Shown here piece by piece: positions 1 through 64,000 of a stretch of 64,000 bases of DNA. The position numbers were made by a program, and so were the translations under genes. The DNA is from Aromatoleum petrolei (GTDB taxonomy: Bacteria; Pseudomonadota; Gammaproteobacteria; Burkholderiales; Rhodocyclaceae), in NCBI RefSeq assembly GCF_017894385.1, contig NZ_CP059560.1, positions 2,604,001 through 2,668,000 on the forward strand. The letters run 5' to 3'. Under the pieces are notes generated by a model that worked only from the letters and a program-made list of their open reading frames with translations, ran no database searches and was not told the DNA's origin. Positions within the stretch are counted from its first letter, which is position 1. Each line of letters starts with the position of its first letter.

Positions 1-37
1 TGATTGACATCCCCTCCAACAACGAGCAGGGGCAAGC

Positions 38-460
38 ATGGCCGGCCTCGACGACGATACCCCCATCCCCACCGCACTCACCCTGCACCGCAAGTCGCGC
101 GTGCTCGAAATCGCGTTCGGCGAAGACCGGCAGTACTCGCTGCCCTTCGAATTCCTGCGCGTGTATTCGCCCTCCGCCGAAGTCCGCGGTCATGGCGTGG
201 GGCAGGAGACCCTGCAGGTCGGCAAGCGCGATGTCGAACTCCTCGACATCGAACCCGTCGGCCACTACGCGGTGAAGCTGGTGTTCTCCGACGGCCACGA
301 CAGTGGCCTCTACTCCTGGGACTACCTCCACATGCTCGCCACGCAGCACGACACGCTGTGGCAGCAATACCTCGACCGCCTCGCCGAGGCCGGGGCGAGC
401 CGCGACCCCGCCGACAACCCACCGCCCGCCCCGAAGCACGGCTGCGGCCACAAGCACTGA
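38..460 (+). CDS. DUF971 family protein (GBBH-like N-terminal domain)
   Basis: A 140-residue protein made almost wholly of one DUF971 domain, the small fold also found at the N-terminus of gamma-butyrobetaine hydroxylases. Residues about 14-100 carry the typical pattern: [14 protein letters not shown], then a central [13 protein letters not shown] segment and the late [14 protein letters not shown] signature. The C-terminus ends in a Pro/His/Cys-rich tail (KHGCGHKH) that could bind metal. The ATG follows an AGGGG ribosome binding site. The stop lies two bases before the ubiE start, so the two are surely co-transcribed. The biochemical role is not established; DUF971 proteins often stand next to ubiE or Fe-S genes in proteobacteria. 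I am sure of the family and unsure of the function. Confidence 0.85.
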
Positions 461-462
461 AC

Positions 463-1200
463 ATGAACGACAAGACCACCCACTTCGGCTTCCAGACAGT
501 CGCCGAAGGCGAGAAGCAGCAACGCGTCGCCGAAGTCTTCTCCTCGGTCGCGACCAAATACGATGTTATGAACGACCTGATGTCCTTCGGCCTGCACCGG
601 CTGTGGAAGGCGTTCACGATCCAGATCTCGGGCGTCGGCCGCGGCGACCGCGTCCTCGACGTCGCCGGCGGCACCGCCGACCTCTCGCTCGCCTTTGCCA
701 AGCGCGTCGGGCGCGAAGGCCAGGTGTGGCTCACCGACATCAACCACGCCATGCTCTCGGTCGGCCGCGACCGCGTCCTCGACCGCGGCTACGCGCTGCC
801 GGTCGCCCAGTGCAACGCCGAGAAGCTGCCCTTCCCCGACAACTGGTTCGACTGCGTCACCGTCGCCTTCGGCCTGCGCAACATGACGCACAAGGACGCC
901 GCGCTGGCCGAGATGCGCCGCGTGCTGCGTCCGGGCGGCCGGCTGCTGGTGCTCGAATTCTCCAAGGTGTGGGGACCGCTTTCCCCCGTCTACGACCTCT
1001 ACTCCTTCAAGATCCTGCCGTGGATGGGGCAGAAGGTCGCAGGCGACGCCGACAGCTACCGCTATCTCGCCGAGTCGATCCGCATGCATCCGCCCCAGGA
1101 GGAGCTCAAGGCGCTGATGGAACAAGTCGGTTTCAAGCGGGTCGACTACTTCAACCTCAGCGCCGGCATCGTCGCGCTGCACCGCGGCTACAAGGTCTGA
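463..1200 (+). CDS. ubiE: Demethylmenaquinone/2-polyprenyl-6-methoxyphenol C-methyltransferase UbiE
   Basis: SAM-dependent C-methyltransferase of ubiquinone (and, where present, menaquinone) synthesis, 245 residues, the usual family length. Residues 33-49 hold the UbiE signature [17 protein letters not shown], and the SAM-binding motif I is [12 protein letters not shown] at 64-75. [20 protein letters not shown] is the conserved motif before the C-terminal half. The ATG at 463 was chosen because the protein then begins [13 protein letters not shown], the standard start, and because it lies just behind the DUF971 stop. It is followed downstream by a Tim44-like gene and an SCP2 protein resembling UbiJ, making this a quinone-related block. 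Product is cytosolic and membrane-associated. Confidence 0.96.
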
Positions 1201-1268
1201 ACGCCGCCGGCGCTGCCGCACGCGGCTCCGCCGGGTGCCGCACAATGTGCCATGGAGCGAATCGAGCC

Positions 1269-2120
1269 ATGAAGAAGTCCATTCTCGCCCTCCTTGCGGT
1301 GGTCGTCACGCTCGGCCTGGGTATCGCCGACGCCGAGGCGAAACGTCTCGGCGGCGGCAGCAGCCTCGGCATGCAAAGGCAGATCAGCCCCCAGCAGGCG
1401 CCGCGGCAATCCGCGACGCCCGCCCCGCAACCATCGCAGTCCACCACCGCCACGACGCAGCCCAGACGCTCCTGGATGGGCCCGCTCGCCGGCCTGGCCG
1501 CCGGCTTGGGCCTCGCGGCGCTGTTCTCGCATCTCGGCCTGAGCGAGGAACTCGGCTCGCTCCTGATGATCGCCCTAATGGTGTTCGCGGGCATGGCCCT
1601 GTTCCGCATGCTCACGCGCCGTCCGGCCGCCACCCGCGCCGGCCCGGGCATGCAGTACGCCGGCGCCGTCGAGGGTAGCGGCGCCGCGCCCCGCTACGTT
1701 GACGCCTCGCTCCCCGGCGGAGGCGGCGACGCCGGCACGCGCGCATTCCCGCATGACTTCGATGCCGAGGCCTTCGCCCGCCAGGCCAAGGTCAATTTCA
1801 TCCGCCTGCAGGCCGCCCACGACGCAGGCAATCTCGACGACATCCGCGAGTTCACCACCCCCGAGATGTACGCCGAGATCCGCCTGCAGATGGCCGACCG
1901 CGGCACGAGCGAACAGCACACCGACATCGTCGAACTCGACGCCCAAGTCCTTGAAGTCGTCGAGGAGGCGCAGCGCTACGTCGTCAGCGTGCGATTCACC
2001 GGCCTGCTGCGCGAGGACCCGGGCGCGCCACCGGCCTCCTTCGACGAAGTCTGGCACCTCGCCAAGCCGGTCAACGCCACCGGCGGCTGGGTCATCGCCG
2101 GCATCCAGCAGGTCGCCTGA
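1269..2120 (+). CDS. Tim44-like domain membrane protein
   Basis: 283 residues. A signal-like N-terminus (MKKSILALLAVVVTLGLG) is followed by a Gln/Pro/Ser/Thr-rich linker at about 35-65. Then come one or two hydrophobic segments (GPLAGLAAGLGLAALF and LGSLLMIALMVFAGMALF, about 70-115) and a C-terminal Tim44-like domain (about 160-283, containing FARQAKVNFIRLQAAHDAGN and ending WVIAGIQQV). The C-terminal fold is that of the mitochondrial import factor Tim44. In proteobacteria such proteins are common next to ubi genes, but their substrate is not known. Its place between ubiE and the SCP2 gene suggests a link with quinone synthesis or the membrane complex that does it, which is inference. Confidence 0.85.
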   Translation: MKKSILALLAVVVTLGLGIADAEAKRLGGGSSLGMQRQISPQQAPRQSATPAPQPSQSTTATTQPRRSWMGPLAGLAAGLGLAALFSHLGLSEELGSLLMIALMVFAGMALFRMLTRRPAATRAGPGMQYAGAVEGSGAAPRYVDASLPGGGGDAGTRAFPHDFDAEAFARQAKVNFIRLQAAHDAGNLDDIREFTTPEMYAEIRLQMADRGTSEQHTDIVELDAQVLEVVEEAQRYVVSVRFTGLLREDPGAPPASFDEVWHLAKPVNATGGWVIAGIQQVA

Positions 2121-2151
2121 GTCCCCGCCGCAGCGCCGCCCCTCCGAGAAT

Positions 2152-2754
2152 ATGTCCGTACTCAATTTCGGCACCCGCGGCGCCCAGGCCGCCATCAACC
2201 ACCTCCTCGCGCGCGCCGACTGGGCGCGCGAACGCCTCGCCCCGCACGCCGGCCGTTGCGCGCGAATCAGCGTCGAGCCGCTCGCGCTGACCTTCGCCAT
2301 CGACCACGACGGCTACCTCGTCGACACCGAGGACGAGCGCGCCCCCGACGTCACCCTCTCGCTGCCGCTCTCGGCCTTGCCCGGCCTAGCGAGCGGGGAC
2401 GCGAACAGACTCATGAACGCTGTACGCATAGAGGGCAGCGCCGATCTCGCCGACACCCTCGGCTTCGTCTTCCGCAACCTGCGCTGGGACGCGGAGGAAG
2501 ACCTGTCGCTCGTGTTCGGCGACATCCTCGCGCACCGCATGGTTGAAGGCGCCACGGGCCTGCGGCGCATGCACGAGCGCGCTTGGGCGGGCCTCACCGG
2601 AAACCTCGCGGAATATCTCGCCGAGGAACAACACGCTCTCGTCACCCGCGCAGCGCTGCAGGGCCTTGGCGAACAATTGCGCGTGCTGCGCGACGACCTC
2701 GCGCGCCTCGACAAGCGTCTCGGCCGGCTCGGCACGGCGGCACGCCGCGCCTGA
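2152..2754 (+). CDS. ubiJ: SCP2 sterol-binding domain protein, UbiJ-like
   Basis: 200-residue protein with an SCP2-type lipid-binding domain in the first about 115 residues (ISVEPLALTFAIDHDGYL, IEGSADLADTLGFVFRNLRWDAEEDLS). A helical C-terminus follows with a coiled-coil look (LGEQLRVLRDDLARLDKRLGRL). This architecture and the place after ubiE match UbiJ, the accessory factor that helps hold hydrophobic ubiquinone intermediates in the Ubi complex. ubiB, the usual next gene, is absent: the gene is followed at once by the convergent atpC. ATG at 2152 follows the Tim44-like gene by 31 bases. Confidence 0.8.
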   Translation: MSVLNFGTRGAQAAINHLLARADWARERLAPHAGRCARISVEPLALTFAIDHDGYLVDTEDERAPDVTLSLPLSALPGLASGDANRLMNAVRIEGSADLADTLGFVFRNLRWDAEEDLSLVFGDILAHRMVEGATGLRRMHERAWAGLTGNLAEYLAEEQHALVTRAALQGLGEQLRVLRDDLARLDKRLGRLGTAARRA

Positions 2755-2789
2755 ACTGCCCGCCACCTCGCAAGGCGGGCCGGAAATGG

Positions 2790-2817
2790 AAAGGGCAATC
2801 CTCGCGGACTGCCCTTT
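2790..2817. terminator. Bidirectional hairpin between ubiJ and atpC
   Basis: Perfect 8-bp stem AAAGGGCA/TGCCCTTT with a 12-base loop, lying between two converging genes. The A-tract on one side and T-rich arm on the other would give a usable terminator in both directions. A second perfect 7-bp stem with an AACT loop lies at 2829-2846, just after the atpC stop. Confidence 0.65.
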
Positions 2818-2828
2818 GTGCTTCAATC

Positions 2829-2846
2829 GCGCCGCAACTGCGGCGC
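2829..2846 (-). terminator. Hairpin just after atpC
   Basis: GCGCCGC/GCGGCGC stem with a four-base loop, ten bases past the atpC stop. It has no T-tract of its own, so it may protect the 3' end of the atp message while the next hairpin (2790-2817) ends transcription. Confidence 0.4.
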
Positions 2847-2855
2847 GGGTGGCGA

Positions 2856-3281
2856 TCAGTGACCGCGCTTGCGCAGCTTCTGGATCGCGGCGATCTGGGC
2901 GATCGCTTCGGCCAGCTCTGCCTGGGCCTTCGCGTAGTCCAGCTCCGACGACTTGTTCTGCAGCGCCTCTTCCGCCATACGCTTGGCTTCGAGGGCCTTG
3001 GCCTCGTCGAGATCCTTACCCCGGATCGCGGTGTCCGCCAGAACGGTGACCAGTCCCGGCTGAACTTCAAGAATGCCGCCGGCGACGAACACCAGCTCTT
3101 CATCCGCCTGATCCGGCACCTTCACACGCACCGCGCCCGGCTTGATCCGGGTCATCAGCGGCATGTGGCCGGGCAGGATCCCGAGTTCGCCCGCTTCGCC
3201 CGGAAGCGCAACGAACTCCGCCAGGCCGGAAAAGATCTGCTCTTCCGCGCTGACGATGTCCACGTGGACCGTCATTGCCAT
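2856..3281 (-). CDS. atpC: F1Fo ATP synthase epsilon subunit
   Basis: 141 residues, full length. The N-terminal beta sandwich ([45 protein letters not shown]) is the classic epsilon signature, and the C-terminal helical hairpin is rich in Ala/Glu/Lys. Epsilon sits on the central stalk with gamma and inhibits ATP hydrolysis. Last gene of the atp operon, 53 bases after atpD. A Met two residues into the protein could also be the start. Confidence 0.97.
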
Positions 3282-3334
3282 GTTGACTCCTTTTCAAGGC
3301 CGCGCGACAGCGGACTGCCGCGCGGCGGCCCAGA

Positions 3335-4750
<1,416 letters not shown>

Positions 4751-4761
4751 TCAATAATCCG

Positions 4762-5631
4762 TTACACCGCGGCGGCGCCGCTGACGATCTCCGACAGCTC
4801 CTTCGTGATCGCGGCCTGGCGGGTCTTGTTATAGACCAGCTGCAGTTCGCCAATCACGTTCTTGGCATTGTCGGAGGCGGACTTCATTGCCACCATTCGC
4901 GCACTCTGTTCGGAAGCCATGTTCTCCGCGACACCTTGGTACACCAGCGCCTCGACGTAACGCACGAGCATTTCGTCGATGACCACCTGCGGGTCGGGCT
5001 CGTAGAGGTAATCCCACGAGCTCTCGGGTGTGCCCAGCTGTTCGCCGGAGAGCGGGAGCAGCTGCTCCAGCACCGGCTCCTGCTTCATTGTGTTGATGAA
5101 GCGCGTGTAGGCAATGTAGACCGCGTCGAGCTCGCCGTTCTGGAACGCGTCGAGCATGACCTTGACCGGGCCGATCATCTTTTCCAGGTGCGGCGTGTCG
5201 CCCATCTGCACGACGTGCGACACGACGTTCGCGCCCATACGCTGCATGAAGCCGAAACCCTTGTTGCCGATGCAGCAGGCACGGATATCGGAAACGCCGT
5301 TGGCGTTCCATTCCTTCATCGCGTTCAGCGCGACACGCTGGATGTTGGTGTTGAGACCGCCGCACAGACCCTTGTCGGTAGTGACGAGGATCAGGCCCAC
5401 CCGCTTGACCTGGTCCTTCTGGACCAGAAAGGGGTGCTTGTAGTCGGTCACATTGGCCTGGGACAGGTTCGCGGCGAGTCGGCGGATCTTCTCGGCATAG
5501 GGACGGGCAGCACGCATCCGGTCCTGCGCCTTGCGCATTTTGGATGCGGCCACCATTTCCATGGCCTTGGTGATCTTGCGCGTGTTTTGCACGCTCTTGA
5601 TCTTGGTACGGATTTCCTTACCGCTAGCCAT
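4762..5631 (-). CDS. atpG: F1Fo ATP synthase gamma subunit
   Basis: 289 residues, the rotor shaft. The N-terminal helix has the signature [22 protein letters not shown] and the C-terminal helix has [33 protein letters not shown]; both form the coiled coil inside the alpha-beta hexamer. Middle Rossmann-like part includes [12 protein letters not shown]. Third from the end of the operon, after atpA. Confidence 0.98.
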
Positions 5632-5652
5632 ATTCCGTCTCCGTCCGCGGCC

Positions 5653-7191
<1,539 letters not shown>

Positions 7192-7203
7192 CTGGGTATG
7201 CTC

Positions 7204-7740
7204 CTAGTTCTTTAGCGCAGCGGCCATGTTCGCGAGTTTGCCGCGGACCGAGGCGTCGATCACTTCGTCGCCGATGGCGATACGGACCCCGCCGATGAGT
7301 TCGGGGTCGAGGCTCACGCTGATGTTCAGCTTCGACTTGAAACGGCTTTCAAGATCGGCTTTCAGTGTTGCCAGGGTCGCATCGTCGAGCGGGAAGGCGG
7401 AGGCGATTTCGGCCTCCTTGACGCCCTCATGTTCGTTCTTGAGATCGACGAACAGGTCACGGATCTCCGGAAGCACCTGCAGGCGCTCGTTGTCCACGAG
7501 GACGCGGACGAAGTTCTGCAGTTCGGGGGTCAGGCCCTGACCCGCAACGTCGACGAACAGCTGGAACAGCTGCTGCGCCGACAGTTTCGGATCACTGATG
7601 CAGGCCCGCATCGCGCTGTCCGCGGCAATCGCGGCCAGACGATCGAGTGCTTCCGACCAAGGCCCCAGCGCACCTGCCCCGCGGGCCAGCTCGAAGGCGG
7701 CATCCGCATAGGGGCGCGCGATGGTGACGTTCTCGGCCAT
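7204..7740 (-). CDS. atpH: F1Fo ATP synthase delta subunit
   Basis: 178 residues, the usual length for the stator subunit linking the b dimer to the top of F1. N-terminal helical domain ([30 protein letters not shown]) and C-terminal motif with [29 protein letters not shown], the best-conserved delta stretch. The start overlaps nothing: three bases separate it from atpF. Confidence 0.97.
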
Positions 7741-7743
7741 GAC

Positions 7744-8217
7744 TTATTGCAGTTCCTGTTTCAGGTTGGCGAGCAGGTCGGCGTGCACCTGGGCGTTGAT
7801 CTCGCGACGCAGGATGCGCTCGGCACCGGCCACGGCGAGGTTGGCGACTTGGTCGCGCAGGGCTTCCTTGGCGCGCTGCGCAGCGGCACCGGCTTCGCCC
7901 TGGGCTGCTTCACGCGCCTGGGCAATGATGCGCGCGGCTTCGGCGCGGGCTTCGTCGAGAACGGTGGCGGCCTGCTTTTCAGCGGCCGTGCGCACGTCAC
8001 CCGCGGATTCGCGGGCCTTGCGCAGTTCCTCGACGACCTTCTTCTCGGCGAGAGAAAGGTCGGCCTTTGCCTTGTCCGCAGCCGCAAGCCCGTCCGCGAT
8101 CTTCTTCGCGCGCTCGTCGAGTGCCTTCACGATGGGGGGCCACACGAACTTCATGGTGACCCACGCCAGAATGAAGAACACAACGAGCTGGGCAATCAGG
8201 GTTGCGTTCAAATTCAC
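7744..8217 (-). CDS. atpF: F1Fo ATP synthase b subunit
   Basis: 157 residues. One N-terminal membrane helix ([23 protein letters not shown]) followed by a long charged Ala/Glu/Lys/Arg helix, the peripheral stalk. The motif [19 protein letters not shown] marks the exit from the membrane. Acts as a dimer between subunit a and delta/alpha. The operon has a single b gene. Confidence 0.97.
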
Positions 8218-8275
8218 TGTTCTTGCTCCTCAGTTGTGTTCAATGAGGCCGATGGAGGCCAAATGAGCGAACCGA

Positions 8276-8530
<255 letters not shown>

Positions 8531-8588
8531 TTAAGTAAGAGATTGAAGTTAAAAAGAAACCAGTTACGACTACAAGACTACAAAACGG

Positions 8589-9419
8589 TTAGTGGCTTTC
8601 GTGTGCCTGGCCGATATACACCAGCGTCAGCATCATGAAGATGAAGGCCTGCAGCGCGACGATCAGGATGTGGAACACGGCCCAGATCGAACCGGCGATG
8701 ACGTGGCCGACGAAGCCGAAGACGGTGGCGGTGCCGCCGAGCAGCGCGATCAGCATGAAAATCAGCTCGCCGGCGTACATGTTGCCGAACAGTCGCATGC
8801 CGTGAGAGACGGTCTTGGCGAGGAATTCGATCATCTGCATCAGGAAGTTCACCGGATACAGCAGGGGATGGCTGCCGAACGGCGCGGTGAAGAGCTCATG
8901 CACCCAGCCCGACATACCCTTGATCTTGATGTTGTAGTAGAGGCACAGCAGCAGCACGCCGATCGACATGCCGAGGGTGCCGTTGAGGTCGGCGGTCGGC
9001 ACGACGCGCAGGTAGGCATGCGAATCGCCCGTCATGAGTTGCCAGATCTTCGGCAGCAGATCGACCGGCAGGAAGTCCATCGAGTTCATGACGAAGATCC
9101 ACAGGAACACGGTGAGTGCGACCGGCGCGACGAACTTGCGCGATTCGGCGCTATGCACGATGCCCTTGGCCTGATCGGCGACCATCTCGACCAGGATCTC
9201 GACAGCAGCCTGGAATCGGCCCGGCACGCCGGCGGTGGCCTTGTTGGCGGCGCGGATCAGAAAGAACAGGGTAACGACGCCCAGGAAGATCGAGAAGAAC
9301 AGGGTGTCGAGGTTCCACACGCTCCAATCGATCACGGCCTTCTGGGCGTGCCCGGTAGAGTTGAGGTGGGTGAGGTGGTGGACGATGTACTCGCCTGCGG
9401 TGGGTGCTTCGGTAGCCAT
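8589..9419 (-). CDS. atpB: F1Fo ATP synthase a subunit
   Basis: 276 residues, several membrane helices, stator of the proton channel. The essential Arg lies in [16 protein letters not shown], and the last helices include [22 protein letters not shown]. The start at 9419 ([16 protein letters not shown]) was chosen over an upstream in-frame ATG because it gives the normal N-terminus and avoids overlap with atpI, whose stop lies two bases upstream. Confidence 0.97.
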
Positions 9420-9421
9420 AA

Positions 9422-9763
9422 TCAGGTCTTCACCAAAAATGCAAACAAATTCGCCTTCAGTGCCAGAATCAGGCCGATGAAGAGACCGCCCCAATGGACG
9501 TCTTCATAGCGCAGCCCGACCAGCACCAACAATCCCACTATCGACGCGACCTTCAGGAACTCGCCGACAAAAAAAGCTGTCACATGGCCTGACCCGCCGC
9601 GCTTGGCGACGAGGTGCAACCGCAGCGCGAACAGGGCGCTTGGCAACACGCAGGACAGACCTCCGAGTACTGCGGAGATCGCTCCGGCCGGGCCGAAAAA
9701 AACGGCCGCAATGGCCGTTGCCACGATCGTCGCGCAGAACTGCAGTAAAACCATCTTCAGCAT
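9422..9763 (-). CDS. atpI: ATP synthase assembly protein I
   Basis: 113 residues with four predicted membrane helices (for example [23 protein letters not shown] and [14 protein letters not shown]). AtpI-type proteins head atp operons and help assemble the c-ring. It is the first gene of this operon, and the promoter at 9819-9847 would give a leader of about 50 bases. Confidence 0.9.
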
Positions 9764-9780
9764 GGATCTGCCGCCGCGCC

Positions 9781-9795
9781 GCGCCTGTCAGGCGC
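9781..9795 (-). promoter_or_regulatory. Palindrome in the atp operon leader
   Basis: GCGCCTG-T-CAGGCGC, a perfect 7-bp inverted repeat lying about 17 bases upstream of the atpI start, inside the predicted untranslated leader. It could fold near the ribosome binding site and lower atpI translation relative to atpB and the rest. Function is inference. Confidence 0.35.
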
Positions 9796-9818
9796 CGACC
9801 GCCTCAAAAATTCCGCGA

Positions 9819-9847
9819 ATACTAGGGGTTAACCGTAACAAAGTCAA
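9819..9847 (-). promoter_or_regulatory. Sigma70-type promoter of the atp operon
   Basis: On the minus strand TTGACT (9842-9847), a 17-base spacer, and TAGTAT (9819-9824): five of six bases match the consensus -35 box and four of six the -10 box, with the ideal spacing. The expected start of transcription is near 9812, about 50 bases before atpI. This separates atp transcription from the parA-parB operon upstream. Confidence 0.75.
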
Positions 9848-9928
9848 ATATGTATGGCACTGCAGCATGGTGCCGGCGCCAGGTCCTGCATCTTATAGAA
9901 GATAGGCGCTTTTTCGTAGCCGGAACCC

Positions 9929-9945
9929 CATTCGACCTGCGAATG
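9929..9945 (-). terminator. Hairpin after parB
   Basis: CATTCG/CGAATG stem with a five-base loop, extended by three more pairs on each side across one mismatch (9925-9949). It lies just past the parB stop. No T-tract follows, so termination, if any, would be weak or Rho-dependent. Confidence 0.35.
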
Positions 9946-9961
9946 AGGTCAGCAAAAGGTC

Positions 9962-10822
9962 TTATTCCGTCTCGCCGCGAAGGCGTGCGAGGAGACCGTC
10001 GAGTTGGTCGAGGCTGCCGAATCGCAGGCTGAGTTCTCCCGCCCCCTTGCGATTGGCCTTGATGCGGACGGTAGCCCCGATAAGGTCGGCGAGTTCCTCC
10101 TGCAGGCGCAGGAGGTCGCGGTCGGGCGCCTGGGCAGCCTTCTTGGGGCGCGGGTTGACGGTCTGCTGGACGAGGCGCTCGGTGTCGCGCACCGACAGAC
10201 CGCGCGCGGCGACGTGGTTGGCGAGCTGGATCTGGTTAGCGCCGTCGAGGGGCAGGATGGCGCGCGCGTGGCCCATGTCGATGTCGCCCGCCATGAGCAG
10301 CTCCTGCACCGGGCGCGCGAGGTTGAGCAGGCGCAGCAGGTTGGAGGCGGCCGGACGCGAGCGCCCGACCGCATCGGCGGCCTGCTGGTGGGTCATGCCG
10401 AACTCGTCGATGAGGCGCTGGATGCCGCTCGCTTCCTCGAGCGGGTTGAGGTCCTCGCGCTGAATGTTCTCGATCAGCGACATCGCGAGCGCCGCCTCGT
10501 CGGGGATCTCGCGCACGAGGCAGGGCACCTCGGCGAGCTCGGCGATCTGCGCGGCACGCCAGCGGCGTTCGCCGGCGATGATCTCGTAGCCGCTGCCATC
10601 GACGGGGCGCACGAGGATGGGCTGCATGACGCCCTGGGCCTTGATCGAGGCGGCCAGCTCCTCGAGCGAGCCGGGGTCCATGCGCGTACGTGGCTGGTAC
10701 TTGCCGGGCTGCAGCGCGGAAACGGCGAGGGTCTGGAGTTCGCCGACCGCGTCGTCGTCGTTGTTGGCCGCGAGCAGGGCGTCGAGGCCGCGGCCTAGGC
10801 CTTTGAGTTTGGGTCGGGACAT
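9962..10822 (-). CDS. parB: Chromosome partitioning protein ParB
   Basis: 286 residues, usual length for chromosomal ParB. Starts MSRPKLKGLGRGLDALL, the typical N-terminus that touches ParA. The CTP-binding/arginine patch is GERRWRAA, and the HTH that reads parS is EASGIQRLIDEFGMTHQQAADAVGRSR. A C-terminal dimer domain ends the protein. It binds parS sites near the origin, spreads as a CTP clamp and loads SMC. 28 bases after parA. Confidence 0.97.
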   Translation of the reverse strand: MSRPKLKGLGRGLDALLAANNDDDAVGELQTLAVSALQPGKYQPRTRMDPGSLEELAASIKAQGVMQPILVRPVDGSGYEIIAGERRWRAAQIAELAEVPCLVREIPDEAALAMSLIENIQREDLNPLEEASGIQRLIDEFGMTHQQAADAVGRSRPAASNLLRLLNLARPVQELLMAGDIDMGHARAILPLDGANQIQLANHVAARGLSVRDTERLVQQTVNPRPKKAAQAPDRDLLRLQEELADLIGATVRIKANRKGAGELSLRFGSLDQLDGLLARLRGETE

Positions 10823-10850
10823 GGGCTGTGGGTGCTGTGTCGTGGGCGGG

Positions 10851-11621
10851 TTACAGCGTCTTCACGCGGTCGATCATTTCCTTCGCGAAGGCCATGTAGG
10901 CCTGCGCGCCCTTGGCTGCCTTGTCGAAGACAACGCCCGGCATGCCGTGGCTGGGCGCTTCGGCGAGGCGCACGTTGCGCGGCACGATGGCGTCGAACAC
11001 CTTGTCGCCGAAATGGCTCTCGAGCTGGGCGGAGACTTGTTGCTGCAGCGTCATGCGCGCGTCGAACATGACGCGCAGCAGGCCGATGATCTTGAGGTCG
11101 CGATTGAGGTTCGCGTGCACCTTCTTGATCGTGTTGACGAGATCTGACAGGCCTTCGAGCGCGTAGTACTCGCACTGCATCGGGATGATGACGCCGTCGG
11201 CGGCGCACAGGCCGTTGAGCGTGAGCATCGACAGCGAGGGCGGGCAGTCGACGAGGACGAAGTCGTAGTCGGCATCGAACTGCCTGAAAGCGTCGCGCAG
11301 GCGGTTCTCGCGGCGCTCGAGGTCGACGAGTTCGACTTCGGCGCCGGCGAGGTCGCGGTTCGCGGGCAGCACGTCGTAGCCGCCCGTCGGCGAGGTCGCG
11401 CGCGCCTCGTCGAGCGTCGCGAGGCCGACGAGCAGGTGATACACGGACTTTTGCAGCGCGCGCTTGTCGATGCCGCTGCCCATGGTCGCGTTGCCCTGCG
11501 GATCGAGGTCAATGAGGAGGGTGCGCTGGCCGGCGAGCTGCAGCGCGGCGGCGAGGTTCACGCAGGTGGTGGTCTTGCCGACTCCGCCTTTCTGGTTGGC
11601 GACGCAGAAGATTCGGGCCAT
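10851..11621 (-). CDS. parA: Chromosome partitioning ATPase ParA (Soj)
   Basis: 256 residues, deviant Walker A KGGVGKTT at 11-18, Walker B region YDFVLVDCPPSLSMLTLNGL. The start immediately follows the rsmG stop without a gap. ParA dimers coat the nucleoid and move ParB-parS complexes. The mnmG-rsmG-parA-parB order is a common origin-proximal arrangement. Confidence 0.97.
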   Translation of the reverse strand: MARIFCVANQKGGVGKTTTCVNLAAALQLAGQRTLLIDLDPQGNATMGSGIDKRALQKSVYHLLVGLATLDEARATSPTGGYDVLPANRDLAGAEVELVDLERRENRLRDAFRQFDADYDFVLVDCPPSLSMLTLNGLCAADGVIIPMQCEYYALEGLSDLVNTIKKVHANLNRDLKIIGLLRVMFDARMTLQQQVSAQLESHFGDKVFDAIVPRNVRLAEAPSHGMPGVVFDKAAKGAQAYMAFAKEMIDRVKTL

Positions 11622-12257
11622 TCAGCTCTTTTCCACGATGATCAGGTGTCGTTCGGCGCCGAGTCCCGGCACCGTCAGCGGCACGGCCTCGACAATGCGG
11701 AAGTCGGCGGGCAGGCGTGCGATTTCGTCGTGAGGATACACGCCCTTCATGGCAAGGAAGCGACCGCCGGGACGCAGCAGGTGTTGCGTGAGGCCGACGA
11801 AATCGGCGAGTTCGGAGAAGGCGCGCGAGATGACGGCATCGAAGGGCTGCCCGGGGCGTACGTTTTCGACACGCTCGTTGAGGACGGTGAAATTCGCGAG
11901 GCTCAGCTCGATCTTCGCCTGCTGCTGGAAGCTCGCCTTCTTGTTGACGGTCTCGATCGACGTGATTGCAGGCGCAGGCTGGCGCGCGGCCGTGGCGATC
12001 GCGAGCGGGATGCCCGGAAGCCCGCCGCCGGAGCCGATGTCGGCGAGGCGCCCGATGCCGGCGAGATGCGGCAGCACCACAAGCGAGTCGAGCAGGTGGT
12101 GCGTGATGACCTGGCCGGCGCCACGGATCGAGGTGAGGTTGTAGACCTTGTTCCACTTCTGCAGCAAGGCGGCGAATTCGAGCAATTTCGCGAGCACGTC
12201 GGCCGGCAGGTTCAGCCCCATTTCGGCAAGGCCGCGTTCCAGGGTCATCGCGCTCAT
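11622..12257 (-). CDS. rsmG: 16S rRNA (guanine527-N7)-methyltransferase RsmG (GidB)
   Basis: 211 residues, SAM-dependent methyltransferase. SAM motif [18 protein letters not shown], upstream [14 protein letters not shown] signature, and later [15 protein letters not shown]. The start at 12257 ([14 protein letters not shown]) overlaps the mnmG stop as ATGA, which argues for coupling. Loss of this enzyme is known to give low-level streptomycin resistance in other bacteria. Confidence 0.96.
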
Positions 12258-14176
12258 GCGGATTTCGCCTGCGTCGCGTCGGTGCCGCGGCTGCGCGCGA
12301 CCAGTTCGCGACGCTTCAGCCACACCAGCAGCAGCGAGATCGCCGCGGGCGTGACGCCCTGGATGCGACCTGCCTGACCGATGGTTTCAGGCTTGTGCAG
12401 GTTGAGCTTCTGCTGCACTTCCTTGGACAGGCCGCGCACCTCGGCGTAGTCGAGCTCGGCGGGCAGGCGCGTGGATTCGGCCTGCAGCTGCTTGGCGACC
12501 TCGTCCTGCTGACGGTCGATGTAGCCCTGGTACTTGGCGGCGATCTCCAGCTGTTCGATGACCTGCGGGTCGGTTTCCGGAGTCTCCGGTGCCCCGGGCA
12601 GGGTCATGAGGTCCGCATATCGGATGTTCGGACGGCGCAGCAGCTCGAAGAACCGGTATTCGCGTTCCAGCGCCTTGCCGACGACGCGCTCGGCGTCCGC
12701 GGCGGGAACGCGCTCGGGAACCGCCCAGGTGGCCTTGAGGCGTGCCGTTTCGCGCTCGATCGCTTCGCGTTTGCGGCAGAAGGCTTCCCAGCGGACGTCA
12801 TCGACGAGCCCCAGCTCGCGGCCCTTTTCGGTCAGGCGCAGGTCGGCATTGTCCTCGCGCAGGGACAGGCGGTATTCGGCGCGCGACGTGAACATGCGGT
12901 AGGGCTCGGCGACGCCGCGGGTGATGAGGTCGTCGACGAGAACGCCGAGATAGGCTTCGTCGCGGCGCGGGCACCAGGCTTCGCGTCCCTGCACCTGCAG
13001 CGCGGCGTTGGCGCCGGCGAGCAGCCCCTGCGCGGCAGCTTCCTCGTAGCCAGTGGTGCCGTTGATCTGGCCGGCGAAGAAGAGGCCGCGGAAAGTCTTG
13101 GTCTCGAGGCTGGATTTGAGGTTGCGCGGGTCGAAGTAATCGTATTCGATCGCGTAGCCGGGACGCAGGATGTGGGCATTCTCGAGGCCGCGGATCGAGC
13201 GCACGACGGCAAGCTGGACGTCGAAGGGGAGCGAGGTGGAGATCCCGTTGGGGTAGATCTCGTGCGTCGTGAGGCCTTCGGGCTCGAGGAAGATGTTGTG
13301 GCTGTCCTTGTCGGCGAAGCGGTGGATCTTGTCCTCGATCGACGGGCAGTAGCGCGGGCCGACGCCCTCGATGACGCCGGAGTACATCGGCGAGCGGTCG
13401 AGGTTGGCGCGGATGATGTCGTGCGTGCCCTGATTGGTATGCGTGATCCAGCACGATAGCTGGCGCGGATGCTGGGTGGCCGAGCCGAGGAAGCTGAACA
13501 CCGGCACGGGGTCGTCGCCGGGCTGCTCCTGCATCACCGAGAAGTCGATGGTACGCGCGTCGAGGCGCGGCGGGGTGCCGGTCTTCAGCCGCCCCTGCGG
13601 GAGCTTGAGTTCCTTGAGGCGCCGGCCGAGCGAGATCGCCGGGGGATCGCCAGCGCGGCCGGCGGAGTAGTGTTCGAGGCCGACGTGCACGAGGCCGTTG
13701 AGGAAGGTGCCGGCGGTGAGCACGACGGCGGGGGCCTCGAAGGCGAGGCCGATCTGCGTGACGACGCCGGTGACGCGGTCGCCGGCGACGGTGATGTCGT
13801 CAACGGCCTGCTGGAACAGCCACAGGTTGGGCTGATTTTCGAGGCGGCGACGGATCGCGGCCTTGTACAGCACGCGATCGGCCTGGGCGCGGGTCGCGCG
13901 CACGGCGGGGCCCTTCGAGGCGTTGAGGATGCGGAACTGGATGCCGCCCTCGTCGGTGGCGGCAGCCATCGCGCCGCCGAGCGCATCGACTTCCTTGACG
14001 AGGTGGCCCTTGCCGATGCCGCCGATCGACGGGTTGCAGCTCATCTGGCCGAGGGTTTCGATGTTGTGCGTGAGGAGCAGGGTTTTCGCGCCCATGCGCG
14101 CGGACGCGAGGGCGGCTTCGGTGCCGGCATGGCCGCCGCCGACAACGATGACATCGAAACGGGAGGGATAGAGCAT
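12254..14176 (-). CDS. mnmG: tRNA uridine-5-carboxymethylaminomethyl modification enzyme MnmG (GidA)
   Basis: 640 residues, full length. FAD-binding GGGHAG at 13-18, conserved [22 protein letters not shown] near residue 48, and C-terminal helical domain that contacts MnmE. With MnmE it places the cmnm5 group on the wobble uridine of several tRNAs. First gene of the mnmG-rsmG-parAB operon. Confidence 0.97.
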
Positions 14177-14255
14177 GGCGCACCCCGGCGCGGATGAGGC
14201 GAAAGACGCGGGATTTTACGCTGTTGCGCTGCGAAAGCCTAGTGTTCCCCGCCCC

Positions 14256-14299
14256 TGTTCCACGGAAAAGTGATTTCCAAACAGTTACTTGCCATAATA
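14256..14299 (-). promoter_or_regulatory. mnmG upstream region: AT-rich -10 candidate and parS-like half site
   Basis: The 173 bases between mnmG and the KTSC gene hold a TATTAT box on the minus strand (14294-14299) without a clear -35 box. They also hold TGTTCCACG at 14256-14264, which equals the left half of the parS consensus, but the right half matches only three of eight bases. A GGAAA-N5-TTTCC palindrome overlaps at 14264-14278. These may form the mnmG control region; which parts act is unknown. Confidence 0.35.
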
Positions 14300-14349
14300 T
14301 TCCGGCGAGATGGGCAAGCGACGCGGAGCCCGCGCCGCATGCTCGGAGA

Positions 14350-14568
14350 TCATTTCACGCGTCTGGCGGTGAACTCGTCCTCGATGTTGTCGTGGTAGTA
14401 GCTCGCCGGGGCGCCGCTGGCGAGGAAGCGGCGTGCGATCTCGTCGCCGACGCCGCTGTACTGGACGATGCTGCCGGTGTCGAATTCGATTTCGAGGATG
14501 CGTGCGCCGCGGTCGTAGCCGGCGGAACGGATGCCACCTCGGCGGATGGGTTTGCGTTCGATGCTCAT
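14350..14568 (-). CDS. KTSC domain protein
   Basis: 72-residue protein consisting of one KTSC domain (pattern I-R-S-A-G-Y-D, ILEIEFDTGSIVQYSGV, then YYHDNIEDEF). KTSC domains occur alone in small bacterial proteins, or next to lysyl-tRNA synthetase domains, and their role is unknown. The start at 14568 is chosen because AGGAG lies seven bases upstream. It is transcribed toward mnmG but is separated from it by a 173-base control region. Confidence 0.8.
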   Translation of the reverse strand: MSIERKPIRRGGIRSAGYDRGARILEIEFDTGSIVQYSGVGDEIARRFLASGAPASYYHDNIEDEFTARRVK

Positions 14569-14647
14569 CGTCACTCCTTGCACGGGCTGTGCGGTCCGCC
14601 CATTCGACTGCAAGGACGGCGGAGAGTAAAGCGCGGCACGGCGGACA

Positions 14648-14676
14648 TTGCCAACCCCTGCGCCGTTAGGGATACT
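14648..14676 (+). promoter_or_regulatory. Sigma70-type promoter of yjdM/phnA
   Basis: TTGCCA (14648-14653), 17-base spacer, GATACT (14671-14676). Five of six and four of six consensus matches. The start of transcription would lie near 14683, about 30 bases upstream of the ATG at 14714. Confidence 0.55.
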
Positions 14677-14713
14677 GCGGGCCTTTTTCGCACCTGCGAT
14701 CAGCGAGGACACC

Positions 14714-15055
14714 ATGTCGAACATCCCGGCCTGCCCCCAATGCACCCTGGAAAACACCTATCCGGACGGAGCGAACTACGTATGCGCGGACTGCGGTTAC
14801 GAATGGCCGATGGCCGAGGCAGCAGCGGCTGAGGACGAGGCCGAGGCAGTCGTCAAGGATGCCAATGGCAACGTGCTGCAGAACGGCGACTCGGTGGTGC
14901 TGATCAAGGACCTGAAGGTGAAGGGCTCGTCGATCACGCTCAAGGTCGGCACCAAGGTGAAGAGCATCCGCCTCGTCGGCGGCGATCACGAGGTCGACTG
15001 CAGGATGGACGGCGGCAACTTCATGCTGAAGGCGTGCTACCTGAAGAAGGTGTGA
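14714..15055 (+). CDS. yjdM: Zinc-ribbon protein YjdM (PhnA family)
   Basis: 113 residues. N-terminal zinc ribbon with Cys7, Cys10, Cys24 and Cys27 (IPACPQCT and CADCGYEWP), an acidic Ala/Glu linker, then a small beta domain (VKDANGNVLQNGDSVVLIKDLKVKG and IRLVGGDHEVDCRMDGG). This is the YjdM/PhnA family, once named for alkylphosphonate use but not a phosphonate enzyme itself; its role remains unclear. Single gene with its own promoter and a strong terminator. Confidence 0.92.
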   Translation: MSNIPACPQCTLENTYPDGANYVCADCGYEWPMAEAAAAEDEAEAVVKDANGNVLQNGDSVVLIKDLKVKGSSITLKVGTKVKSIRLVGGDHEVDCRMDGGNFMLKACYLKKV

Positions 15056-15059
15056 CCAC

Positions 15060-15081
15060 CGGGGGCGGCGCCCCGCCCCCG
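15060..15081. terminator. Hairpin between yjdM and gltL
   Basis: Perfect 9-bp stem CGGGGGCGG/CCGCCCCCG with a four-base loop, in the 31-base gap between converging genes. All-GC stem without a T-tract; likely acts for both directions. Confidence 0.6.
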
Positions 15082-15086
15082 ATGTC

Positions 15087-15815
15087 TCAGTGATTGAGGA
15101 TCTTCGCGAGAAAGGTCTGCGCGCGTTCGGAGCGCGGCTGGCCGAAGAAATCTTCCTTCGCCGCGTCCTCGACGATGGCCCCGCGGTCCATGAAGATCAC
15201 GCGGTTGGCGACCTTGCGCGCGAAACCCATCTCGTGCGTGACGCACATCATCGTCATGCCTTCGTGGGCGAGCTGCACCATGACGTCGAGCACCTCGTTG
15301 ATCATCTCGGGGTCGAGCGCCGAGGTGGGTTCGTCGAACAGCATGCAGATCGGGTCCATCGCGAGTGCGCGCGCGATCGCGACGCGCTGCTGCTGGCCGC
15401 CGGAGAGCTGGCCGGGGAACTTCGCCGCGTGCGCCTTGAGGCCGACGCGGTCGAGGAGCTTGATGCCCTTGTCGACGGCCTCTTCCCGGCTGCGGCCGAG
15501 CACCTTGATCTGCGCGATCGCGAGATTGTCGGTGATCGTCATGTGCGGGAAGAGCTCGAAATTCTGGAACACCATGCCGACCTTGGCACGCAGCTTGGGC
15601 AGGTCGGTCTTGGGGTTCTCGACGGCGATGCCATTGACGATGATGCTGCCCTGCTGGAAGGGTTCGAGCGCATTGACGCACTTGATCAGCGTCGATTTGC
15701 CTGAGCCGGAGGGGCCGCACACGACGACGACCTCGCTCTTGCTCACCTGGGTCGTGCAGTCGGTCAGCACCTGGAAGCTGCCGTACCACTTGGAGACGTT
15801 CTTGATCTCGATCAT
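15087..15815 (-). CDS. gltL: Glutamate/aspartate ABC transporter, ATP-binding subunit
   Basis: 242 residues, polar amino-acid uptake ATPase. Walker [10 protein letters not shown] at 34-42, signature LSGGQQQR, Walker [15 protein letters not shown], and the H-loop VTHEMGFAR. Last gene of gltI-J-K-L; 18 bases after gltK. Drives inward transport at the cytosolic face of the inner membrane. Confidence 0.93.
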
Positions 15816-15833
15816 CGTTGCTGGCTCCGTGAC

Positions 15834-16514
15834 TTAGCGGATGATGGCGATGCGCGATTGCAGCCGCTTCACGAGGCGCGAAAGCGTGAAGCAGATGACG
15901 AAATAGACGACCGCGACGGTGGTGTACATCTCGACCGGGCGCAGGTCGCGCTGCGTGATCTTGTCGGCCGCGCCAAAGAAGTCGGTGGCGCCGATGGCAT
16001 AGACCAGAGAAACGTCCTGGAACAGGATGATGGTCTGCGTCAGCAGCACCGGCAGCATGTTGCGGAAGGCCTGCGGCAGCACGACGAAGCGCATCGTCTG
16101 GCCGTAGGTGAAGCCGAGCGCGTAGCCGGCGGCGATCTGGCCCCTGGGGATGGACTGGATGCCCGAGCGCATGATCTCCGAGTAATACGCGGCCTCGAAG
16201 ATCGTGAAGGTGAAGTAGGCCGAGTTGGCGGCGCCGATCGGCGTCGATTTTCCGGTGATCATCTGCAGCACCAGTGGGATGATGAGGTAGAAGGCGAGGA
16301 TCACCTGCACCAGCGGCACGCTGCGGAAGATGTTGACGTAGCCGGCAGCGAACCACTGCAGTGGCACGATCGAGGACAGACGCATCAGCGCGAGCACCGT
16401 GCCGATGAGGATGCCGCCGAGCATCGCGGTGACGGTGACCTGCAGCGTGTAGCGCAGCCCCTCGGCGAGGAAGGCCCAGTTCTGGGTGATGACGGAGAAG
16501 TCGAAATCGCTCAT
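15834..16514 (-). CDS. gltK: Glutamate/aspartate ABC transporter, permease
   Basis: 226 residues, HisM/GltK-type permease with about five membrane helices and the coupling (EAA-like) motif around SGIQSIPRGQIAAGYALGFTY. Forms a heterodimer with GltJ. 12 bases after gltJ. Confidence 0.92.
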   Translation of the reverse strand: MSDFDFSVITQNWAFLAEGLRYTLQVTVTAMLGGILIGTVLALMRLSSIVPLQWFAAGYVNIFRSVPLVQVILAFYLIIPLVLQMITGKSTPIGAANSAYFTFTIFEAAYYSEIMRSGIQSIPRGQIAAGYALGFTYGQTMRFVVLPQAFRNMLPVLLTQTIILFQDVSLVYAIGATDFFGAADKITQRDLRPVEMYTTVAVVYFVICFTLSRLVKRLQSRIAIIR

Positions 16515-16526
16515 GTCACGGCCTCC

Positions 16527-17264
16527 TCACTTGCTGCCCTTCGTGCCGACGATGAGCCCGGGCACGCGCGTGCGGGCCTCGACGAAGGCGAGGATGCGGT
16601 TCATGACGAAGGCGAGGGTGAAGTAGCACAGGGTCACGACGATGGTGATCTCGAGCACCTGCGAGGTCTTCTCGATGATCTGCTTGTACTGGAAGTACAG
16701 CTCGAGGATGCCGACCGCGTAGGTGACGGCCGAATTCTTGAAGATGTTCATCGCCTCGGACGTGAGCGCCGGCAACACGATGCGGTAGGCCATGGGCAGG
16801 CGCACGTAGCGGTAGGTCTGCCACTCGGTGAAGCCCAGGGCGAGGCCGGCGTTGCGCTGACCGCGCGACAGCGAGTTGATGCCGGCCTTGACCTGCTCGG
16901 CGATGCGCGCGGCGGTGTAGAGGCCCAGGCCGACGATCGCGGTGACGAAGTAGGGCAGGTCCTGCTTCATCCAGATGCCAATGTTCTCGGGCACCAGCTC
17001 CGGCACGACGAAGAACCACATGAAGAGCTGGACGATCAGCGGGATGTTGCGGAAGAGGTCCACATAGGCGTCGCCGAGGCCCACCAGCCCGCGGTTTGGC
17101 GTGGTGCGCATGACGCCGAGGACCGAGCCGAGGATCAGCGCGACGGCGAGCGCGGCGAGCGAGACGAAGGTGGTCCAGCCGAGACCGGACAGGATCCAGT
17201 CGTAATACTTGAGACCGTCGTCGGTCTCCTGGAAGAAGAACATCCAGTCCCAATGGTAGTTCAT
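16527..17264 (-). CDS. gltJ: Glutamate/aspartate ABC transporter, permease
   Basis: 245 residues, second permease with the coupling motif EQVKAGINSLSRGQRNAGLALG and several membrane helices (for example TTFVSLAALAVALILGSVLG). It starts MNYHWDWMFFFQE, which resembles GltJ. A 91-base gap with a strong hairpin separates it from gltI. Confidence 0.92.
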   Translation of the reverse strand: MNYHWDWMFFFQETDDGLKYYDWILSGLGWTTFVSLAALAVALILGSVLGVMRTTPNRGLVGLGDAYVDLFRNIPLIVQLFMWFFVVPELVPENIGIWMKQDLPYFVTAIVGLGLYTAARIAEQVKAGINSLSRGQRNAGLALGFTEWQTYRYVRLPMAYRIVLPALTSEAMNIFKNSAVTYAVGILELYFQYKQIIEKTSQVLEITIVVTLCYFTLAFVMNRILAFVEARTRVPGLIVGTKGSK

Positions 17265-17316
17265 GCGAACTGCCCTCCCTGGGCGGCGCGCGGGCGCCGG
17301 GTTTGTCGGATGTCGG

Positions 17317-17347
17317 GGCGCGGCGGCAGCGGGACGGCCGCCGCGCC
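17317..17347 (-). terminator. Intercistronic hairpin between gltI and gltJ
   Basis: Perfect 11-bp all-GC stem (GGCGCGGCGGC/GCCGCCGCGCC on the minus strand reading) around a nine-base loop, starting nine bases after the gltI stop. No T-tract follows. Such hairpins behind a binding-protein gene are known to shield the upstream message and to cut read-through, so that the binding protein is made in excess over the permeases; that role here is inference. Confidence 0.65.
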
Positions 17348-17355
17348 GGGGCCGG

Positions 17356-18252
17356 TTACTCGACGCCCTTGTCGGTCGGGTTCTGGAACGCGGCCTTCAC
17401 CGCCGCGCTCATCGGGAAGTTGAGGTTCACGTTGCGCGGCGGGATCGGGTTCATGAACCACTTGGCGTACAGTTTCTCGGCCTCGCCGGACTTCATCAGG
17501 CCGGTGAGGGTCTTGTCGACGATCGCCTTGATCGGTGCGTCGTCCTTGCGCATCATGACCGCATAGGGTTCGTCACGCAGCGATGGACCGACGATCTCGA
17601 AATTGGCCGGGTTCTTGGAGCTGGCGATCAGGCCGGCGAGCAGGATGTCATCCATGACGAAGGCGGCGGCGCGGGCGCTCTCGACCATCAGGAAGGAGTC
17701 GGCGTGGTCCTTGCCGTAGATGTTCCTGACGTCGATGGTCTTGCCCTTCTCGTTCATCTTGATGAGCTGGTCGGACGTCGTGCCGGTGGTGGTGACGACC
17801 GGCTTGCCGTTGAGGTCGCCGATGTCCTTGACGCCCGAGTCCTTGCGCACGGCCATGCGCACGCTGGTGACGAAGTAGGCCACCGAGAAGCCGACCTGCT
17901 GCTGGCGCGCGACGCTGTTGGTGGTCGACCCGCACTCGAGGTCGATGGTGCCGTTCTGCATCAGCGGAATGCGGTTCTGCGAGGTCACCGCCTGGTAGTT
18001 CACCTGCAGGCTGGGCAGCTTCAGCTCGGCCTTGATCGCATCGACGGCCTTGGCGCACAGGTCCATCGCGTAGCCGATGGGCTTCTGGTTGGCGTCGAGG
18101 TAGGAGAAAGGCACCGAGGATTCGCGATGGCCGATCGTGATCGCGCCGGAATCCTTGATCTTCTGCAATGTGCCGGTGAGCTGGGCATGGGCGGGCGCGG
18201 CGAGACCGGCGACGGAGAGGCACAGGGCGAGGGCGGTGAGGGACTTGCGCAT
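17356..18252 (-). CDS. gltI: Glutamate/aspartate periplasmic binding protein
   Basis: 298 residues. Signal peptide MRKSLTALALCLSVAGLAAPAHA, then the type II binding fold: LQKIKDSGAITIGHRESSVP, DLCAKAVDAIKAEL, CGSTTNSVARQQQVGFSVAYF. Length and features fit GltI/DEBP. The ATG at 18252 is the only one that yields a clean signal peptide. First gene of the glt operon. Confidence 0.92.
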   Translation of the reverse strand: MRKSLTALALCLSVAGLAAPAHAQLTGTLQKIKDSGAITIGHRESSVPFSYLDANQKPIGYAMDLCAKAVDAIKAELKLPSLQVNYQAVTSQNRIPLMQNGTIDLECGSTTNSVARQQQVGFSVAYFVTSVRMAVRKDSGVKDIGDLNGKPVVTTTGTTSDQLIKMNEKGKTIDVRNIYGKDHADSFLMVESARAAAFVMDDILLAGLIASSKNPANFEIVGPSLRDEPYAVMMRKDDAPIKAIVDKTLTGLMKSGEAEKLYAKWFMNPIPPRNVNLNFPMSAAVKAAFQNPTDKGVE

Positions 18253-18690
18253 GAACGGACTCCAATTGTGTTGGTTCGGAAATGCGGAGGACGGCTCTAT
18301 TGCCCAGTAAGGCGTGAGCAGCGCGGCGGGTGACAGCCGCCCACGCCCATCGTAAAGCATGGCGAGGTTCGCGGGCATAAGGATCAACCCGAGTGTCCGC
18401 TCGTGCATGCGCCCGCGCTGCTTTACACATTGTAACCGGCACCGGCCCGATGTCCCCGGCATTCTGGACACGGTCGCCCGGGGGTGGCAGCCGCGCGGCG
18501 GCGCGCGCTTCGTCTGCGGGCAGGCGTCGCGAACGCGGCGGTGGATCGTCGCGTCGGACACGAGGTATGGTTATCGGGGCACACGTGACCGAACTCCTTC
18601 GAGCGGGAGCGTGCTTCAAATATAGTTCAGCGGCGAGGGGGCGCCAGATCGCCTGACGGCGCGCCCCACGGCGAATCGGCGAGGAGGACG
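18253..18690. other. 438-base intergenic region between gltI and the WD40 gene
   Basis: Divergent control region with no convincing gene. On the gltI side the minus strand shows a GGCGTG/CACGCC structure (18311-18347), which encloses a second GGCGGG/CCGCCC stem and would lie in the gltI leader. A TTACA-CAT-TGTAA palindrome (18423-18435) overlaps a TACAAT -10 box that has only a weak GGGACA -35 partner 16 bases away. No remnant of a STAND NTPase or effector domain was found upstream of the WD40 frame. Confidence 0.4.
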
Positions 18691-20952
18691 GTGGTGGCAT
18701 CATCTGCGGATGGCATGGTCGCGGAACTGCTGACGGAAGAGCGTCCGGCAAGACGCAGCGACAAGGGCGGTGCCGGCGGACTTGATCCCGGCGCGGATCC
18801 CTCCGCCATCGCGCGACGCATGCGGCGGCGCGCGATCGGGCTGGGCATCCTTGCGCTCCTGCTGGCCATTGTGGCAATCGCGACGCTGATCGCACGACAG
18901 GTGGCCGAACTGCAGCGCCGCCAGCAAGCCGAGGTCGCGCTGTCGCTGCAACTGGTCGTCACGGCCTTGCGCCATCTCGAATCCGATCCGGACCTGTCCG
19001 CCCGCGCGGCCGCCGATGCGCTGCGGCGCACTGCGGAGGCCGCGCCTTTCTTGCGCGCCCAGGCCGAGGACGCGGTGCGCCGCAGCCTCGACGGCAGCCG
19101 GCTGCGCCTGAGCTTGCGCGGGCAGGCGGGCCGCATCAATGCAATCGCCTTCAGCCCGGACGGCTCGCAGGTGGCGTCGGCCGGGCAGGAAGGGACGGTG
19201 CGCCTGGCGAATGTCGCCGAAGGCTCGGAGTCCCCGGAGTTGCGCGGACACGAGGGCGAGGTCCGCGATCTCGCCCTCGATCCCGACGGGAAGACCCTCG
19301 CGTCGGTGGGCGAGGACGGCCGCATCGTGCTGTGGGACGTGGTGCGCGGCGAACGGCTGCGCGAGCTGCCGCGACAGCCGGAGCCCTTGAACGCCGTCGC
19401 GTTCGGACCGGACGGGGAAATCGTCGCGACGGTGGGACAGAGCCCGGTCGTGCGGCTGTGGGACGCCGATTCCGGCGGCCTGCTCGCCAACCTCGCCGGC
19501 CACAAGGGGCAGGTGCACGCAGTCGCATTCAGCCCGGACGGACGTCATCTGGCGACCGCCGGCAGCGACGCAACGCTGCGTGTCTGGGATCTCCTGAGCG
19601 GGCGAGTACTGCAGGTGCTCGAGGGGCATACGGACGCGGTTCTTGCGCTCGCGTTCAGTCCGGACGGGCGCTGGCTCGTGAGCGCAGGCGAAGACCGCCG
19701 GGCACGCCTGTGGGAGGTCGGCAGCGGCATCGCGGTACGCGAGCTGGCCGAACAGCCCGGAGCGATCCGTGCCGTCGCATTCAGCCCGGACGGCAGCCTG
19801 CTGGCGACCGGCGGCTCGGACGGCTCCGCGCTGCTTTGGCAAGTGGCAGGTTGCACGCGCGCCGACCGTGAATGCCAGCCGCGTGAGCCCTTCGCCGGCG
19901 ACGGCAACCCGGTCACCGACCTCGCTTTCGACGCCGCCGGGACCACGCTTGCAACGAGCGGAGCCGACGGCAGAGTCAAGCTGTGGGACCTCGCCTTCGA
20001 CCACGCGGGGGCGATCCGCAGCCTCGCCTTCAGTCCCGACAGCAACCGGATCGCGACGGCGGCCCTCGGCACGGGTGCCACGGTGTGGGATCGCGCGAGC
20101 GCGAAGACCCTGCACAGGTTCGCCGTGCCAAACGGCACGACAACGCGCGTCGCATGGAGCCCGGACGGCACCCGCATCGCCACCGCGCAAGGCGACGGCA
20201 GCGCAACGCTGTGGGACGCCGCCGGCGAACGGCCGCCGCTGACGCTGCTCGGACATGCCGGGCGCGTAAATGCCATCGCCTTCAGCAGCGACGGACACCG
20301 CGTCGTCACCGGCGGACGCGACGGGATGGTCGGCGTGTGGGATGCCGCCAGCGGGACCCGGCGCCTGTGGTTGCGCACCGGCACCGCAGCGCTGAACGGT
20401 GTGATCTTCAGCCGCGACGGACACAGCGTGCTGACGGCAGGTGCCGACGGGGCACTCGCGCAATGGAATGCCACCGACGGCAAGCGGCTGCGCAGCCTGC
20501 AGCAACAGGGCGACGAGATCCTCGACCTTGCGCTGAGCCCTGACGGTTCGCTGCTCGCGAGTGCCGGCACCGACCGTGTGGTGCGCCTGTGGGGGCTGAC
20601 GGGCGGAAAGCAGGTGCGCAGCCTGTCTGGGCATGCGGGCGCGATCGATGCGCTTGCATTCAGCCCCGACGGGCGCCTGCTGGCGACGGCCGGACGCGAC
20701 CGCAGCGCGCGCATTTGGGAGGTCGCGAACGGCACGGAGCGGCTGGTGCTGCCGCCGCAGGATGGCGCCGTGCACGCACTGGCCTTCTCGCCCGACGGTC
20801 GCATGCTCGCGACCGGCGGCGCCGACCGGCGCGTGCATTTCCATCCCCTCGATGCGGCGCAGGTCGCGGCGGCGCTGCGCAAACGCGTCACCAGTGGCCT
20901 GACCGATGCGGAATGCGCACAATACCTCGACCGAACCCCCTGTCCGCCCTGA
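18691..20952 (+). CDS. Membrane-anchored 14-repeat WD40 protein
   Basis: 753 residues. A charged cytosolic N-terminus is followed by one membrane helix (about 49-68, IGLGILALLLAIVAIATLIA) and a helical segment (about 69-130) with VALSLQLVVTALRHLESDP and AADALRRTAEAAPFL. Then come 14 WD40 repeats to the end, each with a variant of AFSPDG-x-LATAG-x-D-x-x-x-x-LWD. Fourteen repeats fit two seven-bladed propellers. The helix-plus-linker part closely resembles the stretch between NTPase and WD40 domains in large STAND/caspase-type proteins, yet no NTPase or effector domain is present. The start is GTG: GAGGAGG at 18681-18687 lies three bases before the GTG at 18691 and six before a second GTG at 18694, so 18694 may be the true start. 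Function unknown. Confidence 0.85.
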   Translation: MVASSADGMVAELLTEERPARRSDKGGAGGLDPGADPSAIARRMRRRAIGLGILALLLAIVAIATLIARQVAELQRRQQAEVALSLQLVVTALRHLESDPDLSARAAADALRRTAEAAPFLRAQAEDAVRRSLDGSRLRLSLRGQAGRINAIAFSPDGSQVASAGQEGTVRLANVAEGSESPELRGHEGEVRDLALDPDGKTLASVGEDGRIVLWDVVRGERLRELPRQPEPLNAVAFGPDGEIVATVGQSPVVRLWDADSGGLLANLAGHKGQVHAVAFSPDGRHLATAGSDATLRVWDLLSGRVLQVLEGHTDAVLALAFSPDGRWLVSAGEDRRARLWEVGSGIAVRELAEQPGAIRAVAFSPDGSLLATGGSDGSALLWQVAGCTRADRECQPREPFAGDGNPVTDLAFDAAGTTLATSGADGRVKLWDLAFDHAGAIRSLAFSPDSNRIATAALGTGATVWDRASAKTLHRFAVPNGTTTRVAWSPDGTRIATAQGDGSATLWDAAGERPPLTLLGHAGRVNAIAFSSDGHRVVTGGRDGMVGVWDAASGTRRLWLRTGTAALNGVIFSRDGHSVLTAGADGALAQWNATDGKRLRSLQQQGDEILDLALSPDGSLLASAGTDRVVRLWGLTGGKQVRSLSGHAGAIDALAFSPDGRLLATAGRDRSARIWEVANGTERLVLPPQDGAVHALAFSPDGRMLATGGADRRVHFHPLDAAQVAAALRKRVTSGLTDAECAQYLDRTPCPP

Positions 20953-21030
20953 GCGCCAGGCGCCCAGCACCGCACTGCGTGCTAAGCTGGATACTCATGT
21001 CGGATTCATCGTCTGTGGAGCCATAGGAAC

Positions 21031-22164
21031 ATGCCCAGCCTGCTGCCCCAACCCGATCCCGAAGGTCTGCTCGAATACTCGGTGGTGTATACCGACCGTG
21101 CGCTCAATCACATGTCGCAGCGCTTCCAGGGCGTCATGCGCGACATCTCGCGCGTGCTGAAAAAGGTGTATGGCGCCGCCGCCGCCGTCGTCGTGCCCGG
21201 CAGCGGCACCTTCGGCATGGAGGCCGTCGCGCGCCAGTTCGCGACCGGCAAGAAATGCCTGGTGATCCGCAATGGCTGGTTCAGCTACCGCTGGACGCAG
21301 ATCTTCGACATGGGCGCCATCCCGTCCGAATGCACCGTGCTGAAGGCGCGACAGGTTGCAGCCGGGGCGCAGGCGCCCTTCGCGCCTGCTCCGATCGCCG
21401 ACGTCGTCGCGGCGATCCGCGAGACCCGGCCCGATCTGGTGTTCGCGCCGCACGTCGAGACCGCGTCGGGGATGATGCTGCCGGACGACTACGTGCGTGC
21501 GGTCGCCGACGCGGTGCGTGAGGTCGGCGGCCTGTTCGTGCTCGACTGCATCGCCTCCGGCACGATCTGGGTGGACATGGCTGCAAGCGGCGTAGACATC
21601 CTCATCAGCGCGCCACAGAAGGGCTGGAGCGCGCCACCGTGCTGCGCCTTGGTGATGCTCGGCGAGCGAGCGCGCGAGCGCATCGAGGCGACCGTCAGCA
21701 CCAGCTTCGCGTGCGATCTGAAGAAGTGGCTGCAGATCATGGAAGCCTACGAGAAGGGCGGCCACGCCTACCACGCGACCATGCCGACCGACGCGCTGAC
21801 CGCGCTGCGCGACGTGATGCTGGAGACCGAGTCCTACGGCTTCGACAAGGTGAAGGCGGAGCAGCAGGAGCTGGGCCGGCGCGTGCGCGCAGTGCTCGCC
21901 GCGCACGGCTTCCCCAGCGTCGCAGCGCCGGGCTTCGAGGCGCCGGGCGTGGTCGTGTGCTACACCGACGACCCCGAGATCCAGTCTGGCCGCAAGTTCA
22001 TCGCCGAAGGCCTGCAGACCGCCGCCGGCGTGCCGCTGCAGTGCGACGAGCCGGCCGACTTCCGCAGCTTCCGCATCGGCCTGTTCGGCCTCGACAAGCT
22101 GCATACGATCGAACGCAGCGTGAAATCGCTGGAACAGGCGCTCGACGCGATCCGCCCCGCATAG
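21031..22164 (+). CDS. Class V aminotransferase (alanine-glyoxylate/serine-pyruvate type)
   Basis: 377 residues, PLP-dependent fold type I. The PLP lysine lies in ISAPQKGWS, the ring-stacking region in PGSGTFGMEAVARQF, and the Asp that holds the pyridine N in LFVLDCIASG. It resembles alanine-glyoxylate or serine-pyruvate aminotransferases; exact substrate cannot be read from sequence. ATG preceded by AGGAA. It is 78 bases after the WD40 gene; a functional link between the two is not evident. Confidence 0.85.
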   Translation: MPSLLPQPDPEGLLEYSVVYTDRALNHMSQRFQGVMRDISRVLKKVYGAAAAVVVPGSGTFGMEAVARQFATGKKCLVIRNGWFSYRWTQIFDMGAIPSECTVLKARQVAAGAQAPFAPAPIADVVAAIRETRPDLVFAPHVETASGMMLPDDYVRAVADAVREVGGLFVLDCIASGTIWVDMAASGVDILISAPQKGWSAPPCCALVMLGERARERIEATVSTSFACDLKKWLQIMEAYEKGGHAYHATMPTDALTALRDVMLETESYGFDKVKAEQQELGRRVRAVLAAHGFPSVAAPGFEAPGVVVCYTDDPEIQSGRKFIAEGLQTAAGVPLQCDEPADFRSFRIGLFGLDKLHTIERSVKSLEQALDAIRPA

Positions 22165-22210
22165 GCGCGGCAAGACGGAACCTACGTCCGCCAGGCGCAC
22201 GGCAGTCTGA

Positions 22211-22240
22211 CCGCGGGAAGCGGTACCAGCCGCTCCCACA
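22211..22240. repeat. REP-like palindromic sequence
   Basis: Contains AGCCGCTCCCAC (22228-22239), identical over 12 bases to one arm of the larger palindrome at 47477-47531, preceded by an imperfect inverse arm GGAAGCGG. It lies in the 186-base gap before the alpha-2-macroglobulin gene. The shared core marks a dispersed REP-type family. Confidence 0.55.
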
Positions 22241-22350
22241 GGAAAGCCCGGTCCAGCCGATCGCGCGATTGCCCTGACGGTCCCTTCCGGCCCGGGGCGC
22301 TTCCCGCGCTCCTCGGTTACAATTCCGACCGCATATAACGGGGGAATGGC

Positions 22351-25300
22351 ATGCGGTTCGGAAAGGCTGGTTCAAGGGGATTCGGCGTTGCGCCGATCGC
22401 GCTCGTCGTCGTTCTGGTGGCGGCGCTTGGCGGCTACTTCCTCGCGACGCGCGAGGAGACCGAAACCGGCAGCGTGCCCTTCGAACTCGTGGACGGCGCC
22501 CCGCGCGACCTCGACGGATCGCCGGCCCTCGCGCTGTCGTTCAGCCTGCCGCTCGACGCCCGCGGCGATCACGACAAGTTTCTCCAGGTGCTGGAGATGC
22601 CCTCTCCCGGCCACGCTGCGGAAGGTTCGTCGGCGGGCGTGCACTATGAAGACGAGGAAGACGGCAGCACGACCTCCGCGGTCAGCAACGCGAGCAGCCG
22701 CGAGGCGGCCGACACGGCGACCGAGGGCGGCAAGCCGGTCGCCGGCGCCTGGGTCGTCGGCGAGAACCCGCGGCTGCTGTTCTTCCCGCACGTCAAGCCG
22801 CAGACCCGCTACGTCGTGCGCGTGATGACCGGTCTGCCGGCGAAGAACGGCAGCAAGCTCGACGCGGAGGCGCGCTTCTCCATCCGCATGGGCACGGTCG
22901 CCCCGGCCTTCTACTTCGCCAGCCGCGGCATGGTCCTGCCCGCCGGGCAGAATGGCGGCCTGCCGGTCACCACCGTGAACGTGCCCGAGGTCGACATCCA
23001 GTTCCTCAAGGTCAAGCCGGAGCGCCTGTCGGAATTCCTCGACCAGGTCGTGGCCGGCCAGGCAACCCGCGATGCGTCCGCCGACACCGAGGACGGCGAC
23101 TCCTACGACGAGGACGCGTACTACTATGGCGACGCGCGCACGCGGCTCAAGGGCGCCGTCGACGGCTGGCAGCTCGACCAGCTGCACCGTCTCACGACCA
23201 GCGCCTTCATCGGCCGCTTCGTCACCGAGCAGAAGCCCGACCGCCGCCGCGTGACCTTCATTCCGGTCGAGGACATCCCGGCGCTGCGCGAACCCGGCGT
23301 GTACGTCGCGGTGATGTCGCAGCCGAACCGCTTCCGCCACGAGTTCCAGACCACCTATTTCTACGTCAGCGATCTCGGCCTGCACGTGCGCCAGTACGCC
23401 GCCGGCGCCGACGCCTGGGTGAGTTCGCTCGCCAGCGGCAAGGCCGTAAGCGGCGCCGAGCTGAGCTGGATCGACGGCGAGGGCAAGACCCTGGCGCGCG
23501 GCGAGACCGACGGCGACGGACGGGCGCAATTCGCCGAACGCCCGAAGGGCGCGCGCGTGCTGACGGCACGCAAGGGCGAGCACCTGTCGCTGATCGCCCT
23601 GAAGGAACCGGCGCTCGACCTCGGCGAATTCGATATCGGCGGCACGCCCTTCGTCCCGGTGCGCCTGTTCGCCTACAGCGGACGCAACCTGTACCGTCCG
23701 GGCGAACGCTTCGACGTGTCGGTGATCGCACGCGATGCCGACGGCCGCCCCGTGCCGCCGCAGCCGATCCAGGCCGCGCTGCGCCGACCGGACGGCAAGC
23801 TGCAATGGACCCGCACGTGGAAGCCGCAGGAACTCGACCCCGGCTACTACACGCAGGCGATCGAACTGCCGGTCGACGCCGCGACCGGCTCGTGGGCGCT
23901 CGAACTGCGCACCGACCCGGCGGCCAGCACGACCGCGGCGGTGATGCGTTTCGGCGCCGAGGAATTCCTGCCCGAGCGCATGAAGCTCGAGCTCACGAGC
24001 AGCGCGGACAGTCTCGCCGACGACGCGAGCTGGCGCATCGACGTGAGCGGGCGCTACCTTTACGGCGCCCCCGCGGCGGGCAATAGCCTGGTCGGCGTCG
24101 TCAACACCGAGCGCAACCGCAATCCGCTGGCGCAGAAACTGCCCGGCTTCGTGTTCGGCGATGCGGACGAGGACACAGTCAAGTCGCGCACCGAGCTGCC
24201 GGAGAATGCGCTCGACGACAATGGCAAGGCGCATATCGAAGTGGATCTCGAGCCGGTCGCGGGGCGGCGCTCGCCCTTCACCGTGCGTGCCACCATCGGC
24301 CTGCTGGAGAGCGGCGGCCGGCCGGTGATCCGCAGCATCGAGCGCGTGCATTGGCCCGCACCGGTGCTGGTCGGCGTGCGCCCGCTGTTCGTCGGCGCCT
24401 ACGCACGCGAAGGCGCCACGGCGGAGTTCGAAGTGGTACGGGCCGATACAGCCGGCACCCTCGCGGCGGGCACCGCACTTCCGGTGCGGCTGTTCCGCGA
24501 GAACCGTAACTATTACTGGCGCTTCGACGACCAGCGCGGCTGGAACTCGGGCTTCACCGAGACCGACGAGCTGGTCATGACGACGCAGGTTTCCATGCCC
24601 GCCGGCGGCCGCGGCAAGCTCGCGCTGCCGGTCAAGTACGGCCGTTACCGGCTGGAAATCCTCGACCCCGAGACGCAGCAGACCGCACGCTACCGCTTCT
24701 ACGCGGGCTGGAGCGCACAGGACGACGAAACGCGGGGTGTGCGCCCCGACCTCGTCGCACTGAAGCTCGACAAGGCGGCCTACGCGGACGGCGACACGGC
24801 GCGCCTGACCATCGCGCCGCCCCACGCCGGCGAGGCGCTCGTGACCGTCGAGGGCAACAGGACGCTGTGGGTGCGTCGGCTCTCGGTCGGCGCCGACGGC
24901 ACGACGATCGACATCCCCGTCGACAAGGAATGGAAGCGCCACGACTTATACGTGTCGGTGATGGTGCTGCGCCCGGGCAGCAGCGGCGAGATGATCACGC
25001 CGGCACGCGCGCTCGGCCTGATCCACCTGCCGCTCGATCGCAGCACGCGCAAGCTCGACGTCGCGCTCGAAGCGCCGCAAAAGATGAAACCCGAACAGCC
25101 GCTGAAGGTGCGCGTGAAGGTACCCGAGGCTAAGGGCCAGAAAGCCATGGTCACGCTGTCCGCGGTCGATGCCGGCATCCTCAACATTACCGCGTTCAAG
25201 AGCCCCGACCCGTTCGCCTTCTTCTTCGCCAGGCTGCGCTACGGCGCCGACGCGCACGACGTGTACGGGCGCTTGATCGAGAAGATGGCCGGCGACAAGG

Positions 25301-27483
25301 GACGGCTCAAGTTCGGCGGCGACGCCGCGCCCAAGCCGACCAAGAGCCTGCCGAAGAAGGTGCGCCTGGTCGATATCTTCAGCGGCCCGGTGGCGCTCGA
25401 CGACCAGGGCGAGGCCGAGATCTCGCTGCCGGTGCCGGACTTCAACGGCAGCCTGCGCCTGATGGCCGTCGCGACCAGCGGCGAGCGCTTCGGCATGCAG
25501 GAGGCCGAGGTCGTCGTCGCCGCGCCGCTCGTCGTCGAACTCGCGACCCCGCGCTTCCTGTCGGTCGGCGACAGCGCGGTGCTCGCACTCGACGTGCAGA
25601 ACCTCTCCGGCGCCGCCCAGGACGTGCGCATCAGCGTGACGAACGGCGACGGCCTCGAAATCCGCGCGGGCGAGCAGCGGATCGCGCTCAAGGACCAGCA
25701 GAAGCGCATCCTGCGCATCCCCATCGAGGCGGGATCGGCGCTGGGGCTCACCGAGCTGCGCGTGCAGGTCGAGAGCGACGCGGCGAAGCTCGACCGCAGC
25801 TTCCCGCTGCAGGTGCAGGCGCCGACACCGCGCCAGTCGGTGCTGAAACGCGTCGCGCTCGCGCCGGGCGAAACGGTGGAAGTGCGCGACGCGGAACTGG
25901 GCGGATTCCTGAAGCCCAGCGTCGCGGCGACCCTGGCGGTATCCGACAAGGCGCCGATCGACGTGCGCAATGCCGTGCGCGGCCTGCTGACCTACCCCTA
26001 CGGCTGCACCGAACAGACGACGAGCACCGCTTACCCGCACGTGTTCATCGACGAGGCGGCCGCGAAGCAGTTCGGCCTCAAGCCCTACACGCCGGCGCAG
26101 CGCGCCGAGATGCTGGAGAAGGCGATCGGGCGGCTGGCCGGGATGCAGGCGCCCAACGGCGGCTTCAGCCTGTGGGGCAACGTCGGCAACTACGAGTACT
26201 GGTTGTCGGCCTACGTCACGAACTTCCTGCTCGACGCACGCGAACAGGGCTTCAACGTCCCGGCCGAGATGGAGAAGCGCGCCGTCGAATTCCTGCTCAA
26301 GGGCCTGCAGGAGGGTGTCGCCGGCCTGCCGCGCGAAGCGGTGAAGTACAGTGCGGATTCGGTATGGACCGACCACCGCTACGCCGGTTCGGGCCGCTTC
26401 GCGGTGCTCGCCTACGGCGCCTACGTGCTCGCGCGCCAGGGCAAGGCGCCGCTCGCGACGCTGCGCCAGCTGCACGAATCGCAGGCCGCGGCGCACTCCG
26501 GACTCGGGCTGGTGCAGCTCGGGATCGCGCTGAAGCTCATGGGCGACGAGGCGCGCGCGACGAGCGCGCTCGAGGCCGGCATGCGCAAGAACCGGCCGGA
26601 CAACTACTGGTGGGGCGACTACGGCAGCAACCTGCGCGACTGGGCGCTGATGTACGTGCTGCTCGAGAAGCACGGCCTCAAACCGGAAGGGCGCGAGAAC
26701 CTCGTGAACCTCGTCGCCGCCGAACTGGACCGCGGCCGCGATTACCACAGCACCCAGGAGAAGCTCGCACTGTTCCTGCTCGGGCGCAGCTTCGTCACCG
26801 GAGAAGGCGGCCGCTGGACGGCCGACGCCGCCAGCGCCGGCAGCACGCAGGCGATCGGCGGCAAGGGCACGCAGTTCCTGTCCCTGTCCGCCGAGGACGT
26901 CGCCGGCGGCGTACGCCTCACCAACACCCATCAGGAAAGGCTCTTCGCCGAACTCAATCTCGCGGGCAACCCCGCGACGATGCCCGCGGCGCGGCGCGAT
27001 GCCTTCGACCTCAGGCGCGAGTGGTACACGCCGGACGGCCAACCGCTCGGCAAGCGGCCGCTGCGCGTCGGCGAGACGCTGATCGTGCGCCTGCGCGTGC
27101 TCACCGCCGGCCGCCACAGCAACGGCCTGGTCGTCGATTACGTGCCGGCGGGGGTCGAGATCGAGAACGCCAACATCGTGCAGGGCGAGCAGTCGGCGAT
27201 CAGCATCGCCGGCATCGACCCGCGCCAGGCGATGCAGGACGCCGCGATCCAGCACGTCGAGTTCCGCGACGACCGCTTCGTCGTTGCCGCGAAACTGCGG
27301 GGCGAGATGAACTTCTTCTATCGCGTGCGCGTTGTCACGCCGGGACGCTTCGTCGTGCCGCCGACCTACGCGGAGGACATGTACCAGCCCTACATCTACG
27401 GCCTGGCCGGGGGCGATGAAACGCTGCAGATCACCGACGGAAGTCATGGCGGAGGCAGCGACGGGGCCGACGGCGGGCAATGA
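22351..27483 (+). CDS. yfhM: Bacterial alpha-2-macroglobulin (YfhM-like)
   Basis: 1710 residues, periplasmic protease trap. The N-terminus has one membrane anchor (about 13-32, APIALVVVLVAALGGYFLA) and no lipobox Cys, unlike the E. coli lipoprotein. MG domains fill the first about 1100 residues. The thioester motif is CTEQ (Cys1219-Gln1222, in YPYGCTEQTTS), followed by the TED helices (RLAGMQAPNGGFSLWG, with a Trp-Gly loop). The stop overlaps the pbpC start as ATGA, the known yfhM-pbpC pairing thought to guard and repair the wall after outer-membrane damage. A GGGGGA ribosome binding site precedes the ATG. Confidence 0.93.
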   Translation: MRFGKAGSRGFGVAPIALVVVLVAALGGYFLATREETETGSVPFELVDGAPRDLDGSPALALSFSLPLDARGDHDKFLQVLEMPSPGHAAEGSSAGVHYEDEEDGSTTSAVSNASSREAADTATEGGKPVAGAWVVGENPRLLFFPHVKPQTRYVVRVMTGLPAKNGSKLDAEARFSIRMGTVAPAFYFASRGMVLPAGQNGGLPVTTVNVPEVDIQFLKVKPERLSEFLDQVVAGQATRDASADTEDGDSYDEDAYYYGDARTRLKGAVDGWQLDQLHRLTTSAFIGRFVTEQKPDRRRVTFIPVEDIPALREPGVYVAVMSQPNRFRHEFQTTYFYVSDLGLHVRQYAAGADAWVSSLASGKAVSGAELSWIDGEGKTLARGETDGDGRAQFAERPKGARVLTARKGEHLSLIALKEPALDLGEFDIGGTPFVPVRLFAYSGRNLYRPGERFDVSVIARDADGRPVPPQPIQAALRRPDGKLQWTRTWKPQELDPGYYTQAIELPVDAATGSWALELRTDPAASTTAAVMRFGAEEFLPERMKLELTSSADSLADDASWRIDVSGRYLYGAPAAGNSLVGVVNTERNRNPLAQKLPGFVFGDADEDTVKSRTELPENALDDNGKAHIEVDLEPVAGRRSPFTVRATIGLLESGGRPVIRSIERVHWPAPVLVGVRPLFVGAYAREGATAEFEVVRADTAGTLAAGTALPVRLFRENRNYYWRFDDQRGWNSGFTETDELVMTTQVSMPAGGRGKLALPVKYGRYRLEILDPETQQTARYRFYAGWSAQDDETRGVRPDLVALKLDKAAYADGDTARLTIAPPHAGEALVTVEGNRTLWVRRLSVGADGTTIDIPVDKEWKRHDLYVSVMVLRPGSSGEMITPARALGLIHLPLDRSTRKLDVALEAPQKMKPEQPLKVRVKVPEAKGQKAMVTLSAVDAGILNITAFKSPDPFAFFFARLRYGADAHDVYGRLIEKMAGDKGRLKFGGDAAPKPTKSLPKKVRLVDIFSGPVALDDQGEAEISLPVPDFNGSLRLMAVATSGERFGMQEAEVVVAAPLVVELATPRFLSVGDSAVLALDVQNLSGAAQDVRISVTNGDGLEIRAGEQRIALKDQQKRILRIPIEAGSALGLTELRVQVESDAAKLDRSFPLQVQAPTPRQSVLKRVALAPGETVEVRDAELGGFLKPSVAATLAVSDKAPIDVRNAVRGLLTYPYGCTEQTTSTAYPHVFIDEAAAKQFGLKPYTPAQRAEMLEKAIGRLAGMQAPNGGFSLWGNVGNYEYWLSAYVTNFLLDAREQGFNVPAEMEKRAVEFLLKGLQEGVAGLPREAVKYSADSVWTDHRYAGSGRFAVLAYGAYVLARQGKAPLATLRQLHESQAAAHSGLGLVQLGIALKLMGDEARATSALEAGMRKNRPDNYWWGDYGSNLRDWALMYVLLEKHGLKPEGRENLVNLVAAELDRGRDYHSTQEKLALFLLGRSFVTGEGGRWTADAASAGSTQAIGGKGTQFLSLSAEDVAGGVRLTNTHQERLFAELNLAGNPATMPAARRDAFDLRREWYTPDGQPLGKRPLRVGETLIVRLRVLTAGRHSNGLVVDYVPAGVEIENANIVQGEQSAISIAGIDPRQAMQDAAIQHVEFRDDRFVVAAKLRGEMNFFYRVRVVTPGRFVVPPTYAEDMYQPYIYGLAGGDETLQITDGSHGGGSDGADGGQ

Positions 27484-29777
27484 GCCGCCGCCTGCGCCTC
27501 GCGCTCGCCGCGGCGCTGACGCTGCTGCTCGTCGCCGACCAGCTCTTCCCGCCGCCCCTGCCGGGGCGCGCGGCGCCGCATGCCCAAGTGGTGCTGGCGC
27601 GCGACGGCACCCCCTTGCGCGCCTTCCCCGACCGCACGCACATCTGGCGCCATCCCGTCCGCCAGGACGAGGTGTCGCCGCGCTACCTCGAGGCGCTGAT
27701 CTCCTACGAGGACCGTTTCTTCCGCTGGCATCCCGGCGTGAATCCGCTCGCGCTGTTGCGCGCTGCGGGGCAGTGGGCGACGAGCGGCCGCGTCGTGTCG
27801 GGCGGCTCCACGCTGACGATGCAGGTCGCACGCATCCTCGATCCGACCCCGCGCACGCTACGCGGCAAGCTGCGCCAGATGGTGCGCGCGCTGCAGCTGG
27901 AACTGCGCCTGTCCAAGCGCGAGATCCTCGAGCTCTACCTCGGCTACGCGCCGATGGGCGGCGTGCTGGAGGGCGTCGAGGCGGCCAGCCGCGCCTATCT
28001 CGGCAAGCCCGCGGCGCGCCTCACGGAAGCGGAGGCCGCGCTGCTGACGGTGCTGCCGCAGGCCCCCTCGCTGCTGCGGCCGGACCGCTACCCCGAGCGC
28101 GCACGGGCTGCGCGCGACAAGGTGCTGGCGCGCATGGCGCGGCACTGGGGCGCGGAACGCGTGCGAGACGCGCGCGAGGAGCCGGTGATCGCGCAGACGG
28201 TGCGCGAACCGCTGCTCGCGCCGCTGTTCGCCGAGCGCTTGCGCCGCGAGCATCCTCGCCGGCCGCGCGTGGAGACGACGCTGGACGCGGGCATGCAGGG
28301 CATGGTCGAACAGCTGCTCGCGTCGCGGCTGTCGGTGCTGCCGCCACGCGTGTCGATGGCCGCACTGGTGGTCGACAACGCGACGCTGGAAGTGCTCGCC
28401 TACGCGGGCTCGGCCGACTTCGGCGACGAGAGCCGCTTCTCGCATGTGGACATGGTGCGCGCGACGCGCTCGCCCGGCTCGACGCTGAAGCCCTTCCTCT
28501 ACGGGCTGGCGCTCGACGAGGGCCTAATCCATTCGGAATCGCTGCTGGCCGACGTGCCGCAGTCCTTCGCGGGCTACCAGCCGGGCAACTTCCAGGCAAA
28601 CTTCAGCGGCCCGGTGAGCGTGTCGCACGCGCTGCAGAAATCGCTGAACGTGCCGGCCGTGGAGGTGCTCGACCGTCTCGGGCCGCAGCGCTTCGTCGCC
28701 CAGCTGCGCCGTGGCGGCCTCAGGCTGGAACTGCCGCGCGGCGCCGTCCCCAACCTCAGCGTCATCCTGGGCGGCGCCGCGACGAGCCTGGAAGGCCTGG
28801 TCGGAGCGTACTCCTCGTTCGCACGCGGCGGCATTGCCGCCCGCCCGCGCTACACGCGCGACGCACCGCTCGAGGAGACGCGCATGATGAGCGCGGGCGC
28901 GGCCTTCATCGTGCGCGACATCCTCGAATCGGGCGGGCCACTCGCGCGCGCGGTCGAAGGCGGCGTCGGCGTACGGCGCGGCATCGCCTTCAAGACCGGC
29001 ACGAGCTTCGGCTTCCGCGACGCCTGGTCGGTCGGCGTCAGCGACCGCCTGACGGTGGGCGTGTGGGTCGGCCGGCCCGACGGCACGCCCAACCCCGGCT
29101 TCTTCGGCGCGAACATCGCCGCGCCGCTGCTGATCGACGTGTTTTCCGCGGTCGACGGCGCGCCGCCCGGGCCGCGCGTTCCGCCCGCGGGCGTTACGCT
29201 GGCGAAGATCTGCTGGCCGCTGGGCACCCGTAGCGATGACCTGCCAGCCGGGCTGTGCCACGAGCAGCGCACCGCCTGGATCCTCAACGGCGCCGCACCG
29301 CCGACCCTTCCCGACCGCCTGCGCGGCGGCGCGGCGCGCTACACGGATCACCGCGACGCGGACAGCGGCCTGCGGGTGCGTGCCGGCTGCGCCGCCGGCG
29401 AGATGCGCGCCGTGGAGATGGCGCGCTGGCCCGCCGCGCTCGAACCGTGGCTGGACAGCGCAACGCGCCAGCACGCGCTGCCCCCCGCATGGGCGCCGGC
29501 GTGCAAGGATGCCGTCGCCCCCGAGGCGGGACTGAAGATCGTCGGCGTCAGCGAGGGGGAAACGATACGCCGCGCCGGCACCGGCCCGGCGCCCGAACTT
29601 CGGCTCGAAGCGCGCGGCGGGCAGGACGCCCTGACCTGGCTGGTAAACGGCGTGCACGTCGGGCGCGTGGCGGCGGGCCGGACGCTGCTGCGGAAATTCC
29701 CCGTCGCGGGCCCGTACCGGATTACCGCGATGGACGACGCGGGCCGCTTCGACAGCGTGGAGATCAGCGTCCGCTAG
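27480..29777 (+). CDS. pbpC: Penicillin-binding protein 1C
   Basis: 765 residues, bifunctional peptidoglycan synthase. N-terminal membrane anchor, GT51 glycosyltransferase with catalytic Glu77 in SYEDRFF and SGGSTLTMQVARIL. The transpeptidase domain has S334-T-L-K337 and the KTGT motif in AFKTGTSFGF. A C-terminal BiPBP domain (about 680-765, LTWLVNGVHVGRVAAG) marks the PBP1C subfamily. Translationally coupled to the alpha-2-macroglobulin gene. Confidence 0.95.
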   Translation: MSRRLRLALAAALTLLLVADQLFPPPLPGRAAPHAQVVLARDGTPLRAFPDRTHIWRHPVRQDEVSPRYLEALISYEDRFFRWHPGVNPLALLRAAGQWATSGRVVSGGSTLTMQVARILDPTPRTLRGKLRQMVRALQLELRLSKREILELYLGYAPMGGVLEGVEAASRAYLGKPAARLTEAEAALLTVLPQAPSLLRPDRYPERARAARDKVLARMARHWGAERVRDAREEPVIAQTVREPLLAPLFAERLRREHPRRPRVETTLDAGMQGMVEQLLASRLSVLPPRVSMAALVVDNATLEVLAYAGSADFGDESRFSHVDMVRATRSPGSTLKPFLYGLALDEGLIHSESLLADVPQSFAGYQPGNFQANFSGPVSVSHALQKSLNVPAVEVLDRLGPQRFVAQLRRGGLRLELPRGAVPNLSVILGGAATSLEGLVGAYSSFARGGIAARPRYTRDAPLEETRMMSAGAAFIVRDILESGGPLARAVEGGVGVRRGIAFKTGTSFGFRDAWSVGVSDRLTVGVWVGRPDGTPNPGFFGANIAAPLLIDVFSAVDGAPPGPRVPPAGVTLAKICWPLGTRSDDLPAGLCHEQRTAWILNGAAPPTLPDRLRGGAARYTDHRDADSGLRVRAGCAAGEMRAVEMARWPAALEPWLDSATRQHALPPAWAPACKDAVAPEAGLKIVGVSEGETIRRAGTGPAPELRLEARGGQDALTWLVNGVHVGRVAAGRTLLRKFPVAGPYRITAMDDAGRFDSVEISVR

Positions 29778-29784
29778 CGCCGAA

Positions 29785-31035
29785 TCAGCCGTGCGCGCGC
29801 TGCGCGAAGTACGCGAGGTTCATGCGCGGATTGAGGTATTCGACGACTTCGCGCGGCAAGGTGCGCGGCTTCAGCACGGCGTCGATCGTGACCTCGTCGG
29901 AGTCGACCAGGCTCAGCACTAGCGCGTCGCGCCGCGGCACGCCCGGCTCGTACACCAGCACCGTCGGCTTGAGCGTGTTGCCCGGCGTGACCGCGACGAC
30001 GATCGCGATCGAGCCGGTCGACAGGCGCACGAAGGAGCCGGGCGGATAGACCCCCAGCTCCTTGATGAAGGCCGACAGCATGAAGGCATCGAAATGCGCC
30101 GACTCGCGCGCAAACATCTGCGACAGCGCCTCGGCCGGCGTCATCGCTTCGGCGAGCGAGGGCGGGTTGCACAGATTGTCGTAGCGATTCGCGATCGCGA
30201 CCATGCGCGCAAGCGGGTTGATGTCTGGACCCTTGCGCCCCGCGGGAAAACCGCTGCCGTCGACGCTCTCGTGGTGGTCGCGGATGATCGCACGCACCGG
30301 CGGCACCACGTGCTTGCCGACGATCTGCAGGCCGTATTCGCCATGCAGCCGGTAGAGCGACTCCTCCGGCCGCGTGCGCTCCTTCGCGCGCAGCACGATC
30401 GGGCTGATGCGGCTCGCGCCGATGTCGTGCAGCAGCGCGCCCATGCCGGCGGCCTCGAAGACCTCCCGCTTGAGGCCCAGCCCCTTCGCGAGGATCATCG
30501 TCAGGATCATCACGTTGAGGGAATGCTGGTGGGTCGCGTCGTCGCGCTTGCGCGAGGCGACCAGCATCACGGTTGCGCCGGCGTCCTCTAGGAAGGTGGA
30601 GGCGAGATCCCCGACCATCGCTCCGGCCTGCGCGGTCGCAGCCGCCGGGTCGCGCATGAGGTCGGCGAGGAGGTTTCGGGTCGAGTCCACGCAGCTGCCA
30701 TAGGCCTTCTCGCAGCTCTGGATGCGTTCGCGGTGCTCCAGCATGCGCGCAACACGCTGGCGCTTGGCCTCGACCTGCGCGGCGTCCTCGGGCTCGTGAA
30801 CGGCCACCGGCGGCGCGGGCGGGGCACTTCCGGGCTGCAGGGGTTCGGCCTCGGAGCGTGCCGGGTCGTAGGCGATCTTGCGCAGACCCAGTTCGCGCAA
30901 GGTCGCGAGCTGCTTCTCGCTGGTGATGCGAAAGGAATTGACCATGAAGGGATGGTCGAGCCAAGGCAGGTCCAGCGACACAAACATGCCGACCTGCAGT
31001 TGCTCGATACCGACCTTCGGGAGGGAGTCCGACAT
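29785..31035 (-). CDS. HD-GYP-type cyclic di-GMP phosphodiesterase with DUF3391 N-terminus
   Basis: 416 residues. N-terminal DUF3391-like domain (about 5-60, KVGIEQLQVGMFVSLDLPW), linker, then an HD-GYP domain. Metal-site residues are present: H203-D204 (LLHDIGASRI), H231 and H254-H255. Two signature positions differ: HDIGK is HDIGA, and the name-giving GYP is GFP (DGSGFP, 259-264). It probably still hydrolyses c-di-GMP, but reduced or altered activity is possible. Convergent with pbpC with a seven-base gap, and downstream of tpx behind strong hairpins. Confidence 0.85.
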   Translation of the reverse strand: MSDSLPKVGIEQLQVGMFVSLDLPWLDHPFMVNSFRITSEKQLATLRELGLRKIAYDPARSEAEPLQPGSAPPAPPVAVHEPEDAAQVEAKRQRVARMLEHRERIQSCEKAYGSCVDSTRNLLADLMRDPAAATAQAGAMVGDLASTFLEDAGATVMLVASRKRDDATHQHSLNVMILTMILAKGLGLKREVFEAAGMGALLHDIGASRISPIVLRAKERTRPEESLYRLHGEYGLQIVGKHVVPPVRAIIRDHHESVDGSGFPAGRKGPDINPLARMVAIANRYDNLCNPPSLAEAMTPAEALSQMFARESAHFDAFMLSAFIKELGVYPPGSFVRLSTGSIAIVVAVTPGNTLKPTVLVYEPGVPRRDALVLSLVDSDEVTIDAVLKPRTLPREVVEYLNPRMNLAYFAQRAHG

Positions 31036-31083
31036 CTCGTTACATCGAGCTACGGATGGGGGAACGGCTGTTGCGCCAGCCGG

Positions 31084-31118
31084 ATGCGGGGCGGCGTGCG
31101 ACCGCACGCGCCCCGCAT
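31084..31118 (-). terminator. Long GC hairpin between tpx and the HD-GYP gene
   Basis: ATGCGGGGC/GCCCCGCAT outer stem enclosing a second CGTGCG/CGCACG stem. It lies in the 119-base gap between the tpx stop and the HD-GYP start, beyond the hairpin at 31123-31144. Either a backup terminator or part of the HD-GYP leader. Confidence 0.45.
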
Positions 31119-31122
31119 GATA

Positions 31123-31144
31123 AACCCATTTGCCTAAATGGGTT
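31123..31144 (-). terminator. tpx terminator
   Basis: Perfect 9-bp stem AACCCATTT/AAATGGGTT with a four-base loop, ten bases past the tpx stop, followed on the minus strand by TTTATC. Good intrinsic terminator shape. Confidence 0.7.
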
Positions 31145-31154
31145 CCCGGAACGC

Positions 31155-31655
31155 CTACTTCAGCGCCGCAAGCGCCGCCGCGTAGTCCGGCTCGTCCTTG
31201 ATCTCGCCGACGAGCTGCGAATGCAGCACCTTGTTGTCGGCATCGAGCACGACGACGGCACGCGCGGTGACGCCGACGAGCGGGCCGGAGGCAATCTCGA
31301 CGCCGTAGTCCTTCATGAAGTTGCATCCGCGCATTGTCGACAGCGTGACGACGTTGTCCAGCCCTTCCGCGACGCAGAAGCGCTTGGCGGCGAAGGGCAG
31401 GTCGGCGGAGACGACCAGCACGACGGTATCGGCGAGCTTGCCCGCCTCGGCGTTGAACTTGCGCGTCGAGGTCGCGCAGGTGGGCGTGTCGAGGCTGGGA
31501 ACGATGTTGAGGACCTTGCGCTTGCCGGCGTAGTCGGCGAGCGTCACGTCCTTGAGATCGGCGCCGACCAGCGACAGCGGCGGGACGGTATCGCCCTTCT
31601 GCGGGAACTTGCCGGCGACTTCGATCGGATTGCCGCCCAGGGTCACGGTGCTCAT
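31155..31655 (-). CDS. tpx: Thiol peroxidase Tpx
   Basis: 166 residues, atypical 2-Cys peroxiredoxin. Peroxidatic Cys60 in [14 protein letters not shown] and resolving Cys94 in KRFCVAEGL, the Tpx spacing. Reduces lipid and other peroxides with thioredoxin, in the periplasm or cytosol depending on species (no signal peptide here). AAGGAG ribosome binding site upstream of ATG. Confidence 0.96.
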
Positions 31656-31774
31656 CTGCTTGTCTCCTTCGTATGGGTTGGTCCAAAGGCCGGCGGGGCA
31701 CCGGCTCTATCGGATCAGTCTAGTCGGGATTGCGCAGCAGGGGAACCGCGGCGCCATCAGGGACAAAGCAGGGT

Positions 31775-31801
31775 GCCGCGGTGGGCCGAAGCCCCCGCGG
31801 C
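31775..31801 (-). terminator. Terminator-like hairpin after the formate dehydrogenase operon
   Basis: GCCGCGGGGGC/GCCCACCGCGGC stem (one unpaired base) closed by a TTCG tetraloop, about 18 bases past the fdhC stop, with CTGCTTTGTC downstream. Likely 3' end of the fdh message before tpx. Confidence 0.55.
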
Positions 31802-31818
31802 GGGCGGGGCGCAGCGGG

Positions 31819-32832
31819 TCAGGGGTGGCCCGAACGCTCCACCTTGACCTCGTTGTACCAGTGCTCGTGGTGCTCCTTCGCCCAGGTCTCGTCCACGTAG
31901 CCGGTCCTCATCGACTGGTAGGCGCCTTCGACGCCTATCGTGCCCATGTAGATATGGCCCAGTGACAGGGCGATCAGGACGATCGCGCCGACGCCGTGGA
32001 TGATGTTGGCGAGCTGCATGTCCGCGCGCGTCTGGCCGAAGTTGGGGAAATCCATCACGAGGCCGGAGCCGGCGACGATCAGGCCGAGCAAGGTCACGCC
32101 GATCCAGAACCAGGTCTTCTCGCCGAAGTTGAAGCGCCCCGAAGGCACGTGCTCGCCGCTGGCGATGCCACCGGCCTTGCGGATCCACACGCTGTCGATC
32201 GCGTGCCACACGTTGTCGCGCAGGAAGGTGAGGATCATCAGCACCGTGAACACGCCGAACACCGGCCCGAGATAGTTATGCACGTTCTTGCCGGCCCACA
32301 GCAGGCCGCCGAGCGCGGCGTTGCCGAGGATCGGCTCGATGATGTGCTTGCCGAACAGGATGCATACGCCGGTGATGCCCAAGACGACGAAGCTGACCGC
32401 GGTGCCCCAATGGACGACGCGCTCGAACAGGCTGAAGCGCTGCATCCTGCGGCCGGTCGGCGCGCCGTGCAGCTTGACCGCGCCCTTCACCGCGTAGAAC
32501 AGCGCGATCGCGGTCGGCACCACCAGCAGCAGGATGCCGCCGTAGAAGGTGATCGGGCCGTTGCGCCACTGCCGCCAGGTCTGGCCTTCGCTCTGGATCA
32601 GCACGCCGGTCTCGGGGCCGCGCACGGTGGTGAAGTGCACCTCGCCCGAGCGCACTTCGCGCCACACCGGCGCGTTGTTGAGCGGTTGCGCCTGCTGGCG
32701 CTCGACCTGCGCCGTGGCCGCCCCGGCCGCCGTATCGGCTGCCAGCGCCGGCACACCGGCCAGCGCCAACAGCCACGCCACCAGCGCCAGCAGCCACCCG
32801 ATGCCGCCACGCCGCCTGAGGATCGAGTTCAT
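31819..32832 (-). CDS. fdhC: Formate dehydrogenase gamma subunit (cytochrome b)
   Basis: 337 residues, membrane cytochrome b that passes electrons from the Fe-S subunit to quinone. N-terminal signal-like helix (GGIGWLLALVAWLLALAGVPALAA), a periplasmic segment of about 65 residues, then four core helices with heme-ligand His candidates in SLFERVVHWGT, GKNVHNYLG and ALSLGHIYMG. The start at 32832 has GAGGAG seven bases upstream. An ATG at 32847 overlaps the preceding stop but lacks such a site. Last gene of the operon. Confidence 0.9.
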   Translation of the reverse strand: MNSILRRRGGIGWLLALVAWLLALAGVPALAADTAAGAATAQVERQQAQPLNNAPVWREVRSGEVHFTTVRGPETGVLIQSEGQTWRQWRNGPITFYGGILLLVVPTAIALFYAVKGAVKLHGAPTGRRMQRFSLFERVVHWGTAVSFVVLGITGVCILFGKHIIEPILGNAALGGLLWAGKNVHNYLGPVFGVFTVLMILTFLRDNVWHAIDSVWIRKAGGIASGEHVPSGRFNFGEKTWFWIGVTLLGLIVAGSGLVMDFPNFGQTRADMQLANIIHGVGAIVLIALSLGHIYMGTIGVEGAYQSMRTGYVDETWAKEHHEHWYNEVKVERSGHP

Positions 32833-32843
32833 GGACGGTCTCC

Positions 32844-33068
32844 TCATTCAACCCGCTTGTATTCGTTCTGCGTGCGGATGCGGTTGCGCTGGGCCTGTTC
32901 CCACGCCCCCTTGTCGCCCTTGAACGTTCCGCCGTCCCACGGCCGCTGGTCGGCCTTGCCGGCATACTCGCCCTGCTCGTACTTGCCGACCTGCGGCCGC
33001 TCGCCACAGCCGGCGAGGACGGTTGCCACGACTACGGCGGCGATCACGTACGGAATGCTCGCTTTCAT
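32844..33068 (-). CDS. Small lipoprotein within the formate dehydrogenase operon
   Basis: 74 residues. Lipoprotein signal IPYVIAAVVVATVLAGC with lipobox VLAGC (Cys21), then a hydrophilic tail rich in Lys, Gly and aromatic residues (GKYEQGEYAGKADQRPW). Start overlaps the fdhB stop as ATGA, so it is tightly coupled to the beta subunit. I do not recognise a named family. Placement between beta and gamma subunits suggests an assembly or anchoring role for the membrane-bound enzyme; inference only. Confidence 0.75.
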   Translation of the reverse strand: MKASIPYVIAAVVVATVLAGCGERPQVGKYEQGEYAGKADQRPWDGGTFKGDKGAWEQAQRNRIRTQNEYKRVE

Positions 33069-33670
33069 TTCGCCTCCTCCTTGTCCTTGCCGTAGGCGGT
33101 CATCCAGCCCCAGGCCTCGACGCCCTTGCCGCGGCGCAGGACGCGGTCGCGGAAGATGTCCGAAATCTCCGAGGAGTCGCCGGCGAGCAGCGCCTTGGTC
33201 GAGCACATCTCGGCGCACAGCGGCAGCTTGCCTTCGGCGATGCGGTTGCGTCCGTATTTGTCGAATTCGGCCTGCGAGCCGTTCTCCTCGGGACCGCCGG
33301 CGCAGAAGGTGCATTTGTCCATCTTGCCGCGTGCGCCGAAGGCCGCCGGGCCGTTGGGGAACTGTGGCGCGCCGAAGGGGCAGGCGTAGAAGCAGTAGCC
33401 ACAGCCGATGCAGCCGTCCTTGTCGTGCAGGACGATGCCTTCCTCGGTCTGGTAGATGACGTTGGTCGGGCACACCGCGATGCACGGCGCGTCCGAGCAG
33501 TGCATGCACGCGACCGACATCGAACGTTCGCCCGGCACCCCGTCGTTGATGGTGACGACGCGGCGGCGATTCACGCCCCAGGGCACTTCGTGCTCGTTCT
33601 TGCAGGCGGTGACGCAGCCGTTGCACTCGATGCAGCGCTCGGCGTCACACAGGAATTTCATGCGTGCCAT
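33065..33670 (-). CDS. fdhB: Formate dehydrogenase beta subunit (4x[4Fe-4S])
   Basis: 201 residues. Four Cys sets: CDAERCIECNGCVTAC, CMHCSDAPCIAVCP, CIGCGYCFYACPFG and CTFCAGG with a later Cys in LCAEMC. Carries electrons from the catalytic subunit to the cytochrome b. Shorter than E. coli FdnH because it lacks the C-terminal membrane helix. 11 bases after fdhA; ATG at 33670, with a second Met three residues in. Confidence 0.94.
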   Translation of the reverse strand: MARMKFLCDAERCIECNGCVTACKNEHEVPWGVNRRRVVTINDGVPGERSMSVACMHCSDAPCIAVCPTNVIYQTEEGIVLHDKDGCIGCGYCFYACPFGAPQFPNGPAAFGARGKMDKCTFCAGGPEENGSQAEFDKYGRNRIAEGKLPLCAEMCSTKALLAGDSSEISDIFRDRVLRRGKGVEAWGWMTAYGKDKEEAK

Positions 33671-33681
33671 TTATTTTCTCC

Positions 33682-36588
33682 TCAGGCCTTGGATACGCGG
33701 CACAGGGTGGTCTTGGTTTCCTGCATCATCGTCACGACGTCGTAGCCGTAGGTCGTCGCGGTGTTGACCGCCTCGCCGCGCACGATCGGCGCCGCCCCTT
33801 CCGGATAGAACTCGAGCATGTCCTTGCCCTGCCACCAGCCCGAGAAGTGGAAGGGCAGAAACACCGTGCCCGGCGCGACGCGCTGCGTGACCTGGGCGCG
33901 CACCTTGAGTTTCGCCTTGGTCGGCGATTCGACCCAGATGTAGTCGCCGTTGCGGAAGCCGGCGTCGTTGGCGTCCTTGGGGTTCACCTCGGCGAACATC
34001 TCCTGCTGCAGCTCGGCGAGCCAGGGATTGGAGCGCGTCTCCTCGCCGCCGCCCTCGTACTCCACGAGGCGCCCCGAGGTCATGATCAGCGGATACTCCT
34101 TGGAGATGTCCTTGACCTTTTCCTGCAGCGACTTGTACAGCGTCGGCAGGCGCCAGAACTTCATCTTGTCGTCGTGCGTGGGGTACTTCTCGACCAGATC
34201 CGGGCGCGGCGAGTAGATCGGCTCGCGGTGCAGCGGCACCGGGTCGGGGAAGTTCCACACCAGCGCGCGCGCCTTGGCGTTGCCGAAGGGGTGCATGCCG
34301 TGGTTCTTCATCGCGACGCGGATGATGCCGCCGGAGAGGTCGGTCTTCCAGTTCCTGCCCTCGGCGGCGGCCTTCTCGGTGTCGGTGAGCTCGTCCCACC
34401 AGCCGAGTTTCTTCAGCAGCACGTCGTCGAACTCGGGGTAGCCCATCTGCAGCTCGGCGCCCTTGGACGCCGAGCCTTCCTCGGCGAGCAGCGACACGCC
34501 GTCCTTCTCGACGCCGAAGTTGGCGCGGAAGTTGCCGCCGCCGTCCATCACGTGCTTGGAGGTGTCGTACAGGTTGGGCGTGCCCGGGTGCTTGAGTTCG
34601 GGCGTGCCGTAGCACGGCCACGGCAGGCCGAAGTACTCGCCGTCGCACGGGCCGCCGTTGGCCTTCAGCGTCTTCACGTCGAAGGTGTGCATGTTCTGCA
34701 TGTGCAGCTTCAGGCGCTCGGGCGACTGGCCGGTGTAGCCGATCGTGAAGGTGCCGCGGTTGATCTCGCGCAGGATGTCCTCGGGCACCGGCTCGTCCCA
34801 ACCGTCCTTGTCCTTCACCAGCGGGATGTTCTTCACGAGCTCGTCGCCAAAGCCGAACTTCTTCGCGAAGGCGTACATGATCGTCTGGTCGGGCTTGGAC
34901 TCGAACAGCGGCTCGATGACCTTCTCGCGCCACTGCAGCGAGCGGTTCGACGCGGTGGCCGAGCCGGAAGTCTCGAACTGCGTGCACGCGGGCAGCAGGT
35001 ACACACCGTCCTTCCTCACCATCGCCGCCATCGACGCGGTCGCCGACGGGTAGGGGTCGATGACGACCAGGGTGTCGAGCTTCTTCATCGCCTCGACCAT
35101 CTCCGCGCCGCGCGTCTGCGAGTTCGGCGCGTGGCCCCAGTACACCACCGCACGCAGGTTGCCGCCGGGCTGGTCGATGAGTTCCGGGTTCTCGAGCACG
35201 CCGTCGATCCAGCGCGACACGGTGATGCCGGACTTGGTCATCAGCTCCTCGGACTTGTAGCGCGCCTTGACCCACTCGTAATCCACGCCCCACACCCTGC
35301 ACCAGTGTTTCCACGAGCCCGCGGCCAGGCCGTAGTAGCCGGGCAGCGAGTCCGGGTTGGGGCCGACGTCGGTGGCGCCCTGCACATTGTCGTGGCCGCG
35401 GAAGATGTTGGTGCCGCCGCCCGCGACGCCGACGTTGCCGAGCGCGAGTTGCAGGATGCACATCGCGCGCACGTTGGCGTTGCCGACGGTGTGCTGGGTC
35501 TGACCCATGCACCATACGACGGTCGAGGGTTTGTTCTTCGCCAGCGTCTCGGCGACGGTACGCACCTGCTCCTCGGGGATGCCGGTGACTTCCTGCACCT
35601 TGTCGGGCGTCCACTTCGCAACTTCCTCGCGCACCTTGTCGAAGCCGTAGACGCGCTGGCGGATATATTCCTCGTCCTCCCAGCCATTCTGGAAGATGTG
35701 GTACAGCAGGCCCCAGATGAAGGGGATGTCGGTGCCCGAGCGCAGGCGCACGTAGTAGTCGGCCTTGGCCGCCGTACGCGTGAAGCGCGGGTCGACGACG
35801 ATCATCTTGGCGCCGTTCTCCTTGGCATGCAGGATGTGCAGCAGCGACACCGGGTGCGCTTCCGCCGCGTTGGAGCCGATGAACATCATCGCCTTCGCGT
35901 TCTGCATGTCGTTGTAGGAGTTCGTCATCGCGCCGTAGCCCCAGGTGTTGGCGACGCCGGCGACGGTGGTCGAGTGGCAGATACGCGCCTGGTGGTCCAT
36001 GTTGTTCGTGCCGAAGAAGGACACGAACTTGCGCATCAGGTAGGACTGCTCGTTGCTGTGCTTCGACGAGCCGATCCAGTACACGGCGTCGGGGCCGGAT
36101 TCCTCGCGGATCTTCAGCAGGCGGTCGCCCACTTCCTGGATCGCCTGCTCCCAGGTGATCTTCTGGTACTTGCCGTCGACCAGCTTCATCGGGTACTTCA
36201 GGCGGTGCTCGCCGTGGCCATGCTCGCGGATCGACGCGCCCTTGGCGCAGTGCGCGCCGAGGTTGATCGGCGAATCGAACACCGGCTCCTGGCGGATCCA
36301 CACGCCGTTCTTGACCACCGCGTCGATCGCGCAGCCCACCGAACAGTGCGTGCACACGGTGCGGCGCACGCTCGCGTCGCCCGCGGCGCCTGCCGCTTCG
36401 GGGCTGGCCGCGTCGGCGCTGCCGATCAGGTTGTAGGGCAGCTGCGCCGCCAGCGCGCCGGCGCCCACGCCGAGGCCCGAGCGCTTGAGGAAGGTGCGCC
36501 GGTCCATGGTCTGGCCGAAGTGCCGCGCCGCCGAGCTGCGCAGCTGACGGGCGGCGCCCGTCGCCTGGGTGGATTTCCTCGTGAGCAT
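33682..36588 (-). CDS. fdhA: Formate dehydrogenase catalytic alpha subunit (Mo/W-bisPGD, Cys type)
   Basis: 968 residues, oxidises formate to CO2 in the periplasm. Twin-arginine signal DRRTFLKRSGLGVGAG with the Arg pair at 30-31, one [4Fe-4S] site (Cys79, Cys82, Cys86, Cys114), and the active-site Cys204-His205 in HQARICHSTT where E. coli FdnG/FdoG have selenocysteine (codon TGC at 35977-35979). C-terminal molybdopterin-dinucleotide-binding domain ends the protein. The start at 36588 was chosen because the frame upstream is low-complexity and overlaps the TAT-protein gene, while GGGGGA precedes this ATG. Confidence 0.95.
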   Translation of the reverse strand: MLTRKSTQATGAARQLRSSAARHFGQTMDRRTFLKRSGLGVGAGALAAQLPYNLIGSADAASPEAAGAAGDASVRRTVCTHCSVGCAIDAVVKNGVWIRQEPVFDSPINLGAHCAKGASIREHGHGEHRLKYPMKLVDGKYQKITWEQAIQEVGDRLLKIREESGPDAVYWIGSSKHSNEQSYLMRKFVSFFGTNNMDHQARICHSTTVAGVANTWGYGAMTNSYNDMQNAKAMMFIGSNAAEAHPVSLLHILHAKENGAKMIVVDPRFTRTAAKADYYVRLRSGTDIPFIWGLLYHIFQNGWEDEEYIRQRVYGFDKVREEVAKWTPDKVQEVTGIPEEQVRTVAETLAKNKPSTVVWCMGQTQHTVGNANVRAMCILQLALGNVGVAGGGTNIFRGHDNVQGATDVGPNPDSLPGYYGLAAGSWKHWCRVWGVDYEWVKARYKSEELMTKSGITVSRWIDGVLENPELIDQPGGNLRAVVYWGHAPNSQTRGAEMVEAMKKLDTLVVIDPYPSATASMAAMVRKDGVYLLPACTQFETSGSATASNRSLQWREKVIEPLFESKPDQTIMYAFAKKFGFGDELVKNIPLVKDKDGWDEPVPEDILREINRGTFTIGYTGQSPERLKLHMQNMHTFDVKTLKANGGPCDGEYFGLPWPCYGTPELKHPGTPNLYDTSKHVMDGGGNFRANFGVEKDGVSLLAEEGSASKGAELQMGYPEFDDVLLKKLGWWDELTDTEKAAAEGRNWKTDLSGGIIRVAMKNHGMHPFGNAKARALVWNFPDPVPLHREPIYSPRPDLVEKYPTHDDKMKFWRLPTLYKSLQEKVKDISKEYPLIMTSGRLVEYEGGGEETRSNPWLAELQQEMFAEVNPKDANDAGFRNGDYIWVESPTKAKLKVRAQVTQRVAPGTVFLPFHFSGWWQGKDMLEFYPEGAAPIVRGEAVNTATTYGYDVVTMMQETKTTLCRVSKA

Positions 36589-36602
36589 CGCCTGTCCCCC
36601 GC

Positions 36603-36809
36603 CTAGATGCGCGCAGTGCGGTAGTAATTGCGGGCGTGCTCGCTGACGCCACGCTCCGTCCCGGTTTCGCCCGCCGCCGGTGCCGACGGCGCTGCGACCG
36701 CGGCCGGCTTGCCGGCGACCGTCGCGACGGCCGCCGCGGCTGCGGCGCCGCCGGCGCCCAGTGTCAGCAGGAAATGACGGCGCTGCAGGCCGGATTTCTT
36801 GTCTTCCAT
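36603..36809 (-). CDS. Formate dehydrogenase region TAT-signal protein
   Basis: 68 residues. Twin-arginine signal QRRHFLLTLGAGG, an Ala/Pro-rich stretch, and a short C-terminus SEHARNYYRTARI that is typical of the small 'formate dehydrogenase region TAT target' family. The family is known only from this gene context; role unknown. Start at 36809 has AGAAGGA upstream. It ends 14 bases before fdhA. Confidence 0.85.
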   Translation of the reverse strand: MEDKKSGLQRRHFLLTLGAGGAAAAAAVATVAGKPAAVAAPSAPAAGETGTERGVSEHARNYYRTARI

Positions 36810-36861
36810 GGTCCTTCTCCCGTATCGGATCACTTGGCCGGCCCAAGGGACCGGGTGCGAC

Positions 36862-37506
36862 CTACTCCATTGCGAAAGCTTCGCTCTCGATGTCGAAAAA
36901 CACCCGCATCAGCGCACCGGTGCGGGCATAGAACCGTGCCTGCGGCGCCGCGGCGAGCGCGTCGGCGAGACGCACGTACCAGGGCTGCAGATGACGGACG
37001 AAAAAGCGCCGCTGCCGCGCAAGGCCGGCCTCGTCGGGGCCGGTGAGCACGAGGTGACGCATGACCTCGGCGAGCGCGGCGATGTGATCCTCGGTCTCGG
37101 CCACCCCCGGGCGGCGCGCGAGGCCCAGCTCGGCAAGGTCGTCGCGCAGTTCGGCGAGCGGCTCCTCCATGAGGAAGCCGGCGAGATAGAAGGAGCCGAA
37201 GAGCATCACCTCGGGCCGGCCGACGCCGTAGAACAGGGTGTGGTATTCGTCATGCAGGCCCCTCGCGTCGCTGTCCGCGGCGACCTCGCCGAGCCCGGCC
37301 CAGGCGACCGCGAACGGCGTGTCGCCGCTGCCGAGCACGCGCGCGGAGGCGACCAGCGCAGCGAGCAGCGGCGCTTCGGGCGCACCGAAGAACAGGTTGC
37401 CCAGCAGCGCGTAATGGTGCGCGCGCGCCCGGTCCTCGTCGGTGAGCACCGGGACGTCGCCGGGCAGCGGGTGCTGCGGCTGGAAGATCGTGGCAGGTGC
37501 GTTCAT
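36862..37506 (-). CDS. TorD/DmsD-like molybdoenzyme chaperone
   Basis: 214 residues, all-helical TorD family (YALLGNLFFGAPEAPLLAALV, LHDEYHTLFYGVGRPEVMLFGSFYLAGFLMEEPLA is the conserved core). Such chaperones bind the TAT signal and apo-form of one Mo enzyme; here the client is almost surely FdhA. Its start overlaps the polyferredoxin stop as ATGA. Confidence 0.9.
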   Translation of the reverse strand: MNAPATIFQPQHPLPGDVPVLTDEDRARAHHYALLGNLFFGAPEAPLLAALVASARVLGSGDTPFAVAWAGLGEVAADSDARGLHDEYHTLFYGVGRPEVMLFGSFYLAGFLMEEPLAELRDDLAELGLARRPGVAETEDHIAALAEVMRHLVLTGPDEAGLARQRRFFVRHLQPWYVRLADALAAAPQARFYARTGALMRVFFDIESEAFAME

Positions 37507-39614
37507 TCGGTCATGTTCCAGGCTTTGGCGCCGTTCTCGTTTTCCATCAGGTCGATCACGCGGCAGTCGGCGCACATGTGCAGGCGCCGTCGCTGCGCCT
37601 CGCTGGCGAACATCGAATGGCCGGCAAGGCGCGCGAACATCGCGTCGATCATCGGCTTGGCGCCCATCGCCGTGCCACAGCGCACGCAGTGGAAGATCTC
37701 GGCTTCCTTCAGCGGCACCACGCGGCGCGCCGCGTCGTCGAGCCGCAGGCGCGGCGTGAGCGCGACGGCGCTCTCCGGACAGGCGTTTGCGCACAGCCCG
37801 CACTGCACGCAGCTCTTCTCGAGGAAGCCGAGGCGCATCGCGTCAGCGGCGGCGCTGAGCGCCCCGGTCGGACAGGCACCGACGCAGGCCATGCACAGCG
37901 TGCAGGCGTCGCTGACGGCGACGGCACCGAAGGGGGCGCCGGCCTTCAGCGCGATCTCAGTGACCGGCGCGGGCGCGACCGCGTGCAGGTGGCGCAGCGC
38001 GAGGTCCAGCGTGTCGCGCTTCCTCGGCACGAGGCGAAAGCTCGCCGGGCGGCTCACGCCCTGCGCGGGCGACCAGTCCCACGATGCCGCCTCGAGGGCC
38101 GGCCAGTCCTCGGCCTCGATCACGCGCAGGTGCTCGCCGGCGTAGCCCAGCCCGGCGAGGATGGTCTGCGCATGGGCGGCCTGCGCCCACAGCGGCGCCG
38201 CGTCGTGCGTGCCCGCCGCCAGCACGGCGACCTGGCAGGCCCCGAGCGCGAGGCTGCCGAGCATCAGGTCGAGGCCCGCCGCATCGGCGCTCCAGAGCTC
38301 GAGCGGAATCACCCGCGCCGGCAGGCCCTTGCCGCGGCGCGCGAGGCGCTCGATCAGCGCGCGGCCGGCCTCGGCCGAATGGAACAGCAGGCAGGCATCC
38401 TCACCACCGGCCTCGCGGTAACGCGCGAGCACCGTCTTCACGCGCAGGCCGACGTCCTCGACGCGCGGATACTGCGGCGCGAGCGCGCCGGTCGGGCACA
38501 CCGTCGAACAGGTGCCGCACCCCTGGCAGAGGTAGGGATCGACGCGCACGGCGTCGCCCGCGGAGGAAATGGCCTCGGCCGCACAGGCCTCGATGCAGTT
38601 CGAACAGCCCGCCTTGCGCGAGCGGCTGTGTGCGCACAGCTTGGCGTCGAGCGCGACGTAGCGCGGTTTCTCGAATTCGCCGACGAACTCGTCCAGCGCC
38701 TGCACCGCGAGCGCCTGGTCGAGCGGGTCGCGCCCCGGCGCAGCGTAGCCCTGCGGCGGCTCGACGCGCCTGAGCAGCGCTTCCGGCGAGAGGTCCAGCA
38801 CGAGGTCGAAACGTCCCTCGCGCCGCGTGTCGGTGCGCGCGAAATCGATCGCGCCGACCGTGCCGCAGGCCGCCACGCAAGCGCGGTGCGCGCGACAGCG
38901 GGCGGCGTCGACCTGGTAATCCCAGCCGATCGCCCCTTCCGGACAGGCGCGGATGCAGGCGTTGCAGCGTACGCACAGGTCGAGGTCGATCGGGTTCTGC
39001 TGCGCCCAGACGGCGTCGAAGGCACCGAGGTGGCCGGAGAGCGTCACCCCCGCACCGGACCACACCGGATAGCGCCGTTCGAGCGGCAACTCGGCGTCGC
39101 GGCTCGCGCCGGTGAGCAGCACGGACACCTCGAAGCGCCCCGCCAGGCGCTCGGCCCAGCCCAGCGCCGCGCCGGCCTCGCCGACGATCAGCAGGTTCCT
39201 GCCCGCCGCCAGCGTCACCCCGGCGACCGGATCCGGCTCGGGCAGCATCGCCGCGGCGAGCAGCGCCGCCATCTTGGGCGTCGCGCCGCGGCCTTCGGCC
39301 GACCAGCCGGCGTTTTCGCGCAGGTTGAAGAAATCGATGCGCACCGCCGGACGCTCCGCCGCCACCTCGGCGAACAGCGCAGCCTCCTGCGTACAGCCGA
39401 CGAGGACGTCGCCGCACGCGAGCGCAGACTCGAACTCACCGATCTCCCGCCGGCACAGCTCGTGATGGACTTTCAGCGGCCCGGGGATGCCCGCCGCGAG
39501 GGCTTTTTCATCGACTGCGAAACTGCGGTTGCAGTCGCACAGCCTGATCTGTCTCGCCACTTGGATGGTCGCCTGCCTGATTGGTGTGATGCAGCCAAGC
39601 AGAGGACGTACCAA
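37503..39614 (-). CDS. Polyferredoxin-type multi-[4Fe-4S] protein with HdrA/FlpD-like features
   Basis: 703 residues, no signal peptide, so cytosolic. N-terminal part (about 20-110) has a Cys pair in IRLCDCN, a VGCTQE motif at 71-77 and FFNLRENAGW at 95-104, reminiscent of HdrA. A Rossmann-like strand NLLIVGEAGAALG follows at 140-152. Ferredoxin clusters use Cys214/217/220/224, 240/246/250, 327/337/340/344 and 363/366/369/373. A domain at about 405-505 (LALGACQVAVLAAGTHDAAPLW) resembles the FlpD/MvhD fold. Two more clusters (571/574/577/581 and 602/605/608/612) and a Cys pair set (643/646, 681/684) end it. The start could be a GTG at 39560, giving MARQIRLCDCN. Role unproven; electron transfer in formate metabolism or FDH maturation is likely. 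Confidence 0.8.
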   Translation of the reverse strand: MVRPLLGCITPIRQATIQVARQIRLCDCNRSFAVDEKALAAGIPGPLKVHHELCRREIGEFESALACGDVLVGCTQEAALFAEVAAERPAVRIDFFNLRENAGWSAEGRGATPKMAALLAAAMLPEPDPVAGVTLAAGRNLLIVGEAGAALGWAERLAGRFEVSVLLTGASRDAELPLERRYPVWSGAGVTLSGHLGAFDAVWAQQNPIDLDLCVRCNACIRACPEGAIGWDYQVDAARCRAHRACVAACGTVGAIDFARTDTRREGRFDLVLDLSPEALLRRVEPPQGYAAPGRDPLDQALAVQALDEFVGEFEKPRYVALDAKLCAHSRSRKAGCSNCIEACAAEAISSAGDAVRVDPYLCQGCGTCSTVCPTGALAPQYPRVEDVGLRVKTVLARYREAGGEDACLLFHSAEAGRALIERLARRGKGLPARVIPLELWSADAAGLDLMLGSLALGACQVAVLAAGTHDAAPLWAQAAHAQTILAGLGYAGEHLRVIEAEDWPALEAASWDWSPAQGVSRPASFRLVPRKRDTLDLALRHLHAVAPAPVTEIALKAGAPFGAVAVSDACTLCMACVGACPTGALSAAADAMRLGFLEKSCVQCGLCANACPESAVALTPRLRLDDAARRVVPLKEAEIFHCVRCGTAMGAKPMIDAMFARLAGHSMFASEAQRRRLHMCADCRVIDLMENENGAKAWNMTE

Positions 39615-39624
39615 GGAATCAGTA

Positions 39625-39645
39625 GAAAAAAGGAGCAGAACTCCT
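39625..39645 (-). terminator. Intrinsic terminator between DUF3306 and polyferredoxin genes
   Basis: AGGAG/CTCCT stem with a five-base loop followed by six Ts on the minus strand. It lies 78 bases past the DUF3306 stop and 17 bases before the polyferredoxin start as given. It suggests that the DUF3305-DUF3306 message is ended or attenuated here. Confidence 0.6.
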
Positions 39646-39683
39646 CGATTTACCGTAGAAGAACGCCGCGAACGCCATCAGCC

Positions 39684-39721
39684 GGGACTAAAAGTCCCAG
39701 CGGCCCCAAAATGTCGCATTT
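39684..39721 (-). promoter_or_regulatory. Two inverted repeats upstream of the polyferredoxin gene
   Basis: GGGACT-AAA-AGTCCC (39684-39698) and AAATG-TCG-CATTT (39709-39721) lie between the DUF3306 stop and the terminator at 39625-39645. They may be operator sites or an RNA structure controlling the second fdh transcription unit. No regulator can be named from sequence. Confidence 0.4.
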
Positions 39722-39722
39722 C

Positions 39723-40268
39723 CTACGCGCGATGCTCGGGCATGGCGTCGCCGTGGCCGTCGCCCTCATCCTCGCCTGCGGACGTCGCCGCCGCGGGTGA
39801 CGGACCGGGCTCGGCAGCGGCGGCCGCCTGCGGCGGGGCCGGCTGCACGGCGCTCTCGTCCGCCTCCTCATCCTTGAGCAGGGTCTCGAACTGCCGCAGC
39901 TTCTGCAGCATGTCCGCCGGAATCGGGTCGCCGCCCGAATAATCGTCGATGTAGATGTCGAGCTTGTCCATGCGCTCGAAATGGAAGTGCGGATCGCTGA
40001 AGAGCTTGCGCAAGGCCGCGCGGCGCAGCGATTCGCTGACCTCCTTCTTCATGAAGGCGCTGAAGTCCGCCGCGAGGTCCAGGCTGTCGATGGGCGGCAG
40101 GGCCGCTTCCGCGGGGGATGCCGGGGTCGCGGCATCGGCCGCGGGCGGCACGGCGCGGGAGGCCGCGCCTGCGGCGCTCGGAGCCGCCGGCACCACCGGG
40201 GCCGCGGGCGCGGCGGCGCTCGTCTCGCCGCGCTTCAGCCGCGACCAGCGCTCGAGGAAACGGGTCAT
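39723..40268 (-). CDS. DUF3306 family protein (formate dehydrogenase-associated)
   Basis: 181 residues. N-terminal FLERWSRLKRGE, a long Ala/Pro low-complexity linker (about 17-60), the DUF3306 core FMKKEVSESLRRAALRKLFSDPHF and DKLDIYIDDYSGG, then an acidic, Ala/Pro-rich tail. DUF3306 is found almost only beside DUF3305 in formate dehydrogenase clusters; likely a maturation factor. Start overlaps the DUF3305 stop as ATGA. Confidence 0.85.
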   Translation of the reverse strand: MTRFLERWSRLKRGETSAAAPAAPVVPAAPSAAGAASRAVPPAADAATPASPAEAALPPIDSLDLAADFSAFMKKEVSESLRRAALRKLFSDPHFHFERMDKLDIYIDDYSGGDPIPADMLQKLRQFETLLKDEEADESAVQPAPPQAAAAAEPGPSPAAATSAGEDEGDGHGDAMPEHRA

Positions 40269-40732
40269 GCCTGCTCCCGGTCCTGCGCCAGCGGATCGTT
40301 GCGGCGGATCTTCTTCCGCGGCGCCGGCTTGTAGTGCAGGTTCACGAACTCGCCCACCCAGTCGGCGATCTCGCGCGGCATCGCCACGCCGTCGACCTGC
40401 TCGCCCGAATCGAGCAGGCGCGCCGCCTCGCCGTAGCTCACCGTGACGGAGAGCGGCTTCGCGACGCCGTCTTCCCTGCGCCACATCACGAACACCTTGG
40501 GCACCGGCGAACTCAGGTTGAGGAAGTAGTTGTCCGCCTCGTCGCGAAACAGCTCCAGCGCGAAGCCGCCGACGAGGTACTGGTCGCGGTCGGCCTCCGC
40601 CACCAGCTGGCGCGTCGCCCCGGGGTTGTCGCCGAAGGCCGGCACGACGCCGACCGCCTCCCACGCCTCATCCGCCCAGCGGCTCTGCAGGCGGCGGCGC
40701 TCCATGATGACGGCGAGGGGAAAACGGTCCAT
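40265..40732 (-). CDS. DUF3305 family protein (formate dehydrogenase-associated)
   Basis: 155 residues; one DUF3305 domain (FPLAVIMERRRLQSRWADEAWEAVGVVP, then VSYGEAARLLDSGEQVDGVAMP and a basic tail with KPAPRKKIRRNDPLA). Start at 40732 has AGGAG eight bases upstream and gives the usual MDRFPLAV beginning. First gene of the minus-strand fdh block; role unknown but confined to this context. Confidence 0.85.
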   Translation of the reverse strand: MDRFPLAVIMERRRLQSRWADEAWEAVGVVPAFGDNPGATRQLVAEADRDQYLVGGFALELFRDEADNYFLNLSSPVPKVFVMWRREDGVAKPLSVTVSYGEAARLLDSGEQVDGVAMPREIADWVGEFVNLHYKPAPRKKIRRNDPLAQDREQA

Positions 40733-41034
40733 GCGACGAACTCCTGATGACTCGATCCTTCTTAGGATAGGCGAAGCGGCCACGGCGGGCGACCGTCACA
40801 CCGCCGGCCGATGTCCGAATTTCCCGCCCGCCGCACTAGGAGCCTGTCGGACCTGAAGAATCGAAGCGAAAATTCGGCTGGGCGAGGACAGATTTTGTCG
40901 ATTTTGCAGGTCAATAGTCATTCTATTGACCAAGAAAGCGGCGAAATATGGACCGCCCAGGCGGATTTGCAGCCGATTTCCTTTAAGTCCGACAGGCTCC
41001 TAGAATACCCCCTCGAACCCACCCGTCCCTCTCC
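40733..41034. other. Divergent control region of the fdh cluster
   Basis: 302 bases between the DUF3305 gene and fdhD. More than half is the MITE-like element at 40836-41003. The 103 bases on the DUF3305 side show a possible TATCCT -10 box but no clear -35 box. Only 31 bases separate the element from fdhD, so the fdhD promoter must lie in or across the element. Confidence 0.5.
40836..41003. mobile_element. MITE-like nonautonomous element with 17-bp terminal inverted repeats
   Basis: 168 bases bounded by perfect inverted repeats CTAGGAGCCTGTCGGAC (40836-40852) and GTCCGACAGGCTCCTAG (40987-41003). Pairing continues inward in part (CTGAAG against CTTTAAG). Inside are a perfect 9-bp hairpin GGTCAATAG/CTATTGACC (40909-40931) and matching TCGGCTG-GGCG / CGCCC-CAGCCGA blocks, so the whole unit can fold into one long hairpin. 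It is clearly less GC-rich than its surroundings and has no transposase. The outer CTAG may be a target duplication or part of the repeat. The IS family that moves it cannot be named with confidence. Confidence 0.85.
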
Positions 41035-41871
41035 ATGCCCTCCGCCCCCGACACGCCGCGCCGTCCACTGCTGAGCCACGCGAGCCACCCGCTGACGGTG
41101 ACGATCCCGGCCGTCGACGAGAACGGCGAGCACGTGCCGACACAGATCGCCGGCGAGTTTCCGCTGACGATCTACGTCGATCGCCGCGAGATCGTCACGC
41201 TGATGACGCTGGGCGCCGCGCCCGAGGCGCTGACGATAGGCTGGCTGCGCAACCAGCGCCTGGTCGCGAGCCTGGACGACATCGAGGCGGTGCAGGTCGA
41301 TTGGGAGGTCAATGCCGTCGCGGTGAAGACGCGCAACGGCCTCGTCGACGCCGATGAGCGCCTCGGCAGCCGCACCGTCACGACCGGCTGCGGCCAGGGG
41401 ACGGTGTTCGGCGGCCTGATGGACGAGATCGACGCGATCCACCTGCCGGCCGACCGCAGGCTCACGCAGGCGACGCTATACGCGCTGATGGACGCGGTTC
41501 GTCACCACGAATCGATCTACAAGCAGGCCGGCGCCGTGCACGGCTGCGCGCTCGCCTGGCCCACGGCCGACGGCTGCGAGATCCTCATGTTCGTCGAGGA
41601 CGTCGGCCGCCACAATGCCGTCGACGCGATCGCCGGGCAGATGTGGCTGGACGGCCTCGGCGGCGGCGACAAGATCTTCTACACCACCGGCCGGCTCACG
41701 TCGGAAATGGTCATCAAGACCGCGCAGATGGGCATCCCCTTCCTCGTCTCGCGCTCCGGCCTCACGCAGATGGGCTGGGAGATCGCGCGCAAGATCGGCC
41801 TGACGATGATCGGGCGCGCGCAGGGCAAGCACTACCTTCTATTCACCGGCGAGGAGCGATTCACCCGATGA
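41035..41871 (+). CDS. fdhD: Formate dehydrogenase sulfurtransferase FdhD
   Basis: 278 residues. FdhD passes sulfur to the Mo-bisPGD cofactor of formate dehydrogenase. Signature parts: GEFPLTIYVDRREIVTLMTLG, TTGCGQGTVFGG, SIYKQAGAVHGCALA, VEDVGRHNAVDAIAG and YTTGRLTSEMVIKTAQMGIP. The CXXC of the E. coli protein is reduced to a single Cys119 (CGQG), as in part of the family. The mobA start overlaps its stop as ATGA. Confidence 0.95.
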   Translation: MPSAPDTPRRPLLSHASHPLTVTIPAVDENGEHVPTQIAGEFPLTIYVDRREIVTLMTLGAAPEALTIGWLRNQRLVASLDDIEAVQVDWEVNAVAVKTRNGLVDADERLGSRTVTTGCGQGTVFGGLMDEIDAIHLPADRRLTQATLYALMDAVRHHESIYKQAGAVHGCALAWPTADGCEILMFVEDVGRHNAVDAIAGQMWLDGLGGGDKIFYTTGRLTSEMVIKTAQMGIPFLVSRSGLTQMGWEIARKIGLTMIGRAQGKHYLLFTGEERFTR

Positions 41872-42452
41872 GCGTGCGCGAAAAGATCACCGGCGTCGTC
41901 CTCGCCGGCGGACAGGGGCGGCGCATGGGCAGCGTCGACAAGGGCCTGGTCGAGCTGCGCGGGCGGCCGATGGTGGCTCACGTGATCGAACGCTTCGGCC
42001 CCCAGGTCGACGAGCTGATCATCAACGCCAACCAGAACGCCGAACGCTACGCCGCCTTCGGCTACCCCGTGTTCCCCGACGACATCGGCGGCTTCGCCGG
42101 CCCGCTCGCGGGGCTGCACGCAGCGCTCTCGCGTGCACAGCATCCGCTGGTCGCGACCGCCCCCTGCGACTCGCCCTTCCTGCCGTCCGATCTCGTCGAA
42201 CGCCTGTACCGCGGCCTCGCCGAGGCCGGCGCCGAACTCGCCGTCGCACGCACGTTCGACCAGCCCCACCCGGTGTTCTGCCTGTGCCGGCGCGACGTGC
42301 TCCCGCACCTCGACGAATTTCTCGCCGGCGGCGGACGCAAGATCGACTTCTGGTATGCGACGCTGAAGATCGTCGAAGTGCGCTTCGACGACGAGGAAGC
42401 GGCGTTCCGCAACATCAACACGCGCGACGAACTCGACGACGTCGCACGATGA
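41868..42452 (+). CDS. mobA: Molybdenum cofactor guanylyltransferase MobA
   Basis: 194 residues. GTP-binding LAGGQGRRMGSVDKGLVELRG near the N-terminus and metal-site region TAPCDSPFLPSDLV. Converts Mo-molybdopterin to the guanine dinucleotide form needed by FdhA. Overlaps fdhD upstream and the HTH regulator downstream, each by ATGA. Confidence 0.95.
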   Translation: MSVREKITGVVLAGGQGRRMGSVDKGLVELRGRPMVAHVIERFGPQVDELIINANQNAERYAAFGYPVFPDDIGGFAGPLAGLHAALSRAQHPLVATAPCDSPFLPSDLVERLYRGLAEAGAELAVARTFDQPHPVFCLCRRDVLPHLDEFLAGGGRKIDFWYATLKIVEVRFDDEEAAFRNINTRDELDDVAR

Positions 42453-43372
42453 GCGCGCCCGAGCCGCCCGTCCTCACCCCGCTCGTGCCGGAGAGCCCTT
42501 GCCTCACCGCGAGGCAGGCGGCGGCCTACCTGCACCTCAACGAGAAGAAGCTGTACGAGCTCGCCAACAGCGGCGAAGTCCCGGCCGCGCGCGTCGGCGG
42601 CAAATGGCTGTTCCCGCGCCGGCTGCTCGACGAGTGGCTGCTGGAACAGGCGCACGGCGGCGTGTTCACCGACCGCCTGCTGATCGCCGGGGGCGACGAC
42701 GCGCTGCTCGCCGCCGCGGTGCGCCAGCTCGCCGCCGAACTCGGCGCCGAGGCCTTCGTCGCCTACAGTCCGACCGCGACGCTCCCCGGCCTGGAACAGC
42801 TCGCCCGCCGCCGCGCCGACCTCAGCGTCGTGCACTGGGGCGACGTCGGGCACAGCACCAGCCTCCACGCGACGCTGCTGCGCGCCCATCCCGGCCACGC
42901 ACGCTGGACGCTGGTGCGCATCGGCCAGCGCGAGCAGGGCGTGCTGCTGCGCCCCGGCCTCGGCATGGACCAGCTCGACACGCTGGCCGCGTTCGACGTG
43001 CGCTGGGCGATGCGGGAACCCGGATCGGGCGCCGCACACTTCCTCGCCTCGTCGCTCAAGGCCCGCGGCCTGCGCGCGGACGACTGCAGCGTCGTCGCGA
43101 CCGTGCATGGCGAACGCGAGGCCGCCGCCCTGCTTGTGCGCGACGCCGCCGACTGCACCCCCGGCACGCGCGCGACAGCGAGCGAATTCGGCCTCGACTT
43201 CCTGCCGCTCGGCTGGGAAGCGCTCGACCTCGCACTGCCGAAGGAGATCTACTTCCGCCACCTCTTCCAGCGCCTGCTCGTGCGGCTCGGCAGCGCCGAG
43301 ATACGCGAGCTCGCGCAACAGCTCGGCGGCTACGATCTCACGACGCTGGGACGGGTACTGGATCCATCCTGA
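42449..43372 (+). CDS. HTH (excisionase-type) regulator with periplasmic-binding-like domain
   Basis: 307 residues. N-terminal MerR/excisionase-type HTH (about 18-65, LTARQAAAYLHLNEKKLYELANSGEVPAARVGGKWLF) and a C-terminal PBP-like domain (about 75-300) of the type that in relatives binds molybdate or tungstate. Coupled to mobA by ATGA, so it most likely senses an oxyanion or cofactor and adjusts fdh or Mo genes. That target is inference. Its 3' end overlaps the convergent mobB by 35 bases. Confidence 0.85.
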   Translation: MSAPEPPVLTPLVPESPCLTARQAAAYLHLNEKKLYELANSGEVPAARVGGKWLFPRRLLDEWLLEQAHGGVFTDRLLIAGGDDALLAAAVRQLAAELGAEAFVAYSPTATLPGLEQLARRRADLSVVHWGDVGHSTSLHATLLRAHPGHARWTLVRIGQREQGVLLRPGLGMDQLDTLAAFDVRWAMREPGSGAAHFLASSLKARGLRADDCSVVATVHGEREAAALLVRDAADCTPGTRATASEFGLDFLPLGWEALDLALPKEIYFRHLFQRLLVRLGSAEIRELAQQLGGYDLTTLGRVLDPS

Positions 43373-43856
43373 ACACGTAATCCACGACGAAGTCCGCGAC
43401 CGCCTGCGGGTCGTTGATGTCGAGCTGCGGCAGCGCGGTGTCGAGCTCGACGTCGGTCGCGACCGCGACGATGTGCGGATCCTGCTGGTAGAACGGTGCC
43501 TCGCGCACCGCCGTGCGGCGCACCTCGATCTTGGGAATCTGCGCGCGCTTGAAGCCCTCGACCAGCACCAGGTCGCAGGGCGAGAGTTTCTGCAGCAGTT
43601 CGTCCAGCGGCAGCTCCGGGTCGCCGCGCAGCTCGTGCATCAGCGACCAGCGCCGCCCCGAGCTGATCAGCACCTCGCGGCAGCCGGCATTGCGGTGCCG
43701 CCACGAGTCCTTGCCTTCGTGGTCGATGTCGAAACTGTGATGCGCGTGCTTGATCAAGGACACGTTGAGGCCGCGCGCGGCGAGCACCGCAACGACCTTC
43801 TCGATCAGCGAAGTCTTGCCGCTGCCGGACCAGCCGGCGAATCCGATCACTTTCAA
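43338..43856 (-). CDS. mobB: Molybdopterin-guanine dinucleotide biosynthesis adapter MobB
   Basis: 172 residues, P-loop GTPase-like: GWSGSGKTS at 8-16, LIKHAHHSFDIDHEGKDSWRH and DLVLVEGFKRAQIPKIEV. Helps MobA. The start is TTG at 43856, chosen because AGGAAA lies a few bases upstream and because it yields the normal KVIGFAGW N-terminus; no ATG is available. It overlaps the end of the HTH regulator gene, tail to tail. Confidence 0.92.
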   Translation of the reverse strand: MKVIGFAGWSGSGKTSLIEKVVAVLAARGLNVSLIKHAHHSFDIDHEGKDSWRHRNAGCREVLISSGRRWSLMHELRGDPELPLDELLQKLSPCDLVLVEGFKRAQIPKIEVRRTAVREAPFYQQDPHIVAVATDVELDTALPQLDINDPQAVADFVVDYVFRMDPVPVPAS

Positions 43857-43890
43857 TGCTGTTTCCTGTCTCACGGGCGCCAGCGCGCAC

Positions 43891-45279
43891 TCACGCGACC
43901 GACTCGCCCCACTCCGCGCACTTGCGCTCCAGCGTCTTGCGCGACACCCCCAGGCGCCGCGCCGCCTCCGACTTGTTGCCGCCGCACGCATCCAGCATGC
44001 GCAGGATGTGGCGCTTCTCGACCTCGTCGAGCGGCAGGTCCGTGCCGCCGGCGAGCACGTCGCCGCGCGCACCCAGCGCCTCCACCGGGAAATGGCCGAG
44101 GATCAGCGAGCGCTCGATGAAGTTGCGCAGCTCGCGCACATTGCCCGGCCAGCCGTAGGTCTCGAGACGCGCGAACAGCGTGTTCGACAGCGCGAGCGGC
44201 GGCACGCCCAGCTGCAGGGTCAGCTGCTGCATGAAATGGCGCACCAGGTCCGGGATGTCCTGGGCGCGCTCGCGCAGCGGCGGAATCACGATCTCGACCA
44301 CCGCCAGGCGGAAATACAGATCCTGGCGGAAGCGCCCGGCGGCGACCTCCGCGGCCAGATCGCGGTTCGATGCCGCGATGATGCGCACATCCACCGGCAC
44401 CTCGCGCTCCGAACCGACCGGCCGCAGCCTGCGCTCCTCGAGCACGCGCAGCAGGCGGGCCTGCAGCGCCAGCGGCAGCTCGCTGATCTCGTCGAGGAAG
44501 AGCGTGCCGCCGTGAGCATAGTAGAAGAGGCCGTTGCGCGTCTCGGTCGCGCCGGTGAAGGCGCCCTTCACGTGGCCGAAGAGCTCGCTCTCGATCAGCC
44601 CGGCCGCGATCGCCGCGCAATTCACCGGCACGAAGGGGCGCTGCGCACGCGGGCTCATGCGGTGCAGCGCGCGCGCTGCGACTTCCTTGCCGGTGCCCGA
44701 TTCGCCCAGCAGCAGCACCGTGCTGGGCATCTGCGCGACGCGCCGCAGGACCGTGCGCAGCTCCTCCATCGCCGTCGAGTTCCCGACCAGGCCTTCGACG
44801 TCGGCCGACAGGCCCGCGAGCTCGCGCCGCAGGATGAAGTTCTCGCGCGCGAGGTGGGCGCGCTGGAAGCAGTTCTTGATCGAATTCAGGATCTGGTCGA
44901 CACGGAAAGGTTTGAGGATGAAGTCCGACGCACCGCCGCGCAGCGCGTTGATCGCGGTGTCGAGGTCGGCGAAGGCGGTGATCAGGATCACGTCGCCGGC
45001 GAAGCCCGATTCGCGCAGCTCGTGCAGCCAGTCGAGGCCGGACTTGCCCGGCAGCGCGATGTCGAGGATCAGCAGGTCGAAGTGCAGCCGCGCCATCAGG
45101 CGCATCGCGTGCTCGGCGTCCGGCGCGGTTTCCACGAGGCCGCAGCGCGGCTTGAGCGCGCGCTCGAGGAAGCTGCGCATGCCTTCCTCGTCATCGACGA
45201 TAAGGATCGAATGCGCCTGCCAGTTGAATTCCGGAGTTCCGCCGTGGCCCGGCGCGCCCCCGTCCCGCTCATGCTGCAT
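43891..45279 (-). CDS. Sigma54-dependent response regulator
   Basis: 462 residues, NtrC type. Receiver domain with phospho-Asp73 (LLILDIALPG), AAA+ domain with Walker A GESGTGKE at 192-199 and sigma54-contact GAFTGA at 239-244, Walker B TLFLDEIS, and a Fis-type HTH at the C-terminus (GGNKSEAARRLGVSRKTLERK). All residues needed for phosphorylation and sigma54 activation are there. GAGGA lies just upstream of the ATG at 45279; an in-frame ATG at 45294 lacks such a site. Pairs with the upstream kinase gene. Confidence 0.93.
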   Translation of the reverse strand: MQHERDGGAPGHGGTPEFNWQAHSILIVDDEEGMRSFLERALKPRCGLVETAPDAEHAMRLMARLHFDLLILDIALPGKSGLDWLHELRESGFAGDVILITAFADLDTAINALRGGASDFILKPFRVDQILNSIKNCFQRAHLARENFILRRELAGLSADVEGLVGNSTAMEELRTVLRRVAQMPSTVLLLGESGTGKEVAARALHRMSPRAQRPFVPVNCAAIAAGLIESELFGHVKGAFTGATETRNGLFYYAHGGTLFLDEISELPLALQARLLRVLEERRLRPVGSEREVPVDVRIIAASNRDLAAEVAAGRFRQDLYFRLAVVEIVIPPLRERAQDIPDLVRHFMQQLTLQLGVPPLALSNTLFARLETYGWPGNVRELRNFIERSLILGHFPVEALGARGDVLAGGTDLPLDEVEKRHILRMLDACGGNKSEAARRLGVSRKTLERKCAEWGESVA

Positions 45280-45378
45280 CGCTGTCCTCTTCATGAGTCG
45301 CCCGTTTCTGCGAATGGCCGGCGCACAGTTGGATTTTGATGATAACCGAGCCTCCGCCACCTACGCCCCAACTACGCC

Positions 45379-47538
45379 TCACCAGCGCCGCAAAAACCCC
45401 GGAGCGCTCGGGGATTCGTCATAACGCGCGTCGCGCCTCAGCCACAGTGCGAACTCCGTGCCCTCGCCGGGCCGGCTGTCGACCTCGATACGGCCGCCAT
45501 AACGCTCGACGATGGTGTAGCTGATCGACAGCCCCAGCCCGGTGCCGCTGCCCTTCTTGGTCGTGAAGAAGGGGTCGAAGATGTGCGACAGATCCTCCGG
45601 CGCGATGCCCTGGCCGGTGTCGCGCACCCGGATCACCGCGCCCACCGCCTCGCCGTCCTCGCCCCAGTCTGCCGTCGCGAGGCTCAGGCAGCCGCCCGCA
45701 GGCATCGCCTGCACGGCGTTCACGATCACGTTGATCAGCACCTGCTGCAGCTCGCTGCGGTTGATCTCGATGCGCGCGCCGGCACCGAAGTCGGTGATGA
45801 CCTCGATCGCGCGGCGGTCGAAGTTGTGCTGCGTGAGGAACAGGCAGTCGGCGACGACCTCGTTCACCTCCACCGCCTCCGCGTACCCTGCGAACTCGCC
45901 CGGACGCGCAAACTGCAGCAGCTTGGTGACGATCTGGCGGATGCGGTCGGTCTGCTCGTGGATCAGGCGGATCTCCTGGCGCACGGGCTCGGCGGCTGGC
46001 CCCAGCTGGTCGCGCATCACATCCAGGTTGCCCTGGATCACCGCCACCGGGTTGTTGATCTCGTGCGCGACGCCCGCCGTCAGTTCGCCGATCGCCGCCA
46101 GCTTCTCGCTCATCACCAGCTGCTGCTGCGCACGCCGCAGCGTCTCGTTCGCCTCGCGCAGCTCCAGGGTGCGCTCGGCCACCTTGCGGTCGAGTTCCTC
46201 CGCCCAGCGCTGCAGCTCCTCGCGCTTGGCCGACAGCGTGTCGAGGAGCTGGTCGAACTCGCCCGCGAGCCGCCCCAGCTCGTCGCGGCTCGCCACCTCG
46301 CCGACGCGCGCGTCCGCTTCGCCCTGCTCGACGCACTGGATCACCGCGTTCATGCGCTCGATCGGCCGGAACACGCTGCGCGCCCAGCGCAGGCTGAGCA
46401 CCGCACCGGCCGCGCTGATGGCGATGAACAGCGCGAACAGCGCCCCCATCGCCATGCGTCCCGCGCTGCGGAAGGGCTCCTCCAGGAAACCGACGTACAG
46501 CATCCCGACCCGCTCCCCGCGACCGTCCGCGATCGGCTCGTAGCCCGAGACGTAATCGTCGTTCACGACGAAGGCCGTGCCCAGCCAGGTCTCGCCGCGC
46601 CCCAGCACGCGTTCGCGCACCGCCTGCGACACACGCGTTCCGAGCGCCCGCGTGTCGCCGAACAGGCGCACGTTGGTGGCGATGCGCGCGTCGTCGAGGA
46701 ACAGGGTGGCGGTCCCGCGACTGCCGAGCGGCAGCGAGCCGTCGCGATAGACGATGGCGTTGATGCGGTCGACCATTTCCAGATTGCCGTTGAGCAGCAC
46801 GCCGCCCTCGAGCACGCCCACGAGGTTGCGCTTTGCGTCATACACCGGTGCGGCGGCGTGAATCACCAGTCCCCGGTCCTCTGCGGTGCGCGCATCGGGT
46901 GCGGCCGCACGCGTTTCCACCAGCGGCAGCCACGCGCGCTCACGCAGCGCCGGGGACAAATATTGGAGCGCCTCGGGCGCGAATCGTTCTACCGTCGTCA
47001 GCGCGGTGCCGTTCAGCGCCGACGCCACCGCCGGCCAGGCGAGGCGCGGGGCGGCCGCGCCCGCGAGCGGCTGCGACGCCGCCAACGGGCGGCCTTCGCG
47101 GTCGAGCAGCAGCAGGAAGTCCAGGCGCCGCCCGGGAGCGAGTTCCGCGAGCAGCGTGGGCAGCGCCGCCGGCTGCGCGGCGAGCAGCCCGACCAGGCGG
47201 TGCGATTCGGCGAGCGCCTGCACGTCGTGCCCGACGCCGATGCGCACGCGATCGAAATACTCGTGCGCGGTGACGAGATCGGAACTGATCTTGAAGTTCA
47301 GCAGGCGCTCGTAGCCCTCGCTGCCCCAGGTCCATACCAGCCCCAGCAGCACCGGCACCCCGACGACCAGCGGGGCGAGCACCAGCGCGAGCAGCTTGGC
47401 GCGGACCGACCTGCGCAGCCGATCGGTCCAGCGCGGGCGCTTCGGCGCATCACGATCCGCCGCGCGCCCCGACGCCGTGGGAGCGGATTCCTCCGCGAAC
47501 GGGACCGTTTCGCGGCTGAAGCCGCTCCCACCGGACAA
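45379..47538 (-). CDS. Sensor histidine kinase with periplasmic Cache-like domain
   Basis: 719 residues as drawn. Membrane helix at about 49-71 (LLALVLAPLVVGVPVLLGLVW), a periplasmic single-Cache-like sensor (about 75-360), second helix at about 363-384, HAMP domain, coiled coil, HisKA with phospho-His492 in GVAHEINNP and a HATPase domain (GTGLGLSISYTIVERYGG). Partner of the sigma54 regulator 99 bases downstream. The only start available is a TTG at 47538, and residues 2-21 (SGGSGFSRE...) come from a REP-like palindrome. No ATG or GTG lies between it and the first helix and no clear ribosome binding site precedes it. Translation may depend on htpX, whose stop lies 12 bases upstream. Confidence 0.88.
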   Translation of the reverse strand: MSGGSGFSRETVPFAEESAPTASGRAADRDAPKRPRWTDRLRRSVRAKLLALVLAPLVVGVPVLLGLVWTWGSEGYERLLNFKISSDLVTAHEYFDRVRIGVGHDVQALAESHRLVGLLAAQPAALPTLLAELAPGRRLDFLLLLDREGRPLAASQPLAGAAAPRLAWPAVASALNGTALTTVERFAPEALQYLSPALRERAWLPLVETRAAAPDARTAEDRGLVIHAAAPVYDAKRNLVGVLEGGVLLNGNLEMVDRINAIVYRDGSLPLGSRGTATLFLDDARIATNVRLFGDTRALGTRVSQAVRERVLGRGETWLGTAFVVNDDYVSGYEPIADGRGERVGMLYVGFLEEPFRSAGRMAMGALFALFIAISAAGAVLSLRWARSVFRPIERMNAVIQCVEQGEADARVGEVASRDELGRLAGEFDQLLDTLSAKREELQRWAEELDRKVAERTLELREANETLRRAQQQLVMSEKLAAIGELTAGVAHEINNPVAVIQGNLDVMRDQLGPAAEPVRQEIRLIHEQTDRIRQIVTKLLQFARPGEFAGYAEAVEVNEVVADCLFLTQHNFDRRAIEVITDFGAGARIEINRSELQQVLINVIVNAVQAMPAGGCLSLATADWGEDGEAVGAVIRVRDTGQGIAPEDLSHIFDPFFTTKKGSGTGLGLSISYTIVERYGGRIEVDSRPGEGTEFALWLRRDARYDESPSAPGFLRRW
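47477..47531. repeat. REP-like palindrome (BIME-type) at the start of the sensor kinase gene
   Basis: 55 bases: GTGGGAGCGG (47477-47486) and CCGCTCCCAC (47522-47531) as outer arms, and CCGCGAA/TTCGCGG as inner arms. The sequence is of the extragenic palindrome kind well known from pseudomonads and relatives. It shares AGCCGCTCCCAC with 22228-22239. Unusually it lies inside a reading frame. Confidence 0.8.
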
Positions 47539-47550
47539 GGGTGGGGAAGC

Positions 47551-48399
47551 CTAGCGACCTACCATCATCTCGCGCAGGCGGGCGACACGCTCCTGCGTGG
47601 ACGGGTGGGTCGAGAACAAGCCGCGCAGGCCGCCGCCCGACAACGGGTTCATGATCATCATCTGCGCCGTCTCGGGATGCGCCTCGGCAGCGTGCATCGG
47701 GATGCCGCGCGCGTAGGCATCGATCTTCGCCAGCGCGCTCGCGAGCGCCTCGGGGTCGCCCGAGATTTCCGCGCCGCCACGGTCCGCGCCGAACTCGCGC
47801 GTGCGCGAGATTGCCATCTGGATGATCATCGCCGCCATCGGCGCGAGGATCATCACAAGGATGGACAGGATCGGGTTGGGCCGCTCGTCGTCGCGGCTGC
47901 CGCCGAAGAACATGCCGAACTGGGCGAGCATCGAGATCGCGCCCGCGACCGTCGCCGAGATTGTCGAGATCAGGATGTCGCGGTTCTTCACGTGCGCCAG
48001 CTCGTGCGCCATCACGCCACGCAGCTCGCGCTCGGACAGCATGCGGATGATGCCGCTGGTCGCCGCGACCGCCGCGTGGTCGGGGTTGCGCCCGGTCGCG
48101 AAGGCGTTGGGCTGCTCCTCGTCGATGATGTAGACCTTGGGCATCGGCAGGCCGCCGCGCTGCGCCAGGCCGCGCACCATGTTGTACAGATAGGGCGAGC
48201 TGGTCTCGTCGACCTGGCGCGCGTTGTACATGCGCAGCACCATCTTGTCGGAGAACCAGTAGGCCCACACGTTCATCGCACCGCCGAACAGCAGCGCGAT
48301 CAGCATGCCCTGCTTGCCGCCGAGCATGCCACCCACGGCACCGAACAGGGCGACGATACCTGCCATGAGGATCGAGGTCTTGAGCCAGTTGCCGAACAT
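47551..48399 (-). CDS. htpX: Membrane zinc protease HtpX
   Basis: 282 residues, M48 family. Zinc site HELAH at 132-136, two N-terminal membrane helices ([35 protein letters not shown]) and two central ones. [17 protein letters not shown] is the family motif before the zinc site. Degrades damaged membrane proteins with FtsH. The sensor kinase gene follows after 12 bases, so the stress protease and two-component genes form one unit. Confidence 0.95.
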
Positions 48400-48473
48400 G
48401 TGCGTATTTCCTTCCTCAGTGATTGGGCTTGTATGACCCCATGTGGGGCCGAACGCCTAGGCTTCAATGCGGA

Positions 48474-48491
48474 GCGGGGATTTCTCCCCGC
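48474..48491 (-). terminator. Hairpin after fmt
   Basis: GCGGGGA/TCCCCGC perfect 7-bp stem with a TTTC loop, six bases past the fmt stop. A further CCCCA-TG-TGGGG palindrome lies at 48437-48448. Together they separate def-fmt from htpX. Confidence 0.5.
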
Positions 48492-48497
48492 GTGCCA

Positions 48498-49445
48498 TCA
48501 GGCTCCGCTGCCGAAGCGTTCGCCTGCACTGACCGGGAATCCGCGCAGAAATTCCCCGGCGGGCATGCGCCGGCTGCCCGGCTTCTGCAATTCGACGAGG
48601 CGCAGCGCGCCCTCGCCGCAGGCGACGAGGACCCCGGACTCGTCCGCCGCCAGCACCGTGCCCGGCTCGCCGGCTGCGGCGACGGGCTCCGCACGCCAGA
48701 TCTTCACCGCGACCTCGCGCAGCGTGCCGACCGCGCCCGGAAAGGGATTGAAGGCCCGCACCGCGCGTCCGATCTCGACCGCCGGGCGACGCCAGTCGAT
48801 CGCCGCCTCGGCCTTGCCGATCTTTGCCGCGTAGGTCACCCCGGCCTCGGGCTGCCGCTCCGCCCTGAGCGTGCCCTGCGGCAGCGCGCGCAGCGCCTCC
48901 ACCACCATCTCCGCCCCCAGCGCGGCGAGGCGGTCATGCAGGGTCGCGGTCGTCTCGTCGGGGCCGATGGCGATGGCGCGCTTCATCAGCATCGCGCCGG
49001 TATCGAGCCCCTCGTCCATCTGCATGATCGTGATGCCGGTCTCGGCGTCGCCGGCCTCGATCGCGCGGTGAATCGGCGCCGCGCCACGCCAGCGCGGCAG
49101 CAGCGAGGCGTGGATGTTGATGCAGCCCAGGCGCGGCAGCTCCAGCACCGCCGGCGGCAGCAGCAGGCCGTAAGCCGCGACGACAAGGATGTCCGGCGCG
49201 CAGGCGGCGAGCGCCGCGCGCTGCTCCTCGGTGCGCAGCTTCTCGGGCTGGTCAACGGCGATGCCGTGCGCCAGCGCGACCTGCTTGACCGGACTCGCGC
49301 TGAGCTTCATGCCGCGCCCGGCGGGGCGGTCCGGCTGGGTCAGCACCAGCGGCACCTCGAATCCCGCGGCGAGGATCGCCTCCAGCGCCGCGGCGGCGAA
49401 CTCCGGCGTGCCCGCGAAGGCGACGCGCAAGGAAGGCGCGCTCAC
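48498..49445 (-). CDS. fmt: Methionyl-tRNA formyltransferase
   Basis: 315 residues. N-terminal [15 protein letters not shown], catalytic region [18 protein letters not shown] with the Asn-His-Asp set, and the C-terminal OB-like domain. The start is GTG at 49445, which overlaps the def stop as GTGA and gives the normal N-terminus. Formylates initiator Met-tRNA. Confidence 0.96.
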
Positions 49446-49945
49446 GCGGTGATCCGCGCTTTCTTCGCCAGCCGCGTCTTGATGCGGCCGAGCTTCAACG
49501 GCGACAGGTATTCGACGAAGACCTTGCCTTCGAGGTGATCGAGCTCGTGCTGGATGCACACCGCCAACAGGCCGTCCGCTTCCAGTTCGAAGGGTTTGCC
49601 GTCGGCGTCGAGCGCCTTCACGCGCACGCGCTCGGCGCGGCACACGCTCTCGTAGATGCCGGGCACCGACAGGCAACCTTCCTCGCCGATGTGCTCGCCG
49701 GACTTCTCCAGGATTTCGGCGTTGATGAACACGCGCAGGTCGGATCGGTCCTCGCTGACGTCGATCACCACCACCCGCTTGTGCACATCCACCTGGGTCG
49801 CGGCGAGCCCGATGCCGGGCGCCTCGTACATCGTCTCGGCCATGTCCTTGACGAGCTGACGGATCGAATCGTCCACCTGCGCAACCGGGGCGGCGCGCGT
49901 GTGCAAACGGGGGTCGGGATAGCGGAGGATCGGTAATAGCGCCAT
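49442..49945 (-). CDS. def: Peptide deformylase
   Basis: 167 residues with the three deformylase motifs: [17 protein letters not shown] (metal Cys) and QHELDHLEG (metal His pair and catalytic Glu). Removes the N-formyl group from new proteins. Heads the def-fmt pair and is divergent from the LysM gene. On the minus strand TTGAAA (49980-49985) could be its -35 box, but the -10 box is weak. Confidence 0.97.
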
Positions 49946-50105
49946 AAATGCTTGCCGGGTTAAGTCATTACGTGCAGAATTTCAAGTGCTTTGGCATGCT
50001 GTCGGGGTCGCCCCGGCATTCGAATCGAGTCTGCGGATTGGATCCTCGACCGGCGGAACGCGTTCCGGTAGCGGAAATCCGGTCCGTTCCAATCGGAAGC
50101 GAGCG

Positions 50106-51131
50106 ATGACCCGCATTATATTCCCTCTCCTCTTCAGCGTTGCGACCCTTCTCGGCGCCCCCGCGCTCGCGGCACCGGCCGCGATCGCCGACGATGCCCC
50201 CGACAGCCACACGGTCGTGCGCGGGGACACGCTGTGGGGAATCTCGGGCAAGTTCCTCAAGGAACCGTGGCGCTGGCCCGAAGTGTGGCGCCTCAACCGC
50301 GACCAGATCCGCAACCCGCACCTGATTTACCCCGGCCAGATCATCGTGCTCGACCGCAGCGGCCCCTACCTGTCGATCGGCCGCCGCATCGGCGACCAGA
50401 AACTGCAACCGCAGGCCTATCACGAAGAGCTCAAGGACGCCCTGGCCAGCATCCCGATGCAGGACATCGAGCCCTTCCTGACCAAGCCGCTGGTCGTCGA
50501 CGAGGCACGCCTGGCCGACGCCGGCACCGTGGTGGCGACCGAGACGAGCCGCGTGTACATGGGCCCCGGCGACACCATCTTCGCGAAGAACATCAAGGAA
50601 GACCAGAAGGTGTGGCAGGTGCTGCGCCCGGCCAAGCCGCTCACCGACCCGGTCACCAAGGAAGTCCTCGGCTACGAGGCGATGTACCTCGGCGCCGCGC
50701 GCGTCACCGAGAACGGCACGCCGGCCACGCTCGAGATCCTCAGCGCGGTCGAGGAAATCGGCACCGGCGACCGCCTGCTCGTCAGCGACAAGCCCGAGAT
50801 CTTCTCCAACGTGCCGCACGCGCCCGAGAACGAGGTTGCCGGCCGTCTGATCAGCATCTACCGCGGCGTCGCCGAAACCGGCCGCAACCATGTCGTGACG
50901 CTCAACGTCGGCGCACGCGAAGGCATCGAGCGCGGCCACGTGCTGGCGCTGCACCGCAACCGCGGCTCGGTCGTCTACAAGGACGACGACGGCAACAAGG
51001 AAACCTACAACCTGCCCGAGAAGCGCTACGGCCTCCTGTTCGTGTTCCGTGTCTTCGACCGCGTGTCCTACGCGCTGGTGATGGAGACCGACGGCCAGGT
51101 CTCGGTCGGCGACAGCGTACGCAAGCCCTGA
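50106..51131 (+). CDS. LysM-domain exported protein
   Basis: 341 residues. Signal peptide RIIFPLLFSVATLLGAPALA, then one LysM domain (about 34-82, SHTVVRGDTLWGISGKFL to IYPGQIIVLDRS), which binds peptidoglycan. The rest is a beta-rich domain with repeats such as VYMGPGDTIFAKN and VTLNVGAREGIERGHVLAL. The family is conserved next to dprA in betaproteobacteria; function unknown beyond the cell-wall link. 10 bases before dprA. Confidence 0.88.
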   Translation: MTRIIFPLLFSVATLLGAPALAAPAAIADDAPDSHTVVRGDTLWGISGKFLKEPWRWPEVWRLNRDQIRNPHLIYPGQIIVLDRSGPYLSIGRRIGDQKLQPQAYHEELKDALASIPMQDIEPFLTKPLVVDEARLADAGTVVATETSRVYMGPGDTIFAKNIKEDQKVWQVLRPAKPLTDPVTKEVLGYEAMYLGAARVTENGTPATLEILSAVEEIGTGDRLLVSDKPEIFSNVPHAPENEVAGRLISIYRGVAETGRNHVVTLNVGAREGIERGHVLALHRNRGSVVYKDDDGNKETYNLPEKRYGLLFVFRVFDRVSYALVMETDGQVSVGDSVRKP

Positions 51132-51141
51132 CACTCCTGCA

Positions 51142-52296
51142 GTGGAGGACGATCTTTCCGCCTGGCTGCGGCTGACCCTCCTCCCCGGCATCGGGCCCGA
51201 ACGCCAGCGCAGTCTGCTCGCCGCGTTCGGACTGCCCGCGCAGGTGTTTGCCGCCGGCCGCAGTGCAATCGCCGCGGTCGCCGGTGCGGACACCGCCGAT
51301 CTCCTCTTCGCCGCGCCCGACGAGGCGCGCATCGCCGCCGCCCTCGCATGGGCCGCGGAACCGGGCAACCACATCCTCACCCTCGCCGACGCAGCCTATC
51401 CGCGCGGCCTGCTCGAGATCCCCGACCCGCCGGTGCTGCTGTACGTGAAGGGCGATCCGGCGCTGCTCGCCGGGAGCGCGCTGGCGATCGTCGGCGCCCG
51501 TTCCGCGACGCCGGGCGGCGTCGCCAATGCCCAGGCCTTTGCCCACCATCTCGCCGGCGCGGGGCTCACGATCGTCAGCGGACTTGCGCTCGGCATCGAC
51601 GCCGCGGCCCACCGCGGCGCACTCGAGCAGGCCGACGGCAAGACCGTCGCGGTCATCGGCACCGGGGCGGACCGCGTCTATCCCGCCCGCCACCAGGCGC
51701 TCGCGCGCGAGATCGCGCAGCGCGGCGCCATCGTCAGTGAGCTGGCGCTCGGCACGCCCGCGCTGCCACACAACTTCCCGCGCCGCAACCGCCTCATCGC
51801 CGGCCTCGCCCGCGGCGTGCTGGTCGTCGAGGCGGCCGTCGGCAGCGGCTCGCTGATCACCGCGCGGCTCGCGTCCGAATGCGGGCGCGAGGTGCTCGCG
51901 ATCCCCGGCTCCATCCATTCGCCGCTTGCGCGCGGCTGCCACCGCCTAATCCGCGACGGCGCCAAGCTGGTCGAGACGGCCGCCGACGTGCTCGACGAAC
52001 TCGCCTGGGGCGGGACAAGGGCACCAGCCCCGCCGCCGGCCCGCAGCCCGGCACGGGGACGCAAGCGCGCGGAGGAGGACGCTTCGCACGCCCTGTTCCC
52101 TGCGCCTGCGCCGCACGCGGACCTGCCGCCGGAACAGGCCGCGGTACTCGACGCCCTGGGACACGACCCGCTCGATGTCGACACCCTGGCCGCACGCAGC
52201 GGCTTGACGCTCGATGCGCTCTACGCCATTCTGCTGTCACTGGAGCTCGACGGTCGGATCAGCCGACTCCCCGGCGGTCGCTTCCAGCGCCATTGA
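51142..52296 (+). CDS. dprA: DNA-processing protein DprA
   Basis: 384 residues. N-terminal helical part (WLRLTLLPGIGPERQRSLLAAFG), Rossmann-like core with IVGARSATPGG and SGLALGIDAAAHRGAL, GTGADRVYPARH, and a C-terminal winged-helix domain (PLDVDTLAARSGLTLDALYAILLSLELDGRI). Loads RecA on incoming single strands during transformation. Start is GTG. An Ala/Pro/Arg-rich linker joins core and winged helix. Confidence 0.96.
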   Translation: MEDDLSAWLRLTLLPGIGPERQRSLLAAFGLPAQVFAAGRSAIAAVAGADTADLLFAAPDEARIAAALAWAAEPGNHILTLADAAYPRGLLEIPDPPVLLYVKGDPALLAGSALAIVGARSATPGGVANAQAFAHHLAGAGLTIVSGLALGIDAAAHRGALEQADGKTVAVIGTGADRVYPARHQALAREIAQRGAIVSELALGTPALPHNFPRRNRLIAGLARGVLVVEAAVGSGSLITARLASECGREVLAIPGSIHSPLARGCHRLIRDGAKLVETAADVLDELAWGGTRAPAPPPARSPARGRKRAEEDASHALFPAPAPHADLPPEQAAVLDALGHDPLDVDTLAARSGLTLDALYAILLSLELDGRISRLPGGRFQRH

Positions 52297-52313
52297 CCAG
52301 ACGGTGTGCCGCC

Positions 52314-52781
52314 ATGTTCGACATCCTTGTATACCTCTTCGAGAACTACGTTCACGCCGCCGCCTGCCCCGAAATCGACCAGCTCGCCCGCAAGCTTTCG
52401 GCGGCCGGTTTCGAGGAGGACGAGATCACCGAAGCCCTCGACTGGCTCTCGGGCCTGCGCAGCATTTCCGACGCCTCGCCGCTCGCGACGACGCCCGCTG
52501 CGGGCGCATTCCGCGTGTATGCGGCCGAGGAAGAGCTGCAACTGAGCAGCGAGTGCCGCGGCTTCCTCGCCTTCCTCGAGAATGCCGGCGCGCTGGACGC
52601 GGGAACGCGGGAAATCATCATCGAGCGCACGCTGGCGCTGAGCGGATTCGGCGTCAGCCTCGCCCGGCTCAAGGTGATCGTGCTGATGGTACTGTGGCAG
52701 CGCGAACTGCCGCTCGACAGCCTGATCGTCGATGAACTGCTCGGGGAAGAAGCCGACGAAGGCGGGCAACTCCTGCACTGA
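52314..52781 (+). CDS. smg: Smg family protein (DUF494)
   Basis: 155 residues, whole-length Smg family: MFDILVYLFENYVH at the start and a conserved helical C-terminus (IVLMVLWQRELPLDSLIVDELL). Usually found behind dprA as here. Role not established. Confidence 0.93.
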   Translation: MFDILVYLFENYVHAAACPEIDQLARKLSAAGFEEDEITEALDWLSGLRSISDASPLATTPAAGAFRVYAAEEELQLSSECRGFLAFLENAGALDAGTREIIIERTLALSGFGVSLARLKVIVLMVLWQRELPLDSLIVDELLGEEADEGGQLLH

Positions 52782-52886
52782 GCGCGTCCGCGGCGCTTGC
52801 ACCCTTGACGGCGGCCTGCTTATCATGCGCCGCTCGATTACCCCATACACGAAAACCGGCAGGGTTTTCCAAGGCGGCCAAGCGGC

Positions 52887-55475
52887 ATGAGCAAGCAACT
52901 GATCATCGCGGAGAAACCCTCGGTCGCGCAGGACATCGCCCGCGCGCTGGGCGGCTTCACGAAAGAAAAGGACTATTTCGAGTCCGACGAGTACGTGCTC
53001 TCATCGGCCGTCGGCCACCTGCTCGAGCTGGTGGTGCCCGACGAGTACGAGGTCAAGCGCGGCAAATGGACCTTCGCCCACCTGCCGGTGATCCCCCCGC
53101 AGTTCGCGCTCAAGCCGATCGAGAAGACCGACGACCGCCTGAAACTGCTGACGCGGCTGATCAAGCGCAAGGACGTCACCGGCCTGATCAACGCCTGTGA
53201 CGCGGGCCGCGAGGGCGAGCTGATCTTCAATTTCATCGTGCAGCACGCAAAGAGCGACAAGCCGGTGCGCCGCCTGTGGCTGCAGTCGATGACGGCGAAC
53301 GCGATCCGCGACGGTTTCGCCCAGCTGCGCTCGGCGCAGGAGGTCGAGGGCCTGCGCCAGGCGGCGGTGTGCCGCGCCGAGAGCGACTGGCTGATCGGCA
53401 TCAACGGCACGCGCGCGATGACCGCGTTCAACTCCAAGACCGGCGGCTTCCACCTCACCACGGTCGGGCGTGTGCAGACGCCGACCCTGGCGATCGTCGT
53501 CGAGCGCGAGCAGAAGATCCGCCAGTTCAAGCCGCGCGATTACTGGGAACTGGAAGCTTCCTTCGGCTGCCAGGCCGGCAGCTACGCAGGGCGCTGGTTC
53601 GACGAGAAGTTCAGGAAGCCCGAGGGCGACGAGCACGCGACCGCCTTCCGCCTGTGGGACAAGGCGCAGGCCGAGGCGATCAAGGCGAAGTGCGACGGCA
53701 AGCCCGGCACGGTCACGGAGGAGTCCAAGCCCTCGACCCAGCTCTCGCCGCTGCTCTTCGACCTCACCAGCCTGCAGCGCGAGGCCAACGGCCGCTTCGG
53801 CTTCTCCGCGCGCGTGACGCTGCAGATCGCGCAGGCGCTGTACGAAAAGCACAAGGTGCTGACCTACCCACGTACCGATTCGCGCGCGCTGCCGGAGGAC
53901 TACCTCGGCTCGGTGAAGGACGTGCTGCGCGCCTTGCCGATCGAGTACGCGCCATTCGCGAACGAGATCGCGAAGAAGGACTGGGTGAAGCCCAACAAGC
54001 GCATCTTCAACAACGCCAAGATCTCCGACCACTTCGCGATCATCCCGACCGGCACGCTGCCGAAGAGCCTGTCGGAAGCCGAGTTCAAGATCTACGACCT
54101 GGTGACGCGGCGCTTCCTGTCGGTGTTCTACCCGGCGGCCGAATACCGCATCACGACACGCATCACGCGCGTCGCGGGCGAGGCCTTCAAGACCGAGGGC
54201 AAGGTGCTGGTGAATTCGGGCTGGCTGGCCGTGTACGGCAAGGAAGCCGTCAAGGACGACGAGGATGGCGCCAGCGGCGGCGGCGCGCAGCTGTGCGCGG
54301 TGCAGCCGAACGAGACGGTATCGACCGACGACATCCTCGTGAAGTCGCTCGTCACCAAGCCGCCCGCACGCTACAACGAAGCGACCCTGCTCTCGGCGAT
54401 GGAAGGCGCGGGCAAAATGGTCGACGACGAGGAGCTGCGCGCGGCAATGGGCGAACGCGGCCTGGGCACTCCAGCGACGCGCGCGCAGATCATCGAGGGC
54501 CTGATCGCGGAGCAGTACATCCACCGCGAGGGGCGCGAGCTGATCCCGAGCGCCAAGGCCTTCTCGCTGATCACGCTGCTGAAGGGCCTCGACGTGTCGG
54601 CCCTGACCTCGCCCGAGCTGACCGGCGAATGGGAGCACAAACTCGCGCAGATGGAGCGCGGCCAGCTGTCGCGCCCCGAGTTCATGCGCGAGATCGCGGA
54701 GATGGCGCGCGAGGTCGTCGAGCGTGCGAAGCGCTACGAGTCGGACACCGTGCCGGGCGACTTCGTCACGCTGGCTACGCCGTGCCCGAAATGCGGCGGC
54801 GTCGTGAAGGAGAACTACAAGAAGTTCGCCTGCCAAGGCTGCGACTGGAGCGCGTGGAAGATCGTCGCCGGGCGGCAATTCGAGATCGACGAGATCGAGA
54901 CCCTGCTGCGCGCGGGCAAGGTCGGCCCGCTGATGGGCTTCCGCAGCAAGATGGGGCGGCTCTTCAACGCCGAGATCAGGCTCAACGACGACAAGCAGCC
55001 GGAATTCGACTTCGGCCAGCCGAAGGACGACGGCGAGGGCGCCGAGCCGGTGGATTTCTCCGGCCAGGAGGCCCTGGGCGCGTGCCCGAAGTGCGCCGCG
55101 CCGGTGTACGAGCACGGCATGGCCTACGTGTGCGCGAAGTCGGTGGGGCCGGAGAAGGCCTGCGACTTCCGCTCGGGCAAGGTCATCCTGCAGCAGCCGG
55201 TGGAGCGCGAGCAGATGGCGAAGCTGCTCGCCGACGGCCGCACCGACCTGCTCAAGGGTTTCGTGTCGACGCGCACCAAGCGCAAGTTCTCGGCCTTCCT
55301 CGTGCGGGGAGCGGACGGCAAGGTGGGCTTCGAGTTCGAGCCGAAGGCACCCAAGGCCGGAGCGAAGACCAAGGCCGGCGACGGAGCCGACAAGGAAGGC
55401 TCGGCGGCCGAGGCCGCCGACAAGGCCAAACCGGCTGCGCGCAAGACCGGCACGCGCACGCGCAAGGAAGCCTGA
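52887..55475 (+). CDS. topB: DNA topoisomerase III
   Basis: 862 residues, type IA topoisomerase. Toprim domain (QLIIAEKPSVAQDIARAL, NACDAGREGELIF), catalytic Tyr327 in LTYPRTDSRALP, and two C-terminal zinc-ribbon-like repeats (PCPKCGG...CQGCDW and CPKCAAPV...). An Ala/Lys-rich tail follows. Decatenates and resolves recombination intermediates, often with RecQ. Ends 13 bases from the convergent flavoprotein gene. Confidence 0.96.
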   Translation: MSKQLIIAEKPSVAQDIARALGGFTKEKDYFESDEYVLSSAVGHLLELVVPDEYEVKRGKWTFAHLPVIPPQFALKPIEKTDDRLKLLTRLIKRKDVTGLINACDAGREGELIFNFIVQHAKSDKPVRRLWLQSMTANAIRDGFAQLRSAQEVEGLRQAAVCRAESDWLIGINGTRAMTAFNSKTGGFHLTTVGRVQTPTLAIVVEREQKIRQFKPRDYWELEASFGCQAGSYAGRWFDEKFRKPEGDEHATAFRLWDKAQAEAIKAKCDGKPGTVTEESKPSTQLSPLLFDLTSLQREANGRFGFSARVTLQIAQALYEKHKVLTYPRTDSRALPEDYLGSVKDVLRALPIEYAPFANEIAKKDWVKPNKRIFNNAKISDHFAIIPTGTLPKSLSEAEFKIYDLVTRRFLSVFYPAAEYRITTRITRVAGEAFKTEGKVLVNSGWLAVYGKEAVKDDEDGASGGGAQLCAVQPNETVSTDDILVKSLVTKPPARYNEATLLSAMEGAGKMVDDEELRAAMGERGLGTPATRAQIIEGLIAEQYIHREGRELIPSAKAFSLITLLKGLDVSALTSPELTGEWEHKLAQMERGQLSRPEFMREIAEMAREVVERAKRYESDTVPGDFVTLATPCPKCGGVVKENYKKFACQGCDWSAWKIVAGRQFEIDEIETLLRAGKVGPLMGFRSKMGRLFNAEIRLNDDKQPEFDFGQPKDDGEGAEPVDFSGQEALGACPKCAAPVYEHGMAYVCAKSVGPEKACDFRSGKVILQQPVEREQMAKLLADGRTDLLKGFVSTRTKRKFSAFLVRGADGKVGFEFEPKAPKAGAKTKAGDGADKEGSAAEAADKAKPAARKTGTRTRKEA

Positions 55476-55488
55476 ACGGAGGCGCGCG

Positions 55489-56637
55489 TCAGCGCGCGAC
55501 GCGGCCGACCAGGCTGCTGCTTTCGCCGACTGGCTCCCCGACCAGCGCGAAACCGCGCAGCGCCCCTGCGCGGTCATGGAACAGCGCGCGCACGCCGCGG
55601 GCGGTGGCCGATTCGTGCCATTCGCCGGCGACGGGCGGCGGCTCGCACAGCGCCACCGGGCAGCATTCCAGGTTCAGGCGCCGGACGCGCGCCTTCCAGC
55701 GCATACGCGCGGTGTGCCCCGCGAGCACGTCGGCGAGCACCTGCGCACCGGTTTCGATGTCCTCCCCGAGCTCGAACACGCGTCCCTCGAATTCCGCACA
55801 GCCGCCCAGCGCGTGAATGCCCTCGGCCGAGCTGTGCATGACCGCATCGACGACGATGCCCGTGGCGACGTCCAGCCCCGCGGCCCGTGCGAGCTGCACG
55901 CGCGGTCGGGTGCCCAGCGCGGCGACGAGCACGTCGACGGCGAGCGGCTGGCCGCCCAGGGTCGTGACATCGAGCTCGTGCATGCCCTGGTCGATGCGCT
56001 GCACACCGTCCTCGGTGCGGATGTGCACGCCGGCCGCGGCGAGCGCGTCGGCGATGCGTTGCGCACTCAGGGCAGGGACCCTGCCTGCAAGCAGGTTCGG
56101 GCCCGCTTCCAGCAAGCTCACTTCGCAGCCGCCGCGCTTGAGGCTTTCCGCCAGCTCGCAGCCGCGAATGCCGCCGCCGACGACGGCAACACGCCTGCGC
56201 CCGGCAAGTTCGGAGCGCAGGTAGGCGTACTCGGCGAGGCTGCCGACGGTGAGGACGGCCGCGGCGGCGCTGCCGCGCACGTTCGCCGGCCGGACCGATT
56301 CCGCGCCCGTCGCGAGCACCAGCTGCGACCACGGCAGCTCCGGCTGCGCAGGGTTGTCGGTGCGCAGCACGCGGCCGGCGAGGTCGATCGCGAGCGCACG
56401 GCGGCGCGGGGTGATGCTGGCCTCGAAGCGGTAGGCCATTTGCTCCGCGGTCGCGATCACCAGTTCGTCGGCCTCACGCTGATGGGCGAGGCCCGCGGGG
56501 AGCTGGTCCTTGGAATAGGCCGAGGCGTCGTCCGCGCCGATCATGTGGATCGCGCGCTGGCGGTCGCGCTGGCGCAAGGCACGCAACAGCGCATAGCCGG
56601 CGAAGCCGGTGCCGACGATCACGAGCGGTGCATTCAC
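55489..56637 (-). CDS. Rubredoxin-NAD+ reductase-like FAD oxidoreductase
   Basis: 382 residues. FAD-binding VIVGTGFAGYALLRALR at the N-terminus, NAD-binding VAVVGGGIRGCELAESLKRGG at mid-length, and the second FAD motif GIHALGGCAEFEG. Resembles rubredoxin or ferredoxin reductases; no rubredoxin gene lies nearby. The start is GTG at 56637 with GGGGGAG upstream; an in-frame ATG at 56667 would add ten atypical residues. Downstream of oxyR on the same strand but separated by a repeat cluster, so oxidative-stress linkage is possible but unproven. Confidence 0.82.
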   Translation of the reverse strand: MNAPLVIVGTGFAGYALLRALRQRDRQRAIHMIGADDASAYSKDQLPAGLAHQREADELVIATAEQMAYRFEASITPRRRALAIDLAGRVLRTDNPAQPELPWSQLVLATGAESVRPANVRGSAAAAVLTVGSLAEYAYLRSELAGRRRVAVVGGGIRGCELAESLKRGGCEVSLLEAGPNLLAGRVPALSAQRIADALAAAGVHIRTEDGVQRIDQGMHELDVTTLGGQPLAVDVLVAALGTRPRVQLARAAGLDVATGIVVDAVMHSSAEGIHALGGCAEFEGRVFELGEDIETGAQVLADVLAGHTARMRWKARVRRLNLECCPVALCEPPPVAGEWHESATARGVRALFHDRAGALRGFALVGEPVGESSSLVGRVAR

Positions 56638-56750
56638 GGCGCTCCCCCGGGGAAGGCATAGTTTCACGCTAGTCGCCGGCGGGCGGAACGGCGCGGCAAT
56701 CGGTCACGCCGGCCGGTGCCCGGGAAAGACGACGATCCCGGCAAGGCACG

Positions 56751-56836
56751 ACCTTCGGGGCTGGACCCTTCGACGAAGCTGTCCTGAGCGATGCCGAAGG
56801 GCATTGGCAGGGCTTCGACAAGCTCAGCCCGAAGGT
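56751..56836. repeat. Palindromic repeat cluster (CTTCGACAAGCTCAG type)
   Basis: 86 bases with outer arms ACCTTCGGGGCTG and CAGCCCGAAGGT, almost perfectly complementary. Inside are CTTCGACGAAGCTGTCCTGAG with a closing CGAAGG, and CTTCGACAAGCTCAGCCCGAAGG in two parts. These are variants of an extragenic palindrome widely dispersed in beta- and gammaproteobacterial genomes. It fills the gap between oxyR and the flavoprotein gene and may act as a terminator or message stabiliser for oxyR. Confidence 0.75.
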
Positions 56837-56862
56837 GCGTCTGCCTGTCGGGTCAAATCGCC

Positions 56863-57801
56863 TCAGGCGAGCTCCAGCGGCGCCGCACGCCCGATCGGGC
56901 GCACGCCGGGCAGGTCGCTCTCGAGGATGGCGGTGCGCAGGACGTCGATCGCGCCGCTGCGCGGGTAGGTGACGCGCCACGCGAGCACAACCCGTCGCGA
57001 GGGTTCGGGGTCGGAGAAGGGCCGCACGGCGACCAGCGCGTTCTGCGCCGGCAGGTCGTCCGCGGCGGTGCTGGGCAGCACGGTGACACCGAGGCCGGTG
57101 GCGACCATGTGGCGGATCGTCTCCAGCGAGCTGCCTTCCAGCGTGCGCTGCAGGCCGCTGACGCTGCGGCAGTGCGGGCACACTTCGAGCACCTGGTCGC
57201 GGAAGCAGTTGCCCGCGCCGAGCAGCAGCAGCTGGTCGTCGGCGAGCTTGTCCGGGTCGATGTACTCGAGCGCCGTCCACGGGTGGGTCGCCGGCATCAG
57301 CACGCGGAAGGGCTCGTCATACACCGGCTGCGCGACGACGCCCGCCTCGTCGAAGGGCAGCGACAGGACGATGACGTCGAGTTCGCCGCGCTTGAGCGCT
57401 TCGAGCAGCCGCGTGGTGTAGTTCTCGTGGATGATCAGCGGCATGCGCGGCGCGAGCTTGTGCACGCGCGGGATCAGCCGCGGCAGCAGGTAGGGGGCGA
57501 TGGTGTAGATCACCCCCAGGCGCAACGGCCCGGACAGCGGATCCTTGCCGGCCGCGGCGATCTCGGGGATCTGCGCCGCTTCCATCAGCACCTTCTCGGC
57601 CTGGGCGACGATGCGCTGGCCGGTGGAGGTGATCTTGACCTCGGTGGCGCTGCGTTCGAAGAGCTGCACGCCGAGTTCGTCCTCGACCTTCTTGATCGCG
57701 ACCGAGAGCGTGGGCTGGCTGACATGGCACTTTTCGGCCGCGCGGCCGAAGTGGCGCTCGTGGGCGAGGGCGATGAGGTAGCGGAGATCGGTGAGGGTCA
57801 T
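56863..57801 (-). CDS. oxyR: Hydrogen peroxide-sensing regulator OxyR
   Basis: 312 residues, LysR family. N-terminal HTH (FGRAAEKCHVSQPTLSVAIKKVEDELGVQLFER). The redox pair Cys199 and Cys208 (GNCFRDQVLEVC) sits at the same numbers as in E. coli OxyR, with an extra Cys211. Activates peroxide-defence genes when the disulfide forms. Divergent from the TonB-dependent receptor gene. Confidence 0.93.
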   Translation of the reverse strand: MTLTDLRYLIALAHERHFGRAAEKCHVSQPTLSVAIKKVEDELGVQLFERSATEVKITSTGQRIVAQAEKVLMEAAQIPEIAAAGKDPLSGPLRLGVIYTIAPYLLPRLIPRVHKLAPRMPLIIHENYTTRLLEALKRGELDVIVLSLPFDEAGVVAQPVYDEPFRVLMPATHPWTALEYIDPDKLADDQLLLLGAGNCFRDQVLEVCPHCRSVSGLQRTLEGSSLETIRHMVATGLGVTVLPSTAADDLPAQNALVAVRPFSDPEPSRRVVLAWRVTYPRSGAIDVLRTAILESDLPGVRPIGRAAPLELA

Positions 57802-57949
57802 GGTGGAGCGCTGGGCGTTGGCATGCGCCGAAGATGTTACTCCGCATGGGCAGATCGGGACACCTCCAGCAACCGCGACGCGTCGCTGCGGCTTATACTC
57901 CGGTTTGCGTCAATGCCCCGCACCACGGGACTTCGAACAATAACAATCT

Positions 57950-60034
57950 ATGTCTTTCTGCTTATATTTCCGCACCGTTGCGGCGGCGTCGATCGCCGCT
58001 TGTTCATCCATCGCGGCCGCCCAATCCGGAATCGGGCCGGAAACTTCGCCGGATCCACAGATTCCGGAATCGAGCTATTTCGACTCGCTTCCGGTGGTGC
58101 TCACCGTGTCGCGCATGCCACGGCCGCAGAACGAGGTGCCCGCGGCACTGACCGTGCTCGATCGCGAAACGATACGCGCGACCGGTTACCGCAGCCTGGA
58201 CCGCCTGCTGCGCCTGGTGCCGGGCATGCTGGTGGCGAAGGAACGCGGCAGCGAGCAGTGGGTCAGCTACCACGGCCCGAACCGTGACACGCCGCAGGAA
58301 TTGCAGATCCTGATCGACGGCCGCTCGGTGAGCGCGGCCTATTTCGGCAGCTTCGGGCGCAATTCCTTCCCGCTGGCAATCGAGGACATCGAACGCATCG
58401 AGGTGGTGCGCGGCACCGACGCGGCGTCCTACGGCACGAACGCCTACATGGGCGTGGTGAACATCATCACGCGCCACACCGCGGAGGAGAGCGGTGCGAC
58501 GGTCTCGGTCGCGGGCGGCACGGGCGAATACTCCGAAGTCAGCGGCCGCTTCGTCACGCGTTCGGGGCCCCTGGGCCTGCGCATCACGGCGCAACACCTG
58601 CGCGACGAAGGCGTGCACGACCTCAACGACAGCCGTGACCGCCACCGCGCAACCCTGCGCAGCGACCTGCAACTGAGCGAGCACGACGAGCTGACTTTTC
58701 TCGCCGGCCTCACCGACATCGCGCGCGGAACGGGTTATCCGAACACGCCGTTCAATTCCCATCCCGAACGCGACATGGACACGCGCGAGCACTTCGGCCA
58801 TCTGCGCTGGCGCCATGCCGTCAGTCCGGACGAGGAGTTCCTGCTGTCGGGTTACTACGCCTACGAGCGCACGAGCAACGAGTGGGCGGTCAACACGGGA
58901 CCGCTGCAGGCGATCCTCGGTCCGGTCTCGATTCCGGTGAACGACAGCTTCACGACGCGGCGTCAGAACCTCGAATTCCAGCACAACCTCTCGCCCCGAC
59001 AGGGACTGAGGCTGAGCTGGGGCGCCGAGTGGCGGCGCGACCAAGTCCATGCTCCGTTCATTTTCTTCGACCGCTCCGATCCGTCCGAGGAAAGCCGGCG
59101 CGTGTACGCGAACATCGAATGGCGGGCGGCACCGCAGTGGCAATGGAACTTCGGCGCGATGGCGGAGCGCTTCCAGCACGACCAGACCCGCCTTTCGCCG
59201 CGCGTGTTCCTCAACTGGCTGCCGAACGAAACCGAAACCTGGCGTGCCGGCTACGCACGCGCGTGGCGCAATCCGGGGGTGTTCGGCCGGCACAGCGACG
59301 TGCGCATCTTCGCGCCGGCCGGCACGCCAATTGCCGGCCTGCTGCTGCAGCACCGCTTCGTGCCCAACCCGGGAATCGATCCGGCGCGCCTCGACAGCTT
59401 CGAGATCGGCCATGCGCGCCGCTTCCCCGCCTTGCAGGGCAGCCTCGACGTGCGCGTGTTCCATGAGCGCATCGGCGATCAGCTGGTGCGCGAGCAGGCC
59501 GATGCGCCGATCGAAAATCCGTTCCAGGCGCTCGTGCAGCGCTTCCTGCCGCCTTCGCAGTGGGGAAACAGCCCGGGAACGGTGCAAATCGAAGGCATCG
59601 AGACGCAGTTCGATTTCAAACCGTGGAACCACGGCACGCTGCTGCTGCGCCACACGATGATGCGCCTGCGCGCCGACGACGACGGCACCGCGGACAGTGC
59701 CGCGCCGTATTCCGCGAGCGTCACGTGGCTGCAGCGCATGGGGGCCTGGCAGAGCGCGCTGACCCTGCTGCGCGTCGGGCCGGTGCGCGCCGGTAACGGT
59801 TTCACGCCGAGCTTCCAATACACCGTGCCGGACTACACGACGCTGGATGCCAGCATCGCACGCGAGTTCCGTCTGGACGGCGGACAGACGCTGGAGGTGC
59901 GGCTCACCGGCCTCAACCTGCTCGGCCGCCATCAGGAGCTGGCGAATTTCCCGGTGCAGCAGGCCTCCGGCGGCGACGACCCGGTCAATCGCCTCGAACC
60001 GATCGTGATGTTGAGCGTCTCGGCGAGCTTCTGA
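57950..60034 (+). CDS. TonB-dependent outer-membrane receptor
   Basis: 694 residues. Signal peptide (VAAASIAACSSIAAAQ), plug domain (about 50-175, with PAALTVLDRETIRATG, QELQILIDGRSV, DIERIEVVRGTDAASYGTNAYMGVVNIITR) and a 22-strand barrel ending in a terminal aromatic (LSVSASF). Substrate unknown; no Fur box or partner transporter is seen. A TATACT -10-like box lies at 57894-57899 without a good -35 box. A hairpin at 60049-60068 follows the stop. Confidence 0.88.
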   Translation: MSFCLYFRTVAAASIAACSSIAAAQSGIGPETSPDPQIPESSYFDSLPVVLTVSRMPRPQNEVPAALTVLDRETIRATGYRSLDRLLRLVPGMLVAKERGSEQWVSYHGPNRDTPQELQILIDGRSVSAAYFGSFGRNSFPLAIEDIERIEVVRGTDAASYGTNAYMGVVNIITRHTAEESGATVSVAGGTGEYSEVSGRFVTRSGPLGLRITAQHLRDEGVHDLNDSRDRHRATLRSDLQLSEHDELTFLAGLTDIARGTGYPNTPFNSHPERDMDTREHFGHLRWRHAVSPDEEFLLSGYYAYERTSNEWAVNTGPLQAILGPVSIPVNDSFTTRRQNLEFQHNLSPRQGLRLSWGAEWRRDQVHAPFIFFDRSDPSEESRRVYANIEWRAAPQWQWNFGAMAERFQHDQTRLSPRVFLNWLPNETETWRAGYARAWRNPGVFGRHSDVRIFAPAGTPIAGLLLQHRFVPNPGIDPARLDSFEIGHARRFPALQGSLDVRVFHERIGDQLVREQADAPIENPFQALVQRFLPPSQWGNSPGTVQIEGIETQFDFKPWNHGTLLLRHTMMRLRADDDGTADSAAPYSASVTWLQRMGAWQSALTLLRVGPVRAGNGFTPSFQYTVPDYTTLDASIAREFRLDGGQTLEVRLTGLNLLGRHQELANFPVQQASGGDDPVNRLEPIVMLSVSASF

Positions 60035-60048
60035 CGCATTTGGCTACA

Positions 60049-60078
60049 CGCCGGACTTGAGTCCGGCGGGCTTCGCCC
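60049..60078 (+). terminator. Hairpins after the TonB-receptor gene
   Basis: CGCCGGAC/GTCCGGCG, a perfect 8-bp stem with a TTGA loop, then a GGG-CTTCG-CCC hairpin directly behind. 14 bases past the stop; no T-tract, so likely Rho-assisted. Confidence 0.5.
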
Positions 60079-60169
60079 CCAATCTGTGTTGCATGCCGCG
60101 GCCGGGAACACCGGCGGCCGCCGTGCGTCTACGCGACGGATTGATGACAACTCAGGGGAAAAGCACAAC

Positions 60170-61657
60170 ATGCGCAAGACGATTCTTGTCACGGCCCTGG
60201 CGCTGGGCCTCGGCTCCGCCTTCGGCGACGGCCTCACGGTGCCCTCGGCGCTCGCCGCGAGCCCGGTACCGACGGCCCAGGCGGCCCAACTCAACCGCTT
60301 CGGCCTGCCCGATTTCGGCGATCTGGTGGAGCAGGTCGGCCCCGCCGTGGTGAACATCGCCGTAACGCAGAAGGAAAAGGCGCGCCCGATGGGCGAGGAC
60401 GTGCCGGGCCTGTCGCCCGACGACCCGTTCTACGACTTCCTGCGCCGTTTCGGCGTGCCGATGCCGGGCATGCCCGGCCAGCCCGGGCACGGCAACCGCG
60501 GGCCGCGCGTGCAGCGCGGCGTGGGCTCGGGCTTCATCGTCAGCGGCGACGGTTACGTGCTGACGAATGCACACGTGGTCGGCGAAGGCGAGTCGGAAGT
60601 GACGGTGAAACTGATCGACAAGCGCGAATTCAAGGCCAAGGTGGTGGGCACCGACAAGCGCACCGACATCGCGCTGCTGAAGATCGACGCGACCGGGCTG
60701 CCGACCGTGCGCACCGGCGACCCCGAGCGCGCACGCGTGGGCGAGTGGGTGGTCGCCGTGGGTTCGCCTTTCGGCTTCGACAACACGGTCACGGCCGGCA
60801 TCATCTCGGCCAAGGCGCGCCGCTTGCCGGATGAGAACTACGTGCCCTTCATCCAGACCGACGTCGCGATCAACCCCGGCAACTCGGGCGGACCGCTGTT
60901 CAACCTCGGCGGCGAGGTGATCGGCATCAACTCGCAGATCTATTCGCGCTCGGGCGGATTCATGGGCATCTCGTTCGCGATCCCGATCGACGTCGCGCTG
61001 AAGGTCAAGGACCAGATCGTGAAGTACGGCCGCGTGCAGCGCGGCAAGCTGGGCGTGACCATCCAGGGGCTGGACAAGGAGCTGGCGCAGTCCTTCGGCC
61101 TGTCGGAGCCGCGCGGCGCGCTGATCGCGAGCGTGGAGCCCGACAGCGCCGGCGACAAGGCGGGCCTGAAGCCGGGCGACGTGGTGCTGGGCGTCGACGG
61201 CACGAGCGTCGGCGATTCGGGCGACCTGCCGCGCATCATCGGCGACAAGCGCCCCGGCACGAGCGTGAAGCTGGAGATCTGGCGCGACGGCAAGAGCCGC
61301 ACGGTGAGCGCGACCCTGGGCGAGATGAATCCCGAGACGCTGGCCGAGGTACAGGGCGGCGGCGAGGGCAAGCGCGGCGAGGACGCGGGCGGCAAGCTGG
61401 GCCTGGCGGGCCGTGCGCTCACCAGCGAAGAGGCGGCGCAGCTCGGCGTGCGCGGCGGTCTGCTGGTCGAACGCGTGAACGGCCCGGCGGCGCAGGCGGG
61501 GCTGCAGCAGGGCGACATCGTGCTGGCGGTGAACAACCAGCCGGTGACCACGGTACAGGCCTTCCGCCAGATGATGGAGAAGGTCGGCAACCGCTTCGCG
61601 CTGCTGGTGCAACGCGGCGGCACGCGCATCTACGTGCCCATCCGCACCGGCAGCTGA
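60170..61657 (+). CDS. degP: Periplasmic Do-type serine protease (DegP/MucD)
   Basis: 495 residues. Signal peptide to about 30, trypsin-like domain with His135 (LTNAHVV), Asp166 (RTDIALLK) and Ser239 (NPGNSGGP), and two PDZ domains (LGVTIQGLDKELAQSFGL and the last about 90 residues). A Gly/Pro-rich loop near 95-115 is the LA-type loop. Degrades misfolded periplasmic proteins. The start at 60170 is preceded by AGGGGA. Confidence 0.95.
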   Translation: MRKTILVTALALGLGSAFGDGLTVPSALAASPVPTAQAAQLNRFGLPDFGDLVEQVGPAVVNIAVTQKEKARPMGEDVPGLSPDDPFYDFLRRFGVPMPGMPGQPGHGNRGPRVQRGVGSGFIVSGDGYVLTNAHVVGEGESEVTVKLIDKREFKAKVVGTDKRTDIALLKIDATGLPTVRTGDPERARVGEWVVAVGSPFGFDNTVTAGIISAKARRLPDENYVPFIQTDVAINPGNSGGPLFNLGGEVIGINSQIYSRSGGFMGISFAIPIDVALKVKDQIVKYGRVQRGKLGVTIQGLDKELAQSFGLSEPRGALIASVEPDSAGDKAGLKPGDVVLGVDGTSVGDSGDLPRIIGDKRPGTSVKLEIWRDGKSRTVSATLGEMNPETLAEVQGGGEGKRGEDAGGKLGLAGRALTSEEAAQLGVRGGLLVERVNGPAAQAGLQQGDIVLAVNNQPVTTVQAFRQMMEKVGNRFALLVQRGGTRIYVPIRTGS

Positions 61658-61690
61658 GCACCGCCCGAGCGGGGTCCGCGCCGCACGCGT

Positions 61691-61712
61691 GGCAGCGGCC
61701 GACCCCGCTGCC
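61691..61712 (+). terminator. Hairpin after degP
   Basis: GGCAGCGG/CCGCTGCC perfect 8-bp stem with a six-base loop, 33 bases past the degP stop and 23 bases before the CRP-type site. Confidence 0.5.
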
Positions 61713-61733
61713 GACGGCCCCGGCACGGGCCCT

Positions 61734-61751
61734 GTGTGACCTGGGTCACAC
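61734..61751 (+). promoter_or_regulatory. CRP-type operator upstream of cytochrome c'
   Basis: GTGTGACCTGGGTCACAC: contains TGTGA-N6-TCACA exactly (61735-61750) with 8-bp perfectly complementary arms around TG. Its centre is 137 bases before the ATG at 61880. It does not fit the FNR/Dnr consensus TTGAT-N4-ATCAA. Possible -10 boxes lie around 61777 and 61792 but none is clear. Confidence 0.75.
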
Positions 61752-61879
61752 GCGGCTTGGCCGTGGAATAAATCCCGATAGACTGCTGTTCATATTCGCG
61801 CAGGATCATTGCGAGCCGGCACGCATGCGCCGGTCGCGCGTGACGCGTTTTTTCCACCAACTGTCTGAGAGAACGAACA

Positions 61880-62353
61880 ATGAAGAAACTCCTCACCCAT
61901 GCCGCCGCCGGCCTCGTCGCGCTGTCGCTGGCCGGCATCGCCTCGGCGCAGATGAAGCCCGAGGACGCGATCAAGAACCGCCAGTCCGGCTACACCTTCA
62001 TGGCGTGGAACATGGGCAAGATCAAGGCGCAGGTCGTCGACGGCACGACGCCGTACAACAAGGACCAGGTCGTCGCCGCCGCCAACGTGATCGCGGCCAC
62101 GGCCAACTCCGGCATGGGCGCGCTGTACCTGCCCGGCACCGACAAGGGCAAGGGCTGGAAGGACACGCGCCTGAAGGCGGAGTTCTTCAAGGAGCAGGAG
62201 GAAGTCGGCAAGATCGCGAAGAACTTCATCGAGCAGGCCAACACGCTGCAGAAGGTCGCGATGACGGGCGACCAGGCCGCGATCAAGGCCCAGTTCGGCG
62301 AGATGGGCAAGGCCTGCAAGGCCTGTCACGACAAGTACCGCGTCGAGGAGTGA
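61880..62353 (+). CDS. Cytochrome c'
   Basis: 157 residues. Signal peptide MKKLLTHAAAGLVALSLAGIASA, then the four-helix cytochrome c' fold (AIKNRQSGYTFMAWNMGKIKAQV) with the heme motif Cys146-K-A-Cys149-His150 close to the C-terminus. Binds NO in the periplasm, giving protection during nitrosative stress or denitrification. Monocistronic between a CRP-type site and a strong terminator. Confidence 0.95.
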   Translation: MKKLLTHAAAGLVALSLAGIASAQMKPEDAIKNRQSGYTFMAWNMGKIKAQVVDGTTPYNKDQVVAAANVIAATANSGMGALYLPGTDKGKGWKDTRLKAEFFKEQEEVGKIAKNFIEQANTLQKVAMTGDQAAIKAQFGEMGKACKACHDKYRVEE

Positions 62354-62390
62354 GGCGCGCCCTGCCGGGCCAGCGGGTTCGGTGAACGGC

Positions 62391-62420
62391 AAGATGGCCA
62401 CCCCGCGGGGTGGCCATCTT
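62391..62420. terminator. Bidirectional terminator between cytochrome c' and MFS genes
   Basis: AAGATGGCCACCCC paired with GGGGTGGCCATCTT, a perfect 14-bp inverted repeat with only two bases between (so a loop of at least four is expected in practice). AATTTC follows on the plus strand. Lies between converging genes. Confidence 0.8.
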
Positions 62421-62437
62421 AATTTCACCGACGGCAT

Positions 62438-63658
62438 TCAGGCCGGCTGTGCCGCGGGCCGCAGTACCGGCGCCTCGCGGATGGGCAGGTTCACCAGGGC
62501 AGCCGTCGCCGCGAGCGCCATGTCGGCGTACCACATCCACGAAAAGTCGCCGAACTCGGTGATCGCGAGACCGCCCAGCCACGCGCCGAGGAAGCCGCCG
62601 ATCTGGTGCGACAGCAGCGTGAGGCCGAACAGCGTGCCGAGGTAGCGGATGCCGAACAGCTTGCCGACGATGGCCGCGGTCGGCGGCACGGTCGCGAGCC
62701 ACGTGAAACCGAGGCCGGCGGCGAAGAGGTAGAAGGTCAGCGCGGTCTTCGGCGCCATCAGGTAGAGCGCGACGAGCAGCGCTCTCGAACCGTACATCGC
62801 CGCAAGAATGTGCTTGCTGCGGTAGCGCGATACGCAGGATCCCGCATACAGGCTGCCGACGATGTTCGACAGGCCGATGATCGCCAGCGACCAGCTCGCG
62901 ACCGTCGGCGGCAGGCCGCACAGGTCGACTTCGCCCGGCAGGTGGGTGACGAGGAAGGCGATGTGGAAGCCACAGGTGAAGAACCCCGCGTGCAGCAGCA
63001 GGTAGCTGCGATCGCCCATTGCCTGGCGCACCGTGCGCCACAGGCCGGCGTCCTCGTGCGCGCCGTGGTGGTGGGTCGCATGCTTGGGATCGACGAGCAC
63101 GCGCACGAGCGGCAGCGCCGCCAGCGTCATCAGCGCCATCGACCACATCGCGCCCATCCAGCCGATCGACTGGATCAGCTTCTGCAGCACCGGTGCGAAC
63201 ACGAACTGGCCGAAGGAGCCGCCGGCGTTGATGACGCCCGACGCGGTACCGCGCGCCTCAACCGGCAGGCGCTGTGCCGCGGCGCCGATCAGCACCGAGA
63301 AGCTGCCCGCCCCCGAGCCCATTGCCGAGAGCAGGCCCAGCGACACGACCAGCCCGAAGCCCGAGCCCATGAAGGGCGTGAGCGCGCTGCCGAACGCGAG
63401 GACGATCAGGCCGGCGACGAGGACTTTCGCAGCGCCGTAGCGGTCCGCGAAGGCGCCGGCGACCGGCTGAATCGCGCCCCACATGAACTGGCCGACAGCC
63501 AGCGCGAAACTGATCGTCGCGATACCCAGCCCGGTCGAGCTGTTGAGCGGGGACACGAAGAGGCCCAACGACTGGCGCGCGCCCATTGTCACCATGAGGA
63601 TGCCGGCGGCCGAGAGGGTGACGATCAGCGCGGCGCGGCTGTTGAGGGATCGCAGCAT
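62438..63658 (-). CDS. MFS transporter (monocarboxylate/oxalate-formate antiporter type)
   Basis: 406 residues, about 12 membrane helices. N-half motif GIATISFALAVGQFMWGAIQPVAGAFADRYG is typical of MFS loop 2-3. A His-rich cytosolic loop (HATHHHGAHEDAG) joins helices 6 and 7. Best resembles oxalate/formate or monocarboxylate transporters, but substrate cannot be fixed from sequence. Confidence 0.82.
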   Translation of the reverse strand: MLRSLNSRAALIVTLSAAGILMVTMGARQSLGLFVSPLNSSTGLGIATISFALAVGQFMWGAIQPVAGAFADRYGAAKVLVAGLIVLAFGSALTPFMGSGFGLVVSLGLLSAMGSGAGSFSVLIGAAAQRLPVEARGTASGVINAGGSFGQFVFAPVLQKLIQSIGWMGAMWSMALMTLAALPLVRVLVDPKHATHHHGAHEDAGLWRTVRQAMGDRSYLLLHAGFFTCGFHIAFLVTHLPGEVDLCGLPPTVASWSLAIIGLSNIVGSLYAGSCVSRYRSKHILAAMYGSRALLVALYLMAPKTALTFYLFAAGLGFTWLATVPPTAAIVGKLFGIRYLGTLFGLTLLSHQIGGFLGAWLGGLAITEFGDFSWMWYADMALAATAALVNLPIREAPVLRPAAQPA

Positions 63659-63714
63659 GGGGGCCTTCTTTCTTTATCGTTATGGTCGGATGGGGTCGGG
63701 GGCGTGCTTCCCAG

Positions 63715-64000
63715 CTACTTCTTGCGCACGAACAGCGTGTGCAGGCTGCGTCCGAGCGCGCCGTCGCGGTCGAATACCGCGGTCGTCACGGTGCCGATGC
63801 CGCCGGGGTCGATGATGGTGCGCGCCGACATGCCAAACCACTCGCCGGTCGGATGACGGTGCATGTTGAGCGTGAGATCCACCGGCACGAAGGTCCAGTG
63901 GCGGATATCCAGTTCTGCGCTGATGCCGTTGGCGGAGTCGAGGATCAGCAGCAGGGTCTCGATGCCGTCGGTCGGCTGGCCGGCGACGAGCGGGATGCGC
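63715..64000 (-). CDS. Thioesterase-like protein, C-terminal part (runs off the window)
   Basis: About 94 residues of the C-terminus plus stop; the 5' part lies beyond the window. The visible part (HWTFVPVDLTLNMHRHP, WFGMSARTIIDPGGIGTV, LGRSLHTLFVRKK) matches the TesB-like/4HBT_3 acyl-CoA thioesterase fold. Upstream of the MFS gene on the same strand with a 56-base gap. Confidence 0.7.
   Translation of the reverse strand, partial: RIPLVAGQPTDGIETLLLILDSANGISAELDIRHWTFVPVDLTLNMHRHPTGEWFGMSARTIIDPGGIGTVTTAVFDRDGALGRSLHTLFVRKK

Follow-up and report, generated by a model that had tools for sequence, protein, structure and literature searches.

The DNA analysed here, referred to as the window, is a 64,000-nucleotide stretch of the Aromatoleum petrolei genome (contig NZ_CP059560.1). 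It bears an operon encoding, in this order, a DUF3305 protein, a DUF3306 protein, a large polyferredoxin, a TorD-type chaperone, a small Tat protein and the formate dehydrogenase subunits FdhA, FdhB and FdhC, with the FdhD, MobA and MobB genes nearby (Table 1). These identities were obtained from Pfam and NCBIfam and agree with the initial annotation, which had placed a large polyferredoxin in a formate dehydrogenase operon; its open reading frame is real and lies on the minus strand. The polyferredoxin stop codon and the ATG of the chaperone gene overlap as ATGA, and the FdhD gene adjoins the operon in divergent orientation. FdhA scored 496.6 bits against TIGR01591, under the cut-off of 666.25. 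A twin-arginine leader (DRRTFLK) can be read by eye in this subunit; the Pfam TAT_signal model did not appear among its matches at E ≤ 1. An HTH/PBP gene was also present among the neighbours scanned around the operon.

Table 1. Coordinates in the window of the polyferredoxin gene, its predicted parts and the surrounding genes
Feature	Coordinates	Strand	Remarks
Polyferredoxin gene	37503..39560	minus	685 aa from GTG; 703 aa from TTG at 39614
HdrA-like N-terminal domain (C26, C28, C54, C74; NLRENAGW)	39204..39560	minus	HdrA fold
Degenerate Rossmann segment (remnant of the HdrA FAD domain)	38655..39203	minus	on both sides of the inserted ferredoxin
Inserted ferredoxin (C214..C250, His243)	38817..38993	minus	9/33 rows; 9/44 rows
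Core ferredoxin (equivalent of the HdrA C-terminal ferredoxin)	38418..38654	minus	48.4 bits to the HdrA C-terminus
MvhD/FlpD-like domain without conserved cysteines	37977..38405	minus	
HycF-like module, 2[4Fe-4S] and CxxC-x34-CxxC metal quartet (37563-37688)	37542..37955	minus	
DUF3305 protein	40265..40783	minus	PF11749, 175 bits
DUF3306 protein	39723..40268	minus	PF11748, 97.9 bits
TorD/NarJ-family chaperone	36862..37506	minus	PF02613, 95.7 bits
Small Tat-signal protein (FdhX)	36603..36809	minus	TIGR02811, 31 bits (under the cut-off of 48.45)
Formate dehydrogenase catalytic subunit FdhA	33682..36588	minus	PF00384, PF01568, PF04879
FDH3 beta subunit FdhB	33065..33670	minus	NF038355, 336.6 bits (cut-off 240)
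FDH gamma (cytochrome b) subunit FdhC	31819..32847	minus	TIGR01583, 180.9 bits (cut-off 115.85)
FdhD sulfurtransferase	41035..41871	plus	PF02634, 256 bits
MobA-like guanylyltransferase	41868..42452	plus	PF12804, 140 bits

The GTG at position 39560 is a likelier start codon for the polyferredoxin than the TTG at 39614, because the closest homologues measure 685 residues; the closest named one, from Aromatoleum evansii, is 95% identical. The 685-residue protein contains 34 cysteines. On the basis of its AlphaFold model (pLDDT 92, pTM 0.87) and a fold search, it divides into three pieces: an HdrA-like half, an MvhD/FlpD domain and a HycF-like module. The cysteine motifs predict about seven [4Fe-4S] clusters, where six or so had been counted at first, and one mononuclear site. 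Neither a signal peptide nor a twin-arginine leader is recognisable in the sequence, no membrane span is predicted, and the sole hydrophobic peak belongs to the MvhD-like domain, which is folded in the model; the protein is predicted to be cytosolic. Conservation was followed in two family alignments, a first one of 33 rows and a larger one of 44 rows.

The HdrA fold was recovered in the fold search of the model, with the N-domain and the ferredoxin modules in order. The HdrA-like N-terminus and the degenerate Rossmann segment described in the initial annotation are thus borne out by the fold, although the sequence match of the N-domain to HdrA is weak (16.4 bits), as obtained with a profile whose alignment has seven full-length rows and therefore covers the whole polyferredoxin. 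The overall superposition on HdrA is poor, the seven full-length Foldseek rows giving TM-scores of just 0.25-0.35 and rmsd values of 9-30. From their motif, C26, C28, C54 and C74 are the predicted ligands of one [4Fe-4S] cluster in the N-domain, and all four are found in each of the 26 rows of the first alignment that have this domain. The other seven of the 33 rows, which come from different orders within the window's class, lack the domain, as do 18 of the 44 rows of the larger alignment; there, the added rows without it are six short forms belonging to the window's own order as well as five Thiobacillaceae sequences. Judged from these alignments, the N-domain is dispensable within the family. 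In the Rossmann segment, model residues 120-294 match the HdrA and thioredoxin-reductase folds; G145 alone is conserved (33/33) in the dinucleotide glycine motif, the remaining glycine positions being variable. The ferredoxin inserted in this segment, with two predicted [4Fe-4S] sites of which the second has the motif CxxHxxCxxxC, is likewise dispensable and is confined to the long form found in the window's own order. Two more [4Fe-4S] clusters are predicted in the core ferredoxin, on C327, C337, C340, C344, C363, C366, C369 and C373, which are present in all rows of the 33-row alignment except for C366 (26/33).

The FlpD/MvhD-like domain proposed in the initial annotation stands by its fold and fails by profile: the fold search of the model recovered MvhD (5odh_D, 5odc_D), the best MvhD-type chain reached a non-significant E of 0.8 in sequence, and no FlpD model was listed for the polyferredoxin in Pfam at E ≤ 1. 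The cysteines that bind the [2Fe-2S] cluster of MvhD are not conserved (C408 in 3 and C460 in 5 of 33 rows). The C-terminal HycF-like module, by comparison, is backed by both fold and sequence matches. With HycF of the E. coli formate hydrogenlyase (7z0s_F) it shares 2[4Fe-4S] and a CxxC-x~34-CxxC quartet, formed here by C643, C646, C681 and C684, from whose motif the mononuclear site is predicted. These two terminal cysteine pairs, noticed from the start, are kept in 33/33 and 44/44 rows of the two alignments, and their spacing is 32-38 in 33/33 rows; in HycF it is 34, and the quartet lies near the interface with FdhF, according to the accessible text of PMC9474812. At the position of HycF Arg122, 21 of 33 relatives have a basic residue and the A. 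petrolei protein has a threonine. Unlike HycF, the module is fused to HdrA and MvhD parts, and neither a [NiFe] hydrogenase nor a complex I-like membrane arm was found among the operon genes scanned. The HycF-like module and the loss of the HdrA flavin motif and of the MvhD cysteines had been absent from the initial annotation.

Compared with HdrA (8rvu, 8rvy, 5odc, 7bkb), the polyferredoxin has lost the GxGxxG motif together with the greater part of the FAD domain, and no HdrB or HdrC partner was found among the operon genes scanned. Because the HdrA flavin motif and the MvhD cysteines are lost, HdrA-like bifurcation is not expected of this protein. Flavin bifurcation was considered as a function and rejected on account of the flavin motif. 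The HdrA and MvhD parts would rather serve as a scaffold and wire than as a bifurcating flavoprotein. The same losses speak against a metabolic hub through which formate oxidation would feed a cytosolic electron pool, the task of MvhD and HdrA in methanogen FDH-Hdr complexes. The titles of the matched entries do indicate that HdrA, MvhD and HycF relatives serve electron chains linked to formate dehydrogenases or hydrogenases, but the leader of FdhA, read by eye, and the membrane cytochrome b gamma subunit lead one to expect that the enzyme works outside, and we find such a hub hardly credible.

The distribution of the polyferredoxin was examined in a sample of 249 genomes across Pseudomonadota, in which the FDH3 beta subunit was counted when it scored over its cut-off. 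FDH3 beta, DUF3305 and DUF3306 occurred in an identical set of 34 genomes. The polyferredoxin search (E ≤ 1e-10) returned 38 genomes, namely all of these 34, genome G219 and three weak matches to the ferredoxin part alone (G144, G215 and G239), so that G219 holds the one clear polyferredoxin outside the set. The suggested coupling to a formate dehydrogenase accompanied by DUF3305 and DUF3306 therefore holds in 34/34 genomes. Related genomes inflate such agreement; counted by genus, DUF3305 and DUF3306 still match (23/132). DUF3305 lies within 10 kb of the polyferredoxin gene in 33/34 genomes and FDH3 beta in 32/34, the exceptions being G016, at distances of 32 and 38 kb, and G028, whose FDH3 beta gene is 10.6 kb away. 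Among the named related loci (the best 80 of 589, all close relatives), 46 had both flanks; DUF3305, DUF3306 and TorD were each present in all 46, FdhA in 45, FdhB in 44, FdhC in 43 and FdhD in 36.

G219 is Sulfuritortus calidifontis, as indicated by an identical protein, and belongs to the Thiobacillaceae. A short relative of the polyferredoxin was found in 5 of 61 Thiobacillaceae genomes (E ≤ 1e-20), in all five directly after a PF02613 chaperone gene and with a molybdopterin oxidoreductase and an Fe-S subunit ahead of the two. These short forms keep all 20 core cysteines. In the two of the five loci that were scanned, the oxidoreductases are closest to PhsA or ArrA, at scores far under the cut-offs. 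Twin-arginine leaders are visible by eye in the two oxidoreductases that were read, and TAT_signal scored 18.2-22.3 bits in four of the five enzymes (cut-off 22.7) and was not listed for the fifth; the partner molybdoenzyme is probably Tat-exported. An FDH3-like FdhA was not found in the five genomes, where the best identities are 29-36%; six loci with FDH3 from the same order reach 69-82%. DUF3305 was not found in these five genomes in a search whose controls were also silent; the same model matched 34/249 genomes in the wider search, in which G219 was negative. DUF3306 was not found in G219, the one genome of the five that was searched for it. In the tree, a long branch with full support (length 1.09) sets the five sequences apart from the rest, and this deep-branching clade may have changed function. 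Occurrence independent of formate dehydrogenase, set beforehand as a result that would count against the initial annotation, is thus partly found, rare but real. The suggestion that formate is tied to a cytosolic pool is not supported, since these five relatives sit with a different molybdoenzyme at loci devoid of an FDH3-like enzyme.

The same genomes bear on a role of the polyferredoxin as an electron donor dedicated to the FdhD-dependent sulfuration of the Mo-bisPGD cofactor. Electrons are required when the sulfur of a persulfide becomes a sulfido ligand, and the divergent FdhD gene beside the operon, as well as its frequency in the flanks of the named loci, is in keeping with such a role. 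However, FdhD (PF02634) was not found in four of the five Thiobacillaceae genomes with a relative, so the polyferredoxin is not confined to genomes bearing FdhD. The scan gave matches in 5/61 Thiobacillaceae genomes and 8/14 controls. In the fifth genome, G477, FdhD is encoded on a different contig, close to another FDH-like gene. E. coli, moreover, carries FdhD (PF02634) yet neither DUF3305 nor DUF3306 in a profile search that covered these three families. It has formate dehydrogenases, and such enzymes can therefore mature without that gene set. Reducing power for sulfuration, one of the functions first suggested, is weakened accordingly; we regard it as unlikely for the family, and it could still apply within the FDH3 clade. 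Because the Thiobacillaceae relatives sit beside a different molybdoenzyme, mostly without FdhD, the family is specific neither to formate nor to FdhD, and its common element is a TorD chaperone with a molybdoenzyme.

We consider it likely that the polyferredoxin acts in the cytosol in the biogenesis of Mo-bisPGD enzymes exported by Tat, in this case the FDH3 catalytic subunit FdhA; a maturation role was also the best supported of the initial suggestions. Together with TorD, it would dock through its HycF-like end on immature FdhA before export. Low-potential electrons would then pass from a cytosolic donor along its cluster chain to FdhA, where they would activate the Mo and Fe-S centres by reduction. 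Docking at this end is proposed because the HycF counterpart adjoins FdhF in the formate hydrogenlyase. The docking argument draws on one module. A biogenesis role is favoured by the co-occurrence with FDH3, DUF3305 and DUF3306, the Thiobacillaceae loci, the ATGA overlap with the chaperone gene and the DUF3306 fusion; against it count the poor overall superposition on HdrA, the threonine at the Arg122 position, the deep Thiobacillaceae branch, the leaders read mostly by eye and the maturation of such enzymes in E. coli, where DUF3305 and DUF3306 are lacking. That the goods delivered are electrons rather than clusters is a tentative choice, slightly short of an even chance, whereas the explanation as a whole, a biogenesis factor docking by its HycF end and feeding electrons before export, appears to us about evenly poised. 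A bolder formulation, a widely employed pre-export reductive activation device in which a dead HdrA-MvhD is fused to HycF and charges exported Mo-bisPGD enzymes of at least two kinds independently of FdhD, is conceivable but distinctly more doubtful.

NapF- and HydN-type ferredoxins are required for full molybdoenzyme activity without belonging to the enzyme itself; two of their traits, a predicted cytosolic location and a genetic tie to a molybdoenzyme, are found in the polyferredoxin. According to the accessible text of PMC10609526, NapF is a cytosolic ferredoxin with four labile [4Fe-4S] clusters, without which the clusters of Rhodobacter NapA could not be reconstituted, and it binds NapA in E. 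coli. E. coli and W. succinogenes are hardly affected by its loss, which makes this nearest precedent a soft one. The ferredoxins HydN and YsaA, as described in the accessible part of PMC6004506, are required for full FDH-H activity and interact with FDH-H in two-hybrid assays. By analogy with NapF, the polyferredoxin might give [4Fe-4S] clusters to FdhA/FdhB or another molybdoenzyme before export. The genetic setting, a ferredoxin beside a molybdoenzyme and its chaperone, is the same, and the loss of the core ligand C366 in 7/33 rows would perhaps be tolerable in a labile site. NapF, HydN and YsaA are, however, small ferredoxins, and a simple carrier would need far less than several modules. 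The HdrA/MvhD/HycF architecture with nearly invariant cysteines across the modules is that of an electron wire, and the NapF model TIGR00402 gave 59.2 bits, under its cut-off of 102.2. We therefore hold cluster donation to be rather unlikely. Cluster transfer would leave a sequence picture identical to that of electron delivery.

The polyferredoxin could also act as a redox gate that binds FdhA-TorD in one redox state and licenses Tat transport, delivering nothing. The HycF quartet has been proposed as a redox regulator of FdhF binding (accessible text of PMC9474812), and the ATGA overlap with the chaperone gene, the presence of TorD in every two-flank locus among the best 80 of 589 and its position directly ahead in the five Thiobacillaceae loci fit such a gate. 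About seven clusters would be superfluous for a sensor, which makes this reading very unlikely in our judgement.

A DUF3306-DUF3305-fer4-torD-fdh operon, with the same parts as the operon of A. petrolei, was described by Bay et al. in 2015, who in the accessible text named fer4 merely a 4Fe-4S protein (PMC4464133). Shewanella oneidensis SO_4506, which is likened here by description only, from its listing beside FdhD, FdhT, FdhA and FdhB, appears in the accessible parts of PMC2535785 and PMC5826389 solely as an iron-sulfur protein. Neither a domain analysis nor a function of the polyferredoxin was found in the open-access literature, which leaves most subscription papers outside; within it, the operon is known since 2015 and the HdrA-MvhD-HycF composition was not found described. 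Both the cytosolic proteins that complete the cofactors of exported molybdoenzymes and the source of the electrons are still in question even for much-studied enzymes like NapA, according to the accessible text of PMC10609526. The polyferredoxin is present in every sampled FDH3 genome and recurs beside an unrelated molybdoenzyme in genomes that gave no FdhD match; in it, modules of electron-bifurcating complexes are re-employed without flavin.

A pairing of N-domain loss with loss of the N-terminal half of DUF3305, at first suggested by short forms from other orders in the class, was rejected, because the six short forms of the window's own order break it: they lack the N-domain, and their DUF3305 matches start at query residue 18-23. 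Finally, a fusion of DUF3306 with the polyferredoxin exists (P0204, a cluster of 20 members).

In a metagenomic protein cluster (P0204, 671 aa, n = 20), DUF3306 and a short-form polyferredoxin, i.e. a relative of the polyferredoxin devoid of the HdrA-like N-domain, are fused within a single protein, whose DUF3306 part was delineated by profile search at aa 13-116 (PF11748, 83.4 bits). Because the two are fused, this architecture suggests that DUF3306 acts jointly with the polyferredoxin. The AlphaFold model of the DUF3305 protein was confident (pLDDT 89), and no convincing relative of this protein was found in the PDB.

The motif CxxHxxCxxxC, containing His243, was present in the inserted ferredoxin of all nine aligned sequences having that ferredoxin, and the cluster concerned is probably His-ligated. 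The core-ferredoxin ligand C366 was retained in the short forms of Aromatoleum's own order and of the Thiobacillaceae; in those from other orders of the class (L020, L021, L023, L027-L030) it was replaced by Val (n = 5) or Ala (n = 2). With this ligand lost, one of their clusters may be [3Fe-4S] or labile.

At the C-terminal end of the TorD-type chaperone beside the Sulfuritortus short form lies CTRC-x29-CLDCR, a motif similar to the metal quartet of the polyferredoxin (CxxC-x34-CxxC); the pairwise comparison gave no significant match (E 0.48). At the FDH locus, FdhX, a small Tat-signal protein, scored 31 bits against TIGR02811, below the cut-off of 48.45.

Coordinates of the features discussed and of the neighbours of the FDH locus
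Feature	Coordinates	Position	Profiles
FdhX	36603-36809		TIGR02811
Inserted ferredoxin	38817-38993		
DUF3305 protein	40265-40783		
HTH and PBP-like regulator	42449-43372	between mobA and mobB	PF12728, PF12727
Sigma-54 response regulator and cache-domain histidine kinase	43891-47538	adjoins FDH locus	
Sulfuritortus TorD-type chaperone	L032:5846-6784
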